64,000 nucleotides of DNA from Verrucomicrobiota bacterium (lineage in GTDB: Bacteria > Verrucomicrobiota > Verrucomicrobiia > Limisphaerales > UBA9464). The notes beneath the pieces were generated by a model that was given only the letters and a program-made list of their open reading frames with translations, was not told the origin of the DNA and searched no databases. How positions within the stretch are numbered: position 1 is the stretch's first letter; each line of letters starts with the position of its first letter. Below are positions 1 through 64,000 of the stretch, piece after piece. The stretch covers positions 1-64,000 of the forward strand of contig CANGKZ010000006.1 of NCBI GenBank assembly GCA_947454705.1, written 5' to 3'. The position numbers and the translations under genes were made by a program.

Positions 1-187
1 CCATTCTACCGCATCCAAACGTGCAAAAGGTCATCCGCAAACCCAATGCATCGCACAACGCGGACGCGCCCCCCTGTCGCCTCTGCGACCCATTCGGTTC
101 CGATTGAACTCACCTCAGGTCCGGACACCAATGGGTTGAAGGGTTGAAGAGGCAGCGCCGTAGCGAGCTTTCGTCAAAGTCGGATGA

Positions 188-333
188 GAATAGCCCAGGC
201 CTTCAGGCCTGGGTTTTGATGCAGTGGGAGGCGTCGAGTCCTGTAGGGACGACAGAGGTGTCCTTCTGCCGTCCCTCTGGGACTCGATCGGAGTTGAGGT
301 CCAATCGCCGGCCTCAAGGCCGGGGCTATTTTC
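188..333. repeat. Palindromic-ended interspersed element, copy 1
   Basis: The left end (194-213) is a near-perfect palindrome, CCCAGGCC-TTCA-GGCCTGGG. The right end (308-323) is a second one, CCGGCCT-CA-AGGCCGG. The two ends are also inverted copies of each other: both read outward as AATAGCCC(A/C)GGCCTT. The middle carries GTAGGGACGAC opposite GCCGTCCCTC and GTCGAGTCC opposite GGACTCGAT, so the whole unit could fold into a branched hairpin. A related copy lies at 50002-50135. It encodes nothing visible and is best read as a non-autonomous, REP/MITE-like element. Confidence 0.6.
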
Positions 334-398
334 ACGATTCAGGGAGATGTTAATTGGAACCCGGCAGATGGCGATCCATGGAAAATGCCTCCCACTTC

Positions 399-432
399 CG
401 CTCCTGCTTTCATGCTTTCCAAATTCAATCCC
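399..432 (-). repeat. 34-bp interspersed repeat (GAAAGCAGGAGCGG family), copy 1
   Basis: Read on the minus strand, this matches 6553-6587 almost base for base, with the core CATGAAAGCAGGAGCGG. A more diverged copy lies at 28522-28555 (core AGAAAAGCAGGAGTGG). All three are in intergenic DNA. The function is unknown. Confidence 0.55.
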
Positions 433-562
433 TGCTTCGCGCGTTTCGCTGGTTTTGTAGCGTTCGAGTGTCGGGCAGGATTCCCGGTGTCTGGGATTGA
501 GCCCGGGGCCGGGTTCCGCTTCACTCGGTGCGTCCGACTGCAACATCGATCCCACACGTCCC

Positions 563-841
563 ATGCCCAAGAAGCCCACTCGCAAATCCGCTCCGGCCCG
601 TGAAAAGCGGCGTCTCTGGCTGACCTTCGGTGCCGAGAGCACCACCAAGCCCCTGATCTGGGGCATGAGCCGGAAGTTTGATCTCGTGTTCAACATCCGG
701 AATTCCAGTGTGACGAACGAGGTGGGGGTGATCGCGCTCGAACTCGAGGGCGAGGGCAAGACGATCGAGGCCGCCATCAAGTGGTTCCGCAAGCACGGCG
801 TGCAGGTGGATCCGGTCGAGATGAGCACGATCGAAGGCTGA
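563..841 (+). CDS. Stand-alone NIL-domain protein
   Basis: A 92-residue protein whose body (about residues 17-90) resembles the NIL domain, the ferredoxin-like fold found at the C-terminus of the methionine ABC-transporter ATPase MetN and in some stand-alone proteins. The pattern is a beta strand (RLWLTFG), a polar loop ending in KPLIWGMSRKF, a strand (DLVFNIRNS), the run GVIALELEG, then a helix and KHGVQVDPVE. The basic start (MPKKPTRKSAPAREKRR) suggests a soluble cytosolic protein. I chose the ATG at 563 because residues before it look like non-coding translation. In MetN the NIL domain binds L-methionine and inhibits transport. The gene is just upstream of methionine-salvage genes, which fits a methionine-sensing or ferredoxin-like role, but that is inference. 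Confidence 0.7.
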   Translation: MPKKPTRKSAPAREKRRLWLTFGAESTTKPLIWGMSRKFDLVFNIRNSSVTNEVGVIALELEGEGKTIEAAIKWFRKHGVQVDPVEMSTIEG

Positions 842-851
842 ACGTTTCCTG

Positions 852-919
852 CCGACGCCTTCTCCGGAGTCGAATTTGTCCCGCCTGATCTCAGGCGGGC
901 GAATGCCGGATTGCGTCGG
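852..919 (+). promoter_or_regulatory. Structured leader or terminator hairpin before the aminotransferase
   Basis: A perfect 9-bp stem, CCCGCCTGA (880-888) with TCAGGCGGG (891-899), lies inside a wider pairing of CCGACGC (852-858) with GCGTCGG (913-919). The aminotransferase ATG follows at 934. No T-run follows the stem, so a classical Rho-independent terminator is unlikely. It could be a simple 3' stabiliser for the NIL mRNA or a leader structure. It does not match a SAM riboswitch core that I can recognise. Confidence 0.35.
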
Positions 920-933
920 AAAATCCTGCTGTC

Positions 934-2088
934 ATGCCCGCCACCGCCACGCGTTTGCAGGGATTCTCGGAATCGGTCATTCGGGGAATGTCCCGTCTGG
1001 CCACCCGCTACGGAGCCATCAACCTCGCCCAGGGGTTTCCCGATTTTGATCCACCGGAGCCGCTGCTCGTCGCCCTCGAGCAGGCTACCCGCGGGCCATT
1101 CCATCAATACGCGGTGACGTGGGGCGCGCCGGCGTTCCGACAGGCGCTCGCGAAGAAGATCCAGCGGTTCTCCAGGATGACGGTCGATCCCGACCGCGAT
1201 CTCGTCGTCACCTGCGGAAGCACCGAGGCGATGATGGTGGCGCTGATGACGGCCTGCAATCCGGGCGACAAGGTCATCGTGTTCTCGCCGTTCTACGAGA
1301 ATTACGCGGCCGATGCGATCCTCTCCGGCGCGGAGCCGATCTTTGTTCCGCTGCGTCCGCCGACGTTTTCCTACGATCCCGCCGAGCTGGAGCGTGCCTT
1401 TGCGCAACGGCCCAAGGCGATCATCGTGTGCAATCCGTCGAACCCCACCGGCAAGGTGTTCACGCGGGAAGAGCTCACCCACATCCTCACCCTCGCGGAA
1501 AAGTACGATGCCTTTGTGGTGATGGATGAGCCGTATGAACACATCGTGTTTGAGCCGCACCGGCACGTTCACGCGGCGGCACTGCCCGGGGCGGCGAGTC
1601 GCACGCTGACCTGCAGTTCGCTTTCGAAGACCTACTCGATCACCGGGTGGCGTTTGGGATACGTGCACGCCGCGCCGGAGGTCATCGCGCAGGCGCGCAA
1701 GGTGCATGACTTTCTCACCGTGGGTGCCGCCGCGCCGCTTCAGCAGGCTGCCGTGGCGGGATTGGAACTCCCGGATTCCTACTACGAGGGACTGCTGGCG
1801 CAGTACACCGCGAAGCGCGACGTGTTCCTTTCCTACCTGCGCAGGACCGGCCTGCCGTTCACGGAGCCCCAGGGTGCGTATTACGTGCTGGTGGACATCA
1901 GTTCGCTCGGCCGTGGCACCGATGTGGAAACGGCGGAATGGATGACCCGCGACATCGGCGTCACGGGCGTTCCAGGTTCGAGTTTCTTCCGCGAACCGGT
2001 GAATCACCTCATCCGATTCCACTTCGCCAAAAAGGAGGAAACCCTCCACGCAGCCGGCGAACGATTGCTGAAGTTGAAGTCGGCCTGA
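934..2088 (+). CDS. Class I/II PLP aminotransferase, candidate methionine-salvage aminotransferase (MtnE role)
   Basis: A 384-residue fold-type I aminotransferase. Visible motifs are INLAQGFPDFDPP near the start, the Asn-containing CNPSNPTGK (about 166-174), DEPY (198-201) and SSLSKTYSITGWR, in which Lys232 should form the PLP Schiff base. HLIRFHFAK near the C-terminus carries the carboxylate-binding Arg. The family (KAT/YbdL-like) uses methionine, glutamine and aromatic amino acids. It sits 21 bp upstream of mtnA, in a cluster with mtnB, mtnC and mtnD, so the likely job is transamination of 2-oxo-4-methylthiobutyrate to methionine. The family is clear; the substrate rests on context. Confidence 0.8.
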   Translation: MPATATRLQGFSESVIRGMSRLATRYGAINLAQGFPDFDPPEPLLVALEQATRGPFHQYAVTWGAPAFRQALAKKIQRFSRMTVDPDRDLVVTCGSTEAMMVALMTACNPGDKVIVFSPFYENYAADAILSGAEPIFVPLRPPTFSYDPAELERAFAQRPKAIIVCNPSNPTGKVFTREELTHILTLAEKYDAFVVMDEPYEHIVFEPHRHVHAAALPGAASRTLTCSSLSKTYSITGWRLGYVHAAPEVIAQARKVHDFLTVGAAAPLQQAAVAGLELPDSYYEGLLAQYTAKRDVFLSYLRRTGLPFTEPQGAYYVLVDISSLGRGTDVETAEWMTRDIGVTGVPGSSFFREPVNHLIRFHFAKKEETLHAAGERLLKLKSA

Positions 2089-2109
2089 ACCCGTACCGAA
2101 ATTGATCCC

Positions 2110-3255
2110 ATGTCCAAGCGTGTAGTTCAGGAACCCCTCGACGGCACGTTGTGGCTGGGCCGCGACGGTTGGACTGTCTGCATTCTCGATCAGACGCGTC
2201 TGCCCCACGAAACCGTGGTGCGCCGGTTGACCTCCATGGAGGAAGTGGCCGAGGCCATCGTGACCATGCAGGTGCGGGGCGCGCCGTTGATCGGCGTGAG
2301 CGCGGCATTCGGTATCGCATTGGCCATGCGGCGTGATGCGTCGAATGGTTCATTGGAATCCGCCTACGTGCGGCTCATGTCGACGCGTCCTACGGCGGTG
2401 AATCTTCGCTGGGCGCTCGATGCCATGCGGGCCCATCTTGCTCCGCTGGCTCCGGCGGATCGCGCATCGGCCGCGTATGCCGAAGCGGTGCGACTGCGCA
2501 CCGCCGACATCGCGACAAACCGGTCAATCGGCGAGCACGGACTGAAATTGATCCAGGACGTGCTGAAGCGAAAAAAGGGAAAGGGGCCGGTTCAGATTCT
2601 CACCCACTGCAACGCCGGTCGATTGGGCACTTTGGGATGGGGCACGGCCACGGCGCCGATGTATTTCGCCCACGAATCCGGCATTCCCATTCATGTGTGG
2701 GTGTCCGAAACGCGTCCGCGAAATCAGGGCGCCGCGCTTACGGCGTGGGAGCTTGGTGAAAAAGGAATTCCACTCACCGTGGTGGTCGACAACGAGGCCG
2801 GCCACCTGCTTCAGCGCGGATTGGTGGATCTCGTCCTCGTGGGGGCGGATCGCGTGACCTCACGCGGCGATGCGGCGAACAAAATTGGGACGTATTTGAA
2901 GGCCGTCGCGGCGAAGGCGCATCGGGTGCCGTTCTATGTCGCGTTCCCGGGGACCACGATTGATTGGACCCTGGAGGACGGAGTTCGCGACATCCCGATC
3001 GAGGAGCGGAGCGGACGCGAAGTCACCCACGTTTATGGGGCCGATGCGAAGGGGCGTCCTGCGGAAGTGCGCGTGACTCCTCCGTCTGCGCAGGCGCGTA
3101 ATGATGCCTTTGATGTCACTCCAGCCTCGTGGATCACCGGGCTGATCACGGAACGGGGCGTGTGCAAGGCCACGGCCGCGGGGATGCGAAAGCTCTATCC
3201 CGAATCGGCTCCGCGGAAGAACGCGAAGGCCGCGGTCAGGAAGCCGCGTCGCTGA
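2110..3255 (+). CDS. mtnA: S-methyl-5-thioribose-1-phosphate isomerase
   Basis: A 381-residue member of the MtnA/eIF2B-alpha-like isomerase family, which converts methylthioribose-1-phosphate to methylthioribulose-1-phosphate. Typical motifs are QVRGAPLIGVSAAFG near residue 55, THCNAGRLGTLGWGTA with the catalytic Cys at 167, and VLVGADRVTSRGDAANKIGT with the catalytic Asp at 247. The C-terminal 25 residues are a lysine/arginine-rich extension (KNAKAAVRKPRR). The gene is cotranscribed with the aminotransferase (21-bp gap), and its last 20 bp overlap the convergent end of mtnC. No methylthioadenosine phosphorylase, nucleosidase or MtnK is visible in the window, so the substrate must come from genes elsewhere. 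Confidence 0.94.
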   Translation: MSKRVVQEPLDGTLWLGRDGWTVCILDQTRLPHETVVRRLTSMEEVAEAIVTMQVRGAPLIGVSAAFGIALAMRRDASNGSLESAYVRLMSTRPTAVNLRWALDAMRAHLAPLAPADRASAAYAEAVRLRTADIATNRSIGEHGLKLIQDVLKRKKGKGPVQILTHCNAGRLGTLGWGTATAPMYFAHESGIPIHVWVSETRPRNQGAALTAWELGEKGIPLTVVVDNEAGHLLQRGLVDLVLVGADRVTSRGDAANKIGTYLKAVAAKAHRVPFYVAFPGTTIDWTLEDGVRDIPIEERSGREVTHVYGADAKGRPAEVRVTPPSAQARNDAFDVTPASWITGLITERGVCKATAAGMRKLYPESAPRKNAKAAVRKPRR

Positions 3256-3982
3256 CGGCGTCGAGTTCGTCGAACGACGTGATCACCGGGTGCGCCGGAG
3301 CGAGCACCGTCGCATTTCCCGGTCGCACTACGAGACCGGTGGAAAATCCGGCGGATTTCGCGGCATCGAGCTCTTCAGGAATGTCGCTTAAGAAGAGCAA
3401 TCGCGCTGCGTCCCGATCGAGCGACCGGGCGATGTTGCGATAACTTTCGACCGACCGCTTGGGGCCCGAGGTGGTGTCGAAGAATCGGGAAAACAATGGA
3501 GTGAGGTCCCCCGCAATGGAGTGACCAAAAAAGAGGCGCTGCGCGGCGATGCTGCCCGACGAGTAGATGGCCAGCTGAAGCCCGTTTTTTTTCCACCGTT
3601 CGAGTGCCGCCGGAACTTCGGGATACACGTGAGCGCGCAGCGTGCCGTCGCGATAGCCGGCTTCCCAGAGCAGACCTTGCAGGGCCTTGAGTCCTGTGGA
3701 TTTGGAATCCGTGTCCATCAACCGGTGCACCGCGTTGCAGATCCAATCCGCGGCGGCGTCCGACGGAAACGGGTACGGGCACCATGCGGAGAGATCCGCT
3801 GCGGCGGCATCCTGGGCCATGCGATCCAGCGCGGCGCGCAGGGAGGGCAGGGAGGCGTTCGATCCGAGGAATGCACGGACTTCGCGTCGGGCGTAGGGGA
3901 AGAGGACATCGCGGACGAACGCGATGTCGGACGTGGTGCCTTCGATGTCCAGGAGGACCAACTGCCCGCGGAACGAGATCAT
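3236..3982 (-). CDS. mtnC: Acireductone synthase (enolase-phosphatase E1)
   Basis: A 248-residue HAD-superfamily enzyme that enolises and dephosphorylates 2,3-diketo-5-methylthiopentyl-1-phosphate to acireductone. HAD motif I is LLDIEGTTSDI with Asp12 and Glu14 (the DxEGTT form typical of E1). Motif II is IYSSGS, motif III is the Lys in SGPKRSVES, and motif IV is LFLSDIPEELDAA. The ATG at 3982 overlaps the mtnD stop by 4 bp (ATGA), so the two are translationally coupled. I rejected the longer frame upstream because it runs inside mtnD. Having both mtnC and mtnD here, with no MtnW/MtnX, shows the single-enzyme E1 version of the pathway. Confidence 0.95.
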   Translation of the reverse strand: MISFRGQLVLLDIEGTTSDIAFVRDVLFPYARREVRAFLGSNASLPSLRAALDRMAQDAAAADLSAWCPYPFPSDAAADWICNAVHRLMDTDSKSTGLKALQGLLWEAGYRDGTLRAHVYPEVPAALERWKKNGLQLAIYSSGSIAAQRLFFGHSIAGDLTPLFSRFFDTTSGPKRSVESYRNIARSLDRDAARLLFLSDIPEELDAAKSAGFSTGLVVRPGNATVLAPAHPVITSFDELDAVSDAAS

Positions 3983-4569
3983 GCCCGCAACGCGGCGAGG
4001 GTCTCCAGTCGCGCAGTGCCCGGTGGCAGATGCGACGGACCGAAGCACAGCGGCTGAAACTCAGAGGCAATGCCATCGCCGGTGTACAGCGGCGACCATC
4101 CGGCCTTTTCCTTGAAGAGCCGGATCGCGCGGATGTTGCGGTCGGCACACAGGTCGAACCAGTGCTTTGTGCCGGCGGGGACGTTGATCAAATCGCCAGC
4201 CTCGACCTCGATGGCGAAGACGGGGCCATTGACCGGGTGCACGTGGAAGATGCCGTGTCCGCCCACGATGAAGCGCACCTCGTCCTCGGCGTGCGTGTGC
4301 TCCTTGTTGAACTTGTCGAGCATGGCCTGGAGCCCGGGGATGTCGGCGGTGACATCGATCACGTCGGCCGTGATGTAGCCGCCGCGTTCCTGCAGACGGC
4401 GAATTTCCGGAGCGTAGGCCGCGAGCACGGCCTCGGCCGGGGCTCCGGCCTCGATGCGTCCCGCCACCGGCCAGCGTTCGTGCCAGATACCGTACGGTGC
4501 GAGAAACGCGGAAATTTCCGAGGGCTCGGACAGGTGCCGGTTTTCGGCGGGAATGCGAAGCAGGGCCAT
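3979..4569 (-). CDS. mtnD: Acireductone dioxygenase (ARD)
   Basis: A 196-residue cupin enzyme that oxidises acireductone to 2-oxo-4-methylthiobutyrate plus formate (Fe form), or to methylthiopropionate, CO and formate (Ni form). The metal ligands appear as His91 and His93 with Glu97 in KEHTHAEDEVRF, and His136 in GTKHWFDL. The GGHGIFHVH and VPAGTKHW strands are characteristic. The gene is 46 bp downstream of mtnB and overlaps mtnC by 4 bp, so mtnB-mtnD-mtnC form an operon. The metal cannot be deduced from the sequence. Confidence 0.95.
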   Translation of the reverse strand: MALLRIPAENRHLSEPSEISAFLAPYGIWHERWPVAGRIEAGAPAEAVLAAYAPEIRRLQERGGYITADVIDVTADIPGLQAMLDKFNKEHTHAEDEVRFIVGGHGIFHVHPVNGPVFAIEVEAGDLINVPAGTKHWFDLCADRNIRAIRLFKEKAGWSPLYTGDGIASEFQPLCFGPSHLPPGTARLETLAALRA

Positions 4570-4615
4570 ATGAAAAATCAGTTCGTTGCCGAAGCAATAA
4601 ACGGCGCGAAGGGGA

Positions 4616-5260
4616 TCAGCGCAACTGACGTTTGCGTGTCACCACTTCGAAAAGGAATTCGAGGACTTCGATGTGACGTCGCGCCTCGGCGAGGTCGCGT
4701 CCCCAAGTGTACAGCCCGTGGCCCGCCATGAGGAATCCGTGCCGGACCTCGGGATTCGGCCCGGCGAGGCGGGGTTCCAATTCTGAGGCGAGGCGGGCGA
4801 TGTCCTGGGTGTTCGGAACGATGGTGATCCGAACCGTGGACTCGTGGGTGGTGATCCCGGCCAGGCCCTTCAGCATTTCGTATCCGGAAATCTCCAGGAA
4901 CCCGTCCGAGCAATGCGCTTCGGACAGCACCGTTCCACAAATCGAATGTGTGTGGAGCACCGCGCCCGCGCCGGCGACCCGGGCGAGGAGCGTGTGGAGG
5001 AGGGTTTCGGCCGAAGGACGCGGGCCGCCGGGGACCGGGTTCACGTTTTGGCCCTGCGAATCCACTTCCACGAAATCGCGGGAAGTAAGGCGGCCCTTGT
5101 CGAAGCCGCTGCCAGTGATGGTCAGCCGGAGCGGATCGCGTCCGGTGACCACACTGTAATTGCTGCTCGTCCCGAGGGACCAACCACGTCCGTGGAACTC
5201 CCGCCCGATGCCGATCAACTCGGACACCGGGTCGGGATTGGAACCAGGGACTTCAGTCAC
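4616..5260 (-). CDS. mtnB: Methylthioribulose-1-phosphate dehydratase
   Basis: A 214-residue class II aldolase-fold, zinc-dependent dehydratase that makes 2,3-diketo-5-methylthiopentyl-1-phosphate. Signature features are SGFDKGRLTSRDFVEVD, PSAETLLHT, VLHTHSICGTVLS (zinc ligands His103 and His105) and MAGHGLYTWG (His181). No ATG lies near the conserved start. The frame stays open far upstream, but only as a shadow of the neighbouring oxidoreductase. I placed the start at the GTG at 5260, giving MTEVPGSNPDPVSELIGIGR and a length close to other MtnB proteins. It lies 56 bp after the Gfo/Idh gene and 46 bp before mtnD. Confidence 0.92.
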   Translation of the reverse strand: MTEVPGSNPDPVSELIGIGREFHGRGWSLGTSSNYSVVTGRDPLRLTITGSGFDKGRLTSRDFVEVDSQGQNVNPVPGGPRPSAETLLHTLLARVAGAGAVLHTHSICGTVLSEAHCSDGFLEISGYEMLKGLAGITTHESTVRITIVPNTQDIARLASELEPRLAGPNPEVRHGFLMAGHGLYTWGRDLAEARRHIEVLEFLFEVVTRKRQLR

Positions 5261-5316
5261 GCGTTTGCAGAATGCTGAGAGGTGACTTGGGGGCGGGACG
5301 TGAATCGAAGTCGGGC

Positions 5317-6480
5317 TCAGGCCTTCGACTTGGATTTCACCTGCTTCACCTTTTCCCACTTGCGGGTCTTGGCCGACTTGAGCACGGCGTCGGTGACGTA
5401 GTCGGTGGCGAGACCATCCTTGAAGCTCGGCGCGGCAGCCTTGCCGGTTTCGAGGCCCTGGATGAAGTCGGCCACCTGATGGACGAAGCTGTGCTCGTAT
5501 CCGAGCTGGAGACCGGGCACCCACCAGTTGCTGCAGTAGGGGTGATCGTTGTCGCTGACGTGCAGGTTGCGCCATCCGCGCACCTTGCCCTGATCGCGGT
5601 GATCGAAGTACTGCAGGCGGTGCAGATCGTGCAGATCCCAGGAGATCGACGCGTTCTCACCATTGATTTCAAAGGTGTAGAGCGCCTTGTGTCCGCGGGC
5701 GTAGCGGGTGGATTCGAAGGTGGCGAGCGAGCCGTTCGAGAAGCGGGCGAGGAATGCGCTGGCGTCATCGATGCCGACCTTCTCGACCTTGCCGGTGAGC
5801 TGGTGCTTGCGCTCCTTGACGAAGGTCTCGGTCATGGCGGTGACCGTGTCGATCGGGCCGTTGAGCCAGAGGGCGGTGTCGATGCAATGGGCGAGGAGAT
5901 CGCCGGTGACGCCGGATCCGGCGGCCTTCACATCGAGACGCCACAGGGCGGCGCCGCCCTGGGGGAGATCGGGATTGATGGTCCAGTCCTGGAGGAACTT
6001 GGCGCGGTAGTGGAAAATGCGACCGAGGCGACCCTCTTCAATCAGCTGGCGGGCCAGCGTCACGGCGGGGCAGCGGCGGTAATTGTACCAGACCATGTTG
6101 GGCACGCCGGCCTTCTCGATGGCGGCGACCATCTTCTCGGCCTGCGGTCCGTTCAGCGCGAGGGGCTTCTCGCACAACACGGCCTTGCCGGCTTTGGCCG
6201 CGGCGATCGCGATCTCGGCGTGGCTGTTGTTCGGCGTGGCGATGTCGATGACGTCGATGTCATCGCGGGCGATGAGTTTGCGCCAGTCGGTCTCGATGGA
6301 CTCGTAGTTCCACTTGCCGGCGAACTCCTTGAGTTTGGCCTCGTCACGGGCGCAAACCGCCTTGAGCACCACCTGGTGTTCCAGCGGGAAGAAGTGGTTG
6401 ACCTGTGCGAAGGCGTTGGAATGGGCGCGGCCCATGAATCCGTAGCCAATGAGACCAATGCGAAGCGGTTTCTTTGCCAT
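5317..6480 (-). CDS. Gfo/Idh/MocA-family NAD(P)-dependent oxidoreductase
   Basis: A 387-residue cytosolic oxidoreductase. The N-terminal Rossmann motif is [14 protein letters not shown]. The [14 protein letters not shown] segment carries the conserved Lys of the family. A C-terminal alpha/beta domain follows, with [17 protein letters not shown]-like strands. Such enzymes oxidise or reduce sugars, inositols and related polyols, and the substrate cannot be read from sequence. The ATG at 6480 is chosen because MAKKPLRIG begins right at the fold. It precedes mtnB by 56 bp on the same strand and may share its transcript, though no known methionine-salvage step needs this family. Confidence 0.85.
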
Positions 6481-6552
6481 AAGAATGAATGCGGTGTGCC
6501 CCGCAACGGTTTCGGGAACCGCGTTTCCCGGCAAGTGCGAAGTCGCGATCGA

Positions 6553-6660
6553 TGGGATTGAATCTGGAAATCATGAAAGCAGGAGCGGCGAGCCCAGAGA
6601 GAGCCAACGACCAAAGCCCCCTTCAACGCTTCAACTTTTCAACCCTTCAACCGCCGCTCC
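6553..6660 (+). repeat. GAAAGCAGGAGCGG repeat copy 2 followed by a TTCAAC repeat cluster
   Basis: Bases 6553-6587 match the inverted copy at 399-432. They are followed at 6621-6651 by CTTCAAC/GCTTCAAC/TTTTCAACCCTTCAAC units. The same TTCAAC arrangement recurs at 30669-30730, 30967-31015 and 50190-50235, and inverted at 7137-7158 and 30303-30345. No coding signal. Confidence 0.55.
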
Positions 6661-6665
6661 GCGGC

Positions 6666-6884
6666 TCAACCCCGTGGCCACGCTGCGAGCACCGCGATCA
6701 GCACCACGATGGGGCCGATGAGCAGAATCCACGCGGAGTTCTTTCGGGAGAGTTCCCAGGCGGGATTGCCTTCGAGAAGTTCATGGCAGCAACCGCACTT
6801 CTTGGGCATGCCCACCACTGGTTCGCTGCAGCGCGGACAGGTGGCGTGAAGGAAATCAAAAACCCCCGCCCCGAACGCGTTCAT
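6666..6884 (-). CDS. Small zinc-ribbon membrane protein
   Basis: A 72-residue hypothetical protein. Two Cys pairs (CPRC and CGCC, about residues 15-32) form a likely zinc ribbon. A C-terminal hydrophobic segment (AWILLIGPIVVLIAVLAAW) would anchor it in the membrane with a very short tail. The ATG at 6884 gives MNAFGAGVFDFLHATCPRC. A longer start at 7076 would add a proline/arginine-rich stretch without features. The role is unknown; the ribbon-plus-helix layout is common in small bacterial housekeeping or quality-control proteins. Confidence 0.55.
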   Translation of the reverse strand: MNAFGAGVFDFLHATCPRCSEPVVGMPKKCGCCHELLEGNPAWELSRKNSAWILLIGPIVVLIAVLAAWPRG

Positions 6885-7400
6885 TCGAACCCGACGACGA
6901 CGCGTGTTCCGCGCTTCGCGGGCCGTCTCAATGCATGGATGCGGTGCGGGTTGAGCTTCAGTCCGGTCCGGAATCGGAAGTTGTGTGAGGTGGGGACGCA
7001 CCAGAGTCATGATCAGTCGCGGCTCCGACCGTTGTTCTGAGTCAAGGCACGCAGCCGCTGTCAGGGATATCGGCACTTTTTCCTAGGGACTTGAGGGCGT
7101 TCTGCAGTGGACCCGTGAAACCGAGCACGGGACGTGGAAGGGTTGAAAAGTTGAACCTAGAAACGGCAGTTGAAACCACAGATGGACACAGATTCACACA
7201 GATAGAGAGGGAGATGGGTGACTCAAGGGGGCTCAAACGGTCTCACCGTCTGGGTGATCCATGAATCCGTCCGTTTCGCGCCTTTGAATCTGCGTCCATC
7301 TGCGTCTATCCGCGGTTTAGGTTCGGCTCTCCCATTCTCCGAATCTTTGCACCCCCGATTTCCGGATTGCAGACCGCCGTGCGTCGGGTTGGATCCGTGC
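6885..7400. other. Intergenic region with two inverted copies of a CAGATGGACACAGAT-type repeat
   Basis: No gene seen. At 7137-7200 a TTGAA unit and AACGGCAGTTGAAACC are followed by ACAGATGGACACAGATT. At 7286-7318 the same kind of repeat lies inverted (minus strand: AACCGCGGATAGACGCAGAT). Related copies are at 30303-30395 and 49917-49950, so this is a dispersed non-coding family. The promoter of the hydrolase at 7401 must lie in or after the second copy. Confidence 0.55.
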
Positions 7401-8198
7401 ATGAAATCCCCACTGCTGCTTCTGCTGTCGCTCGTCGTGACCCTAAGCCTTTCGGCGCAAGATTGGGCCAAGGCCCGGTTGGAGAAATCCCCGCGCCATA
7501 TGGAATGGGTGAAGATCACCAACGGCACCCGGACCCTCCAATGCTTCGTGGCCTATCCCGAGGTGAAGACCAAGGCCACTGCGGTGGTGGTCATCCATGA
7601 AATCTTCGGGCTCACCGATTGGGTCCGCGGTGTCACCGATCAGTTGGCGGAGGCGGGGTACATCGCCATTGCCCCGGATTTGCTGTCGGGAATGGCCCCT
7701 GGCGGCGGTGGAACGGCGGAGCTCGGCAGTGGCGACGCGGTGCGCAAGGCGATCTCGAGTTTGCCTCCGGAACAGGTGACCTCGGATCTCAAGGCCGCCA
7801 TGGCCTACGTGTCGGCATTGCCTGCAGCGAACGGCAAGGCGGCGGTGGCCGGATTCTGCTGGGGTGGGGCGCAGACCTTTCGCTTCGCCACCCAGGAGCC
7901 CAAGATTCTCGCGGCCTTTCCATTCTATGGCACCGGCCCCGATCGCGCCGAGGACATCGCCAAGATTTCCGCCCCGGTTTTCGGATTCTACGGCGGCAAT
8001 GATGCACGGGTGAATGCCACCATTGAGACCTCGAAGACCCTGATGAAGAACGCCGGCAAGCGATACGAACCGGTGGTGTACGACGGCGCCGGTCACGGCT
8101 TCATGCGCGCGGGTGAGGCTCCCGATGCCTCGGAAGCGAATCGCAAGGGACGCGACGAAGCGTGGAAGCGCGTGAAGCAGGTGCTTTCCGGGCTGTGA
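7401..8198 (+). CDS. Secreted dienelactone-hydrolase-family alpha/beta hydrolase
   Basis: A 265-residue protein with a classical signal peptide (MKSPLLLLLSLVVTLSLSAQ). The alpha/beta hydrolase core has VVVIHEIFGLTDWVRG, the nucleophile elbow GFCWGG with Cys153, Asp201 in YGGNDARV and His232 in YDGAGHGFMR. This is the Cys-Asp-His triad of dienelactone hydrolases. The true substrate of exported members is usually unknown; carboxylic esters or lactones are the family norm. I took the ATG at 7401 because the signal peptide starts there. It has no obvious operon partner, and a hairpin with a T-run follows at 8427. Confidence 0.85.
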   Translation: MKSPLLLLLSLVVTLSLSAQDWAKARLEKSPRHMEWVKITNGTRTLQCFVAYPEVKTKATAVVVIHEIFGLTDWVRGVTDQLAEAGYIAIAPDLLSGMAPGGGGTAELGSGDAVRKAISSLPPEQVTSDLKAAMAYVSALPAANGKAAVAGFCWGGAQTFRFATQEPKILAAFPFYGTGPDRAEDIAKISAPVFGFYGGNDARVNATIETSKTLMKNAGKRYEPVVYDGAGHGFMRAGEAPDASEANRKGRDEAWKRVKQVLSGL

Positions 8199-8426
8199 CA
8201 ATCCTGCGAAAAGATTTCCGCGAAAGATCCGTGTTGGAGATCAAGTTCACTTAGGAAGTGCCGATACAGGTAGTGTGATCGTCGGGAAGAGGACGACGGT
8301 TGCAAGAGCCCTCCGGTATTTCTTGTGAGCACGGTCGCTGACACCTGGCTCGCGGGTCCTCCTCACCTGCGATGCCTGCCCCTCACGACGTTAGCGGCCG
8401 TGTTCACTCCGGAGGGAAGGGGTTGG

Positions 8427-8475
8427 GACCGGCCGCGGATCTATCGTTCCGTGGCCGGTCGCTTCTTTTTCCCCG
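8427..8475 (+). terminator. Rho-independent terminator-like hairpin
   Basis: GACCGGCCGCGGA (8427-8439) pairs with TCCGTGGCCGGTC (8448-8460), with one G-U pair and an 8-base loop. GCTTCTTTTT follows immediately. It lies 230 bp after the hydrolase stop and 92 bp before the DUF1080 start, so it could end the hydrolase transcript or attenuate the next gene. The rest of 8199-8566 shows nothing I can identify. Confidence 0.6.
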
Positions 8476-8566
8476 GGGCTGATTTCTTTCTTTTCACTCC
8501 CGCCCTTCGCGGTTCCCCTTGCCGGGTCTCACTCACCGTCAATCCCTAGCCGCGTTCCCGCATTCC

Positions 8567-9367
8567 ATGAGCTCCAAATTCACATTCCCTCCCTCCGTGC
8601 TTCGCATCGCCGCCGCCGCCCTCGCGGTCCAAGCCGTGGTCGCGACCGTCACTGCCGGCGTTGGCGTTGGCGCCAAGCCCGCGCGCGGTGCCGATGTGCT
8701 GATCGACGGCACCCGCAAGACGCTCGACTCCAAGTGGACCTACTGGCAGGGGCCGCGTTTCTCCTCCTCGCTGCCGATCAAGTGGAAGATCGTCGAGGAT
8801 CCCGTGGACAAGGGCACCGTGGTGATGACCGATGATCCTGCCGCGGCCGGTGGCAAGTACGGCGCTGCGGACATCGTCACCAAGAAGGCGTATCGCGACT
8901 TCCGTCTGCACGTGGAATTCCTGGTCAACAACCCAGGTGGCAACAGCGGCGTGTATCTTCAGAATCGCTATGAGATCCAGATCATGGACGGCGACAAGAC
9001 CCCGCACGGCATGGGGGCGGTGATCAACGAAACGCCGTCGCCCTACGCCCAGTACAAGGGCATCGGGAAGTGGAACGCGTACGACATCAACTTCCGCGCC
9101 GCGCGTTTCAAGAATGGTCAGAAGGTCGAGCCCGCGCAGGTGACCATGTATTTCAACGGCGTGAAGGTGCACGTGAACCAGCGCATCTCGCAGGTGTGGG
9201 GCGGACCGAACTCCGGCATCGATGGCGGCAACGACGGCGGCAAGGGCATCACCGATGTTCCGGGCGGCTTGAAACTCCAATGTGAAGGTCACGACGTCCG
9301 GTACCGCAACGTCTGGATCAAGGAGATCGACCTCGGCGACAAGCCGACCGACTTCAACGAAAAGTAA
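8567..9367 (+). CDS. Secreted DUF1080 (3-keto-disaccharide hydrolase-like) protein
   Basis: A 266-residue exported protein. The N-terminus has a hydrophobic signal region ending near ARGADVL. The rest is a DUF1080/LamG-like beta sandwich, with WTYWQGPRF, the DFRLHVEFLVNNPGGNSGVYLQNRYEIQIMD region (key part GGNSGVYLQ) and a C-terminal GLKLQCEGHDVRYRNVWIKEI. DUF1080 proteins are abundant in Planctomycetes and Verrucomicrobia. Some members cleave 3-keto-glycosides. That activity is likely here but not proven by visible catalytic residues. Confidence 0.82.
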   Translation: MSSKFTFPPSVLRIAAAALAVQAVVATVTAGVGVGAKPARGADVLIDGTRKTLDSKWTYWQGPRFSSSLPIKWKIVEDPVDKGTVVMTDDPAAAGGKYGAADIVTKKAYRDFRLHVEFLVNNPGGNSGVYLQNRYEIQIMDGDKTPHGMGAVINETPSPYAQYKGIGKWNAYDINFRAARFKNGQKVEPAQVTMYFNGVKVHVNQRISQVWGGPNSGIDGGNDGGKGITDVPGGLKLQCEGHDVRYRNVWIKEIDLGDKPTDFNEK

Positions 9368-9417
9368 TTCGATCGAGCACAGACCGGGATGCGGCCGGAA
9401 AAAGTAGAATTCTAAAA

Positions 9418-9546
9418 ACCGCAAAGGCGCAGAGGCGCGGAGGGGACAGTGGTTCCTCTCCGCGTTTTTGTTTTCGTAGCCGCCGAGGGAACGAGGCGGA
9501 TCAGCCGCCTTTCAGAAACGAACCCGAACCCCGATTGGGCCGGACG
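9418..9546 (+). repeat. 129-bp direct repeat, left copy
   Basis: Nearly identical (127 of 129 bases by my alignment) to 10978-11106, offset by exactly 1560 bp. It contains GGCGCAGAGGCGCGGAGG, then TAGCCGCCGAGGGAACGAGG, and ends GATTGGGCCGGACG. Shorter related copies lie at 28586-28616, inverted at 28770-28800, 30820-30848 and 41069-41098. The two long copies bracket the orphan secreted gene at 9642-10820. Confidence 0.8.
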
Positions 9547-9641
9547 TGGGTAAATCAATCGCATTCGGTCAGGGCCGCAGTCCTGAGTCCATCGCGCCGG
9601 CTGTTCCTCGGGCACGACTGGGTGACCCGAGACGCCACTTC

Positions 9642-10820
9642 TCATTCCGGTGCGATCACCCGAAGAAAGGGTTCAGGTGGGGCGCCGTTTTCGAGGTCCA
9701 CTGTCGAGTGGATGTCAGATGGAACGTGCCACTGCCAATGGTGCCAATCGCGGAGGTCACTGGAGGTCTGAATTTCGTAGATCCGATTCGGCCTGCCTTC
9801 CACCAGCAAGGCCGGGCGAATGGCTGGTGTTGTGAGCTTGGGTGGCCCCACCTGCTGACTTCCCAATTGGATTTTTGGTGGTGCCACTGGATCGTAGAGT
9901 GGGACACGGCGAATCGTTCCGCGGGATGCGCCGGCCAGCGCGTATCCATCACTTACTGCGAGGATCAATCGTTCCCCCTTCAGCCCTTGGAACCGTTCAT
10001 CGTGAATGATCGATCCCCGCACAGTTCCCGGAGCCTCCACCGTCCAACTCCTCCGAACGAGCGAGGCAAGAGAGTCTCCTTGGAACACCGCGAGATCGGC
10101 GTCGCCTCCCACCGTCACCTGATACGCGCCCGACTCCGGCAGCAGGAACTCAAACCAAACCGAGGCCCCTGGGACGTCCCCACCGCGAGTCAGGGGTTCC
10201 TTCGGCTCGGCCGTGCCTGCGATCAACCGGTAGTCGAAGGAAGTCTCTACTCCCGAGAGTGGGATCAAAGCCCGGAATACAAATGCATCATTCGAAGCAG
10301 GAAGGTACAGGCCGATGGCCGCCCACGCATTGGCAGGCAGGGCGCCCTGTGCATCCAACCGCAAATGGTACACGACGCCCGCCTTCGCTTGAAATTCGAC
10401 TGCGCGGAATCGCGGATTCAGCGTGGAATCCAGTCGGCTCAGAGGCACCTCTGACGAAACCAACTGAAGCGCCTGCAGGTTATCCCCGGAGTAAACCGCG
10501 AGGAGGGGGCCGTTGGTTCCAGGCGCAAGAGCACCGGAAAATAACACATTCGAATCGAGCGTGGAGCGCCACTTGAACCAAACGCTATGAGAGCCGGAGA
10601 CTCCGTCGATCAAGGGGGCATCCGGCTCCACGGTCGCTTCCGCGAATTGAGGGATCGTGTACGAGGGGTATTGGGGCCGAGCGGAACTTGTCGACGACGC
10701 GGTGTGAATTGCTTCGATGGGCAGGTCTGGTGCGGTTTCAAACGCATCGCCCGCCGGCGGCATGGCCAACGCCGCAAGACCAAAGGTCAGAAACACGATG
10801 CTCAGAAACCCAAACCTCAT
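9642..10820 (-). CDS. Secreted protein of unknown function
   Basis: A 392-residue protein with a signal peptide (MRFGFLSIVFLTFGLAALA, cleavage near MPPAGDA). I do not recognise a defined family. Two stretches (about 60-160 and 190-310) are all-beta and resemble bacterial pre-peptidase (PPC-like) sandwiches: SHSVWFKWRS, VYHLRLDAQG, ASVWFEFLLPESGAYQVTVGG. The end, RPNRIYEIQTSSDLRDWHHW, is the short 'fit to a measured value' tail seen in many verrucomicrobial secreted proteins. The start at 10820 places the signal peptide correctly. The gene is isolated and lies between two 129-bp direct repeats. Confidence 0.65.
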   Translation of the reverse strand: MRFGFLSIVFLTFGLAALAMPPAGDAFETAPDLPIEAIHTASSTSSARPQYPSYTIPQFAEATVEPDAPLIDGVSGSHSVWFKWRSTLDSNVLFSGALAPGTNGPLLAVYSGDNLQALQLVSSEVPLSRLDSTLNPRFRAVEFQAKAGVVYHLRLDAQGALPANAWAAIGLYLPASNDAFVFRALIPLSGVETSFDYRLIAGTAEPKEPLTRGGDVPGASVWFEFLLPESGAYQVTVGGDADLAVFQGDSLASLVRRSWTVEAPGTVRGSIIHDERFQGLKGERLILAVSDGYALAGASRGTIRRVPLYDPVAPPKIQLGSQQVGPPKLTTPAIRPALLVEGRPNRIYEIQTSSDLRDWHHWQWHVPSDIHSTVDLENGAPPEPFLRVIAPE

Positions 10821-10977
10821 CGCAGCTCTTGAGCACGAGGTGTACCACTCGCAGTCCTGCACAAAGCCTTTTTCCTTGGGATGTTTCGGTTGACCTCACT
10901 CGCATTTTTTCGGGCAGCGGCCCTGTGAGCACTGGAGCTGCGCCAGTCTTCGGTCTGGGAAAAGTTTTATCCATTGA

Positions 10978-11106
10978 ACCGCAGAGGCGCAGAGGCGCGG
11001 AGGGGACAGTGGTTCCTCTCCGCGTTTTTGTTTTCGTAGCCGCCGAGGGAACGAGGCGGATCAGCCGGCTTTCAGAAACGAACCCGAACCCCGATTGGGC
11101 CGGACG
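10978..11106 (+). repeat. 129-bp direct repeat, right copy
   Basis: Second member of the pair described at 9418-9546; the two differ at only two positions that I can see. The rest of 10821-11199 shows no gene. Confidence 0.8.
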
Positions 11107-11199
11107 AGCACAACGAAGTTGCATTCGGTCTGGGGCCACCTCCGAATCCCTCGGAGTTCGAGGAACTCGTTCCGTCGATACTCTCACGGCTTAGAAACA

Positions 11200-11387
11200 G
11201 CGTGGAGGGCGCGGTTCCACCCGCGCCCCAATCAATCGCGCGCCGCGGTTAAGAAAGGGCACGCCCCATCACAACGCATACCGCCCAACCCCGTTTGGGG
11301 AACCCTTGAATTCCAAACCACGCGCCGGGACTTCACACGAGGTCCGCAAACGAAGATGGGGCGTGGGTGGAACCCCGCCCTCCACGG
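11200..11387 (+). repeat. 188-bp element with terminal inverted repeats, unit 1 of a tandem trio
   Basis: The left end, GCGTGGAGGGCGCGGTTCCA (continuing CCCGCGCCCC), is matched in reverse complement by the right end, which runs from GGGGCGTGGGTGGAACCCCG to CCCTCCACGG. This gives about 30 bp of inverted repeat with a few mismatches. The inner part is conserved between copies (TTAATCGCGCGCCGCGGTTA, TTGAATTCCAAACCACGCGC). Units repeat every 222 bp because a 34-bp spacer (GGTCTCGCCGTGCGTGAGGA...) is copied as well. No open frame has coding character; this looks MITE-like. Confidence 0.8.
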
Positions 11388-11421
11388 TGGATGGTCTCGC
11401 CGTGCGTGAGGATAAAGAACG

Positions 11422-11609
11422 GCGTGGAGGGCGCGGTTCCACCCGTGCCCCAATTAATCGCGCGCCGCGGTTAAGAAAGGGCACGCCCTATCACAACGCC
11501 TACCGCCCAACCCCGTTGGCGTAACCGTTGAATTCCAAACCACGCGCCGGGACTTCACACGAGGTCCGCAAACGAAGATGGGGCGTGGGTGGAACCCCGC
11601 CCTCCACGA
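11422..11609 (+). repeat. 188-bp TIR element, unit 2
   Basis: Same element as 11200-11387, 222 bp downstream, including the spacer that follows it. Differences are scattered single bases (for example CCCGTGCCCC in the left end). Confidence 0.8.
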
Positions 11610-11643
11610 TGGATGGTCTCGCCGTGCGTGAGGATAAAGAACG

Positions 11644-11832
11644 GCGTGGAGGGCGCGGTTCCACCCGCGCCCCAGTTAATCGCGCGCCGCGGTCGAAAAT
11701 GGGTACGCCCCATCGCAACGCCTACCGCCCAACCCCGTTCGGCATAACCGTTGAATTCCAAACCACGCGCTGGGACTTCACACGAGGCTCGCAAACGAAG
11801 ATGGGGCGTGGGTGGAACCCCGTCCTCCACGG
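11644..11832 (+). repeat. 188-bp TIR element, unit 3
   Basis: Third tandem copy; it is more diverged inside (GGTCGAAAATGGGTACGCCC in place of the GGTTAAGAAAG form). After it the sequence becomes unique and leads into the start of the giant secreted protein at 11967. Confidence 0.8.
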
Positions 11833-11966
11833 TGGATGGGCACGCCGATTCGTGGGCAGGATTCGGCACACAAATCGGGTTGTCGGTTGCCAATTCGGCC
11901 TTGGTTTGGTTCGTTTTCTGCAATCCCGTTGAAGCAGCAATGGGTAAAGTGGAAGGGAGTCGAAGA

Positions 11967-14900
11967 ATGGATCCCTGCTCGATGACTCTTCAGCCTTCCG
12001 ACGACATGGAGCCCAATTTCCCAAACATGTGTAATGCCTTGGAGTCCCGACGCGCCGGCTTGATCGGCCTTCGATCGATACTTTCGCGAGTCTCAAACCG
12101 CCTGGTCGAAGTGATTGGTTTTGCTGCTGCGATCACCTGCCTCAATGCCGCGACGGCAACGTTCGATTTCAGCACCGATTTAACTCTCAGCGGATTGGTA
12201 CAGATGGGCGGGAATGGAGCCAACATCGCACCTTGGGTTCCGTCGGGGGGCAATCCAGGTGGCTTTCTCGCGCTCACCTATCCCCAATTCGCTAACTTCA
12301 CTTCGTTCGTCTTCTCGGATCTTGACCAGGGAAAACCGGTGGTCGCGTTTACGTTTGAAACCGATCTCCGGATCGGAAACCCGACAGGCAATCGCGCAGC
12401 GGATGGTTTCTCGATTAGTTTCGCACGATTGACGGATCCGATCTTCTCGTCACTGCCAGATAGTGCCAGCAACATGTCGAACTGGGCCGGGGGCATTGCA
12501 GAAGGAGGGGCGACCACGGGTATCTCCATCGATTTTGATACCTGGAGCGGGAATGCGCTGCCCGATGGGGGCGATGTCGAAGGTATCCTTGTTCGGGTCG
12601 AAAACAAGACGGTGCTGAGACACAGCATGCCAACGCGCAATGGAAGCGTTGACGACCCCACTTCGATCCAGACCGGGCCGCGAGCCCAGGAATACTGGGC
12701 CAATGGGGGCGATCCGATTGCCCCAGAATCCTGGGCGAGCCTGGGCTGGGCGCACTTGAAAGTGGATCTCGATTCGGCGGGCAAGCTCACCGTGAGTTAC
12801 AAAAACCAGATCATCCTGGACCAGTACCAGACCACCTACTTTCCGGGACCGGGCCGGCTCGTGCTTGCGGGCCGTACGGGGCTGGCCAATGAGCACACGC
12901 ATTTCGACAACCTGAAGCTAACGACAACTGCGGTTACCGATGCAGCACTTCCGACCACCCCGGGGCCGATTCACGTTGCCATCGCGGGATCCCGGCTGGT
13001 TTCGATCGATTGGCCTGCCTCCACCGATGACTCCGGCCACGTGGCCTACCGGCTGAGCCGCGATGGAACTCCGATTGGTGACCTCGCCTTGATTCCGAGC
13101 TTTACGGACTCAACAGTCGCTCCTGGAAAAACCTACCGGTATTCAGTGGTCGCTGTTGACCCATCGGGAAATCGGTCCGACGCCTCCGTGGTTTCTGTGA
13201 CCACGCCGAATGAGACGCCCGACGTGGGATTCCTTCTGGCTGAAATCTTCGACAAGGATGGTGCGAGCTCATTCTTCCCAGCCGAAGCCACCCGCGGTCG
13301 TTATCTCAATGGAATCACGTTCGGGGATCCGGATTTCGGCGATACCTTCGGTGAAAACTTTTTTATCCGGATCACCGGGACCCTCACTCCCACTGAAACC
13401 GCCGCGTACGATTTCTTTGTTCGTTCAAACGATTCGGGCCGGTTCTATCTGAATCCAACGGGCCCTTCGTTGCCCAACACCGTGATCGATCGGCCCATCG
13501 CGGTGGAAAGCGGCTGTTGCAATTCTTTCCAGGAACCTGGCTTTCAGCAGACCACCGTCGCGCCGATTCCGCTAACTGCCGGAAAATCCTATGGCTTCGC
13601 TTTCGAAGTTCTGGAGGGCGGAGGCGGTGACTGGGGACAGGTCGCGTGGCGTAAAGTGGGTGATCCCACCCCGGCGAATCAGCTCAAACCCATTCAAGGG
13701 ATCGTGCTGACGGGCCGGGCGGATTCCACCGGCGCCAACATCACGGTCACCTCTCCGCCGGCCAGCGTGACGGTGAATAACAACGATCCGGCACAGTTTG
13801 ACGTCAGCGCGGTCACCTCCTCGCCCTACGATCTCTCCAGCTACACCTCGTCTTCCGTGCTTTACCAGTGGTATCGGAATGGGGCTCCGATTCCCGGGGC
13901 CACGACTTCCAGTTATCGAATTCCTGTCGTTTCTGCTGCAGACAATGGGGCCAAATTTAAGCTGTTAATTGCGATTCCCGGACTCGCGACCACGACAAGC
14001 GAGGCCACTCTCACAGTTCTTGCGGATACCCAAAAACCCACGGTGGTGAGTGTGACTGCGGATGGTTCGCTCGCGAGTGCCACGATCGTTTTCTCGGAGC
14101 CCGTGGTGCCTCCGTCGGCAACCGCGCCCTCCCACTACAAATTCAGCGGCGGCTTGAATGTCCTGTCCGCAACCCAGCTGGATTCCAAGACTGTCAGGTT
14201 GACGACTTCCCCGCAGACCGAAGCCGCTTCCTACCGGCTAACGGTGAACAACGTGCAGGACAACGCTGGTAACACTACCTCCGCAGCCACAGGGGTGCTG
14301 ACCGCCTGGGGGCTAACTCAGGGGAAGGTGAAGTACGAAGCTTGGAGCGGCGTGCAGGGGATCGGTGAGCTTTCCGAGCTGACTTCACTGAGTCGTTACC
14401 CGAACCAGCCGGATCTCGTCGAGATTCGTGACGGCCTTGAAGGGCGCTTAAACTGGGCGGACAATTTTGGCGCGAGACTCAGTACCTTCATCACTCCGCC
14501 GGCCGATGGAGATTATGTTTTCTTCGTTGCAGCAAACGAGAGCGCCGAGCTCTGGCTGAGCACGGACTCGAATCCGGCGAACAAGAAGCTGATTGCGAAG
14601 GATCCTCAATGGCACGATCCGTACCAGTGGCTCGATCCCAACCGACGGAACCCCACGAACCCGGAGAATCGCTCCGACAGGTTTGTCGGAACCCAGTGGC
14701 CCACGGGCAACAGAATCAGCCTCAAGGCGAACACGCGCTATTACTTGGAGGCATTGCAAAGGGAAACCGGCGGTGCGGATTGCATTACTTTGACAGTGAA
14801 ATCCGCCTCCGATCCGGATCCCAGAGATGGCGAGGCCTTCCTCAATACACCCTTTTTCGGAACGCTTGCACCCCCGCTTCCGGGGAATCCGCCGGTCAAC

Positions 14901-17900
14901 TCCCTGGAGCAGTTCATCGCCTTTGGTCCACTCGAAAACCAAACCTTGGGCGGAAGTCCCATATCCCTGACAGCGACTGCGAGTTCCGGTTTGCCGGTGA
15001 GCCTGTCGGTGTTGAGTGGGCCTGGTGTGTTGAGCGGAAATCTCTTGAGCCTCACCGGTGTCGGAACCGTTGTTGTGTCGGCGAGCCAGGCGGGAAATGC
15101 GATCTACCAAGCTGCCCCGGACGTGACCCAAACGCTCTCCGTGGTTGGCATCGATCGCTCCCTTGTGGTCGCGAGTGTCGCTGCGGTGCAGGAGGGCGAG
15201 ACCTTGCTGGTGCCGGTGAGCCTTTCGTCTTTTGGGAATGTGGGAAGCCTCTCATTTCGGTTGAACTATGATCCCGCCGATCTCGCCGATGCCCACTTCG
15301 ACTGGACGGGGGTTGCGGATAATTTTTCGAGCCATGTCGATGCGACGACTTCGGGCCAGGTGACTGCATCCGTTGCGTTCGGCGGAATTACTCTGCCGCC
15401 CGGGACGGTCCAGCTTGGAGTCGCGAGTTTTCGAGTCCGGAGTGTCCCGGGGCCGAAAATCACGACCGTCACCCCGGTCCTCACCGCCATCAGCGATGGA
15501 ATCGGTGCTCCGTGGAAGGTTGGAAATGGAACGGTCCCGGGAGTCGTCAACATCAACCCTCGAAAGGTGACCGGGGACAACAATGCCAACCGGATCCTCG
15601 ATATCGGAGATGCGGTTGTGATCAGCCGATTGGTGGATGGATTGGAGGAGCGGCGCGCCTGGGACGCGGCGATCAACGATGTCAATGGATCCGGAGAATT
15701 GGAAACCGGGGATGTGTCGAAGGTGCTTCGGACGGTGGTGGGACTGGATGCACAACCGCATTCCACGGGCTCGATTCATCCGCAGGGGATCAAGCCTGCT
15801 GGACTCAATTCGGGCGATGTGGCGACGCTGGATTTTCCCGACGGCGTGGTGGGCATAGTCGGGCAACCGATTCGCGTCGTTGTGAAGTTGGCGCAAACCG
15901 CCATTCCGATTTCCGGTGTAGATTTCACTCTCAGATATCCGGATTCGCTCTCACTGGTGAGCAAGCAGACCGGGCCCGTGGTTCCCGGTGATTCCATCCA
16001 GGTCTGGAATGACGAAACAGGGCTCGAACGATTCGCCGCAGTTCGATCGACGGCGTGGACCGATCGATCCGGAGTTCTCGGCGTGTTCACCTTCGTTCCT
16101 TTGGCGTCCTTCGCGAATCAGGTGGAGTGGCCGATTTCGATCACCAGCATGAATGTCACCGGGAAAGGGTTCGACCTGCGACCGATGGATGCCGCGCTCG
16201 GCTCAATCCGAACTCCGGCTCTCGCTCCGCAAACCATCCTCTTCCGCCCGATCGCCGATCAGTTCTATTCGCCTGGATTGGTTGTGCCTTTGGATGCCAC
16301 GGCGAGCTCGGGTCTGCCGGTGATTTACAGTGTGATCAGCGGGCCGGGAACCGTTCAGGCGAACCGGCTTTCAGTCACGGGTGTGGGACAGATTGTGATC
16401 GCAGCCAGCCAGTTTGGAGATGCCACCTTCGCCCCTTCGTTTCCCGTCACCCAGACTCTCAAGGTGAACTACGGAATTCAAACGTTGAGCTTCGGGGCAT
16501 TGGAGCCGGTGACTTTCTCGGAAGGGAAAACCGTGGCACTGAACGCCGCTTCGAGTGCCGGACTGCCCGTCTCATTCAGCGTGGTATCGGGTCCGGCAAA
16601 AGTGGCTGGAAACGTCCTCGTGTTGACTGGCTCGGGGCCGGTCGTTGTTGCTGCATCTCAAGCCGGGAATGATCTGTACGCGCCGGCAAATCCCGTGACC
16701 CAGTCGTTGTTCGTTTTTGAACCGATCCGTCAGGCACAGACGGTGAGTTTTCAATCGCTCGCCCCGGTGAATTATTCGGCGTCACTCAGCGTTCCACTCA
16801 GCGCAAGTGCCAGCTCGGGTTTGCCAGTCGCATTTAACGTGGTGAGTGGACCTGGCGTGATCTCCGGGAATTTCCTTTCGGTGACCGGAGCGGGCCAGAT
16901 TGTCATCTCCGCCGTTCAACCCGGAAATGGTAGCTACAGCCCGGCCACTGCAGTGACCCAGAGCCTGTTGGTAAATCGGGGGACTAATCTGATTCGATTC
17001 CAAACGGTTCCTTCGGTCGCGTTTGCGCCCTCTCTCACGGTGGCGCTTTCCGCCACTGCGAGTTCCGGGCTTCCCGTTCAGCTGGAGGTGCTGGAGGGAC
17101 CTGCATCGATTTTGGGAGGTCAGCTCAACCTCTCCGGAGCCGGAGCGATTCGTATCCAGGCGACCCAACCGGGCGACTCGAATTACGAGCCGGCGGATCC
17201 CGTGGTTCAAAGCGTGGTGGTTTCAAAAGGCGTTCAACGGATTGAATTCAACCTTTCGGAGCGGATTCAATATACGCCGAGCTTGGCGATCCCCTTGGCA
17301 GCAACTTCGAGCGCTGGATTGCCCGTGAGCTATCGCGTTGAACGTGGTCCCGCGCTCTTGGTCGGTTCCATCCTGGCCATCCGTGGTGCCGGGAGCGTGG
17401 TCCTCACCGCAATCCAGGAAGGAAATTCGAACTACCTGCCTGCGGACCCGGTGAGTCGAACGATACAGGTCTTCGGTCGGGATCAGTCGCTTAGTTTTAT
17501 TCCTCCGGCGAACGTGATCTATTCCCCGGGAAAACAGATCCAGTTGTCGGCATCCAGTTCGAGTGGTCTGCCGGTTTCCTTCACCGTTGATTCCGGATCG
17601 GCATCGATTTCCGAAAACGTTCTGAGACTTCAAGGGGCAGGCAGCATTCAAATCACGGCCCGCCAGGACGGCGATACATCCTACTCACCGGCGGAGCCTC
17701 AAACCCGAACCGTGACGGTGTCGAAGGCGACTCAGTCCATCACGTTTGAGCCCGAGGGTTCCCTGACGCTCGGATCCGGACCGCTTTTGTTGAAGGCGTC
17801 TGCAACCTCAGATCTCCCGGTCCAATTCGCCATTCAGAGCGGACCGGGAATTCTGGACGGAAGTGCCCTGGCACCTTTTGGAGTGGGAAGTGTCGTCATT

Positions 17901-18197
17901 GCTGCCGATCAACCCGGCGATGGTAACTACCTTCCAGCGACCGCGGTGGTTCGAAGCATCTCGGTAATCCCTGGGGTCGCGGTTCAAAGAACTCAAGGAC
18001 CGGGTGAGCCGCTTCTGAATCTAGAAGTGTTTGTCGATCGCGGTTCCAGCGCCGTCGTGGAGGAAGCGACGGAATTCGGAACGTGGCTGACCGTTCAAAC
18101 CATCACCGGCCAGGGGGCGAGCACTCCAGTTGTCGTTCCCCTGAACACAAGCGCAGGCGCATCCTCCCGATTCTGGCGCGTCCGAATCCTCCAGTAG
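11967..18197 (+). CDS. Giant modular secreted protein: lectin-like, PA14, cohesin-like, dockerin and eight ~78-residue repeats
   Basis: A 2076-residue protein. I chose ATG 11967 because GGAAGGGAG (11951-11959) is a well-placed ribosome site; a hydrophobic export segment lies near residues 40-60. Approximate modules: L-type lectin-like domain 61-320; fibronectin III 328-411; PA14-like 421-575; Ig-like 590-688; SbsA-type Ig 688-781; second PA14-like 788-965; repeat one 981-1058; cohesin-like 1061-1191; dockerin 1200-1262 with two calcium loops (DNNANRILDIGD, DVNGSGELETGD); second cohesin-like 1288-1411; seven more ~78-residue repeats 1420-2004 with the recurring core ASSGLPV; and a tail ending SRFWRVRILQ. 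This suggests cell-surface or polysaccharide binding. No catalytic domain was seen. It is framed by TIR elements. Confidence 0.82.
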   Translation: MDPCSMTLQPSDDMEPNFPNMCNALESRRAGLIGLRSILSRVSNRLVEVIGFAAAITCLNAATATFDFSTDLTLSGLVQMGGNGANIAPWVPSGGNPGGFLALTYPQFANFTSFVFSDLDQGKPVVAFTFETDLRIGNPTGNRAADGFSISFARLTDPIFSSLPDSASNMSNWAGGIAEGGATTGISIDFDTWSGNALPDGGDVEGILVRVENKTVLRHSMPTRNGSVDDPTSIQTGPRAQEYWANGGDPIAPESWASLGWAHLKVDLDSAGKLTVSYKNQIILDQYQTTYFPGPGRLVLAGRTGLANEHTHFDNLKLTTTAVTDAALPTTPGPIHVAIAGSRLVSIDWPASTDDSGHVAYRLSRDGTPIGDLALIPSFTDSTVAPGKTYRYSVVAVDPSGNRSDASVVSVTTPNETPDVGFLLAEIFDKDGASSFFPAEATRGRYLNGITFGDPDFGDTFGENFFIRITGTLTPTETAAYDFFVRSNDSGRFYLNPTGPSLPNTVIDRPIAVESGCCNSFQEPGFQQTTVAPIPLTAGKSYGFAFEVLEGGGGDWGQVAWRKVGDPTPANQLKPIQGIVLTGRADSTGANITVTSPPASVTVNNNDPAQFDVSAVTSSPYDLSSYTSSSVLYQWYRNGAPIPGATTSSYRIPVVSAADNGAKFKLLIAIPGLATTTSEATLTVLADTQKPTVVSVTADGSLASATIVFSEPVVPPSATAPSHYKFSGGLNVLSATQLDSKTVRLTTSPQTEAASYRLTVNNVQDNAGNTTSAATGVLTAWGLTQGKVKYEAWSGVQGIGELSELTSLSRYPNQPDLVEIRDGLEGRLNWADNFGARLSTFITPPADGDYVFFVAANESAELWLSTDSNPANKKLIAKDPQWHDPYQWLDPNRRNPTNPENRSDRFVGTQWPTGNRISLKANTRYYLEALQRETGGADCITLTVKSASDPDPRDGEAFLNTPFFGTLAPPLPGNPPVNSLEQFIAFGPLENQTLGGSPISLTATASSGLPVSLSVLSGPGVLSGNLLSLTGVGTVVVSASQAGNAIYQAAPDVTQTLSVVGIDRSLVVASVAAVQEGETLLVPVSLSSFGNVGSLSFRLNYDPADLADAHFDWTGVADNFSSHVDATTSGQVTASVAFGGITLPPGTVQLGVASFRVRSVPGPKITTVTPVLTAISDGIGAPWKVGNGTVPGVVNINPRKVTGDNNANRILDIGDAVVISRLVDGLEERRAWDAAINDVNGSGELETGDVSKVLRTVVGLDAQPHSTGSIHPQGIKPAGLNSGDVATLDFPDGVVGIVGQPIRVVVKLAQTAIPISGVDFTLRYPDSLSLVSKQTGPVVPGDSIQVWNDETGLERFAAVRSTAWTDRSGVLGVFTFVPLASFANQVEWPISITSMNVTGKGFDLRPMDAALGSIRTPALAPQTILFRPIADQFYSPGLVVPLDATASSGLPVIYSVISGPGTVQANRLSVTGVGQIVIAASQFGDATFAPSFPVTQTLKVNYGIQTLSFGALEPVTFSEGKTVALNAASSAGLPVSFSVVSGPAKVAGNVLVLTGSGPVVVAASQAGNDLYAPANPVTQSLFVFEPIRQAQTVSFQSLAPVNYSASLSVPLSASASSGLPVAFNVVSGPGVISGNFLSVTGAGQIVISAVQPGNGSYSPATAVTQSLLVNRGTNLIRFQTVPSVAFAPSLTVALSATASSGLPVQLEVLEGPASILGGQLNLSGAGAIRIQATQPGDSNYEPADPVVQSVVVSKGVQRIEFNLSERIQYTPSLAIPLAATSSAGLPVSYRVERGPALLVGSILAIRGAGSVVLTAIQEGNSNYLPADPVSRTIQVFGRDQSLSFIPPANVIYSPGKQIQLSASSSSGLPVSFTVDSGSASISENVLRLQGAGSIQITARQDGDTSYSPAEPQTRTVTVSKATQSITFEPEGSLTLGSGPLLLKASATSDLPVQFAIQSGPGILDGSALAPFGVGSVVIAADQPGDGNYLPATAVVRSISVIPGVAVQRTQGPGEPLLNLEVFVDRGSSAVVEEATEFGTWLTVQTITGQGASTPVVVPLNTSAGASSRFWRVRILQ

Positions 18198-18214
18198 GCC
18201 CTGAGCCGCCGTCA

Positions 18215-18402
18215 GCGTGGAGGGCGCGGTTCCACCCGCGCCCTAATTAATCGCGCGCCGCGGTTAAAAAATGGCACGGCCTTCACAACGCCTACCGCCC
18301 AACCCCGTTGGCATAACCGTTGAATTCCAAACCACGCGCCGGGACTTCATACGAGGTCCGCAAACGAAGATGGGGCGTGGGTGGAACCCCGCCCTCCACG
18401 GT
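18215..18402 (+). repeat. 188-bp TIR element, downstream copy
   Basis: Fourth copy of the element at 11200-11832, in the same orientation, starting 18 bp after the giant gene's stop. Its right end reads CCCTCCACGGTGGAGGG, a perfect short palindrome. It also separates that gene from the convergent phnY end at 18440 and may act as a transcript end for both. Confidence 0.8.
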
Positions 18403-18439
18403 GGAGGGATCTCGCCTTGCCTCGCTCTTCGGATGCGAT

Positions 18440-19864
18440 TTACCAGGGCAGGCTGAAGGTCTTCACGTAGCTGTAGGCCTTGATGGCTTCGATGACGCCT
18501 TCCTTGATTCCAAGGCCGGAGTCGCCGATGCCACCAAAGGGGCTGCTTTCCACCCGGAATCCAGGCACTTCATTGATGTTCACCGTGCCGCAACGCAGCG
18601 TGCGGATGGCCTTCAGCGCGGATTCCAAATTGCGCGTCACCACGCCCGAGCTGAGCCCGTACACGGTCGAATTCGCCACGGTCAACGCATCGTCCAGATC
18701 GCGAACGGTCACGATCGGCGCCAGCGGACCAAAGCTCTCGCACACGATCATGCGGGCGTCGCGTGGAACATCGGCAATCACGGTCGGCGCCAGCAACGCA
18801 CCGCGCCGCTCGCCGCCGATCAACACCTTGGCACCGGCCGCGACCGCTTCCTTCACCACGTCTTCCAGGTTCTTCGCGGAGGCCTCGTCGATGACCGTTC
18901 CCACCTTGGTCGCTTCTTCCATCGGGTTGCCCGAGATGTATTCGCGCGTGCGTTCCACCAGCCGGCGGGTGAATTCCGGAGCAATGCCGTCTTGAACCAA
19001 GATGCGCTTCACCGCGGTGCAGCGTTGCCCCGAATTCCGGTAGCTGCCCTCGGCGGCGAGGGTGACGGCGAGGTCCAGGTCGGCATCGTCGAGCACGATC
19101 AACGGATCATTGCCGCCCAACTCCAGCACCAGCTTCTTGTACCCGGCCGTGGCCGCAATGCGCTTGCCCACCGGCACGCTGCCGGTGAAGGCCACGACCT
19201 CGACCTTCGGGTGGGTGACGAGAAATTCGGCAACCTCGGAGGTCGGTCCCAGCAGCACGCTGAGCATCGCCGGGGGAAGTCCGGTGGCGTAGAGCAGCTC
19301 GGCGAATTTCAACGCCACCAGCGGAGTTTTTTCCGAGGGCTTGAGGATGATCGGCGTGCCGGCGGCGATCGACGGCGCGAGCTTGTGGGCGACCTGGTTC
19401 AACGGGTGGTTGAACGGCGTGACCGCCACCGCGCAACGCAGGGGCTCGCGCGTGGTGAAGATCTTGCGGGCCTTGCCCTGCGCGGAGATGTCGCAGGAGA
19501 AGATCTGTCCGTCGTCCCGCAGCGATTCCATGGCGGCGAAGCGCAGGACGTCCACGGTGCGACCCACTTCATAGCGCGCCTCACGCAGCGCCAGACCGGC
19601 CTCGCTGGTGATGATGCGCGCGAATTCCTCGCGGCGGGCTTCCAGCGCGGTGCGGGTCTTTTCCAAAATCTCCGACCGCTGGTAACGCGTGGGCGTGGCG
19701 CGGAAGGCCAACGCCGCCGCGATGGCCGCCTCGGCCTGGGCGCGTCCCACCTGCGTGACAGTACCAGAAATGGAACCGTCGTACGGGCTGCGAATGGTCA
19801 GTTGGGGGCCTTCGGTGACCGGGGTGCCGGCGACGAAGCAATGAAGGGCGAGCGGTTGGGACAT
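18440..19864 (-). CDS. phnY: Phosphonoacetaldehyde dehydrogenase
   Basis: A 474-residue aldehyde dehydrogenase. Motifs are VTPFNHPLNQVAHKLAPS (Asn152), FTGSVPVGKRI, VLELGGNDP with the general base Glu248, and GQRCTAVKR with the nucleophile Cys282. The family match alone gives only 'aldehyde dehydrogenase'. The PhnY role, oxidising phosphonoacetaldehyde to phosphonoacetate with NAD+, follows from its position: it is last in a leftward cluster, 50 bp after phnA and in line with phnW. ATG 19864 was preferred over 19918 because the added residues look non-coding. Confidence 0.88.
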   Translation of the reverse strand: MSQPLALHCFVAGTPVTEGPQLTIRSPYDGSISGTVTQVGRAQAEAAIAAALAFRATPTRYQRSEILEKTRTALEARREEFARIITSEAGLALREARYEVGRTVDVLRFAAMESLRDDGQIFSCDISAQGKARKIFTTREPLRCAVAVTPFNHPLNQVAHKLAPSIAAGTPIILKPSEKTPLVALKFAELLYATGLPPAMLSVLLGPTSEVAEFLVTHPKVEVVAFTGSVPVGKRIAATAGYKKLVLELGGNDPLIVLDDADLDLAVTLAAEGSYRNSGQRCTAVKRILVQDGIAPEFTRRLVERTREYISGNPMEEATKVGTVIDEASAKNLEDVVKEAVAAGAKVLIGGERRGALLAPTVIADVPRDARMIVCESFGPLAPIVTVRDLDDALTVANSTVYGLSSGVVTRNLESALKAIRTLRCGTVNINEVPGFRVESSPFGGIGDSGLGIKEGVIEAIKAYSYVKTFSLPW

Positions 19865-19914
19865 GGCGGGAAAATGCGGATCGACGATTGGATCAGACGA
19901 ACGGACTGATTGGA

Positions 19915-21192
19915 TCAACGGGTGGCGACGGTGCCGTTGCAGGTGAAGTCGAAGACGTTGAAGTTGCGGGGGTCGCCCTGCGCGCGGATGAGGTACGCGG
20001 GCTTCAACGGTTCGCTCAGGACGAAGGGAACCATTTCCTCGTAGCGGCCACCGTGCGAGCGGAGGCCGCCTTCGAGGGCCTTGAGGTCGTGGTGTTCGGG
20101 GGTGCGGCCAACGACAACGTTGCGTCCGGAGCAGACCACCAGGTCGCCCATGCGGTCGGGCGGGAGTTCCATCAGGCGGGCCGCGGTGGCGCGGGGATGC
20201 ACTTCGCTGATGCCGGGCAGGGAGAGCAGCCAGTTGATCACCGCCTGTACCTGACTTGGTACCGCTGCCATGGCCTCGGGCAGATGGACCTGCGCGAAGG
20301 AGCCCAAGGCACCGTGGTGCACCACGTATGGATCGGTGATGGGAAGGATCACGCGGAAGCCGGTGCCGAACTGTTCGACCAGCCGGGTTTCGAGGTAGAT
20401 CACGTTGGGCGAGCCATCGGTCATTTGCTTGGCGTTCATGCCGTGGTCGGCGGTGATGCCCACGACGGCGCCGAGGCTCAGCAGTTCGCCGATTTCCTCA
20501 TCCAGCGCGGCGTAGAAATCGAGCGCCTCGGGAGCTTCCGGGGCGTACTTGTGCTGCATGAAGTCGGTGGTGCTGAGGTAGAGGAAATCCGCTCGACCGG
20601 CCTCGAGGAGTTTCACGCCGGCGCGGAGCACATAGACCGAGGCGTCGCCGCTGTAGATCGGCGGGGTGGGGCCGACGAGGGCCTCGACGTTTTCAATGCC
20701 GTGGGTGGCGAGCTGCGCGTGAACCGCCTTTTCCGAGGAGAAGGCGATGCCGCCAATCCCGATCAACCCGCTGGCGAAGATGTCGCGCAGCTTCTCCTTG
20801 GCGGTGACCACGGCGACCTTGCGTCCCGCGTGCTGGGCGGCGGGGAACAGGGTTTCCGCCCGGAGGAAGGAGGCGGAGTTCATCATCACTTCCTTGCCGA
20901 TGGTGGTGTCGTAAAAGAAGTTGCCGCCGATGCCGTGGATCGAGGGGGGGACGCCGGTGACGATCGAGCTGTTGTTCACGTTGGTGAAGCTCGGCATCGC
21001 GCCGCGGGCGAACCCCCGGTAGCCCTCGCGGGCGATCCGGTGCAGGTGCGGCATGCGCCCGCGGGCGAGTGCGGCGTCGAGGTATTCATCGGCCGAACCA
21101 TCGAGGCAGATCACGGCGATCGGCCGGGCGGGCGGGGTGTAGGTGATGCCGTTGACCGAAAAGGGGACTGCGGCGGGAAATGAATTGGACAT
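19915..21192 (-). CDS. phnA: Phosphonoacetate hydrolase
   Basis: A 425-residue alkaline-phosphatase-superfamily enzyme that cleaves the C-P bond of phosphonoacetate to acetate and phosphate, using zinc. Expected residues are visible: Asp31 in ICLDGSADEYLD, the nucleophile Thr70 in MPSFTNVNNSSIVTG, the Asp/His pair in TDFMQHKYAP, Asp-His in GITADHGMN, and a late His in SHGGRYEEMVPF. The order and spacing match the known PhnA enzyme, with a +2 shift by memory. It is 103 bp downstream of a class III PLP gene. The nearby phnY and phnW make the function well supported. Confidence 0.93.
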   Translation of the reverse strand: MSNSFPAAVPFSVNGITYTPPARPIAVICLDGSADEYLDAALARGRMPHLHRIAREGYRGFARGAMPSFTNVNNSSIVTGVPPSIHGIGGNFFYDTTIGKEVMMNSASFLRAETLFPAAQHAGRKVAVVTAKEKLRDIFASGLIGIGGIAFSSEKAVHAQLATHGIENVEALVGPTPPIYSGDASVYVLRAGVKLLEAGRADFLYLSTTDFMQHKYAPEAPEALDFYAALDEEIGELLSLGAVVGITADHGMNAKQMTDGSPNVIYLETRLVEQFGTGFRVILPITDPYVVHHGALGSFAQVHLPEAMAAVPSQVQAVINWLLSLPGISEVHPRATAARLMELPPDRMGDLVVCSGRNVVVGRTPEHHDLKALEGGLRSHGGRYEEMVPFVLSEPLKPAYLIRAQGDPRNFNVFDFTCNGTVATR

Positions 21193-21295
21193 GGAAAACC
21201 TCGGGTGCGGATTCGGGTTCGAACTTTGAATCGAACTTGGTACGGAGATTAATCTGGGATCGATCGGGGCAACGAGCAGGAAAAGGGGCTCGGGG

Positions 21296-22588
21296 TTATT
21301 TCGTCTGGGTGGCCTTGAGCGCGGCGGTAATGCGGGCGCCGAGTTCGTTCAGGACGGCTTCATCGTGCGAGAGCGAGAGATACAGCTTGGTTCCCATCGG
21401 ATTCAGGAACACGCCGCGCTTGAGGAGTTCGAGCATGAGGGCGCGTCCGCGGGCGCGGTTGCTGGCGAGCCAGGTGGGCTGGTCCACGATTGGGACAGCG
21501 GAGAAGGCAAGCTGCGCCATCGGGCCGTCGCCGAGCACCTGACCGGTTTCGCCGGCATCGACCAAAGCCTGCTGCAGGAGGGAGCGAAGACGATTGCCGG
21601 CGGCATGCAGACCGGCGTGAACTCCGGGCTGGGTGAGAATGTCGAGCGTGGCCAGCGCTGCGGCGCAGGAGACCGGGTTGCCGCCTGCGGTGGAGGCCGA
21701 CCAGGCGTAGTTCGGCCCGGGCAGGCGGTGCTCGTTCACCGCCTCCATCAGTTCACGTCGACCGGCGCAGACGCCGATCGGGAATCCGCCACCGAGGGCT
21801 TTTCCGTAGGCCACGAGGTCGGGCTGGACGCCGTAGTATTCCTGCGCGCCGCCGGGGGCGAGGCGGAAGCCGGTGACCACTTCATCAAAGATCAACGCAA
21901 TGCCCAACCGGCGCGTCACCTCGCGCAATCCTTCGAGGAATCCGGGCAGGGGACGGATGCAGCGGTGGAACGGTTCCACGATCACGGCTGCGATGTCGCT
22001 CGCGTTGGCTTCGAGGATTTGGCGGGTGCGTTCGAGATCGTTGTACGGGGCGACGAGGAGGTCGCGCTCCACCCAGGCGGCTCCGGCACCGGCGGGGTCG
22101 CAGGCCGGGAGCGTGGTGGGACGGCTGTGGATCATGCCGGCCACGCCGACGGGATGTTGTCCGTGGTAGGCCCCTTCGAACTTGACCACTTTTGGGCGTC
22201 CGGTCGCGGCGTGCGCCACGCGCAGGCAGAGCAGGGTGGCCTCGGATCCGGAGGTGACCAGCCGAACGCGTTCCGCGCAGGGCGACAATCCGGCGATCCG
22301 CTCCGCGAGCTGAACCGCACGCCGGTTCAAGGCGGCGAAATTCGCCCCGTCTCCCGCGGCGGCGCGGGCGGCTTCCACCACCTTCGGATGCGCGTGCCCC
22401 ACAAGCGCGGCACCCCAGGCCATGGTGAGGTCGAGGTACTCGCGTCCGTCCGTGTCCCACACGCGGCATCCGCTGCCGCGTTCCAAAACTGGGGCATCCC
22501 CGTCGGGAATGCCGTACTCGCCGTTGGATCCGCCGGAGAACAGGGCGAGGGCCCGCTGCGTGTAGGAGAGCGTCGACGCGGTGGTCAT
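21296..22588 (-). CDS. Class III PLP aminotransferase (glutamate-semialdehyde-aminomutase-like) in the AEP cluster
   Basis: A 430-residue fold-type I PLP enzyme. Visible are GSGCRVWDTDGREYLDLTMAWG-type start motifs, SGSEATLLCLRVAHAATGR, the PLP-binding Asp235 in IFDEVVTGFR and the Schiff-base Lys263 in VAYGKALGGGFPIG. It resembles glutamate-1-semialdehyde aminomutases and related transaminases. Its place between phnA and a second class III gene (28-bp gap upstream) points to phosphonate metabolism rather than haem synthesis. Options are an alternative AEP transaminase, an enzyme for a substituted AEP, or a lyase like PbfA. The substrate is unassigned. Confidence 0.75.
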   Translation of the reverse strand: MTTASTLSYTQRALALFSGGSNGEYGIPDGDAPVLERGSGCRVWDTDGREYLDLTMAWGAALVGHAHPKVVEAARAAAGDGANFAALNRRAVQLAERIAGLSPCAERVRLVTSGSEATLLCLRVAHAATGRPKVVKFEGAYHGQHPVGVAGMIHSRPTTLPACDPAGAGAAWVERDLLVAPYNDLERTRQILEANASDIAAVIVEPFHRCIRPLPGFLEGLREVTRRLGIALIFDEVVTGFRLAPGGAQEYYGVQPDLVAYGKALGGGFPIGVCAGRRELMEAVNEHRLPGPNYAWSASTAGGNPVSCAAALATLDILTQPGVHAGLHAAGNRLRSLLQQALVDAGETGQVLGDGPMAQLAFSAVPIVDQPTWLASNRARGRALMLELLKRGVFLNPMGTKLYLSLSHDEAVLNELGARITAALKATQTK

Positions 22589-22616
22589 TTCGGGATGAGG
22601 GGAGAAGGCGTGCGAT

Positions 22617-24002
22617 TCAGCGAATGCCGTTGCGGTGTTCAACCTCGCCGATGCAGACGTCGAGGATGTCGAGAGCTCGGTCCATTTCGGCATCGGTCAG
22701 GGTGAGGGCCGGCGTGAGCGTGAGGATGTTGCCCATGGTGACCTTGAAGTTCAGTCCGCGGCTGAGGGCGGCGTACATGACTTGTTCGGCCTCGTTCATG
22801 GCGCGCTCGAGCGTGCCGCGGTTGCGCAGCAGTTCGATGCCGAGGAGGAGGCCGCGTCCCCGGATGTCGCCGATGAGCGGATGCTTCTCGGCCATCTTGC
22901 GCATGCGGGCCATGGCGCGTTCGCCGAGGGCGGCGGCGTGCTCGGGGAGTTTTTCGTCGCGCAGGATGTCGAGCGTCGCAAGGCCCGCGGCACAGGCTAC
23001 CGGGTTCTTCTCGTGCGTGTAGTGGCCCAGGGCGGTGCGTGTGGCAACGTTCAATGATTCCCGGGCCAGCAATGCGGCGAGCGGAAACACACCGCCGCCG
23101 AGGCCTTTGCCCAGCACGAGCATGTCGGGAACGACGTCGTAATGTTCCGCGGCGAACATCTTGCCGGTGCGGCCGAGGCCGATCGGGATTTCGTCGAGGA
23201 TCAGCAGCGCGCCATGGCGATCGCAGGCAGCGCGGACTTTTTTCCAGTAATCGGGCGGCGGGATGAACGGGGTGCAGCGGACGGTCTCGCCAATGACGGC
23301 GGCGACGTCGCCTTCTTTTTCCAGCACGTATTCGATGTAGTCAGCGCAGGCGAGATTGCACGCGGCGCCGCAGCGGAACGGGCAGTGCCGGTTGTCGGGA
23401 GGCGGTACATGTTCGCATCCGGGCAGGAGCGGTCCAATGCCCTGTCGGAACACGGCTTCACCGCCGATGGAAATGGCATCGAGCGAGGCCCCGTGGAAGG
23501 AGTCCCACATGGACACGAACTTGAACCGGCCCGTGGCAATGCGCGCGAGCTTGAGCGCCATGCCGATCGCACTCGTACCGCCGGGGGCGAAGAGCACGCG
23601 GGACAAATCTCCCGGCGCAATCTCGATCAGGCGTCGCGCGAGTTCCACCGCAGGCTCGCAGGTGTAGCGACGGGTGCAGAAGCTCAGGGTATCGAGCTGC
23701 TTGCGAACCGCGTCCAGCACGCGCGGATGCGCGAAGCCGACCTGGTGAACGTTGTTGCCGTGGAAGTCGAGATACTCGCGTCCCTCAACATCCGTGATCG
23801 ACGCTCCCTTCGCGCCGATGAGCACATTCAGGCACGGCGTGGAGAGCGACTGGTGCAGGAACACCCGCGCATCTTCCTCCAGGATTTCCTGGGCTTTGGG
23901 GCCGATATGTCCGGCGGCCCAGGCCTTGCGATTGGGGGAGAGATTGACGTCGCCCTCGGAACGGAGTCGGTCGAGCGATGGAACCGGTTGATTGGGGATC
24001 AT
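22617..24002 (-). CDS. Class III PLP enzyme, candidate (R)-1-hydroxy-2-aminoethylphosphonate ammonia-lyase (PbfA-like)
   Basis: A 461-residue class III aminotransferase-fold protein. Motifs are [33 protein letters not shown], the PLP-binding Asp270 in [15 protein letters not shown] and the Schiff-base Lys299 in [13 protein letters not shown]. Known from the literature: PbfA, found in AEP clusters, is an ammonia-lyase of this fold. The HGNNVHQ segment and the context make this my preferred candidate, but I could not align it. Unusual is a Cys cluster at 207-219 ([13 protein letters not shown]), four Cys each four residues apart, possibly a metal site. The ATG at 24002 overlaps the upstream phosphodiesterase stop by 4 bp, so the pair is coupled. 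Confidence 0.72.
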
Positions 24003-24898
24003 GGATGCGTCGGCGCGGCGGAACCTTCGGGGGTGCGGAGCAGGGTGGCGAGGTCGGCGAGTTTGTCGGTGTTGATCAGGTCCACGCCGGCGGCGCGGAA
24101 TTCCTTCCAGACATAGGGCTGGTCCTGGATTCCCCAGAACCGCAACCGACGGCCCTGCGCGTGGGTGCGCTTGACCAGTTCCTGGAGCTTGGATTTGTCC
24201 TTCGCGGAAATCGTGCCGTTGGAGAACCACTCAAAGGTGGGACGCCAGCTCTCGCTGATCAGCGGAACCAGATGAACCGGCGGATTCGTGTCGAGGTCGG
24301 TGATCAAGCCGTCGAGCGCGCACCAGCGGTCCTTGTCGGCGGCCACGATCGCGCGGGGACGATCGCCCGAGAGAATCACGGTGATCGCGCCCGGCTTGGT
24401 GGTGGTGTCGGTGAAATGGGTGAGCATCTCCCGGTACTGCGGTAGCAGCGACTGCAGCTTGGCGTACACGGCGGCACCGTCGGTCTTGATGTCGATCAAG
24501 AGCGTGAACTCCACGCGCGGTGCGACCGACGACAGCGGTTGTCCCAACGCGGGTCGAGTGCCGAGTTCGGAATAGATGTGACCGCCGTTGGCCTTGAAGC
24601 GTTCGCGGAGCGGATCGAGGTAGAGCGCCTGCAGGGTGCGCTCCGGTTTCACGTCGCTGCGATTGTGGGCGACGAGGAGTTCTCCGTTCACCAGGTACAC
24701 ATCGGCCTCAACGCTGCAAAAGCCCTGATCCAGGGCATCGAGCAACGGGCGTTTGTGTTCGTAATCGTTGTGCGCGTGGGTGCGGGGCAGGGGCACCGGA
24801 CCGGCGTGGAGCAGCGACGCCGCGGGCAGCGCAGCGGTGGCGAGCAACACGGCGGCGAACGCACCGAGCCTGCGGATCGTGGACGGAGTGGACCTCAT
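23999..24898 (-). CDS. Exported GDPD/PI-PLC-type phosphodiesterase
   Basis: A 299-residue protein with a signal peptide (about 1-33). The PLC-like phosphodiesterase core is clear: THAHNDYEHKRPLLDALDQG (His41/His43, Asn44, Asp45), FCSVEADVYLV (Glu64, Asp66), ELLVAHN (His78) and a late FRAAGVDLINTDKLADL. This is the metal-dependent TIM-barrel family of glycerophosphodiesterases and PI-specific phospholipases. It lies 2 bp after phnW and overlaps the next gene by 4 bp, so it belongs to the AEP operon. A reasonable inference is release of an AEP-containing head group from a phosphonolipid or glycan outside the cytoplasm. Confidence 0.82.
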   Translation of the reverse strand: MRSTPSTIRRLGAFAAVLLATAALPAASLLHAGPVPLPRTHAHNDYEHKRPLLDALDQGFCSVEADVYLVNGELLVAHNRSDVKPERTLQALYLDPLRERFKANGGHIYSELGTRPALGQPLSSVAPRVEFTLLIDIKTDGAAVYAKLQSLLPQYREMLTHFTDTTTKPGAITVILSGDRPRAIVAADKDRWCALDGLITDLDTNPPVHLVPLISESWRPTFEWFSNGTISAKDKSKLQELVKRTHAQGRRLRFWGIQDQPYVWKEFRAAGVDLINTDKLADLATLLRTPEGSAAPTHP

Positions 24899-24900
24899 CC

Positions 24901-26031
24901 TCAGGCCTTCGGGGTGAGGTGGATGCCCATTTCATCGAGCGCCTCGCCGATGGCGTACACGACCTGGCGCATGTCGGCCGGGAAGATGCGGCCGATGTTG
25001 CCGATGCGGAAGGTGTCGGCCTGGCTGATCTTGCCCGGGTAGAGGATGAATCCCTTTTCCGAGACGCGGCGGTAGAAGGCATCGAAGGTGAAGTTCGGAT
25101 GCGCCGGGAAGCGGAAGCTGGTAATGATGTGGCTCTGCACCGCGGGTGGCAGGTACGGCTCCAAACCGAGCTTGCGCATGCCGGCAACCAGCGCGGCGTG
25201 GTTTGCCTGATACCGCGCGGCGCGGCCGGCCACGCCCCCCTCGGCGTCGTATTCGTTCAACGCCTGCTCAAACGCGAGCAGCGAGTGGGTCGGCGGGGTG
25301 TACCGGAATTGGGCATTCTTTTCGAAGCCCTTGAGCTGCGACCCGAGGTCGAGGCTGAGGCTGCGCGCGGTGCCCTCGGGGACGAGGAACTGGGCGCGCT
25401 TGCCGATGACGAAGCTGAAACCCGGCACGCCTTCGAGGCACTTGTTGGCGGAGGAAATGAGGAAGTCGATCCCGGCGGCGTTGAAGTCGATCGCGTACGC
25501 GGCGAAGGAGCTCATGGCATCGACGATGTAGCGACGGTTGTGTTTCCGGGCCACGGCGCCGAGGGCGGTGATGTCGTTCAGGATGCCGGTGGTGGTCTCG
25601 CAGTGGACCGCCGCCACGTGGGTGATGGCGGGATCGGCGGCCAGCAGCGCATCGAGCGCGGCGGGGTCCGACGGAACATCTTCCTGCGTGCGAAGGATCG
25701 CGTGATCGATGCGCAGCGCCTGCAGCATGAGGATCATGCGTTCGCCATACGCGCCGTTGCTCAGCACGACGACCTTGCCGTCGCGGGGGACGCAGGTGGC
25801 GAAGACGGACTCGACGCCGAAGGTGCCGCTGCCCTGCAGCAGCACGGCCTCCCAGCCGTCTTCCTTGCGAACTCCGGCGATGCCGAGCAGGCGTTGGCGG
25901 ATCGCGGACACGCGTTCATTGAAGGTCCAGTGCCACGAACCGGCGTCGTGCAGCATCGCCTGTTTGACGGCGAGCGACGTGGTCAGGGGGCCGGGGGTGA
26001 AAAGCAGTTGATCCTTGGACGTGGGCAGCAT
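24901..26031 (-). CDS. phnW: 2-aminoethylphosphonate:pyruvate transaminase
   Basis: A 376-residue class V aminotransferase-fold enzyme that turns AEP plus pyruvate into phosphonoacetaldehyde plus alanine. Diagnostic features are LLFTPGPLTTSLAVKQAM at the start, HDAGSWHWTFNE, LLQGSGTFGVESV, HCETTTGILND, IVDAMSSFAAY and the PLP lysine Lys197 in ISSANKCLEGVPGF. Length and motif spacing match PhnW. The downstream enzymes phnY and phnA complete the route to acetate. No PhnX (phosphonatase) is in the window, so carbon leaves through phosphonoacetate. No transporter or LysR regulator gene is seen next to it. Confidence 0.94.
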   Translation of the reverse strand: MLPTSKDQLLFTPGPLTTSLAVKQAMLHDAGSWHWTFNERVSAIRQRLLGIAGVRKEDGWEAVLLQGSGTFGVESVFATCVPRDGKVVVLSNGAYGERMILMLQALRIDHAILRTQEDVPSDPAALDALLAADPAITHVAAVHCETTTGILNDITALGAVARKHNRRYIVDAMSSFAAYAIDFNAAGIDFLISSANKCLEGVPGFSFVIGKRAQFLVPEGTARSLSLDLGSQLKGFEKNAQFRYTPPTHSLLAFEQALNEYDAEGGVAGRAARYQANHAALVAGMRKLGLEPYLPPAVQSHIITSFRFPAHPNFTFDAFYRRVSEKGFILYPGKISQADTFRIGNIGRIFPADMRQVVYAIGEALDEMGIHLTPKA

Positions 26032-26145
26032 GCGGTGTTGGGGATGACGTGGCGTGAAATGCGAAAAGAACCGAAGAGTCGGTGGGGCTGGATCTGAGAA
26101 TCTGCGAAATCTTGGGATGAAATGCGAAGTTCGTCCACCGGCGCG

Positions 26146-27063
26146 TCAGCGACGGGTGAAGGCGGATCGAACCGGCCGGCCGATCCAGACCGCGGGCGGC
26201 TTGATGCCGAAGACATAGGCCAGCGTCGCGGCGGTGTCGTAGGTGTTCACCGGTTCGGTGATGACGGTGCCCTTGGCCACACCTGGACCATAAATGATCC
26301 ATGGGATTTCGAGTTCCTCGATGGTGTTGCCTCCGTGCTTGGTGCCCACGCCGCCATGGTCGGCGGTGATGAGAACGAGCGTCTTGTCCGCCATTCCGGC
26401 ATCCTTCACCGCCTTGAGCAGATCGCCGATCAGGCCGTCCACCAGCTCCACCGCCTTGTAATAGGTCGGCGACTTCCAGTTGAAGCTGTGGCCGGCGTGG
26501 TCCACGTCGTCGAAGTGAACAAAAGTAAACGTGGGCTTGCGCTCCTTGATCGCGGCGATGGCGGCCTCGGTGGTGTTGGGCGAGCCCTTGACCCAGCTGA
26601 TCAGGTCGGCGGAGCTGCGCTCGAACAGGCGGCCGAAGCCGTCCCAGTCATGGATGCAGACGATGGTGGACTTGGGACGCTGGAGGCGGAGTTGACCAAA
26701 AATGGTGGGGAACATTCCCTCCGGTCCGGATTCCAGCGGGGGAATCTCGAACTTGTTGGTCATCCAATCGTTGGAGGTTATGCCGTGCTGGGCGGGACCG
26801 GCGCCCATGATCATGGAAGCCCAGTTCGGCGAGCTGACCGTGGGGATGACTCCGCGGGCGCGGAGGGTGTACGCCCCCTCGCGCATGAGGCGGTGCATCA
26901 CCGGCGCATTGGTGGGGGTGAAGGCCAGCGAGCCCATGCCGTCGCACCCGATCACCAGCACATGCTCCACTCCGCGCACCTGCGCTGCGGCCGGGGTGGC
27001 TAGTCCGCAAAGGACCAGCAGCAAACCGGCGAGGTGAAGCAGGGGACGGAAACTCGATCTCAT
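26146..27063 (-). CDS. Exported alkaline-phosphatase-superfamily phosphodiesterase (NPP type)
   Basis: A 305-residue protein with a signal peptide (MRSSFRPLLHLAGLLLVLCG...AAAQ). Core motifs are VIGCDGMGS (metal Asp41), PTVSSPNWASMIMG with a probable Ser77 nucleophile where NPPs usually have Thr, HFDDVDHAGHSF, ITADHGGVGTKHGG and a C-terminal RRxxRP-like VWIGRPVRSAF. Type I nucleotide pyrophosphatase/phosphodiesterases hydrolyse phosphodiesters. It sits 114 bp upstream of phnW on the same strand, so it may be the first gene of the AEP operon. The start at 27063 places the signal peptide. Confidence 0.8.
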   Translation of the reverse strand: MRSSFRPLLHLAGLLLVLCGLATPAAAQVRGVEHVLVIGCDGMGSLAFTPTNAPVMHRLMREGAYTLRARGVIPTVSSPNWASMIMGAGPAQHGITSNDWMTNKFEIPPLESGPEGMFPTIFGQLRLQRPKSTIVCIHDWDGFGRLFERSSADLISWVKGSPNTTEAAIAAIKERKPTFTFVHFDDVDHAGHSFNWKSPTYYKAVELVDGLIGDLLKAVKDAGMADKTLVLITADHGGVGTKHGGNTIEELEIPWIIYGPGVAKGTVITEPVNTYDTAATLAYVFGIKPPAVWIGRPVRSAFTRR

Positions 27064-27217
27064 TCGAGGCGATGGTGACGGTAACGGAAGAAGGAACAAC
27101 TCCCCGAAACCGGTTACGCCTGCGTGGCCCGGAGGTGTCGATTGCGCGACAACCTCCGGGATCCCGACCTCTCTGCCAGCACACGAAAGGGAATCGCGTG
27201 CGGCGTGTCACGTCCAC

Positions 27218-28375
27218 TTAGTTGACGGACGCTTCGAGCTGCTTGGCGACCTTCTCGGCCAGATTCTCGCGGGCCTTGAGGTCGATGAGCACGCCCTTCT
27301 TGTCCACCAGCCACATGGCGGGAATGCCATTGATGCCGAATTCCTTGGCGTACTTGTTGCCCCAGCCCTCGCCGTCGAAGTACTGCGGCCAGGTCATCTT
27401 CTTGTCCTTGGTGAACTGCTCGAGGCCTTCCTTGTCCTGATCGAGGCTGATGCCGATGATTTCAAATCCCTTGTCGTGGTACTTGTCGTAGGCCTCCTTC
27501 ACGTGGGGCAACTCCGCCACGCAGGGACCGCACCAGGTGGCCCAGAAGTCCACGAGCACGACCTTGCCCTTGAGGGCGGCGAGATCCACGGAGCGTCCAT
27601 CGACCGCCTTGAACTTGAGGTCCAGCGGCTTGCCGACACGGGCGGCCTGGATCCGGGCGGCTTCGGCCATGGCGCGGATCTGTTTGATGCCCTTCTTGAA
27701 TTCTCCCGGGGCAATGCCCTTGTCCACCGCGGCCTCCACCTCGGCGAGCAGGGGTTCACCCTTTTCCGGAGGCAGCTGGGAGGCGATCTGGAGCAGGCCG
27801 CTGTACGGCTCGGGGGCCTTGGGGAAATCCTTCATCACCAGACGCAGCTGGATCTCGAATTCCGCGAAGACTTTTTCCATGCCTTCGTCGCGGTGCTTCA
27901 TCGCGGCGGCCACGGCGAGCTGCATGCGCTTGTCGACCGGGGAGGACTCCTGTCCGTCCGGACTTGTGCCGTCGCCGAGGGAGACGAGTTCATCGGTGCG
28001 CTCCTTGAGGCCGAGTTCCACGGCGCGGGTGAGCATTTCGCGTCGGAGCGTTTTCGCGGCATCCACCTTTCCGTCCTTCGGGAAACGCGCCACGAACTCC
28101 TTCGCCAAGTCGGCGGTGACAGCGGCGTCCTTGCCGATGCGAAGGCGGTAGGCGGCGACTTCGTCCTTCGAAGGGGACTTCTTATTCCATTCGGCCGGGG
28201 GCAGGGCGGGCTCGCTCAGTTTCTGGATCTGCTTCCAGGCTGCGGCGGCATCGGATTCCAGAACGGGTGCGGCGGCGGCTGCGGCGTCGGACTTGGTCGC
28301 GGCGGGCTCGGCCGCCATGGCCGTGAGGCCGACCAGGATTGAAGCTCCCCAAAGCAGTGGTTTCTGGAATCGCAT
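27218..28375 (-). CDS. TlpA-like exported thioredoxin with a long helical N-terminal region
   Basis: A 385-residue protein. It has a signal peptide (1-22), an Ala-rich linker, then a helical region (about 40-245) with no family I can name. A redoxin domain follows (250-385) with the active site WATWCGPC (Cys282, Cys285), the GISLDQDKEGLEQF loop and the cis-Pro in GINGIPAMWLVDKKG. Such proteins act in the periplasm as thiol-disulfide reductants or isomerases. It is 154 bp upstream of the phosphodiesterase gene on the same strand; operon membership is uncertain. Confidence 0.8.
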   Translation of the reverse strand: MRFQKPLLWGASILVGLTAMAAEPAATKSDAAAAAAPVLESDAAAAWKQIQKLSEPALPPAEWNKKSPSKDEVAAYRLRIGKDAAVTADLAKEFVARFPKDGKVDAAKTLRREMLTRAVELGLKERTDELVSLGDGTSPDGQESSPVDKRMQLAVAAAMKHRDEGMEKVFAEFEIQLRLVMKDFPKAPEPYSGLLQIASQLPPEKGEPLLAEVEAAVDKGIAPGEFKKGIKQIRAMAEAARIQAARVGKPLDLKFKAVDGRSVDLAALKGKVVLVDFWATWCGPCVAELPHVKEAYDKYHDKGFEIIGISLDQDKEGLEQFTKDKKMTWPQYFDGEGWGNKYAKEFGINGIPAMWLVDKKGVLIDLKARENLAEKVAKQLEASVN

Positions 28376-28857
28376 AGTGGGTGGAACTTGTCGAAACTCC
28401 GGCGATTGGCCAGTCGAAATCCGGCGGCAGAATTAAAAATTAGAAATGGGGAATTAGAAATTGGGGATCAGAAGAGGGTCCAAAGTCCCAAGTCCAAGGT
28501 CCAAAGTCGTTGAAGGCGGAAGGATTGAAATTGGAACGCAGAAAAGCAGGAGTGGAACCGCGGAGACGTGGAGGATCTTGTCGTTGTAGCCGCCGAGGGA
28601 ACGAGGCGGATCAGACGGCTAGGAGAAACTCACCCGGACTTGGATTGGGCCGGACGTGCGCGGTTTGATTCCTCCGTCCTCAGCGTCTCTGCGCCTCTGC
28701 GGTTCACGATTGGGACGCAGGTTTGAACGCGTCCGGCCCAATAGAGCGAGGCTCCCTTTTGGGCTTGGGGTGATCCGCCTCGTTCCCTCGGCGGCTACGG
28801 GGAATACGGCTGCGGCATGGACAGGGGGCGGTCGGGGATCGCATCCTTTCCGACGCA
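28376..28857. other. Intergenic region with a large inverted repeat
   Basis: No gene seen. CCAAAGTCCCAAGTCCAAGG at 28480-28510 is a short direct repeat of the CCAAAGTC type. Bases 28522-28555 are a diverged copy of the GAAAGCAGGAGCGG repeat. Bases 28555-28800 form an inverted pair: TAGCCGCCGAGGGAACGAGG and TTGGGCCGGACG on the left arm are repeated in reverse complement on the right (CGTCCGGCCCAA, then CCTCGTTCCCTCGGCGGCTA). Each arm belongs to the family at 9418-9546. Confidence 0.6.
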
Positions 28858-30324
28858 ATGCATCCCCCGCTTTCCCAGGTTCGAAGCCCCTGGCTCCCCA
28901 TCGTCCTCGGCGGTCTCGCCGGAGGAATGGGCTGGGGCATCCGGGGTCAATACGGGCATGAAACTGGGGCGATGATTGCCGGACTGCTCATCGGACTCGT
29001 CATGGTGCTGTTGTTCGCACCGGGTTGGAGATGGGCCGATGCCGCACGCGCGGCCGCGCTGGGCACGATCGCCATGGGAGTCGGTGGATGCGAAACCTAC
29101 GCGCAGTCGATCGGCCTCACCCACGATGCCAACATTGTCGGAAATCACGACGCCTGGCGTTGGGGCATGCTGGGGCTCGCGATCAAGGGCGGCGTGTGGA
29201 TTGGCTTCGCCGGATTGTTCTTCGGAATCGGTTTCGGCGGCGTTCGGTACCGTCCGCTCGAACTCGTGGTGCTCGTGCTGGCCTTGCTCGGCCTGCACTG
29301 GGTGGGGGTCCAGGTGGTGAACCAACCGTTCGATCCCGCGCACCGGCTGCTTCCGAAACTCTATTTCTCGGCCGACTGGCGATGGCTCCCCGAGGCCACG
29401 CTGAAGCCGCGTCGGGAGGTGTGGGGCGGACTCGTGCTCGCGCTGGTCGGCGCGTGGACTTGGATCGGTTGGGTTCGTGGGGATGGGCTGGCGCGTCGGC
29501 TCGCGGTCTGGGGCGTTGTCGGCGGAGCGTTTGGATTCCCGCTCGGTCAATGCCTGCTGTCGTATCACGCGTGGCATCCCGAGCTGTACCGGAGCGGCGT
29601 CTGGACCTGGCTCGATCCCAAGATGAATTGGTGGAACTGGATGGAGACCACGTTTGGTACGGTGATGGGTGCGGCTCTGGGGCTGGGATTGTGGGTGCAT
29701 CGTCAACGCATTCGCCCGCCGCAAACGGAGTCGGAGCAAACCCATAATTCGCCCGATTCGTTGACGTCGTTTTCCTCGACCATGCTGCTCGCCGTTCACA
29801 CCGCGCTGGTGGCGTATGCCGAATTCGCCCCCGCGCCGGGACCGATCGGAGGCTACTGCTACGGGTTGCGACTGCTGGTGCTGCCGATCGCTGCGCTGAT
29901 GTTTGACGCCCGATGCGCCGTCCTCGTTCTGCTTCCCGTGACGCTCATGCCGATTGCGGGCAAGACGTATCATCAGCTGGTGATCGATGAACGCTACACC
30001 TCCGCTTCGGTGGGAATGGTGTTCTATCTCGCAATGCCGCTCGTGGCGGCCCTTCTGGTGGCCGTGTGGGCGGGGCGGAAACGGAATCTGGAATCTGCGG
30101 CGCAACAATCGGCTTCGGTCGTCCTGGCCGTGGCGGCGCTAGCCTTGTGGGGACTCAATTTTGAGTTTTTCCATCGCCCCTGGCCGTGGATTGAGTGGAC
30201 CTATCGCACGCCCAACAATCTGTTCTTCACGACGGCGTTGACGGCCCTACTGGGGCTGGCGGGTCGCGGGGTGTTGATGGCGAAGGGTGGGGAGAAATCG
30301 GCAGTTGAAGGGTTGAAAAGTTGA
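28858..30324 (+). CDS. Polytopic membrane protein of unknown function
   Basis: A 488-residue integral membrane protein with about ten hydrophobic segments: near 13-52 (PIVLGGLAGGMGWGIRGQYG, AGLLIGLVMVLLF), about 95-145, 178-225, 263-280 and then 300-480. GGLAGGMGWGIRGQYGHE at the start and GGCETYAQSIGLTHD near 78 are the most distinctive motifs. I do not recognise the family. The shadow frame on the other strand is long but His/Arg-rich and rejected. The stop falls inside a TTGAAG repeat cluster, so the last few codons (EGLKS) come from the repeat. Confidence 0.75.
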   Translation: MHPPLSQVRSPWLPIVLGGLAGGMGWGIRGQYGHETGAMIAGLLIGLVMVLLFAPGWRWADAARAAALGTIAMGVGGCETYAQSIGLTHDANIVGNHDAWRWGMLGLAIKGGVWIGFAGLFFGIGFGGVRYRPLELVVLVLALLGLHWVGVQVVNQPFDPAHRLLPKLYFSADWRWLPEATLKPRREVWGGLVLALVGAWTWIGWVRGDGLARRLAVWGVVGGAFGFPLGQCLLSYHAWHPELYRSGVWTWLDPKMNWWNWMETTFGTVMGAALGLGLWVHRQRIRPPQTESEQTHNSPDSLTSFSSTMLLAVHTALVAYAEFAPAPGPIGGYCYGLRLLVLPIAALMFDARCAVLVLLPVTLMPIAGKTYHQLVIDERYTSASVGMVFYLAMPLVAALLVAVWAGRKRNLESAAQQSASVVLAVAALALWGLNFEFFHRPWPWIEWTYRTPNNLFFTTALTALLGLAGRGVLMAKGGEKSAVEGLKS

Positions 30325-31092
30325 AGTGTTGAAGTGTTGAACCTAAAAACGGCAGTTCAAACCGCAGATCGACGCAAATAAACGCTGATGGGGAGTGAGA
30401 TGAAGCGTTGAATGCACCTCCAATTCATTCATCTGCTGGGTGAGTCTCCATGGTCTCTGCCCCGAGGTGGTTTTCTCTCCCAACGCCGGATTGAGGCGAC
30501 GGGGTTCCTCACACGTTTGGAGTACCGCGTTTACGCGGCTCGGCTGTTGGACGCGGGACCATCGAACGGTTGGAAAACAACCCGCTGCATCCCTCGAGAC
30601 GCGCCTCCCCGAACCGTCTGAAGACGGGACTCCAAACGAATGAGACCACGCTCGCCGCAGCGTCGGATTCCCCTTCAACGCTTCAACTTTTTAACCCTTC
30701 AACTGCCGTTTCTAGGTTGAAGTGTTGAAGTGGAAATCAGCCCCGGTGGTGCGGTAACGCCGCCGCTTCTCAAGCCGAGGCAACCCCAATACGAGGGCGG
30801 TGTGCTTTCCATGTTCGGGTGATCCGCCTCGTCCCCTCGTCGGCTACACAAAGGCTGAGCGTCGACGTTGAGTTGAGAAGAGTGTTACCAAGGCGGTGAC
30901 CCATCTCCGTGCACCGCACTACCGCCAATTAATCCTGGGTTGGCGCATCCGCACCGCTGTTTCCCCCACCCCTTCAACACTTCAACTTTTCACCCCTTCA
31001 ACTGCCGTTTCCAGCTTCCACCGCCAGCGTCACGCGACGCGAAACGACACCGGGAATGGACTCGGAGCCCGGGGCCCGGCAGCTTCTCCCCA
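30325..31092. other. 768-bp gene-free region made largely of repeats
   Basis: The region begins with the tail of the TTGAAG cluster and an AACGGCAGTTCAAACCGCAG / AGATCGACGCAAATAAACGC stretch (30303-30395). It then has the TIR element at 30507-30646. A double TTCAAC/TTGAAG cluster at 30669-30730 faces both ways around CTGCCGTTTCTAGG. A short GATCCGCCTCGT...CGGCTAC copy lies at 30820-30848 and another TTCAAC cluster at 30967-31015. No coding signal seen. Confidence 0.6.
30507..30646. repeat. ~140-bp element with ~20-bp terminal inverted repeats
   Basis: The left end CTCACACGTTTGGAGTACCG (30508-30527) is matched inverted by the right end GGGACTCCAAACGAATGAG (30626-30644). Just inside the left end is a perfect palindrome, CCGCGTTTACGCGG (30525-30538, read with its loop). 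Internal sequence shows no open frame of coding character. It is MITE-like and unrelated in sequence to the 188-bp element. Confidence 0.55.
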
Positions 31093-32079
31093 ATGGCCTC
31101 TGGTAAGATCCTGATCATTCGCGGCGGCGCGGTTGGGGATTTCATTGTCACGCTTCCGGTGTTCGCCGCGCTGCGGAAACAGTTCCCGTCGACCCAGCTC
31201 GAGGTGGTGGGCTACCCCGCCGTCACGTCGCTCGCGCTGCAATCAGGACTTGTGGATGCGATGCGCCCGATTGAGGCGCGTCCGCTGGCCAGCTTTTTTG
31301 CGCGACGCGGCGAGCTGGACCCGGCGTGGTCGGAGTACTTCGCCGGCTTTCATGTCATCTTCACCTACCTGTTCGATCCCGATGAATTTTTCCGCACCAA
31401 TCTGGCCAAGGTGACCAAGGCGCAGGTGATCCAGGGTCCGCACCGACCCGAGGAACCCAGCGCCACCCACGTCACCGCACAATTGCTCGCCCCGTTGCAG
31501 CGGTTCGCAATTTTCGATGCCGATCCGGTGCCGCTGCTCGGAACCTCCGTGGGTGGCATCGGTGGGGACGCGCCGGTTGGTTCGCTCCCGCGGATTGCCG
31601 TTCATCCCGGGGCGGGGGGACGCCACAAGCTGTGGCCGGTGAGCCATTGGTCGGCGTTGCTTGAATCCATTTTGGAACGTCATCCGGTCCGCCTGCTCGT
31701 GGTGGGAGGCGAGGCGGATCAGGAGGTGGTGCAACCCTTGTTGCAGCGTCTGCCGCCGGATCGGGTGGATCTCATGATGAACCGTCCGCTCACCGAAGTG
31801 GCGGAGGCCCTGAAGCGCTGCTGCGGATTCGTGGGGCACGACTCCGGAATCACGCACCTGGCCGCCGCGTGTGGTGTTCCAGGATTGGTGCTCTGGGGCC
31901 CCACCGATGCGGAGGTGTGGGCTCCGAATGCGCCGTGGATGCCGCGCATTCAGGCCGAGGGCGGCGAGTTGTCGTGCCTCCCGGTGCGCGCGGTGGCGGC
32001 GGAATTGGACCGGCGGATACCGTCGTGGCTGACGGCTACTTCGAGTTCGAATCCCCAGCCGGAACCCGGTGGAGGGTGA
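31093..32079 (+). CDS. Glycosyltransferase family 9 (heptosyltransferase-like)
   Basis: A 328-residue GT-B enzyme. N-terminal motif ILIIRGGAVGDFIVTLPVFAALRKQFP is the GT9 donor-side start; the acceptor/donor motifs IAVHPGAGGRHKLWP and FVGHDSGITHLAAACGVP are typical of ADP-heptose:LPS heptosyltransferases. It probably adds heptose or a related sugar to lipopolysaccharide core at the inner membrane. ATG 31093 gives MASGKILIIRGG and excludes a repeat-derived upstream extension. The 3' end overlaps the convergent lipoprotein gene by 44 bp. No other LPS gene is adjacent. Confidence 0.87.
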   Translation: MASGKILIIRGGAVGDFIVTLPVFAALRKQFPSTQLEVVGYPAVTSLALQSGLVDAMRPIEARPLASFFARRGELDPAWSEYFAGFHVIFTYLFDPDEFFRTNLAKVTKAQVIQGPHRPEEPSATHVTAQLLAPLQRFAIFDADPVPLLGTSVGGIGGDAPVGSLPRIAVHPGAGGRHKLWPVSHWSALLESILERHPVRLLVVGGEADQEVVQPLLQRLPPDRVDLMMNRPLTEVAEALKRCCGFVGHDSGITHLAAACGVPGLVLWGPTDAEVWAPNAPWMPRIQAEGGELSCLPVRAVAAELDRRIPSWLTATSSSNPQPEPGGG

Positions 32080-32512
32080 AGATGCCGTTGTCGAACGCGC
32101 TCTGGTAAGTGGCGTTGAACTGGCCGTTGCGCGCCTCGCCCTCGGTCTTGATCTGGAATCCGAGGATCCACTTGCTGCCGGTGAAGTGGACGCCATCGCC
32201 CAGCGTTTCCACCTTCAAGGGCGAGGTGAAGCTTCCGTTGTGGGAGCCCCAGACAGCATGGTAGCGGACGGTGCGTTTGGTGGTGGAGGAAGCGCTGGCG
32301 GGCGGCACGATGGCGCGAAGGGCACCGCCGTGCGCGTTGTTCGTGTTCTGCCAGGTGCCGATCCAACGGCCGGTGAGCGGGTCCCCGGCGTTGACCGGGA
32401 ATTTCGCCGCGGCGGCCCAGTCCTTTTCAAAACTCCGGCAGCCGCTTGCCGTGCACAGTGCGGCAGCAAGACCAAGGATTGCGATCGAACGAACAGCGGG
32501 GTTTGAGTTCAT
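32036..32512 (-). CDS. Small lipoprotein of unknown function
   Basis: A 158-residue protein with a lipoprotein signal: hydrophobic stretch then LCTASGC, with Cys25 as the lipid site. The mature part is mostly beta (LTGRWIGTWQNTNNAHGG, FTGSKWILGFQIKTEG, NGQFNATYQSAFDNGIFTL), like a small lipocalin-type or 'protein of unknown function' barrel. Its start overlaps the GH31 stop by 4 bp, so it is coupled to that gene and may work with it at the envelope. Confidence 0.7.
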   Translation of the reverse strand: MNSNPAVRSIAILGLAAALCTASGCRSFEKDWAAAAKFPVNAGDPLTGRWIGTWQNTNNAHGGALRAIVPPASASSTTKRTVRYHAVWGSHNGSFTSPLKVETLGDGVHFTGSKWILGFQIKTEGEARNGQFNATYQSAFDNGIFTLHRVPAGDSNSK

Positions 32513-34974
32513 GAGGCGAGACCTGAAAAACGCACGAGCATTTCACCGGGGGAGTTCGGGATTTCCGCGATGCAGACTCCCCCGTCGGCATCGAACGAGC
32601 CCGGGAACGGTGTGCCATTGACGGTGAGTCCGCCGGCGGAGCGGGCTCCCCAAAGGATCAGGCGCCACGTGTTCACGGTGCTGCTCCACGATCCCAATTC
32701 GGGTTCAAAGTGCAATTCCAAGGTGCGGCCGCGGGTGCGGGAATGGATCTTCCGTCGGCACACGGCACCGGTGTGATACGCCTCGCTGACGCCGTCGTCC
32801 TCGTGCCAGGAAAGCTCCCCGCGTCCGCGCGGCCAGCAATGCAGGCTGACGGTGCCCTTGGGATAGGGGGCGGTGTGCTGGTTCACCGATTCCATCGGGA
32901 GAATGGCCCCGGCGCGGACGTACAACGGCACTTGTTCCATCGGCGATTGGGCCACGATGTTGCGTCCGCCGGGCAGCGGCTCGCCGGTCCAGAAATCGAA
33001 CCAAAGGTCGTTCGGCAGATACACGCACCGAGCCTGCGCGCCGGGCTGCATGACCGGGGCGACAAGCAGATCCGATCCGACCAGGAATTGATCCTCGCAA
33101 GTCGCCGCCACCGGATCGTTGGTGTAATGCCAGAACAGCGGACGCATCCAGGGCGCTCCGGAAATTCGGGCATTTGCCACCAGCGAGTAAAAATACGGCA
33201 GCAGCTGATAGCGCAGGTGCAGGTACATGCGGCACACCTCCTCGGCCGCCGGACCGAAGGCCCAGGGTTCCTGCGCGGGTGTACCGATATTGGTATGGTT
33301 GCGGAAGAACGGGGTGAACGCGGCGAACTGGAACCAGCGGGTGAAGAGTTCCGCCGTGGGGACGCCGAGGAATCCGCCGACGTCTGCGCCGCACAGCGCG
33401 ACGCCACTGAGCGAAAGGTTCAGCAGGGTCGGGACCGCATCGCGCAGGTGCTCCCAGTGCGAGGAATTGTCGCCGGTCCAGACGATGGCATGACGCTGGA
33501 TCCCGGCGTAACCCGCGCGCGTGACGACGAACGGACGCGGGATCGCCGCGGCGGTACCGGATTTGGTTCCCGCGCGACGCCCGGGCAGACGCGCGTGCGC
33601 GAGCAATCCGTCGCGCGACGCCTGCGCCATGGCCTGACCGTAGAGGTTGTGAACCTCGTCATGTCGACGTGGTCCTGCGGCCGTGTCGTGCAACGCATCT
33701 GCGGCAAGCGTCTTGTCGGGCCGGGCGAAATTCGCCGGCTCGTTCATGTCGTTCCAGATCCCGGCAATTCCAAGTTTGGATAAGTGCGCCTGCTCGCGTC
33801 CCCACCACTCGCGGGTCTTCGCGTTCAGAAAATCGGGAAACCTCGATTCGCCCGGCCAGACTTCCCCGAGGTAATCGGCGGAACCGTCGGCCGTCTTCAC
33901 AAACGCATCGGCCGCCACGCCGCGCTGGAGCACGCCGAAACGGGGATCGTTCTTCACCCCGGGATCCACGATGGCCACGGTTTTGAATCCCTTTTTCCGC
34001 AATCCTTCGAGCATCTCCGCGGGCTTGGGAAAGGCCTTCCCAAAAGTGAACACGCGGTAGCCATCGAGATGGTGGATGTCGAGGTACAGGACATCGCAGG
34101 GCAGCTGACGTCGGCGGAGTTCGCGGGCGACGGTCTCCAGTTGCTCGCGCGTTTCGTAGCTGTAGCGGCACTGCTGATATCCCAGCGCCCAGCGCGGGGG
34201 GAGGGGAACGCGTCCGGTGAGCGCGGTGAAATCCTCCACCACTCCGGCGACGGTCGGGCCGAGGAACACGTAGAGATCGAGCTCCGGGGTCTCGGCGGAA
34301 AGCAGCGCGGCGTCGCGGTCGGACTGTCCGAGGTCCCATTTTTGACGCGCCGCAGAATCCCAGAACCATCCGGCTGCGCGGCCGTGTTGCAGCGTGACGG
34401 CGAATGGAATCGAGACGTACAGCGACTGCAGCCCGGGGTGAATCGCCGGGGCGTGCCCGAGGACATCGATGTTCCAAAACTCGCGGACCAATCCGCGTCG
34501 ATTCAACGGCCCCGTTCCTTCGCCGAGACCGAAGACCGCCTCGTGCGCGGCGAGGTCGAGACGGACTGACGTGTGCGTGACAGCTCCCGAGGAATCAAAT
34601 TCGATCGGCCGGGAGGATCCGGTCACGCGGAGTCCGCTCGAGTCGGTGATCTCCCACGCGCCGGTCTCCAGATCGAAGGAGCATTGTCCGGCGGCGGTGG
34701 CCAGCGTGGCGATGCGTGGCGATTGGGACTCCGTCTCGGAGACCTCGGCCGGGGTGACCACCAGCGTCTCGGGCAGAGCGGCGGCCGACGGGTTCTGGGA
34801 AAACGCTTCGGCCGAGGTGGCTCGAATTCGGTACACCTGATCCCCGAGGGCCTCGATGCGGAGGCGTCCGTTGCGCGAGACGAGTTCGAGGGTGCCATCC
34901 GCGGAATCGACCCTCCGGAGTCGGGCCAGGGGCCGGGGGCGGGAAGGGGGGCTGGATCGCGGGCGTTGGGACAT
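32509..34974 (-). CDS. Glycoside hydrolase family 31 (alpha-glucosidase/xylosidase type)
   Basis: An 821-residue enzyme. The N-terminal beta-sandwich (about 20-250) includes AVFGLGEGTGPLNRRG and WFWDSAAR. The GH31 barrel follows, with PRWALGYQQCRYSY, DVLYLDIHHLDGYRVFTF, the nucleophile Asp409 in GIWNDMNEPANF and the acid/base Asp502 in WTGDNSSHWEHL. A C-terminal beta domain has PLYVRAGAILPM. It should hydrolyse alpha-glucosides or alpha-xylosides. No clear signal peptide starts the protein, so it may be cytoplasmic. The following lipoprotein is coupled by a 4-bp overlap. Confidence 0.92.
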   Translation of the reverse strand: MSQRPRSSPPSRPRPLARLRRVDSADGTLELVSRNGRLRIEALGDQVYRIRATSAEAFSQNPSAAALPETLVVTPAEVSETESQSPRIATLATAAGQCSFDLETGAWEITDSSGLRVTGSSRPIEFDSSGAVTHTSVRLDLAAHEAVFGLGEGTGPLNRRGLVREFWNIDVLGHAPAIHPGLQSLYVSIPFAVTLQHGRAAGWFWDSAARQKWDLGQSDRDAALLSAETPELDLYVFLGPTVAGVVEDFTALTGRVPLPPRWALGYQQCRYSYETREQLETVARELRRRQLPCDVLYLDIHHLDGYRVFTFGKAFPKPAEMLEGLRKKGFKTVAIVDPGVKNDPRFGVLQRGVAADAFVKTADGSADYLGEVWPGESRFPDFLNAKTREWWGREQAHLSKLGIAGIWNDMNEPANFARPDKTLAADALHDTAAGPRRHDEVHNLYGQAMAQASRDGLLAHARLPGRRAGTKSGTAAAIPRPFVVTRAGYAGIQRHAIVWTGDNSSHWEHLRDAVPTLLNLSLSGVALCGADVGGFLGVPTAELFTRWFQFAAFTPFFRNHTNIGTPAQEPWAFGPAAEEVCRMYLHLRYQLLPYFYSLVANARISGAPWMRPLFWHYTNDPVAATCEDQFLVGSDLLVAPVMQPGAQARCVYLPNDLWFDFWTGEPLPGGRNIVAQSPMEQVPLYVRAGAILPMESVNQHTAPYPKGTVSLHCWPRGRGELSWHEDDGVSEAYHTGAVCRRKIHSRTRGRTLELHFEPELGSWSSTVNTWRLILWGARSAGGLTVNGTPFPGSFDADGGVCIAEIPNSPGEMLVRFSGLAS

Positions 34975-35117
34975 GTCGCGTGGGGAAAGCTACGTCCCGG
35001 CGGGGAGGGGTGGAAGCTCCAAGCCGTTGTCACGGCGGGCTTCGCGGCGGTGGCGGGATCCGACAGAACTGGTTTCCGACATTGCCCCCGGGCCTCCCGA
35101 CCCTGTACAACGCCCCG

Positions 35118-35630
35118 ATGCCAACCGCCGGTGACCAACTTCGCATGGAACGTGAGCGTCGAAAGCTCACGGTCCATCAGGTTGCCGATGCCACGAATAT
35201 CAAGACGGACCACGTCCGCGCGCTTGAGGCGAGCGATTGGAAGGCCTTTGCCGCTCCGGTTTACATTCGTGGTTTTGCCCGCACCTATGCGCGTCACCTG
35301 CAGCTCGACGACAAGGCGTTGGTGCAGGCGCTCGATGCCGAGCTGGATCAGACCGAGGATTACTCCGCCCCGCCGAGTCTCTCGAAGACTCCGAAAGGTC
35401 CGCTGGACACCCTCACCTTGGTGTTGTCGCGCGTGCGGTGGGAGTGGATCTTCCCGCTGCTGGTGGGGGCGTTGGTTCTTGGTCTCGGGGCCTACGGTTT
35501 CCGTGCCTGGCAGCGCAATGCGGCCGCGGCGCGCAAGGGCCCGACGCTTGGATCCGGATTGCGTCCGGTGATTCGTCCCGCGCCCGGCATGTTGCCGATT
35601 CCCACGAATTCGCCTGCGGGGCGTCGCTAG
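35118..35630 (+). CDS. RodZ-like helix-turn-helix membrane protein
   Basis: A 170-residue protein. Residues 5-75 form a RodZ-type HTH (GDQLRMERERRKLTVHQVAD, IKTDHVRALEASDW, PVYIRGFARTYARHLQLD). A transmembrane segment lies near 110-128 (FPLLVGALVLGLGAYGF), and a short Pro-rich tail follows. RodZ binds MreB and helps set rod shape; this one lacks the long periplasmic domain. ATG 35118 gives MPTAGDQLRMER. It precedes tRNA-Arg by 159 bp and is divergent from the GH31 gene. Confidence 0.82.
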   Translation: MPTAGDQLRMERERRKLTVHQVADATNIKTDHVRALEASDWKAFAAPVYIRGFARTYARHLQLDDKALVQALDAELDQTEDYSAPPSLSKTPKGPLDTLTLVLSRVRWEWIFPLLVGALVLGLGAYGFRAWQRNAAAARKGPTLGSGLRPVIRPAPGMLPIPTNSPAGRR

Positions 35631-35789
35631 GTTTGATTGCTCCCGCCATAAGCCGGGAAACGGTCGTGGAATGGAGTGAATCCGCACCACCTTGCGCGAA
35701 CGCAGTGAATCGGATTTTTGCCGCGATGCGGGGAACAAAGCGATTGCCCCGGGTCGGTCTGCCGACTAGGTTTCGCGCCTCTCGGTTCT

Positions 35790-35866
35790 GCACGGGTAGC
35801 TCAATTGGATAGAGCGTCGGTCTCCGAAGCCGAAGGTTGTGGGTTCGACCCCCGCCCCGTGCACCA
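35790..35866 (+). tRNA. tRNA-Arg (anticodon CCG)
   Basis: A full cloverleaf. Acceptor stem GCACGGG pairs with CCCGTGC. The D-stem is GCTC/GAGC. The anticodon stem TCGGT/GCCGA has the loop CTCCGAA, so the anticodon is CCG (35824-35826), reading CGG. The T-stem GTGGG/CCCGC has loop TTCGACC. The discriminator is A, and CCA is encoded (35864-35866). Confidence 0.96.
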
Positions 35867-36085
35867 TCGCCCGAGCGATTACCGCCAGGAGGCCAAATTT
35901 TTCAACAAATCCCACCCTGACACCAGAGACGCGTCTTTCCCCGGTGGGTGTCTCTCAACCGCTGTTCTTCGGTATGCGACGGAGTGAGCGAACGAATCGG
36001 AATGAAAACGCCGGTTGCAATCAGGCCCAGGGGCCGAAGGAGCCTGAGGGACCGGGAAGAATACACGTTTGAGCATTGTTTAAGC

Positions 36086-39000
36086 ATGAAAAGAGGAAAT
36101 CAGATTCCCGCGAGCCGTCGGCCGACCCCTTCGATCACACAGGTCATTTTCGCCGCGGTTCGCCTTATTTTCGAACATCGGGCGACACGTTCCCGCGGTC
36201 TGCTTTCCTCCTTCTTCCTGTTGCTGGCCCAGGTGTCGTTTGCTGCGGCGGGAAACGAATCTTTGGGCGCAGCCCCGATTGGATCCTCATTTGATCCGAT
36301 TCCCTTTGATCAGGTCGCGACGAAATTGGCGGGGCAGTATCAGGGCAATGAACTCGGGATCCAGGCGACGGAACAGGGCGCCGTGCTGAAGTGCGTCTTC
36401 CAAAAGCTCAACGGCGTCGTGGCCGGAGACGGATTATGGGTGCAGTCCACGGTGACCAATGCTCCGCGGGGGCAGTTTCGTGTAATTGCGGATCGGATCG
36501 GACGCGAGGGCGCTCCGCTTCTGTCGATCCAGGGAGCGGCCACCGTTACGGTGGGCTCCGAGGAGGTCCAATTCTCCCGCCCGCGCGTGACCGAGGTTTA
36601 TGCGGTGAGCGGGGATGGGATTCGGCAGGACTTCGTGCTGCAGCAGCGACCGGAAGGGGCGGGCTCTGCGGTGATCGAATTGGATGTGCAGGGTGCGCAG
36701 GCCGAACCGGCAAACGGGGGGGCTGCACTTCAGCTCGCCGACGGAGGCCGCAGGCTGGCGTATAATCGACTTCGGGTGTCGGACGCGAAGGGGCGTTCGT
36801 TGGGGGCCCGAATGGAGGTGATCTCGCCGGATCGGATTCGAATCGTTGTCGAAGATCTCGGGGCCGAATACCCGGTCACGGTGGATCCGACCTTCAGCGA
36901 CGCGAATTGGACGGGGCTGAATCCAAGCATTGCCGGGGTAAATGACATCGTGGTGACGGCGACAGTTGACGCTGCGGGAAACCTTTATCTCGGGGGCGGA
37001 TTCACCTTCGCCGGAAACACCGCAGCGGCGCGTATTGCCAAATGGGACGGCACCAGCTGGTCGGGGCTCGGAGCCAACATGGACCTCGCGGTTCGCTCCC
37101 TGCTGGCAGTGGGAACCGATCTTTATGTCGGCGGCGATTTCTTTGTGGCGGGAAACCAGCTGGTGAATCACATCGCCAAGTGGGACGGCACCCAGTGGTC
37201 GCCTTTGGGAAGCGGTACCGATTCCAGCGTCCTCTCGTTGACCCGAATTGGAACCGATATTTATGCGAGTGGACGCTTCAAGCACGCGGGGGGGCTGGCT
37301 GCGAGTGGTGTCGCCCGGTGGGACGGTACGAACTGGCATCCGGTCGGAAACGGAGACGAATGGTTTTATGTCAATGCTTCAGCAGCCGTGGGCAACTTTC
37401 TGTACACGGCGGGATGGCAGTTCAATTCAGACGGAAATCCGGTACCGGCCTTTGAAGTTTGGAACGGGCTTACTTGGAGCCCGGTGGGGGCAGCGTTCGA
37501 TGGCGAAGTGTCCAGCTTGGTCGGCAACAGTCGTGACCTCTATGTCTGGGGACCCTTTACGCACGTTGGCGAGTTGACGGTTAATCATCTGGCGAAATGG
37601 GATGGAACCAGCTGGTCGGCCCTTGGTGGCGGATTTCCCGCCACGATTCCAAATGTCGCGGTAACCGAAACCGATGTTTATGCCAACGCATCGAGGGTCG
37701 TTTATAAGTGGAATGGAACCTCCTGGATTCCCTTGGGAACCGAGTTGGGACTGAACGGAACCGGGCCAGGATCCTCCGCGTTCGGTTCGTGCCTCGCGGT
37801 TCATGGCTCCACCGTTTATGTTGGGGGGCTCTTCAACTCGGCCGGCCAAGGTGCTGCCAACAATGTCGCAAAATGGGACGGCACTGCCTGGTCGTCCGTG
37901 AGTCCTGGCTTCAGTGGGGGAATCAACACGGTGTTGGTTCACGGTTCTGATCTCTATGTCGGCGGAACCTTTATGAGCACCCCGGGAATTCCGGCATCGC
38001 GCATCGCGAAATGGGACGGCACGGCGTGGTCGGCGCTGGGAGGCGGGATTGGTTCTGCTGTGACGGATGCCAGCCATCCGTTTCTTAACGACGCAGTGAA
38101 TGGAATGGTGATGGTGGGGAACGATCTGTATATCGCTGGCTTTTTCCACAAGGCGGGAGGGGTTGATGCTTTCAACGTGGCAAAATGGGATGGCACTTCC
38201 TGGTCGGCGCTTGGCGCGGGCGTTGGGGACTACGCGACCACCATTCTTGCGGTGGGATCCGATTTATATGTCGGAGGCTGGTTCAATTCGGCAGGCGGCG
38301 CGGCCGCGAATCGGATTGCGAAATGGAATGGCGTCTCCTGGTCGCCATTGTCGTCCGGAATCGGCGGCGGAGGCGCACCGCAGGCGATGGTTGCCGTCGG
38401 AAGCGACTTGTACGTGGGAGGCTGGTTCACGACCGCCGGAGGGAGTCCGGCGAACTACATTGCCAAATGGAATGGAACTGCATGGAGCCCGCTGGGGAGC
38501 GGGATGGACGGCATTGTTTACTCGCTGGCCTACCGGAACGGGGAGCTGTTTGCCGGGGGTACGATGAGAACTGCCGGCGGAGTGTCAGTCGGTCACGTTG
38601 CGAAATGGGATGGGAGCAGTTGGACCGGCTTGGGAAGCGGTGTTTCCACGAGTTCGAATCCGAATCTGACGGCAAACGTGAGCGCGCTTCGATTTGTCGG
38701 ATCCGATTTGTATGCGGGCGGCATTTTCAACACCGCGGGTGGCATATCCGCCAACGGGATCGCGAAGTGGGATGGAACCTCCTGGTCGGCGCTGGGCAGC
38801 GGGACGGTGGGGGCGGTCAACACGATCGAAGTCGATGCCGGGGGCGCGCTGGTGCTGGGTGGCACCTTTACCAGCGCGGGATCCGTCGCTTCGCCCTACC
38901 TTGCGCGGGCCGATCTCCCGATTCAAATCACGAGCTTCACCCCGCCTGCCAATGGCCTTTACGGGATCGGAGACTCTCTGACCTTCAGCGTCGGCTTCCC

Positions 39001-40081
39001 GGTCGCAGTCACGGTGACCGGCGCGCCTCAGCTTTCGATTCAGATCGGGGCCAACGCGCGGGCTGCTTCGCTCATTGCCGGGGGCGGAACCCCAACGCTG
39101 ACCTTCCGGTACACCGTTCAATCCGGAGATCAGGACCTGGATGGAATCGGACTCCCGTCGGCCGTGGGGCTCAACGGAGGGCTCGTTCGAAACGCGAACG
39201 GAAAGGACGTGGATCTTTCATTCACGGCGGCCGACACGTCCCTGGTCCGGGTGGTGAACGACCACGCGCCGACCGGAATTTCCGTGAGCTCGCTGACCCT
39301 CAACGAGAATCAACCGATCGGATCCGCAATTGGAACCTTGAGCGCCATCGACGCCGATGCGGGGGATGGCGCTACGTTCAGCCTCGTGTCGGGGGTTGGG
39401 GCGGATGACAACGGGAGTTTTCAGATCACAGGTGCGACGTTGAAGAGTGCGGTGAGTTTCGATTTTGAATCGAAGAACTCCTATTCCATCCGGGTGCGGG
39501 TCACGGACGATGCGGGACTTTTCTTTGAAAGGGGATTCGCCGTCCTGATTGGAAATGTCAACGAGCCACCGACCTTCGTTGGATACTCGGTGTCGACCCT
39601 CAAGGACACGCCCGTCACGGTTCTTCTTTCGAAGTTTCTGGCGCGTTCCGCGGATCCCGACGGGGGGACAACCTCCATCGCGTCCGTCGATGCCACCACG
39701 GCTCAAGGAGGTACGGCACAGCTGATTTCGTCCGCCATTCTTTATACCCCGCCGGCCGGTTACGCGGGCAGCGACAGTTTCGGAATTGTGGTTTCGGACG
39801 GCGTCTTGACCACTCCAGGAACGGTTCAGGTGACGGTGAAGCAGGAAGCCTCAGGCAATGGTGCCGCACTGCTTGGAGCCACCGCTACCGGACCGGATGT
39901 AAACCTCCGTTTCGCCGGAATCCCGGGGAAGAGTTATCTCGTCCAGAGATCCCAGAGTCTTACCCCGCCGGTGACCTGGACCACGATTGCGACCGTCGCG
40001 GCGAACTCGAGCGGCTTCGTGCTCTACACCGATTCAAATCCGCCGTCGCCCTCTTATTGGCGGACCATCAATGCTCCTTGA
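36086..40081 (+). CDS. Large secreted protein with ~13 WDGTxW propeller-like repeats and a cadherin-like domain
   Basis: A 1331-residue exported protein. Long N-region, then a hydrophobic signal (LLSSFFLLLAQVSFAAA, about 40-52). Residues 55-270 are a beta-rich domain. About 272-948 holds thirteen repeats of the form IAKWDGTSWSALG, spaced 40-60 residues, each with a VGxDLYVGGxF strand; this suggests one or two beta-propellers. About 950-1055 resembles an invasin/VCBS-type module; 1061-1155 is cadherin-like (NENQPIGSAIGTLSAIDAD); and a final sandwich ends YLVQRSQSLTPPVTW...YWRTINAP. The start is uncertain (ATG 36002 is an alternative) and no strong ribosome site was seen. Likely surface-bound or secreted. 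Confidence 0.8.
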   Translation: MKRGNQIPASRRPTPSITQVIFAAVRLIFEHRATRSRGLLSSFFLLLAQVSFAAAGNESLGAAPIGSSFDPIPFDQVATKLAGQYQGNELGIQATEQGAVLKCVFQKLNGVVAGDGLWVQSTVTNAPRGQFRVIADRIGREGAPLLSIQGAATVTVGSEEVQFSRPRVTEVYAVSGDGIRQDFVLQQRPEGAGSAVIELDVQGAQAEPANGGAALQLADGGRRLAYNRLRVSDAKGRSLGARMEVISPDRIRIVVEDLGAEYPVTVDPTFSDANWTGLNPSIAGVNDIVVTATVDAAGNLYLGGGFTFAGNTAAARIAKWDGTSWSGLGANMDLAVRSLLAVGTDLYVGGDFFVAGNQLVNHIAKWDGTQWSPLGSGTDSSVLSLTRIGTDIYASGRFKHAGGLAASGVARWDGTNWHPVGNGDEWFYVNASAAVGNFLYTAGWQFNSDGNPVPAFEVWNGLTWSPVGAAFDGEVSSLVGNSRDLYVWGPFTHVGELTVNHLAKWDGTSWSALGGGFPATIPNVAVTETDVYANASRVVYKWNGTSWIPLGTELGLNGTGPGSSAFGSCLAVHGSTVYVGGLFNSAGQGAANNVAKWDGTAWSSVSPGFSGGINTVLVHGSDLYVGGTFMSTPGIPASRIAKWDGTAWSALGGGIGSAVTDASHPFLNDAVNGMVMVGNDLYIAGFFHKAGGVDAFNVAKWDGTSWSALGAGVGDYATTILAVGSDLYVGGWFNSAGGAAANRIAKWNGVSWSPLSSGIGGGGAPQAMVAVGSDLYVGGWFTTAGGSPANYIAKWNGTAWSPLGSGMDGIVYSLAYRNGELFAGGTMRTAGGVSVGHVAKWDGSSWTGLGSGVSTSSNPNLTANVSALRFVGSDLYAGGIFNTAGGISANGIAKWDGTSWSALGSGTVGAVNTIEVDAGGALVLGGTFTSAGSVASPYLARADLPIQITSFTPPANGLYGIGDSLTFSVGFPVAVTVTGAPQLSIQIGANARAASLIAGGGTPTLTFRYTVQSGDQDLDGIGLPSAVGLNGGLVRNANGKDVDLSFTAADTSLVRVVNDHAPTGISVSSLTLNENQPIGSAIGTLSAIDADAGDGATFSLVSGVGADDNGSFQITGATLKSAVSFDFESKNSYSIRVRVTDDAGLFFERGFAVLIGNVNEPPTFVGYSVSTLKDTPVTVLLSKFLARSADPDGGTTSIASVDATTAQGGTAQLISSAILYTPPAGYAGSDSFGIVVSDGVLTTPGTVQVTVKQEASGNGAALLGATATGPDVNLRFAGIPGKSYLVQRSQSLTPPVTWTTIATVAANSSGFVLYTDSNPPSPSYWRTINAP

Positions 40082-40297
40082 TTCGGGAGGAAAGGTCGCC
40101 CCGACTTTAAAGCGTCGAAGTGAGCTTTCCTGCGCTTCCCTCGCATCCTTGGTAAAAGCAGGCGACTCGCGGAGGTTATGAAAGGGGCTTGGTTTTAGGG
40201 CCTTCCTTGTAGTTTCCTCTTGATAAAGCGCTTACGTGTTTCGATCTTGGTGAGGTCAAAGGAAGTTCAAGGAATTCCACTCACCCTCCCAGCTACT

Positions 40298-40939
40298 ATG
40301 AATCTTCGTCTTTGTTCCGCTTACTCGGCTGCGATCCTGACCTGCTTTGATGCTTGGGCACCGCATGCTACCGCGCAGATCACGGTGTTTGATACACTCT
40401 CCGCCGCCAACGACACCGTCTCTGTCAACGTGGCCCCACCCGGTTGGTTGGCGCAGTCGTTTACGACCGATGCGACGGCGAATCAGATTTCATCCATCAC
40501 CATTAAATTCTCCTCCTCCGGCTCGGTGGGGAACTACTTCTTCTCCCTTCGAAGCAACGGGGCGAACTATCCCGGCACCGATCTCGGAACGTTCGGGTCG
40601 GGGCTTAACTCGACGGTCTTCGGCGGTGACTCGCTCTCGCTGTCCCCGATCTTCTTCAATATCGCCTTCTCCAGTCTTTCAATTCCGGTGACACCGAACA
40701 CCCGCTACTGGGTGGTTGCGAGCACGGATGGCTCCGGACTGCGATGGGGCAGCCATCTGGGCAATCTTGTAGAAGGTGAGAGCATCGCAACGAACCTCAG
40801 TCCGTCCTCTACGGCGAGAAACAACCTGATGAGCGTGGTGGTGACTCCGGTTCCTGAACCCGCCACCGAAGCGGCGGTCGCTGCCGGTGCCTTGCTCCTC
40901 CTCGGGGTGTATCGATGGGCGAGCCGTCGATCTGTTTAA
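40298..40939 (+). CDS. PEP-CTERM-anchored secreted protein
   Basis: A 213-residue protein. Signal peptide (MNLRLCSAYSAAILTCFDAW...ATA), a beta-sandwich of the 'choice-of-anchor' type (WLAQSFTTDATANQISSITI, NTRYWVVASTDGSGLRW) and a classical C-terminal PEP-CTERM sorting signal: VPEPATEAAVAAGALLLLG, then YRWASRRSV. Such tails are processed by an exosortase, linked to exopolysaccharide export. No exosortase is in this window. It lies 216 bp after the large propeller protein. Confidence 0.85.
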   Translation: MNLRLCSAYSAAILTCFDAWAPHATAQITVFDTLSAANDTVSVNVAPPGWLAQSFTTDATANQISSITIKFSSSGSVGNYFFSLRSNGANYPGTDLGTFGSGLNSTVFGGDSLSLSPIFFNIAFSSLSIPVTPNTRYWVVASTDGSGLRWGSHLGNLVEGESIATNLSPSSTARNNLMSVVVTPVPEPATEAAVAAGALLLLGVYRWASRRSV

Positions 40940-41068
40940 CGGGATGCCCGTTCCTTCGCTTCGGTGGACAGGGGAAGTGACGGATCTGAGAATCCGGACG
41001 GGGCTGCAAACAACTGGATTACGGACGCGCTGACCAAGGGAAGACCGGGGCAGATTGGATACTCCGGC

Positions 41069-41098
41069 GGATCCGCCTCGTTCTCTCGGCGGCTACGA
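41069..41098 (-). repeat. Short copy of the TAGCCGCCGAGG repeat
   Basis: Reads GGATCCGCCTCGTTCTCTCG then GCGGCTACG on the plus strand, an inverted, slightly diverged copy of the core of the 9418-9546 repeat. Confidence 0.5.
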
Positions 41099-41125
41099 AG
41101 AAGCACTCGAACTGCGCGACGACGC

Positions 41126-41377
41126 TCAGCGGTGCGGGCATCCGGGCCAGCAGCAGGGACGGCGCATGCCTCCCTGCATTTTGTCGATGCCCACCACGAT
41201 TCGACGCGCCCGGGTCGCGGCTTGCTTCGGCGAGGTGACCCAGCAAATCCACTCATTCCGCGCCAGCGGGGTGATCTCTTGCCAAAGCTTGGCGACCTTG
41301 GCGTTCGACTCAATCGCCTTGCGGAAGTCGTCCGGTAGTAAATGGACCGTGCCGTCGGAGAGTGTGAGAGCAGTCAT
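41126..41377 (-). CDS. YdeI/OmdA-like small protein
   Basis: An 83-residue protein. The DDFRKAIESNAKVAKLWQEI, TPLARNEWICWVTSPKQAAT and RARRIVVGIDKMQGGMRRPC segments resemble the YdeI/OmpD-associated (PF13376-like) family of small cytosolic proteins; no enzymatic role is established for the family. ATG 41377 gives MTALTLSDGTVHLLPDD. It ends with an unusual CCWPGCPH tail. It is 90 bp downstream of the chlorite-dismutase-like gene on the same strand. Confidence 0.65.
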   Translation of the reverse strand: MTALTLSDGTVHLLPDDFRKAIESNAKVAKLWQEITPLARNEWICWVTSPKQAATRARRIVVGIDKMQGGMRRPCCWPGCPHR

Positions 41378-41467
41378 TCTTCGAGGAAACGTTGGTTGTG
41401 GAACCTTTCCATGAGCCCGGACTTCGCACCAACGAATTGACGCGGCCGAAACCTTCACTTGGTTCAA

Positions 41468-42034
41468 TCACGCTGAGGTGTTCCGCGTGAAATGAATTTC
41501 AACTTCCCGATCAACGAACTGCCACTCCTCCGTCGCACGCAATTCCTTGAGGAGGCGCTCGAAAGCGGGGAGATCGGTTCTGGCGAATTCGAACCACGTC
41601 AGGAAATCGAAGGGTTGTGCTTCGCCCAGATCGCGGCAGTGATGCAGACGACGGGCCACAGCAGGGAGGTATCGAAGGCCGGTCGCGGTGTGATGGGATT
41701 GTTCCTCGAAAATTTTGCGCCGTTCTTCCGGCGTCAGACCCCACCACTTCGCGTTCTTTCGGATCGGAATCAGTGCAGCGCATTCCGCCTCCGGCCGTCC
41801 GAGAGCCGGTTGTATCGCCACGAGTTCATCCTTTTCGGTGCGCGTCACATATCGCTCGTTGCTGGTGACTCCTTGAAGAATCCAACGCGCACTTCCCGGA
41901 ATTGAGGGAGCCGCCCCGTTGAGGATTTCCAACTTCGGGGCGATCGGAAGCCCTTCGCCGGTGACGACGGTGGACTTGGAGGTCGTCCAGGGGCCGGTAT
42001 CCCCGGCGATGAATGAAAAGAGGCGTGGATTCAT
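41468..42034 (-). CDS. Short (dimeric-type) chlorite-dismutase-family heme protein
   Basis: A 188-residue protein. Residues 62-185 match the chlorite dismutase family of the short clade: ALIPIRKNAKWWGLTPEERR, SHHTATGLRYLPAVARRLHH, CRDLG and FDFLTWFEF. His115 is the likely proximal heme ligand and Arg128 the distal Arg; their spacing of 13 agrees with His114/Arg127 of the known short Nitrobacter enzyme (numbering from memory). The family either decomposes chlorite to chloride and O2 or has other heme-dependent roles, such as coproheme handling in a different clade. Context gives no electron-acceptor pathway. Confidence 0.83.
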   Translation of the reverse strand: MNPRLFSFIAGDTGPWTTSKSTVVTGEGLPIAPKLEILNGAAPSIPGSARWILQGVTSNERYVTRTEKDELVAIQPALGRPEAECAALIPIRKNAKWWGLTPEERRKIFEEQSHHTATGLRYLPAVARRLHHCRDLGEAQPFDFLTWFEFARTDLPAFERLLKELRATEEWQFVDREVEIHFTRNTSA

Positions 42035-42360
42035 GGCGCTTAAGATTGGCAGGGACCGATCAGCCCGGTTCGCGCAGGTGCCGGGACAAGCCTCTTCCAG
42101 AGCTCAGAAAGAGGGAAGCTCTCAAACGGATTCTGCCTGAGGAGCTTCGCGGCGCCCCTGACCGCCGGCTTCGTTGGCCGAGATTCGGTGATTTAAAACC
42201 CATGAAGGGCTGACCGGTTGCTGCACGCCCGGAGCGCCGCGTCAGGGGCCGCGTTGATCAAGATCTGCGCTGATGAACCACGTTTACAAGTCGGGCAGAC
42301 GAGGGGTAGGGTTCGAAAAACCCCGAATTGTTCGCGTTCGCAACCACCGCTTGCCAGCCC
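42035..42360. other. Intergenic region between divergent genes
   Basis: Holds the promoters of the chlorite-dismutase-like gene and the DUF1553 gene. The only structure I see is GCCCCTGAC (about 42154) facing GTCAGGGGC (42241-42249). Open frames crossing it have no recognisable content. Confidence 0.5.
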
Positions 42361-44724
42361 ATGGTCGGTTTCATTCGACAGCGCATCTGCTTCGTACTCG
42401 CACCCACGGTCTGTGGAGGAGTTGCATCGTGGCTACTCGCTCTGGCCGGTGTGATTTTGTCCGCCACGGCCGCTGAACCACGGACCGGATTCTCCGCCGA
42501 ACAGCGCGGGCTTTGGTCGATTCAGCCGCTTCGTCCCGTTGCGCCGCCGGCGGCACCTGCGGGATCGGAAACTCTTTCGTCCTGGGGCCATTCGCCGGTG
42601 GATTCCTTCATCGCAGCTTCGCTTCGACAGCAGGGGCTTTCTCCGGCACCGGCGGCTTCCCGAGCCACGCTGCTTCGGCGGGTGAGTCTGGATCTCACCG
42701 GGATTCCGCCCACCCCGGAGGAGATTGCAGCGTTTGAATCCGATGTGTCTCCCGATGCCTACCGTCGCGTCGTGGATCGTTTGCTCGGTTCGATTCACTA
42801 TGGCGAACGCTGGGCGCGGCACTGGCTCGATCTCGCACGGTATGCCGAAAGCGAAGGCTTCAAGGCCGACGAAACGCGACCCAACGCGTGGCGGTATCGC
42901 GATTACGTCATTCGTTCGTTCAACGCCGACAAACCCTACGATCGCTTTCTCTCCGAGCAGATCGCCGGCGATGAACTCTGGCCGCAGGATCCCGATGCGT
43001 TGATTGCCACCGGGTTCAATCGTCATTACCCTGACGAGTCGAACGCGCGGAATCTCATGCAGCGTCGGCAGGAGATTCTCAACGACGTCACCGACACGAC
43101 CGGGGCGGTGTTCTGCGGGCTGACCTTCGCCTGCGCGCGGTGCCATGACCACAAATGGGACCCTATTTCGCAGGCCGATTATTTCCGCCTGCAGGCCTAC
43201 TTCGCGAACACCGCGGCGGAGGATCGCATCGTGCTGTTGTCGGCGGCTGAGCGAAGCCGGTACGAATCCCGTCTATCAGTCTGGCAGGAGAAGACGCGCT
43301 CCATCCGCGAGGAAATGGCCCGTCTTGAAGCACCGCATCGCGAGGCGATCCTGCGCGATTACATCGAGAAGTATCCCGACAACATCCAGACCGCCCTGAA
43401 CAAGCCGGCCGCGCAGCGCACCGCGTTTGAGCATCAGATGGTGGCCAAGGCGAAGTTGTACCTGGATCCGGAATCGCACCAATACCTGGCTCCCGCCTCA
43501 GCCTGCGCAGGACGGATGAAGGGAGCGGAAAAGGCCCGGTGGACTGAATTGCGAAAGCAGATGGATTCCCTGGCGTCGCTCCATCCGGGCCCGTTGCCTG
43601 TCGCTTCGGGAATGACCGAAGTGGCCGACAACGCCCCGGCCACGCACGTGTTGAAGCGGGGCATGTGGGATGCGCCGATGGACGAAGTTCAGCCCGGAAT
43701 TCCCAGTGTTCTCGCGCAGAAGGATGAATTCAGTGCGTGGCGGTCGGATCGACGGGCCGGAGTTTCCGCAGACCGCGCGGACTCGGCGCCGCGCGGCACG
43801 GGACGTCGAAGCGAACTCGCCCGGTGGCTTTCGGATCCGGCGAATCCGCTCACCGCGCGGGTGATGGTGAATCGGATTTGGCTGCATCATTTCGGACGCG
43901 GACTGGTGGGAACCCCGGGCGACTTCGGGCTCAAGGGCGATCGTCCGTCCCACCCGGAACTGCTCGACTGGCTGGCCGGTGAATTCATGCGGAGCGGTTG
44001 GAGCGTGAAGCATCTCCATCGGCTGATCGTGACTTCGGCGGTGTATCAGACCGATTCGCGCGCAGGGGAAGCCGCGACCAAGGATCCGGAGAATCGATGG
44101 CTCAGTCATTACCCCCGGACGCGTCTGGAAGGGGAAGCGATTCGCGATGCGGCGCTCGCCGTTTCCGGTCGGCTCAACCCCCAGTCGGGCGGTCCGAGCG
44201 TGTTCCCAGCCCTCCCGCCGGGCATGGAATCGCGCGGGGGCTGGCCGGTGAGCGCGGCGGCAGAGGCGCGCGAGCGTCGAAGCGTGTACGTGTTCGTCCG
44301 GCGCAACACGCGGTATCCCTTGTTTGAATCGTTCGACATGCCCGACACGCACGAGAGCTGCCCGCGTCGATCCGTCACCACGAGCCCGATTCAGGCGCTG
44401 AATTTGTTGAACAGCCCGGTGACCCAGGATTGGGCGCGTTCCTTCGCTGGACGCGTCCTCGCCAGCGGAAGCGCTTCGGAGTCGGATCTGATTCACACTG
44501 CCTGGCGTCTCGCTTATGGCCGTCCTGCCGATGCTTCGGAGCTTGGACTTGCCCGGTCATTCCTCGCGCGCCAGTCCGCCCTGCTTTCGGCATCGCGGCC
44601 GCAGAACAAACCGGCGCCAGTTCCTGACCCAATGCCCCGGGATCTGGAGGCGGGACGTGCAGCGGCCTGGGTGGATCTCTGCCACGCGCTGCTCAACTCG
44701 AACGAGTTTGTGTACCAGAATTGA
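42361..44724 (+). CDS. DUF1549/DUF1553 (PSD1-type) secreted protein
   Basis: A 787-residue exported protein with a signal peptide (about 1-38, ALAGVILSATAAEP). DUF1549 covers about 77-290: SPVDSFIAASL, LDLTGIPPTPEE, YGERWARHWLDLARYAES, and CARCHDHKWDP, whose Cys258-x-x-Cys261-His262 is a c-type heme-like motif. DUF1553 lies near 515-760: GRRSELARWLSDPANPLTAR, VNRIWLHHFGRGLV. Members commonly begin with a separate cytochrome c domain (PSCyt1), absent here. The molecular role is unknown. Start at ATG 42361 rather than a TTG upstream. Paired with the DUF1501 gene after 3 bp. Confidence 0.9.
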   Translation: MVGFIRQRICFVLAPTVCGGVASWLLALAGVILSATAAEPRTGFSAEQRGLWSIQPLRPVAPPAAPAGSETLSSWGHSPVDSFIAASLRQQGLSPAPAASRATLLRRVSLDLTGIPPTPEEIAAFESDVSPDAYRRVVDRLLGSIHYGERWARHWLDLARYAESEGFKADETRPNAWRYRDYVIRSFNADKPYDRFLSEQIAGDELWPQDPDALIATGFNRHYPDESNARNLMQRRQEILNDVTDTTGAVFCGLTFACARCHDHKWDPISQADYFRLQAYFANTAAEDRIVLLSAAERSRYESRLSVWQEKTRSIREEMARLEAPHREAILRDYIEKYPDNIQTALNKPAAQRTAFEHQMVAKAKLYLDPESHQYLAPASACAGRMKGAEKARWTELRKQMDSLASLHPGPLPVASGMTEVADNAPATHVLKRGMWDAPMDEVQPGIPSVLAQKDEFSAWRSDRRAGVSADRADSAPRGTGRRSELARWLSDPANPLTARVMVNRIWLHHFGRGLVGTPGDFGLKGDRPSHPELLDWLAGEFMRSGWSVKHLHRLIVTSAVYQTDSRAGEAATKDPENRWLSHYPRTRLEGEAIRDAALAVSGRLNPQSGGPSVFPALPPGMESRGGWPVSAAAEARERRSVYVFVRRNTRYPLFESFDMPDTHESCPRRSVTTSPIQALNLLNSPVTQDWARSFAGRVLASGSASESDLIHTAWRLAYGRPADASELGLARSFLARQSALLSASRPQNKPAPVPDPMPRDLEAGRAAAWVDLCHALLNSNEFVYQN

Positions 44725-44727
44725 TCC

Positions 44728-46194
44728 ATGCGCCCTCCCTGTCAGAAAGTGGATGACACTCCGTCCCGGCGGCAGTTCCTGCTGCGGTCCGGTGGTGGAC
44801 TGGGGGCGCTGGCGCTGCGGTTTTTGTTGGCGAAGGACGGACTGGGGGCGGGCTCGATTGTGCAGGCTGCGGGGGTTCCTTCCACCGCGTATTTGCCGAC
44901 CGCGCCCCTGGCCTCGCGTGCGCCGCATTTCGCTCCGAAGGCCAAGTCAGTGATCTTCCTCTTCATGGAGGGCGGACCGAGCCACATCGATCTCTTCGAT
45001 CCTAAGCCGGAACTGCTCCGGTTGGCCGGACAACCCATGCCGGCTTCGTTCGGACGTCCCATCACCGCGATGGGCACGGCCGGCAACACGCTCATGCCCA
45101 GCCAGCGCACCTGGAAGCGGCATGGTGAGAGCGGCATCTGGATCAGCGACTGGTATCGTGAAATGGCCGAGCATGCGGATTCGTTGTGCGTGCTGCGGTC
45201 GTGTCATGCCGATGGATTGAACCACGTGGGGTCCGTCTGCCAGATGTGCACCGGGGATATTCTGGCGGGACGCCCCGCGCTGGGATCGTGGGCCATGTAC
45301 GGACTCGGCGCGGCGAATCAGGACATGCCGGCGTTTGTGGTGTTGACCGATGCGGCGGAGGTCAACGGTGGGCCGAAGAATTGGAGCAGTGGGTTTCTTC
45401 CCGCGGTATTCCAGGGGACGCAGTTCCGGAACGATGGCGCGCCGATTTTCCATCTCGCACCGCCGGCGGGAGTCGGAGCGGATCAGCAGCGGTCGAAGCT
45501 GGATCTGATCTCGGGGCTCAACTCTCATTTTGCCGCGGACAAACCGGAGGACTCGGAGCTCGCCGCGCGGCTGAACAGCTACGAGCTCGCCTGGCGCATG
45601 CAGTCGGCCGCGCCCGAAGCGGTGGATCTCACCCGCGAAACCGCCGCAACGCGCCGGATGTACGGGCTCGACGACGAACCCACGCGGAAGTTCGGAACCA
45701 ACTGCCTCCTGGCACGTCGTCTGGTGGAACGCGGGGTGCGGTTTGTTCAGTGCTTCAGCGGGAGCGGGAGCGGATGGGACGCGCATGAGGACATGGAGTC
45801 GAACCACAGCCGTCGATGCCGCGAAACCGACCGTCCGATCGCAGGTTTGCTGGCGGATTTGAAATCGCGCGGGTTGCTCGATGAAACCCTGGTGGTGTGG
45901 GGCGGGGAATTCGGTCGCACGCCGTTCAACGAAAAGGGCAAGGGGCGCGACCACAATCCGTGGGGATTCACCATGTGGATGGCCGGTGGCGGATCCAAGC
46001 CCGGGACCGTGGTGGGATCGACCGATGAGATCGGTCTGCGCGCGGTGGATCATCCGATTCACGTTCATGACCTGCACGCGACGATCCTGCACCTGATGGG
46101 ACTGGATCATCTGCGGCTCACCTATCCGCACAACGGTCGAGATGAGCGTCCGACCATCAACGACGGGGACGTCATCCGACGCGCCCTGGCTTGA
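44728..46194 (+). CDS. DUF1501 (Tat-exported, sulfatase-fold) protein
   Basis: A 488-residue protein with a twin-arginine signal (DTPSRRQFLLRSGGGLGALA). The body is a DUF1501 alkaline-phosphatase-like fold: SVIFLFMEGGPSHIDLFDPKP, SDWYREMAEHADSLCVLRSC, GGEFGRTPFNEKGKGRDHNP and HDLHATILHLMGLDH. This gene starts 3 bp after the DUF1553 stop, the usual pairing in Planctomycetes and Verrucomicrobia. Biochemical function is not established. Confidence 0.9.
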   Translation: MRPPCQKVDDTPSRRQFLLRSGGGLGALALRFLLAKDGLGAGSIVQAAGVPSTAYLPTAPLASRAPHFAPKAKSVIFLFMEGGPSHIDLFDPKPELLRLAGQPMPASFGRPITAMGTAGNTLMPSQRTWKRHGESGIWISDWYREMAEHADSLCVLRSCHADGLNHVGSVCQMCTGDILAGRPALGSWAMYGLGAANQDMPAFVVLTDAAEVNGGPKNWSSGFLPAVFQGTQFRNDGAPIFHLAPPAGVGADQQRSKLDLISGLNSHFAADKPEDSELAARLNSYELAWRMQSAAPEAVDLTRETAATRRMYGLDDEPTRKFGTNCLLARRLVERGVRFVQCFSGSGSGWDAHEDMESNHSRRCRETDRPIAGLLADLKSRGLLDETLVVWGGEFGRTPFNEKGKGRDHNPWGFTMWMAGGGSKPGTVVGSTDEIGLRAVDHPIHVHDLHATILHLMGLDHLRLTYPHNGRDERPTINDGDVIRRALA

Positions 46195-46200
46195 GAAGGG

Positions 46201-46224
46201 AACCGCGGCAGTCGTGGTTTTCTT
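46201..46224 (+). terminator. Possible weak terminator after the DUF1501 gene
   Basis: AACCGCG (46201-46207) can pair with CGTGGTT (46213-46219) including one G-U, followed by TTCTT. It is directly after the DUF1501 stop. The stem is short, so this is a low-confidence call. Confidence 0.3.
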
Positions 46225-46440
46225 GGGGGATGACGGTTAGAACGCCCCTTGCATTCTTGGACCAATCCATGCGGCATGGCGCGGGGGAATTCAGATCTCG
46301 ACCCTTCCATGAAGCTTTTTGGGATGTTGCCACTCGCATTCGTTGAACGCACCGCCGTGTCGCGATTGGCTGGCGGTTTGATGTGGCTGCTGACGGCCTT
46401 CTGCCGCGCTCCCGGTTGTCTTCGCGTCAGGACGGAGTCC

Positions 46441-47562
46441 ATGCCGTGGTCGAGTCCGCCCGCGAGGTTGCGTCGATGGGCGGTGACCTCGGCGGTGGCG
46501 ATCGGGGCGGTTCACGCGGTGTCGGGAGCGACGGCCCCCAGCATCTCCAGCGCGCTCGATGTTCAAGTGCAGGTGTCCACGCCGTTCACGTATCGCATCA
46601 CCATCAACCAGGCCTGGACCCTCAATAGCTTCGATGCAAAACCGCTTCCTGCGGGACTCAGCCTGAACAAACGGCTGGGAATCATTTCTGGTAAACCCAC
46701 GGCGGTGGGGACCAATCAGATCACGATCTCCGCCTCGCAGGACAACCTTCCGGACCGGACCCTGACCGACACGCTGACCCTGCGGGTGACTGCAGCCCCG
46801 GCCCCGCCGCTGTTCAGCCTCGACCCGATGAGCACCAACGTGCTGGACGGCACGCTCGTCACGCTCACCTCGGAGGCGATCGGGACCGGAACGATCGGAT
46901 ACCAGTGGTTCACCGGGTTCCAATTCCGGGGCAACACGTTTGTGGGAGATCCGATCCCCGGGGCGACGAATTCCTCGCTGACGGTCCGTGCGGGAAGCGA
47001 TGCCGATACGGGACTGTATTTCTCATCGGCCCACAACTTGGCCGGCACCAATTTCAGTGCGGCGGCGACCATCGGCGTGGTGCTGAAGCCAACGATTGAC
47101 TACCAGCCCACGCTTCTGCGGCTGCACGCGGGAATGAGTTCCCAGATTTATGTGAGCGGGTACGGCGGGGCGGAATTGAATTTCCAGTGGCAGAAGGACG
47201 GCAAGGTGCTGACCGGGGAGACGAACAACTTCATCGAGTTGTCACCGGTCAAACCGGAGGATGCGGGCAAATACGTCGCGGTGCTGAGCAATTTAGCGGG
47301 GCAGATCACCAGCGATCCGATCGTGGTTCAGATCTTTGACCCGATCCGCCTCCAGATGACCCACACGGCGCCCGGCAATGCCGTGCTCAATTTCAATACG
47401 ATCCCGAAGAGCGACTACAGCATCTATTACCTGGATCAATTGTCCGGGGGCGATTTGTTCTGGAACTACCTCAGCACGGTCACTGCCGCGTCCACCAATG
47501 TTTCGCGCAATGTGATTTCGTCGAAGCCCACCCGGGTGTTCACCGTGTTTCCGAATTTCTAG
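46441..47562 (+). CDS. Secreted Ig-domain protein
   Basis: A 373-residue exported protein. The start at 46441 gives a good signal peptide (RLRRWAVTSAVAIGAVHAVSG). Domains: a putative-Ig/cadherin-like first module (about 30-115, LPAGLSLNKRLGIISGKPT), then two Ig-like modules (120-215 and 215-300) with GYQWF, GATNSSLTV and FQWQKDGKVLTGETNN, and a C-terminal sandwich (FNTIPKSDYSIYYLD) that ends ARVFTV-like at VFTVFPNF. It ends 6 bp before the convergent DedA-ATP-grasp gene. Likely an adhesin or surface protein of unknown target. Confidence 0.72.
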   Translation: MPWSSPPARLRRWAVTSAVAIGAVHAVSGATAPSISSALDVQVQVSTPFTYRITINQAWTLNSFDAKPLPAGLSLNKRLGIISGKPTAVGTNQITISASQDNLPDRTLTDTLTLRVTAAPAPPLFSLDPMSTNVLDGTLVTLTSEAIGTGTIGYQWFTGFQFRGNTFVGDPIPGATNSSLTVRAGSDADTGLYFSSAHNLAGTNFSAAATIGVVLKPTIDYQPTLLRLHAGMSSQIYVSGYGGAELNFQWQKDGKVLTGETNNFIELSPVKPEDAGKYVAVLSNLAGQITSDPIVVQIFDPIRLQMTHTAPGNAVLNFNTIPKSDYSIYYLDQLSGGDLFWNYLSTVTAASTNVSRNVISSKPTRVFTVFPNF

Positions 47563-47568
47563 CCGAGG

Positions 47569-49251
47569 TCAGTCGGCCTGCTCATAGGTCGCGAACTGGG
47601 CGGCGGCGCTGCGCCACGTGCGAAGGATTTCCATCGGCGCCATCGGCTTCAGTCCCTGCCGGCGATGCGCCGCGGAGATTTCGAACACGAGGGACCATTG
47701 TTGGAACAGGGTGCGGTAGGCGGTCCAAAGGGAAGTTCGCGCGTCGTAGATGTGGGTGGCCTCCGCGCCTGCACCATTGAGTTCGAGGATGGTGAAGGAG
47801 CCCGGCAAACCCGAGCGCAGGGCTTCGGCATCGGTGTAGCGCACGTCGTAGCGGCCGATGGAGAATCCCGGAATTCGTTGAGAGATTCGGTCGATGGCTT
47901 CTTCGAGCGCAGCGGTTTTCAGCGTGGCTCCGTCTTGAAAAATGCAGCCCTGGGCGTGGTTGCCTGCTTCGACGAGTCGGATCTTTTCACCGGCCTTGGG
48001 AATCGAGTGAGCCCGATCGCCCAACCGTTGCAGGTATCGGTCGGCGATGCAGCGTGCGCGATCGTCGGCCCAGATCAACGCCTCCACGCTTCGAACCCCG
48101 TCGCCCGTGACGAAAGGAAACACCTTTTCGGTGATCGAAAAGATCCGCCCGCGAGCCTCTCCAGGAAGTCGGTAGTAGAAGATCCCCGCTTCGTGCGGTC
48201 CCGGGGCGTAACGCTGGACCACAATCGGTACAGCTGTGGTTTCCAGGCAGCGAAGGATGTCGGACTCGGTTCGGACAAGCTTCACGCCCTGTCCGCGCTG
48301 GCCGAGGTCGGGTTTGAGGATGAAAGGAAGGTTAAGCCCGTGCTGGTGTCGAAGCGTGTCGAGTGCGGTCGTGCGAGCGGGAATCGATCCGGGTGAGAGC
48401 AACCAGGCCTCGGCGGTGAACTCAGGGCTGGTGGCGTGGAGCGATTGCAGGATAGAGAACTTGGATTCCCCGACCAGTCCCGCGGCGTAAATGCCCGGAT
48501 TGGCGATCGTGGGAAGGGTGAAGCTCCGGTGCCGGAGGCCGAGGCGAATGTAGTTCGCCACCACCGGAAAATAGAACAGGGAGGCGGGCCAGAATTCCCA
48601 GCGGGACCAACGTTGGTACGCGGCGGAGATTCGACGGAACCCGTCTCTGCGGTGGCGCAGGAGCGAGCGGACGCCCGCCAGGACTGCGAAAGCTCCGAAC
48701 AGGCACACGGCGAGTCCGGCCCGGTGGTGGGTGATGAAGTGGGAGAGCTGCGGGCCGAAGCTCCAGGCGAGGAGAAACAGGAGTGCGGTCCAAACGAGGA
48801 CCGCGGCACCGGTAACGCCGAGGAAGCGCATCAATGGAACCTTGAGGAATCCGGCGGCGAGATAGGTGGGAAGTCGCGTACCCGGAACGAACCGACTGCC
48901 GGCCAGCAGCCAGGTGCCGCGTTCGGCGAACCAACGTTCGCTCTGCGCCACGGAGCCTGAGGTGGCGAGGCGCTGGAGGATTCTAAACTGGAGCAGGGGA
49001 CGTCCCAGACCGCGCGCTGCGAAGTAGAGCAGGGCGTCGCCCATCCAGATTCCGAGGAAACATCCCCAGAATGCCGTGGCCCAGGAGAGTTGTCCCGCCG
49101 CGGCCAGGAGGGCTGCAGTGATGGTGGGAAGGTCTTCCTGGACGAACGTCGCGAGGCCGAGGGTGATCGCCTGCCCGACCGGCGTAAGTCCTGCCAAGGA
49201 GGTTGCGCCAAACGAGCCCTGCGCCTGAGTGAGAACGATTGCGGCATTCAC
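47569..49251 (-). CDS. DedA/VTT membrane domain fused to an ATP-grasp domain
   Basis: A 560-residue fusion. Residues about 20-170 are a DedA/VTT domain: TFVQEDLPTITAALLAAAG, GIWMGDALLYFAARGLGRP and SRFVPGTRLPTYLAAGF, the classical GD...Y and FxPGxR signatures. Another hydrophobic helix lies at 178-197. From about 305 to 505 the fold is ATP-grasp: LPFILKPDLGQRGQGV (Lys313, Gly-rich loop), VQRYAPG, and metal-site Glu490/Asn492 in ILELNGAG. I start at GTG 49251, which overlaps the DinB stop by 4 bp (GTGA). ATG 49464 is rejected because it runs inside the DinB gene. Membrane-bound ligase is inferred. Confidence 0.8.
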   Translation of the reverse strand: MNAAIVLTQAQGSFGATSLAGLTPVGQAITLGLATFVQEDLPTITAALLAAAGQLSWATAFWGCFLGIWMGDALLYFAARGLGRPLLQFRILQRLATSGSVAQSERWFAERGTWLLAGSRFVPGTRLPTYLAAGFLKVPLMRFLGVTGAAVLVWTALLFLLAWSFGPQLSHFITHHRAGLAVCLFGAFAVLAGVRSLLRHRRDGFRRISAAYQRWSRWEFWPASLFYFPVVANYIRLGLRHRSFTLPTIANPGIYAAGLVGESKFSILQSLHATSPEFTAEAWLLSPGSIPARTTALDTLRHQHGLNLPFILKPDLGQRGQGVKLVRTESDILRCLETTAVPIVVQRYAPGPHEAGIFYYRLPGEARGRIFSITEKVFPFVTGDGVRSVEALIWADDRARCIADRYLQRLGDRAHSIPKAGEKIRLVEAGNHAQGCIFQDGATLKTAALEEAIDRISQRIPGFSIGRYDVRYTDAEALRSGLPGSFTILELNGAGAEATHIYDARTSLWTAYRTLFQQWSLVFEISAAHRRQGLKPMAPMEILRTWRSAAAQFATYEQAD

Positions 49252-49850
49252 GCGGCGATCCCTTCGGTTGCAGTGCGGGTGCGAAGATGAGCGAGGGTGG
49301 ATGGGGCCATCCCGAAACCATCGGGCAGGGCCACGCCTTGAAGGGTGGCCATCACCGAAATCAACGCGAAGTGATGGATCCCGTGGGCGATGGCGTACAT
49401 GAGTTCGCGTCCGAGACTGGAACGGGCGATCGGGGCATCGCCGCGTCGGTAGCTGACTTCGCACCGGGCCGCGATCGGCGCATCGAGCAGATCTGGGTGG
49501 AGGCGGTTAAGATCGGCACGAAGCGCGCGGGTGAGTTCCAGGGCGAACGATGGGTCGCGTTCCACGCGCGGATCACGCTCGCGGTGATCGTAGTCAATGA
49601 GCCCGATGTCGAACCCGTTCAGAAGGCTCGTAAAATGATCGAGGCAGTGGCGGATGTGCCCGCCAATCGAGGCATTGAAGACGGCAGGAACCGGGGTGCT
49701 GTAGGTCGACGGTTGAATCTGCGCGAGGAGTAGCTCGGCCTGTCGCAGGAGGTCGCCCGCGCCGTTGAGAATTCGCTCCCCGTCCACGAAGTCGCCGCGT
49801 GGATCGCGGGCGGTGTCCGATTCCGAAACAAGGGCGAATGAGGCATTCAT
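49248..49850 (-). CDS. DinB-like four-helix protein
   Basis: A 200-residue putative metal-dependent DinB/YfiT-type protein. It has HIRHCLDHF (His65, His68, His72) and HGIHHFALI, which supply a His triad. The start, ATG 49850, follows AAGGGGGAC closely. The gene overlaps the downstream membrane fusion by 4 bp, so the two are coupled. DinB proteins act as thiol or bacillithiol transferases in some bacteria; no such role can be proven here. Confidence 0.75.
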   Translation of the reverse strand: MNASFALVSESDTARDPRGDFVDGERILNGAGDLLRQAELLLAQIQPSTYSTPVPAVFNASIGGHIRHCLDHFTSLLNGFDIGLIDYDHRERDPRVERDPSFALELTRALRADLNRLHPDLLDAPIAARCEVSYRRGDAPIARSSLGRELMYAIAHGIHHFALISVMATLQGVALPDGFGMAPSTLAHLRTRTATEGIAA

Positions 49851-50328
49851 GTCCCCCTTACGTCGGACCCGCGGCGGGATCCTTACAGAATTGTTCAACC
49901 GTAAATCGGTAGTTCGTACCGCAGAAAGACGCAGATGAACGCGGATGGGGAGGGAGATGCAGAGCGAGTGAATGGATTGGTGTGATCCCCAAACTAGCTG
50001 CGACCGTCAGGCCGGGGTTAGATCTAGACACGGATCGGGTGCCGCGGGGGGCGGCAGAAGGGCTCCTCTGTCGCCCCTCCGGGACTCGGTGACGCCACCG
50101 CCTTTGAACCCAGGCCTCAAGGCCTGGGCTATTATCATTCCAACGGGCGAAGGGTGGGTGAAATGGTGCCTTGCAGCTGGTTCACTCAGCCCCCTTCAAC
50201 GCTTCAACTTTTCAACCCTTCAACTTTCTCCGCACAGCGCCCCACCACAAACCACTCTGGCCCTTGGACGCGGACTCTGCCTTCATCGCGGGGTGTTCCC
50301 CGCATCTTCACTCCGCATTCCTCGATTC
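49851..50328. other. 478-bp intergenic region of stacked repeats
   Basis: At 49917-49950 a copy of the ACCGCAGA..GACGCAGATGAACGC repeat; at 50002-50135 the second palindromic-ended element; and at 50190-50235 a TTCAAC cluster (CTTCAACGCTTCAACTTTTC). The promoter of the hydrolase at 50329 probably lies after these. No gene seen. Confidence 0.6.
50002..50135. repeat. Palindromic-ended interspersed element, copy 2
   Basis: Same family as 188-333. The right end (50109-50128) is CCCAGGCCTCAAGGCCTGGG, a near-perfect palindrome, followed by CTATTATCATTCC. The left end is GTCAGGCCGGGGTTA (50007-50021). The middle has GGCGGCAGAAGGGCTCCTCT and GTCGCCCCTCCGGGACTCGG. The two copies differ in the middle but keep the end structure. 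Confidence 0.55.
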
Positions 50329-51555
50329 ATGTGCCGCATCGGCGTTTTGCTGGCGGCGAGTTTGACGTGGTCGGTCGCCACCGGCGCCGATTATTTCCCG
50401 CCTCCGGACAGCCAGGGGGGATGGCGAACTTTGGAAGGGGCGAAGGCGATCCGGCAAAGAGCCGGCATGGATCTCGAACGTCTGGAGCGGGCGTGGGAGT
50501 TCACGCAACGCTGCAGCCAGAATGCCGGCCTGCTGGTGGTGCGGCACGGGTATCTGGTGCTGGAACGCTACGCCGGACGCGCCCAACGGAACGTGAATCC
50601 CGACATGGCCTCCACCGGCAAGGCCTACACCAGCGTGGCCTGTGGCGTCATGCTGTCGGAGTTCAAGGACCGCTTTCCCCAGGGGCTCGGCACCAAGGTC
50701 TTCACGCCCGAGTTTCTTCCCGAGGCCTTTCCGCTCGATGATTCACGCCGTGCCGACATCACGCTCGGACAGTTGTTGTGCATGAGCGCTGGATACCACG
50801 GCGAAGGCACCAGCCCGGGCGTGGTTCAGGGCCGGGTGGTTCCGCTGACCCCGGTTCCGGGACAGGACATCCGCGACCTCGATCGCTCGTCCTTGCGCAC
50901 CGCCATGTGGACCAATGCTGGGGCGGGCTATTCCTATTCGTCCCCAGCGCCGCACATCGCATCGATGGTGCTGCGTCGCGTCACCGGCATGGATTTGCAG
51001 GAGTACATCGACAAGCGACTGGCTCAGCCGATGGGCTGGGGGCCGTGGGGCTATTGCCTGCATCGGGGCGACATCGTGATGCCGCACGCCAACGGGGCGG
51101 GAAGCATTGCGGTTCACGCCACGGATGCGTTGCGTTTCGGCTACTGCCTCTTGCACGGCGGTCGGTGGGGAAATCGACAGCTTGTCCCATCGGAATACGT
51201 GAAGCTCTGCGGTCAGCCGTCGCCCTGGAATCCCCACACGCCGTTCAGCCTCCAGTTCGAAAACAACGCCGACGGGCACGTCGCCGGTGCGCCGAAGGAT
51301 GCGTATTACAAATCCGGCGCGGGCGGTTTCGGCATCTTCGTGGTGCCGTCGCTCGATGTGGTGATCTACAAAATGGGCGGCAACAACGGTCAATACGACC
51401 CGAAGTTCACCGGAATTCCCCAGCCGGAAATCAAGGACCTCTCGCGCGAGGACTGGAAGCCGATCGCTCGGACTCCGTTCAACGAAGGAAGCCAGGGCGG
51501 AGATGACGGATTGCGTCGCGTGTTGGAGCTGGTGACCGCAGCGGTGCGGGACTGA
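50329..51555 (+). CDS. Exported serine hydrolase, class C beta-lactamase-like
   Basis: A 408-residue protein with a short signal peptide (MCRIGVLLAASLTWSVATGA). The beta-lactamase/transpeptidase-like core has the nucleophile motif S95-T-G-K98 in MASTGKAYTS, YSYSSP as the Y-x-S/N motif, and LLHGGRWG/YYKSGAGGFG near the C-terminus for the third motif (KSG). Members are esterases, DD-peptidases or EstB-like enzymes rather than resistance enzymes. It converges on the hybrid kinase with 6 bp between stops. Confidence 0.83.
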   Translation: MCRIGVLLAASLTWSVATGADYFPPPDSQGGWRTLEGAKAIRQRAGMDLERLERAWEFTQRCSQNAGLLVVRHGYLVLERYAGRAQRNVNPDMASTGKAYTSVACGVMLSEFKDRFPQGLGTKVFTPEFLPEAFPLDDSRRADITLGQLLCMSAGYHGEGTSPGVVQGRVVPLTPVPGQDIRDLDRSSLRTAMWTNAGAGYSYSSPAPHIASMVLRRVTGMDLQEYIDKRLAQPMGWGPWGYCLHRGDIVMPHANGAGSIAVHATDALRFGYCLLHGGRWGNRQLVPSEYVKLCGQPSPWNPHTPFSLQFENNADGHVAGAPKDAYYKSGAGGFGIFVVPSLDVVIYKMGGNNGQYDPKFTGIPQPEIKDLSREDWKPIARTPFNEGSQGGDDGLRRVLELVTAAVRD

Positions 51556-51561
51556 GCGAAC

Positions 51562-54471
<2,910 letters not shown>

Positions 54472-54588
54472 AAGGTCTGTCCGACACCTGACACGCGTGG
54501 ACGACTGTCTCTCGTCCGATGTGGCATCACGGATGCCGACACGCCCTGCAGGTCACCATTGGGCATCGGCACCCCTCCCGGAAAACTT

Positions 54589-54623
54589 AAGGGCCCGCCC
54601 CGCGGATCGCGGAGCGGGCCCTT
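54589..54623 (-). terminator. Strong hairpin terminator for the T2SS operon
   Basis: AAGGGCCCGC (54589-54598) pairs perfectly with GCGGGCCCTT (54614-54623). The loop has a further CCGCGGATCGCGG inner pairing. On the minus strand it is followed by AAGTTTTCC. It lies 47 bp after the stop of the secretin gene, so it ends the leftward operon. Confidence 0.8.
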
Positions 54624-54670
54624 GTATCAAACTGGATATACCTGCGCGGAAGCAGGAGCGGAGGGTGGGA

Positions 54671-55915
54671 TTACTTCTTGGCCGGCACGCGTTCGAGGAA
54701 GCGGTCGAGTTCCTTCTCGGAAACCGAGTTGGTGATCAAACCGGCCTGATGGGTTTCCGGTCCCGTGAGGGCGGCCATTTGCTGCGGGGCCTTGATGATG
54801 TGCGGGGTGAGGAAGATCAGCAGCTCGGTCTTGGCGTCGCTCTTGGCCTTCGACTTGAACAGGTTTCCGAGCAGCGGGATGTCACCGAGAATGGGGACCT
54901 TTTTGTCGGTGGTGGACTGGTTGTTGGAGATCAATCCGCCGATGACCACGGTCTGCGCATCCGGCGTCACCACCACGGTGTCGGCCGAGCGGACATTCAC
55001 GTACGGCGCGGAGACATCGGCCGAGAGCGACTGACGTTCGGTCGGGGAGACCGAGGAGATCTGCGGCTGCACGATCATTTCCACCAAGCCGTTGGCACCG
55101 ATGAACGGAGTGACGTTCAGGATGATGCCCACGTCGTTGTAGCTGACGTTGATGATGGGGATGGTGTTGCCGCCGGAGGTGGCGTAGGAGACGCCGCTGG
55201 GGAGCGGGACCTGCTGTCCGACGACGATGCGCGCGAGCTGGCCGTCGCGGGCGATGATCGAAGGACGTGAGAGCACCTGTGCCTTGCCGGAGGTGGCGAT
55301 GGCGCGGAGCGTCGCTTGGAAGTCAGAGCCTGCGATCTGGTAAATTCCACCCGTGCCCGAGCCGCTGCTGGAAGGAGTGAGGGCGGTGCCGAGCGGTTGT
55401 CCGAGGCCATTGAGGTTGGTCGCAACCCCGTTGACTCCGGCGAGGCCGAACACGGAACCGGCGCTGGTTCCCATGCCGTTTCCGATGTTGTTCTTGGCGA
55501 AGGAACCTTCGACACCAACGTCGGACGAATTGTTCCGCTGCACTTCCATGAACACGACCTTGATCAACACCTGCGGCTTGGGAACGTCGAGACTCGCGAT
55601 GACGTTGCTGATTTGCTGGCTGGTCTGGGCGTCGGTGATCACCACCAGGTTGTGGGTCTGGGGGTCGACCGAGATGAGGGCGCTGCCGACGGTGCCGTTC
55701 AGGTTGTAGTTGCCGGAGCTGGAGTTGCCGCCGCGGTTGTTTCCACCGCCGCCGCCGCCGCCAAATCCGCCACCCCCGAAGCCACCGCCGCCAAAGCCAC
55801 CACCTCCACCACCGCCGCCGCCCCGTTGTTGGGCGACGAGCTGGGAGCTGGCGACGCCGGACAGAATCAGCAGAAGCGCCAGGGTTCGCTTGAAGAGAGA
55901 GAAATCCGTTTTCAT
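54671..55915 (-). CDS. Type II secretion secretin, C-terminal half (separate gene)
   Basis: A 414-residue protein with its own signal peptide (about 1-29, TLALLLILSGVASSQLVAQ). A Gly-rich tract follows (31-58), then the second half of an N3-type domain (78-112, ISVDPQTHNLVVITDAQTSQ, IASLD) and the secretin channel (113-385): VLIKVVFMEVQ, SRPSIIARDGQLARIVVGQQ, VGIILNVTPFIG, TVVIGGLISN and KKVPILGDIPLLGNLFK. The C-terminal 30 residues may bind a pilotin. Canonical GspD is one protein of 600-700 residues; here its N-terminal domains are in the upstream gene. Last gene of the operon. Confidence 0.88.
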   Translation of the reverse strand: MKTDFSLFKRTLALLLILSGVASSQLVAQQRGGGGGGGGGFGGGGFGGGGFGGGGGGGNNRGGNSSSGNYNLNGTVGSALISVDPQTHNLVVITDAQTSQQISNVIASLDVPKPQVLIKVVFMEVQRNNSSDVGVEGSFAKNNIGNGMGTSAGSVFGLAGVNGVATNLNGLGQPLGTALTPSSSGSGTGGIYQIAGSDFQATLRAIATSGKAQVLSRPSIIARDGQLARIVVGQQVPLPSGVSYATSGGNTIPIINVSYNDVGIILNVTPFIGANGLVEMIVQPQISSVSPTERQSLSADVSAPYVNVRSADTVVVTPDAQTVVIGGLISNNQSTTDKKVPILGDIPLLGNLFKSKAKSDAKTELLIFLTPHIIKAPQQMAALTGPETHQAGLITNSVSEKELDRFLERVPAKK

Positions 55916-55944
55916 GGGAATGATCCGTTCGTGGGTCGGTTCGA

Positions 55945-57207
55945 TCAGAACAAGTTTCCGCCGCCCGTCCGTCCGCCGGAGCTTCCGCTGCCGAAGGAAC
56001 CGGAAGTGGTGGTGCCGGTGGTTGTGGTATTGTTCTGCTGACGTTGCATCAGCGCGCTGTTCTGCGAGGAAGTGGTCGATCCGCTGCGGCTGGTCGTGCT
56101 CGTCTGGAACATGTTCTGGAGCACTTGCAGCGCCTGCTGGGCGTCGCCGTTGGTCATGTGAAACACATAGACCTGCTGGTCGCGCACGGCCGGCACGTCG
56201 AGTTCCTTCACCATGCCTTCGATCTGGGACATCAAGTCCTTGGAGGCCGTGACGATCACCGAAGAGGTTCGGGGATCGGAGACGGCGAGCACCTGGCTGG
56301 CGCGCTGGATGCGTGCGTTCTGCGCCGCTGATCCGCCTGCAGCAGCTCCACCTCCACCCCCGCCGCCGCCCGCACCACCACCGCGGCCGCCGCCGCCAAA
56401 TCCACCAAAGCCGCCAAACCCACCGAAACCGCCAAAGCGAACCGGGGCCTGGCTGTTGTTCGCTCCTCCCCCGCTGGTGTTGCTCGGGAAGACGCTCGAC
56501 AGCGCGCTGGCGACATCGGCCGGGCTCGCGTGCTTGAGACGGAAGACGCGGATCTGGGTTTCAGCTTCAGCGCTGGTATCGATCGCTTTGATGATCTCCA
56601 CCATGTGCCGGATGTTGGCCTGGGTGTCCGTCATCACGATGGAATTTCCCGCGGTGTTGGCCACGAAGGTCGCCTGCGGGGAAATGAAGGTGTTGAGGTC
56701 CTTCACCAACTGATCGGCCTCGACGAACCGGATCGGAATGATCTGGGTGACGATCTCGTCGTTCTTGGGAATGGAGGCCGGGTTGTTGTTGACCTTGACC
56801 GGGATGTCGCGGGTTTTGGCCGTGACGCGGTCCACAATGGTGAGCGTCTTGCCGTCGCGAATCGCCGCGAGTCCGTTCTTGTTCAACACCGAGTTCAGCA
56901 GGTCCACGGCCTCATCACTGCTGACCGGCCGGCTGCTGATGATGTTGACGGTGCCCTTGGCCGGGGCATCGAGGACGATGATGAATCCCGCGGCCTCGCT
57001 CAGGTATTCGAGCACGAGCTCGAGGGGGGCGTTGCGGAAGTTGAGGCGAATCTCGTTGGGAGAAAAAGGGGCCGGGGACCTCGGGGTCTCGGCAGCTTTC
57101 GCGGCGGGTGCCGACGTTGCAGCGGGTGCCGCTTCCTGGGCCGCGGCCGAGGTCAGCCAACCGACGGCGCAAACCGCCGTCATGGTTCGGGTGATCGTAT
57201 GCTTCAT
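55945..57207 (-). CDS. Type II secretion secretin, N-terminal domains (separate gene)
   Basis: A 420-residue exported protein (signal 1-23). N0 52-128 (IRLNFRNAPLELVLEYLSEA, NKNGLAAIRDGKTLTIVD), N1 153-212 (IIPIRFVEADQLVKDLN), N2 219-340 with a Gly-rich loop (258-290, FGGFGG repeats), then the first half of N3 (344-369, VYVFHMTNGDAQQALQVLQN). It ends in a Ser/Thr/Gly tail (NNTTTTGTTTSGSFG...GGNLF). The break is inside N3, whose other half begins the next gene 29 bp downstream. Start overlaps the GspC-like stop by 4 bp. Confidence 0.88.
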   Translation of the reverse strand: MKHTITRTMTAVCAVGWLTSAAAQEAAPAATSAPAAKAAETPRSPAPFSPNEIRLNFRNAPLELVLEYLSEAAGFIIVLDAPAKGTVNIISSRPVSSDEAVDLLNSVLNKNGLAAIRDGKTLTIVDRVTAKTRDIPVKVNNNPASIPKNDEIVTQIIPIRFVEADQLVKDLNTFISPQATFVANTAGNSIVMTDTQANIRHMVEIIKAIDTSAEAETQIRVFRLKHASPADVASALSSVFPSNTSGGGANNSQAPVRFGGFGGFGGFGGFGGGGRGGGAGGGGGGGGAAAGGSAAQNARIQRASQVLAVSDPRTSSVIVTASKDLMSQIEGMVKELDVPAVRDQQVYVFHMTNGDAQQALQVLQNMFQTSTTSRSGSTTSSQNSALMQRQQNNTTTTGTTTSGSFGSGSSGGRTGGGNLF

Positions 57208-57938
57208 TTCATCTCCTGTTCTCGTTTTTTCAACAGCCGCTTCAAAATCTCATCTTCAGCCGGGGAACTTCCCGAGCTGCTGGCTCCCGATCCGGATCCC
57301 TCGGAGCTCGAACCACTGTCGCTGGACTTCACCGGATTAAAGGCCGTGGTGCTGCCGGTTGCCGATTCCCAGACGCCGTCGGAGTTCTTGCGAATCCGAC
57401 TGCCGATCTTGAGTTCGATCGGCGCGTTGGTGCCGGCGGAAAGCTTCACCGAGTTCTGATGAATCTCGGTGACGGTGTGGCCTGCGATTGTGCCATTGGC
57501 CTGGATGGCCTTGCGGTAGTCCGAGGTGTTGCCGTCGAAGAACGCAAACGCACCGCGCGAGTAGTTCATCACGCCGACAAGTCCGAATTCCGGTGCATCG
57601 GCCCGAACCGAAGGCTTCGGGGCGACCCGGCGCGGCGCTCCGGGAGTCCGGGGCTGGCGTTCGGGATCGAAAATGTTGCGATCCGAAATGGTCCGCGCCA
57701 CGGCGTTGAAATCGGTGGGGCCTCCGCGGGAAGGACCCGCGTTGGTGGACGAACCGCCACTGGAATTGGTGTCTCCGCGCTCGGAGGACCGGGAAGACCG
57801 CGGGCGATCCTCGCCGCGTCGGCGGGAGTCCTGCGCAAGGCTGGCCAGCACGCCGATCGCAAGCGCCGCCACGGTGCCGCCGACGAACCAGCCGATGCGA
57901 CGGCTCGGACCGCGTGATGGGGAGGGCGTCGAGTTCAT
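57204..57938 (-). CDS. GspC-like inner-membrane protein of the T2SS
   Basis: A 244-residue protein. One transmembrane segment (about 16-36, WFVGGTVAALAIGVLASLA), a Ser/Arg-rich linker, then an HR-like region with ISDRNIFDPERQPR and EFGLVGVMNYSRGAFAFFDG, and a Ser/Gly-rich C-terminus ending in a charged helix. This matches the topology and FDPxR motif of GspC-type proteins that link the inner-membrane platform to the secretin. No PDZ domain is seen. It overlaps genes on both sides by 4 bp. Confidence 0.7.
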   Translation of the reverse strand: MNSTPSPSRGPSRRIGWFVGGTVAALAIGVLASLAQDSRRRGEDRPRSSRSSERGDTNSSGGSSTNAGPSRGGPTDFNAVARTISDRNIFDPERQPRTPGAPRRVAPKPSVRADAPEFGLVGVMNYSRGAFAFFDGNTSDYRKAIQANGTIAGHTVTEIHQNSVKLSAGTNAPIELKIGSRIRKNSDGVWESATGSTTAFNPVKSSDSGSSSEGSGSGASSSGSSPAEDEILKRLLKKREQEMK

Positions 57939-58471
57939 GGTTTCGGGGAGGCGGCGAGCACGAGTCCGTTCAACTGAACCCCGAGGGTCAATTGCTGGCC
58001 CGAGGTGTCGCGGGTGCCGATCTGGACGGAATCCAACTTCAGCGTCATGGGGCCCTTTTCGATGCGGTAGAGAAGCTGCGTGAGGCTGGCCAGCGTGCCG
58101 GTGGCTTCCACGCGGCAGGCGAGGGTCTGGTGGTCATCGGCATCGCCCTTCCATTGCGGGATGCGATCCACGATTTCAGCTCCGGCCTCGCGCGACCAGG
58201 AATCGAGCGCGCGCAGAACCTTCTGTTCGGCGAGTGAGGGATCGGCGGGAAGCGAATTGGTGCGGATTCGATCCCAGTTGCTTCGCAGGGCGGGTTCGCG
58301 CTTGAGCAGTTGTTCGCCTTCGGTGACTTGCTTTCGAAGGACGGCGATCCGCGCGGAGCGGGAGGACCACCAGGCACCGAGCGGTTCGAAAATGGCCAGA
58401 TCGGCCACGTAGAGTCCCGCGGCGGCGACGGTCAGGATGACCAGGAAGCGTTGTCGGTTTTCAATCTTCAT
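57935..58471 (-). CDS. gspM: GspM/PilO-like T2SS platform protein
   Basis: A 178-residue protein with one transmembrane segment near 9-30 (LVILTVAAAGLYVADLAIF), a coiled segment (SARIAVLRKQVTEGEQLLKR) and a ferredoxin-like C-terminal domain (LACRVEATGTLASLTQLLYR, LTLGVQLNGLVLA). The fold and place match GspM/PilO. It starts at ATG 58471, overlapping the gspL stop by 4 bp; the longer frame upstream runs inside gspL. Confidence 0.8.
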   Translation of the reverse strand: MKIENRQRFLVILTVAAAGLYVADLAIFEPLGAWWSSRSARIAVLRKQVTEGEQLLKREPALRSNWDRIRTNSLPADPSLAEQKVLRALDSWSREAGAEIVDRIPQWKGDADDHQTLACRVEATGTLASLTQLLYRIEKGPMTLKLDSVQIGTRDTSGQQLTLGVQLNGLVLAASPKP

Positions 58472-59916
58472 GGCTTGGATCCTCCGTTCCACCGGAAGCT
58501 GAAATTGAACTGCAACGGAGCCTTGCCGCGAATTTGATCGCGGTGAAGACCGGTGACTCCGGGCGCTGCGTTGAGGCGGTCCATCATTTGCAAAATCGAT
58601 GCGCTGTCGGTCGCAGTGCCGGTGCAGACCACTTCGCCGGATTCGCGGATCTCGATGAGCTTGGCGGTGACATTCCCGTTTTCCGGAAACGCCAGGGACA
58701 TCGCCTGGAGAATTTGCAGGCTGCGGAAGGATTCGCTGGCCCACGGGCGGAACTGGCGGATCTGCTGCTGGGTCAGCTCCATTTGTCGGACCTTCGCCGA
58801 CATCTTCGACCAGCGGGATTCGAGCAGGGAGAGCTGGATCTGCTGAATGAGGAAGGCGAGCACCACCACGGCGGTGACCGCGCCGGCGATGACCCAAGTG
58901 GTGCGGAGACGGCCGGAGGTGTGTTTGGCGAGGAACTGTTCGAGCGCAGAGGGCCGGGGCGGCAGGAATTCCAAGCGAGCGGGGCTTCCGCTCAGGAATC
59001 GGACCGCCGCGGCAGCCGAAGGGGTGAACGGGGCGTTGGAGGGAAGGGCGGATCCGGCGTCGGGCGTCAGGACGGCTTCCACTGAGAATCCGCCGCTGGC
59101 GAGTCGGCTGCGCAATCCTGCGGCGAGCGCTTCGGCAAGGTCCCGGGGACCGAACACGCGGATCTTGCGAACGCGGCCTTCCAAGGCTTCGGGAAGCTGT
59201 CCGAGGGTGATCCGCAGCTCGCGGGCGACCGGTTCGGGACGGGCGGTGGTCGCATCGGGAGTGATTTCGAGCACTCCTTCGATCGAGCGCAGGGCGGCAA
59301 TGCCTCCCCCGGCGGTGATTTGAAACGCGGCCTGGCTGGAGCCGGGCGTGAGCAGGATGGCTGCGACACCTTCCTGTTCCTGCGTGCCGGGAGCCTGGAG
59401 TTCGGTGATCGCGGGCGAGTAACCCACGGGCTTCAGCTTCGCCGCGGCGAGGATCGGATCGAACGCCGCCGAGCGGGCCAGGGGCAGTGCGGCGAGGGTT
59501 ACGAAGCGTCCGCCGTTCGGGAGCACGCAGCGGGAATCGGCCACGCGGAGGCCGGCGATGTCGCTGTGGAATCCGCGTTCGGCCTCCAGTTGAAGCAGGC
59601 TGGCGGCATCGGCCTCGGGAAGATCAGGGAGCTCGGTCTGGGTGACCAGCAATCCCGCGCAGGGAACGGTCACCACGCAGTAGCGTTCGCGGATGCCGGC
59701 AGCGTCGAGCTGTTCGCGCAACGCACGGCCGGTGGCGACGGGATCTGCGGTTTCCGCGCCGGCGGGTAGCGTAAAACTCAGCGTCGGGCCGAGCTCCAGA
59801 GCGCCGTTGGTGAGCCGAAAGACCGCACCTTCGACCCGGGTGCCGTCGAACGACAGTCCCAGGACCGATTTTGGTTTCCGGCGTTGGCCGCTGCCCAGTT
59901 TCAAGAAATCGATCAT
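58468..59916 (-). CDS. gspL: GspL-like T2SS platform protein (PilM-N fusion type)
   Basis: A 482-residue protein. The first 320 residues are an actin-like PilM/GspL fold (SVLGLSFDGTRVEGAVF, CVVTVPCAGLLVTQTELPDL, AGLRVADSR). A transmembrane segment at about 340-358 follows, and then a PilN-like periplasmic domain (about 360-480, LQILQAMSLAFPENG, LNAAPGVTGLHRDQIRG). It recruits the GspE ATPase and pairs with GspM. It overlaps gspK by 4 bp. Confidence 0.85.
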   Translation of the reverse strand: MIDFLKLGSGQRRKPKSVLGLSFDGTRVEGAVFRLTNGALELGPTLSFTLPAGAETADPVATGRALREQLDAAGIRERYCVVTVPCAGLLVTQTELPDLPEADAASLLQLEAERGFHSDIAGLRVADSRCVLPNGGRFVTLAALPLARSAAFDPILAAAKLKPVGYSPAITELQAPGTQEQEGVAAILLTPGSSQAAFQITAGGGIAALRSIEGVLEITPDATTARPEPVARELRITLGQLPEALEGRVRKIRVFGPRDLAEALAAGLRSRLASGGFSVEAVLTPDAGSALPSNAPFTPSAAAAVRFLSGSPARLEFLPPRPSALEQFLAKHTSGRLRTTWVIAGAVTAVVVLAFLIQQIQLSLLESRWSKMSAKVRQMELTQQQIRQFRPWASESFRSLQILQAMSLAFPENGNVTAKLIEIRESGEVVCTGTATDSASILQMMDRLNAAPGVTGLHRDQIRGKAPLQFNFSFRWNGGSKP

Positions 59917-61277
59917 GGTGTGTTCATGGCCAGCGTCTGAGTGCGGACGCGCTCTCCCAGCGCCCAGCCGAGGCGGGTGAGGTCCTGTCGATGTATGATT
60001 TTCGGCGTACCATCACTGAGATCGAAAACGAATTTCACCCTCGCGTATCCCCGCCCGAACGGCCCCACGGCGGCCAGATCGGCGGAATACTGAAAGCTGC
60101 GTGTGGTAATGAGATCGCGCGCAGCCAAAGTGGTTACGACAGGATGTGTTGGACCGAGCGCCGTCACAATCCAGGCCACCGTGGAAAGCGAATTGGGATT
60201 CTGTTGCCGGAAGCTAATCAGGGTGGAGACGGCACTGTCCACGGATTGTGCGTTCTGCCCCGCGCCCACCAGCAGGGCGGTCAACACCTCGCGGCTGGCC
60301 GTGTTGATGTTCACGCGGCCGTAGGTGTAGGTGTTGGTCGTGGTGCTGAGATTCGGATAGATCCGCGAAAAATCATCGGCGCTAAGCCCTGAGCTCAAAT
60401 AAAACCGGAGCAGCGTGGGAAAATTCGGGTTCGCATTCGGACGGAACCCGAGCTGGTTCATGATCTGCGTCGTGCGGGAGGATCCAAACGCGGTGTTGAG
60501 CAGCGCCTGGATTTGAGCGCGCGTGTTGACGTTCGTAAGCGATGAACCGTCGGAATGAAAATTGGGTTCGCGCGTGAACACCGTGGTGGTTTCGAGCAGG
60601 CCTGGCGTGGGTTCGCGGGAACCGGAGAAGCTGCGTTCCTCCGGATCGAGCACGCCGTTGCGGTTGAGGTCGTCGCCCGTGAGGTAGTCGAGCGTCAGAC
60701 CGCTGATCAGCCGGAGTTCCTCCACCGATTCAAACGGTGCGTGTTTGGCGGTGTAGCCCAGGCTGGTGTAGCCGAGCTCCATGGTGCCGTTGGTGCTGCG
60801 CCAGTCCACAATGGCCGCGGCGAGATCACTGGTCATGCCCGGCAGCGAGGCCAGGGCGTTGGAATTCGCGCGGTTCAGATTCAATCGCCCGCCTTCATCG
60901 CGAAGGCCAAACACGGGCTCGGTCACTGCGTTGGCCGTGGTGTTGCGGCCGAGGAGCCAGACCTTGGATTCCCCAATCTGCAACGCTTCGCCGAGGTAGG
61001 TGTTGTTGGTCACCAGCACGCCATTGGTGACGGAATTGGAGAGCACCCAGCTCACGTATCGGGCGGCGCCCTGGATGGCTTGTTCGGCTGCGATTCGGGA
61101 GGCGTGATTGCCCGAGGCCCGCAGCTCCAGGCTCATGGAACCCGCGAAATACAGGGTGAGGCTGATCAATCCCACCGTGACCCACAGGACAATGATCAGC
61201 ACCGATCCGGACACACGCGGAGAGGGGCGTCGTGTATTTGCCGGGGGCAGGGACTGGATTGGAGAGGCGATGCGCAT
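59913..61277 (-). CDS. gspK: T2SS minor pseudopilin GspK
   Basis: A 454-residue protein. The N-terminal pseudopilin-type helix is GSVLIIVLWVTVGLISLTLY (about 24-43), followed by LELRASGNHASRIAAEQA. The helix-hairpin-helix region LNLNRANSNALASLPGMTSDLAAAIVDWR (key part NRANSNALASLPGM) and the second NTASREVLTALLVG match GspK. Asp-rich loops such as DDLNRNGVLDPEE suggest calcium binding. GspK caps the pseudopilus tip. The start is 2 bp after the gspJ stop. Confidence 0.88.
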   Translation of the reverse strand: MRIASPIQSLPPANTRRPSPRVSGSVLIIVLWVTVGLISLTLYFAGSMSLELRASGNHASRIAAEQAIQGAARYVSWVLSNSVTNGVLVTNNTYLGEALQIGESKVWLLGRNTTANAVTEPVFGLRDEGGRLNLNRANSNALASLPGMTSDLAAAIVDWRSTNGTMELGYTSLGYTAKHAPFESVEELRLISGLTLDYLTGDDLNRNGVLDPEERSFSGSREPTPGLLETTTVFTREPNFHSDGSSLTNVNTRAQIQALLNTAFGSSRTTQIMNQLGFRPNANPNFPTLLRFYLSSGLSADDFSRIYPNLSTTTNTYTYGRVNINTASREVLTALLVGAGQNAQSVDSAVSTLISFRQQNPNSLSTVAWIVTALGPTHPVVTTLAARDLITTRSFQYSADLAAVGPFGRGYARVKFVFDLSDGTPKIIHRQDLTRLGWALGERVRTQTLAMNTP

Positions 61278-61279
61278 CT

Positions 61280-61990
61280 TCAGCCTCCCGCGGTGCTGGT
61301 GGAATTGGTGCGCGATTGCGAATCAATCGGCACGAGCAGTTCGATCGGATCCGTGCGAACGGCGCCGGGTTGACCCAGAAGGACCCGGACCCGCACCGCG
61401 ATCGGCAGATTCGTGTTCACCGACGAGGTGTCGGTGGTGTCCCAATTTTGGATCCACTGGGTGCCGTCGAAGCACTCGACTTCGATTCGCGAGACATTGC
61501 GGACGAGCAGCTGATCCTCGACTTCCGGGGTGGAGAGCGAGAGCAGGTTGCGGCAGACCCCGCGGTAGAGGTCCAGGGATTGACTGCCGGATTCGGTGGA
61601 ATTGCGAAGGCCGTAGCTGACGCGCTGGATATCGCCCCAGGGTTCCTGGGCCTTCAGCTGTCCGGTCGATGTGAAGAGCTCAAGATTGACCGTTTGCGCG
61701 GTACCGACGCTGTTGACGGTGCCGGCGCGAAAACTGCCGGAGAGGACGCCGGAGGACTTCGGTGTGACCGCGCATTGAAGATCACGCTTGAGGGTATCGA
61801 GGGCGAGTTCGAGCGGGGCGGCGGTATCGACGGCATCCGAAACGGTGTTGCGAAGCCGGAGTGCGGAGAAGAAGGCGGCCTGGGTCACCCCGAGGATCAG
61901 CGCGGCGGCTCCGATCGCGAGCAGCAGTTCGATCAGCGTGAAGGCGGATCGTTCGCGTCGGCTTGTGCGCTGATGGGGGAAGCGCGTCAT
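61280..61990 (-). CDS. gspJ: T2SS minor pseudopilin GspJ-like
   Basis: A 236-residue pseudopilin with the type III prepilin motif SAFTLIELLLAIGAAALILG (cleavage A|F, Glu at +5) and a beta-rich C-terminal domain (LDLYRGVCRNLLSLSTPEVE, VSRIEVECFDGTQWIQN). Position between gspI and gspK, and length, support GspJ. ATG 61990 overlaps the gspI stop by 4 bp. Confidence 0.82.
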   Translation of the reverse strand: MTRFPHQRTSRRERSAFTLIELLLAIGAAALILGVTQAAFFSALRLRNTVSDAVDTAAPLELALDTLKRDLQCAVTPKSSGVLSGSFRAGTVNSVGTAQTVNLELFTSTGQLKAQEPWGDIQRVSYGLRNSTESGSQSLDLYRGVCRNLLSLSTPEVEDQLLVRNVSRIEVECFDGTQWIQNWDTTDTSSVNTNLPIAVRVRVLLGQPGAVRTDPIELLVPIDSQSRTNSTSTAGG

Positions 61991-62433
61991 CGACTTGTGG
62001 ACGAAGAGGAGGACGTGGAAGAGCCCGTGGAGGTAACGGGCGGATTTCCGAGAGTGCTGATTTTCACCGACGCGGGCTGGCCCTGGGCCTGGAAGCGAAC
62101 TTCGGCGGTGAGCAGGGGAAGGTCGTTCTGGATCCAGTTTTCGCGGGTGATGGTCCACTGGTACTCGACCGAATTCTCCGTGACGGTGCCATTCTGCGAA
62201 CCGGAGGCGGTGTTGGTGTAGATGATCGATTCGTTGAGCACGCGATCGGCGATTCGAGCGGCTACGCCGCGTCGTGCGGCGACGGTTCCGGCCCGGGCCG
62301 CGATGTGCAGGGCCTCGACTGCCGAGGGAATCACGATCGCCAAAAACAGCAGCGCCGCCAGCGTCTCCGCCAGCGTGAACGCATCGCACTGCCGCGTGCG
62401 GCGTGGATTACGGGGTGCTGGTGCGAACTTCAT
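61987..62433 (-). CDS. gspI: T2SS minor pseudopilin GspI-like
   Basis: A 148-residue pseudopilin. Prepilin motif DAFTLAETLAALLFLAIVIP (A|F cleavage, Glu at +5) and a short domain with ARIADRVLNESI and VEYQWTITRENWI. The Ser/Thr-rich C-terminus (TSTGSSTSSSSSTSR) is unusual. Overlaps gspH by 26 bp and gspJ by 4 bp. Confidence 0.8.
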   Translation of the reverse strand: MKFAPAPRNPRRTRQCDAFTLAETLAALLFLAIVIPSAVEALHIAARAGTVAARRGVAARIADRVLNESIIYTNTASGSQNGTVTENSVEYQWTITRENWIQNDLPLLTAEVRFQAQGQPASVKISTLGNPPVTSTGSSTSSSSSTSR

Positions 62434-62986
62434 AATGCCTCCGGTCGGAGCCTTCGACGATCCACAGGCTGCCACCGACTTCATCGACCAGCTGAATAGC
62501 TTCCGGGCTGTCCTCATCCACCGACCCATCCGGCAGCATCCGGATGGCCGGCATATTGCGCTGGTTCTGCGGTTTCACGCCGGGAAGCTTCACCTTCTTG
62601 GGGCTGTTCGGCGTTTGGCCGATGAGCTTGTTTACCGTGGTGAAGGACACCTGAATTCCAGGATCGGTACTGAACTCGATCGCGTTGGAATCGCCGTCCT
62701 TGCCGGGCGTTTCGCGTTCCACGCCGTAGCGCCCGTTGGAGGTGTCGAGCCAGAGGATCATGGTCATGCCCTCGGAAATGGCCCGCGAGCGCGCGGCGTG
62801 GGTGAGCGCGAGGATCCGGCGGGCCTCGGCTTCGAGAGCCCGGGCCCGGATGAATCCGCCGAGCTTCGGCGACACCATACTGACCGCGACGACCAGCAGC
62901 GCCAGAACGAGAACCATCTCGATCAGGCTGAACCCGCGCCGGTCGGAGCGGCGGGGGTTACTTGGTTGACCAGTTCCCAAAATCAT
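62408..62986 (-). CDS. gspH: T2SS minor pseudopilin GspH-like
   Basis: A 192-residue pseudopilin with the motif RGFSLIEMVLVLALLVVAVS (G|F cleavage) and ALEAEARRILALTHAARSRA, then a GspH-type domain (GMTMILWLDTSNGRYGVERE, IRMLPDGSVDEDSPEAIQLV). ATG 62986 overlaps gspG by 29 bp. Confidence 0.82.
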   Translation of the reverse strand: MILGTGQPSNPRRSDRRGFSLIEMVLVLALLVVAVSMVSPKLGGFIRARALEAEARRILALTHAARSRAISEGMTMILWLDTSNGRYGVERETPGKDGDSNAIEFSTDPGIQVSFTTVNKLIGQTPNSPKKVKLPGVKPQNQRNMPAIRMLPDGSVDEDSPEAIQLVDEVGGSLWIVEGSDRRHYEVRTSTP

Positions 62987-63428
62987 CCTCGGTGCCGGCC
63001 TTGCCGTCGGGTCCGACGGACGACAGGTCATAGGAGTTGGCGTTGTGCCGGCCGGGCTGGGCGTAAACGTAGTCGAATCCCCAGGGATCCTGCGGGAGCT
63101 TGTCGAGGTACGGTCCGCGCCAGTTGCGCGCATCGCGCGGCTGCTGGATCAGGTCGCCGAGATTCTTGGGGTAAAACCCGTTGTCCACCTCGTAGGCGTC
63201 AAGCGAGGTCTTGATGGCGGCGATGTCGGCCTTGGCGGCGGCCTGGCGGGCCTGTTCGGAGCGGCCCATCATTTTTGGTACCACCAGCGCGGCGAGAATG
63301 CCGATGATGGTGATCACCAGGAGCATTTCAACGAGCGTGAAGGCGCGTCGAAGCAGGCGCTGGCGGCGGAGGGAGGCCACGGGGGAGGAAATCGGAAGGC
63401 GGGTGCGTTGGGCGGGGATGGAGCTCAT
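62958..63428 (-). CDS. gspG: T2SS major pseudopilin
   Basis: A 156-residue protein. Leader of about 29 residues, then RRAFTLVEMLLVITIIGILA (A|F cleavage), QAAAKADIAAIKTSLDAYEV, DNGFYP and the GspG signatures DPWGFDYVYAQPG and SVGPDGKAGTEDDFGNW with the calcium-binding loop. It is the major pseudopilin of the pilus. Most GspG have G|F; this one has A|F. It lies 13 bp after gspF. Confidence 0.92.
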   Translation of the reverse strand: MSSIPAQRTRLPISSPVASLRRQRLLRRAFTLVEMLLVITIIGILAALVVPKMMGRSEQARQAAAKADIAAIKTSLDAYEVDNGFYPKNLGDLIQQPRDARNWRGPYLDKLPQDPWGFDYVYAQPGRHNANSYDLSSVGPDGKAGTEDDFGNWSTK

Positions 63429-63441
63429 GGGGCGCGGTGGG

Positions 63442-64000
63442 TCATTTGATATGGTCCTGCAATGAGAAGATGGGCAGCAGCATGCCGATGAAAATGAATC
63501 CGATGAAGCCTGCAATGAGGAACAACATCAGGGGTTCGGCCAGGGCGACGGCGGCCTTCAGGTTTCGGTCGAGTTCGCTCTCGGTGACGTTCGCAATGCG
63601 GATCAATTCGATGTCGAGTCGTCCGCTTTCCTCGGCCACGGAGATCATTTCCATCACCGATCCGCTGAAGAGCGTGCGGCACTCGGCGAGGCTTTGGCCG
63701 AGGCGTCCGCCCTGCTGAACTTGGTCGATGGATTTCGACACGGCATCGACGAGGATCTGATTTCCGATCGAACGGCGCGAAACGTTGAGCGCCTGCACCA
63801 GCGGGACGTCGGCCCCGATGAGCGTGCCGAGCATGCGGCAGAAGCGGGCCATGGCGAAGCGGGCGCTGAGCGGTCCGACGATCGGAGCCTTGAGCGTGAG
63901 CCCCTCCCACACGCGGCGTCCATCGGCCGAAATGAACCACGTGCGAAGCAAAAACCCGGCGAGAACAAATCCGCCGAACACCAGGAGTCCGTACGAACGG
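63442..64000 (-). CDS. gspF: T2SS inner-membrane platform protein GspF, partial
   Basis: The C-terminal 185 or so codons are here; the frame stays open to the window edge (RSYGLLVFGGF...), so the start lies beyond 64000. It shows GspF/PilC motifs: LKAPIVGPLSARFAMARFCR, MLGTLIGADVPLVQALNVSR, SLAECRTLFSGSVMEMISV and a terminal membrane segment (LAEPLMLFLIAGFIGFIFIG) ending QDHIK. gspE is expected just outside. Confidence 0.9.
   Translation of the reverse strand, partial: RSYGLLVFGGFVLAGFLLRTWFISADGRRVWEGLTLKAPIVGPLSARFAMARFCRMLGTLIGADVPLVQALNVSRRSIGNQILVDAVSKSIDQVQQGGRLGQSLAECRTLFSGSVMEMISVAEESGRLDIELIRIANVTESELDRNLKAAVALAEPLMLFLIAGFIGFIFIGMLLPIFSLQDHIK

Follow-up and report, generated by a model that had tools for sequence, protein, structure and literature searches.

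The secretin GspD of a type II secretion system (T2SS), which as a rule forms a ring-shaped outer-membrane channel from a single kind of protein, is encoded in this Verrucomicrobiota genome by two adjacent genes, designated here D1 and D2, whose products carry separate signal peptides and are divided within the N3 domain. The division is found in almost all of the related loci compared, the split secretins group together in a tree, and the two halves have diverged in parallel. In our judgement the arrangement probably goes back to an old fission of gspD, with the halves completing N3 in trans; this completion is supported, not proven, by the comparisons presented below.

Domain Organization of the Split Secretin

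In the window, i.e., the whole stretch of 64,000 nt that was analysed, D1 and D2 are separated by 29 nt and are the last genes of a T2SS operon on the minus strand, as read from the open reading frames (ORFs).

54671..55915, minus strand: D2, the C-terminal half of GspD, with its own signal peptide, a Gly-rich linker, the second half of N3 and the channel (ORF, profile matches, model)
55945..57207, minus strand: D1, the N-terminal half of GspD, with a signal peptide, N0, N1, N2, the first half of N3 and a Ser/Thr/Gly tail (ORF, profile matches, model)
57204..57938, minus strand: gspC-like gene, overlapping the D1 start by 4 nt (NF041515 GspC, E 1.5e-6, below its cut-off)
58468..64000, minus strand: remainder of the T2SS operon in the window, with GspL-, GspK- and pseudopilin-like genes followed by gspF, which runs off the end

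The domain search of the operon returned strong T2SSF and T2SSE matches, the latter placing gspE just past the window end, and a GspK match (NF037980) below its cut-off; the names of the remaining genes rest on gene order and prepilin-like starts. This company of T2SS genes (E, F, pseudopilins, K and C) is the one expected around a gspD. A terminator-like inverted repeat, read by eye, lies at 54589-54623, directly 3' of D2.

The D1 protein (420 aa) contains the GspD N0 domain and Secretin_N domains of Pfam, and its parts were assigned as follows.

56848..57045, minus strand: N0 domain, D1 residues 55-120 (PF21305, E 1.7e-13; Z 11.9 to ETEC GspD N0, 4jtm_A)
56563..56754, minus strand: N1 domain, D1 residues 152-215 (AF2 pLDDT about 90; limits set by eye from the model and alignment)
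56188..56559, minus strand: N2 domain, D1 residues 217-340 (PF03958, best stretch 220-340)
56101..56181, minus strand: N3a, the first half of N3 with beta1 and alpha1, D1 residues 343-369 (from its place in the GspD model)
56041..56064, minus strand: tail motif QNSALMQR, D1 residues 382-389 (consensus Q-N-[SND]-[AP]-L-x-x-R)

The D2 protein (414 aa) is composed of the following elements.

55832..55915, minus strand: signal peptide, D2 residues 1-28 (sequence reading, site ...QLVA/QQ by eye; helix 6-26 in the model)
55724..55825, minus strand: Gly-rich linker, D2 residues 31-64 (sequence reading)
55577..55690, minus strand: N3b, the second half of N3 with beta2-beta3-alpha2, D2 residues 76-113 (PF03958 positions 31-69 of 69)
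54791..55300, minus strand: Secretin channel domain, D2 residues 206-375 (PF00263, E 7.7e-48, positions 2-169 of 169)

The two proteins are complementary on the 600-position GspD profile TIGR02517, D1 covering positions 1-300 with 185.3 bits and D2 positions 301-600 with 254.3 bits, so that neither reaches the cut-off of 351 bits for a GspD on a single polypeptide. The order N0-N1-N2-N3-secretin is given by D1 and D2 jointly and by neither alone. The sole Secretin_N match in D2 (residues 77-115, E 3.3e-4, under the curated cut-off) comprises only positions 31-69 of the 69 in the domain and is followed by the Secretin domain, which puts the cut in the alpha1-beta2 loop of N3. The original prediction, based on the nucleotide sequence and its ORFs, had described an upstream gene stopping after the first N3 half in a Ser/Thr/Gly tail and a downstream gene with its own signal peptide, a Gly tract, the second N3 half and the channel; both descriptions are confirmed. 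Two features can be added to them, the conserved motif in the D1 tail listed above and a Gly-rich loop within N2 of D1.

AlphaFold (AF2) models of the single chains agree with this partition. In the D1 model (31 sequences, mean pLDDT 69.9) helix 356-369 of N3a is predicted while beta1 is unformed, and confidence drops there from 90 to 62-74, which is what half a domain should show; the Gly-rich loop of N2, at about residues 245-293, has pLDDT below 50. In the D2 model (34 sequences, mean pLDDT 68.2) N3b forms strands 79-83 and 90-93 and helix 96-109, i.e., a beta-beta-alpha unit. On PulD (6hcg_A), the D1 model superposes over residues 27-306 (Z 15.2, rmsd 6.1), the D2 model over 277-611 (Z 12.8, rmsd 9.6). 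On ETEC GspD (5zdh_A), D1 from residue 149 on covers 100-285 (Z 9.9, rmsd 5.4) and D2 covers 285-605 (Z 14.1, rmsd 6.9). With rmsd values of 5 to 10, these superpositions indicate register and not atomic fit.

Conservation of the Split

The loci for comparison, 250 in number, were gathered by likeness to D2; they include the window and repeatedly fetched genomes and hold 188 distinct D2 sequences. A locus was scored as split when a D1-profile match above 80 bits lay in a separate ORF on the same strand. This was the case in 247 of the 250; the other three are cut by contig ends, and no fused relative was found among the 250, which answers the comparison with relatives for fused forms that had been proposed with the original prediction. 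Ten further loci (L133-L142), outside this set, are one-chain secretins chosen deliberately. In 183 of the 187 loci measured, D1 and D2 lie 4-202 nt apart (median 38), and in the remaining four the distance is 335-934 nt; the large gap of locus L121 is due to its D1 being in two ORFs, and in L071 and L200 about 800 nt separate D1 and D2. A hydrophobic N-terminus was recognised in 187 of the 188 D2 proteins, the odd one possibly reflecting a wrong start choice; start codons were picked by a script favouring hydrophobic starts, and D1 passes the same measure in 151 of 187 loci. The length of the Gly-rich linker of D2 differs widely between relatives in the alignment.

D2 or its alignment has matches in 38 of 58 near genomes at E 1e-40, a count that takes in the genome studied here and secretins of other kinds. 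In the order, 196 of 293 genomes have one at E 1e-90 (counted by score, with the fetched ones inspected), and in the class 35 of 189 do above 280 bits. Such matches are rare in a draw from the phylum (11 of 240 genomes, E 1e-50), six of the 11 having the split pair (G000, G159, G204, G213, G293, G332). Among the best 80 of 564 confirmed stretches from named genomes, nearly all of them metagenome assemblies, D1 lies upstream of D2 in 79, and the last begins at a contig end. Of these 80 titles, 75 name Verrucomicrobiota or a subgroup of it, three Omnitrophota, one Proteobacteria and one only a "bacterium"; some of these titles appear mislabelled.

Evidence on a Proposed Contact between the Halves

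The tail of D1 is low-complexity except for its motif. The pattern [LI]xxR is present in 180 of the 188 D1 tails, as compared with a mean of 30.5 and a maximum of 42 in 200 shuffles, and L386 and R389 are nearly invariant in the alignment. Four of the eight tails without the pattern have F in place of L, and four similar tails have no motif; the count scored L121 on a wrong ORF, and its true tail has LxxR. In the AF2 model the motif region forms a short helix (385-392) of low confidence.

Coupling between D1 and D2 was analysed in 186 of the 188 distinct pairs (111.5 effective sequences); L020 and L121, with a D1 divided over two ORFs, were excluded. In the mean-field analysis N3a x N3b was the densest of 30 D1 x D2 blocks above z 3, with 14.6 couplings per 1000, followed by N2a and the channel segment C3 with 12.4; at pseudocounts of 0.3 and 0.7 it ranked first of 25. 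By the mean of the top ten couplings N0 x N3b, a larger block, exceeded N3a x N3b (4.59 against 4.14). Within D1, the control N1a x N1b reached 43.2 per 1000, whereas N2a x N2b was weak (7.9). After smoothing, the N3a x N3b map showed a correlation of 0.21 with the averaged N1 and N2 maps from within D1, above every circular shift, as against -0.11 to 0.05 for four mismatched control blocks; unsmoothed, it barely correlated (0.06 with N2, 0.01 with N1). Mutual information at z > 3 placed N3a x N3b only 21st of 25, with almost no block carrying signal, while its top-ten mean still made N3b, slightly, the best D2 partner of N3a. An earlier run with 116 pairs gave the same picture. Shuffling the pairing reduced all coupling blocks, a treatment that removes shared ancestry too. 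Taken as sequence covariation, these results modestly suggest that N3a prefers N3b among the D2 segments, with weak backing from mutual information.

The proposed mechanism starts from a T2SS secretin gene that would have been cut long ago within the alpha1-beta2 loop of N3. The two products, encoded in one operon, would be exported separately by their own signal peptides, and in the periplasm beta1-alpha1 of D1 would pack on beta2-beta3-alpha2 of D2, each N3 in the ring thus being built from two chains. Completion of N3 in this way could hold the N0-N2 rings under the channel, where they would be able to contact GspC. For the LxxR motif of the D1 tail, D2 or the N3 ring is the probable docking site. 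The two chains are presumably present in equal numbers, and the assembly presumably acts in secretion.

An alternative that we consider unlikely, if still worth weighing, is that N3 is not rebuilt at all: D1 would form a separate N0-N2 adaptor stack joined to the channel through its tail motif and the linkers, and the half N3 of D2 would have become self-sufficient through remodelling. Two separate chains whose linkers are long and flexible fit such a stack, the tail motif could be the sole contact, and the separate N-terminal protein of the rhizobial type III secretion system (T3SS) has been proposed as a linker (described in PMC3459982). Against it, both halves of N3 are recognisable at complementary positions in the alignments, and they are, by density, the most strongly coupled of the D1 x D2 blocks. 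Of the two mechanisms offered in the original prediction, association of the halves has thus gained modest sequence support through the N3a x N3b coupling, and the adaptor ring is likewise unproven.

Probable Common Ancestry of D1 and D2

A quick tree of 111 sequences, built on the N3b-channel region without a mixture model and rooted on 13 one-chain secretins, placed all 98 split sequences on one side of the branch separating them from the one-chain forms (SH-aLRT 99). Long branches were flagged, and two other secretins of the genome (contigs C2 and C3) were not included. The identity matrices of D1 and D2 correlate with r 0.70 over 186 pairs, while 200 permutations gave at most 0.06. That D1 and D2 are of different origin, which is the published history of the rhizobial pair (as given in PMC3459982), is therefore very improbable here: both halves fit TIGR02517 end to end, adjoin one another and diverge together.

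The genome has other secretins (six PF00263 matches), and the original prediction had named a complete second GspD elsewhere as a finding that would speak against it. A one-chain GspD-like secretin does exist on contig C11, in a 941-codon frame with N0, five Secretin_N domains and Secretin, adjoining GspK- and GspL-like genes. It scores 149.8 bits to the D2 profile, as against at least 370 for the split sequences listed, and falls outside the split group in the tree; being a different secretin, it does not turn the split pair into a relic. The idea that the C11 protein is the actual secretin in place of the pair was rejected, since it lies outside the split group and has a cluster of its own, a second T2SS-like one (L039:7622-16001). 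It is hardly probable that D1 mainly serves another secretin such as this one, leaving D2 as a channel without N0-N2, as the C11 protein has an N0 and five Secretin_N domains of its own and D1 is present alongside D2 in 247 of 250 loci.

Among the other secretins of the genome (G000), the one on contig C8 (L273:449-12379, minus strand) is very unusual, a giant single chain of 3976 aa in which 36 Secretin_N stretches precede or accompany a lone Secretin domain; 11 other near genomes have matches in similarly long frames (2455-4517 codons). On contig C2 (L042:6604-10401, minus strand) a BlaR1-type M56 peptidase (residues 9-304) is joined to a Secretin domain (1076-1255) in a protein of 1265 aa.

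A hidden fusion by frameshift, read-through or assembly error can practically be dismissed: the D2 frame is open upstream beyond the D1 stop in the window (629 codons) and reaches upstream of that stop in 83 of 187 loci, but it is closed at or past the D1 stop in the other 104, and the hydrophobic, signal-like D2 start would fall inside any fusion. The frame of D2 relative to that of D1 is 0, 1 or 2 in 66, 52 and 69 of the 187 loci, and this mixture means that there is no conserved frameshift or recoding signal. Recoding and sequencing error, named in the original prediction as findings that would refute it, were rejected on these grounds together with the absence of fused loci, in line with the earlier claim that the split is no recent frameshift.

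Elsewhere in the phylum, in other classes, GspDs on one chain are frequent, and 63 of 240 genomes have a match above the GspD cut-off. In seven one-chain secretins whose N3 pattern was readable (it was unreadable in five others), the alpha1-beta2 loop is short in five and long in two, L137 and the C11 secretin of this genome. The long loops show that this loop tolerates large inserts, a tolerance that may have enabled the cut.

Two lineages show a further division of D1. In L121 (1719-4761) GspD is in three parts: D1 is divided into two ORFs 36 nt apart, followed by D2. The first ORF encodes a signal peptide, N0 and N1 and stops halfway through the next N-domain; the second encodes a signal peptide, a Gly-rich linker, the remainder of that domain, another N-domain and N3a. 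Genome G037 (L020, L148, L274; L274:2258-5441) has this layout as well, with a signal-like start on each piece. G037 belongs to a different part of the tree from L121, and its sister L065 keeps D1 in one piece. Three exported chains were thus found in two of the 188 distinct loci; in six more D1 is cut by the stretch end, making them uninformative. A search of the order with D1 does not separate two-part from three-part forms, since the match is interrupted at Gly-rich loops. Most simply, cuts of one kind, in the same N-domain loop and with acquisition of a new signal peptide, would have arisen more than once, and repeats in the Gly-rich loops may drive such cutting through recombination.

Comparison with Known Systems

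The pore of the bacterial T2SS has been described as 15-16 copies of one protein, GspD (in the account of PMC8134430). D1 and D2 share the domain order and the T2SS operon with canonical GspDs (PulD 6hcg, ETEC GspD 5zdh, XcpQ 5wln) and differ from them in comprising two chains, with two signal peptides and long low-complexity linkers at the cut. The pair is therefore best classified as a variant GspD that has the domain set and operon of a GspD but lacks its single chain. In the open-licence literature searched, no bacterial T2SS was found described as having a split GspD, including one cut in N3.

Three systems bear resemblance. In the rhizobial T3SS, N-domains and channel are likewise encoded by two genes, RhcC1/RhcC2 (HrcIIC1/HrcIIC2); as described in PMC3459982 and PMC3574062, these belong to a T3SS, are non-adjacent in the described clusters, and the C-terminal protein derives from Tad secretins with a BON domain. 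D2 has no BON match to E 0.1 in Pfam, is of GspD type and lies in a T2SS operon; the rhizobial pair represents a replacement, D1/D2 probably a fission. The mitochondrial GspD and GspDN1-3 of some protists are a T2SS-derived GspD in several polypeptides, of which GspDN2 and GspDN3 are the C- and N-terminal halves of one N-domain and GspDN1 gave a yeast two-hybrid signal with GspD (PMC8134430). D1 and D2 each carry half of N3, and an interaction between them is suggested indirectly, by sequence coupling. The mitochondrial set differs in being eukaryotic, in more pieces and with a shorter channel part, and the same account reports that its bacterial N-domain equivalents are not assignable. Fission in the same machine superfamily is also known for the platform protein TadB/TadC, an inner-membrane protein with one T2SSF domain per piece, so that the cut, as described in PMC6668835, is not intradomain.

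Implications for Secretin Assembly

The picture we would put forward, by a narrow balance of judgement, is of a hetero-oligomeric group of bacterial type II secretins in which N3 is shared in trans, with a further N-domain so shared in the three-chain lineages, in which fission recurs at like loops together with a new signal peptide, and whose rings can be built from separately exported parts. Gene finders requiring one GspD above the cut-off may overlook such systems. Both the coupling of N0-N2 to the channel and the assembly of the N3 ring could be probed naturally in the split secretin. If the two-chain, and more rarely three-chain, form is indeed conserved, then periplasmic rings and channel could be produced, exported and put together as separate components, and a small domain would prove shareable between chains in a large ring.
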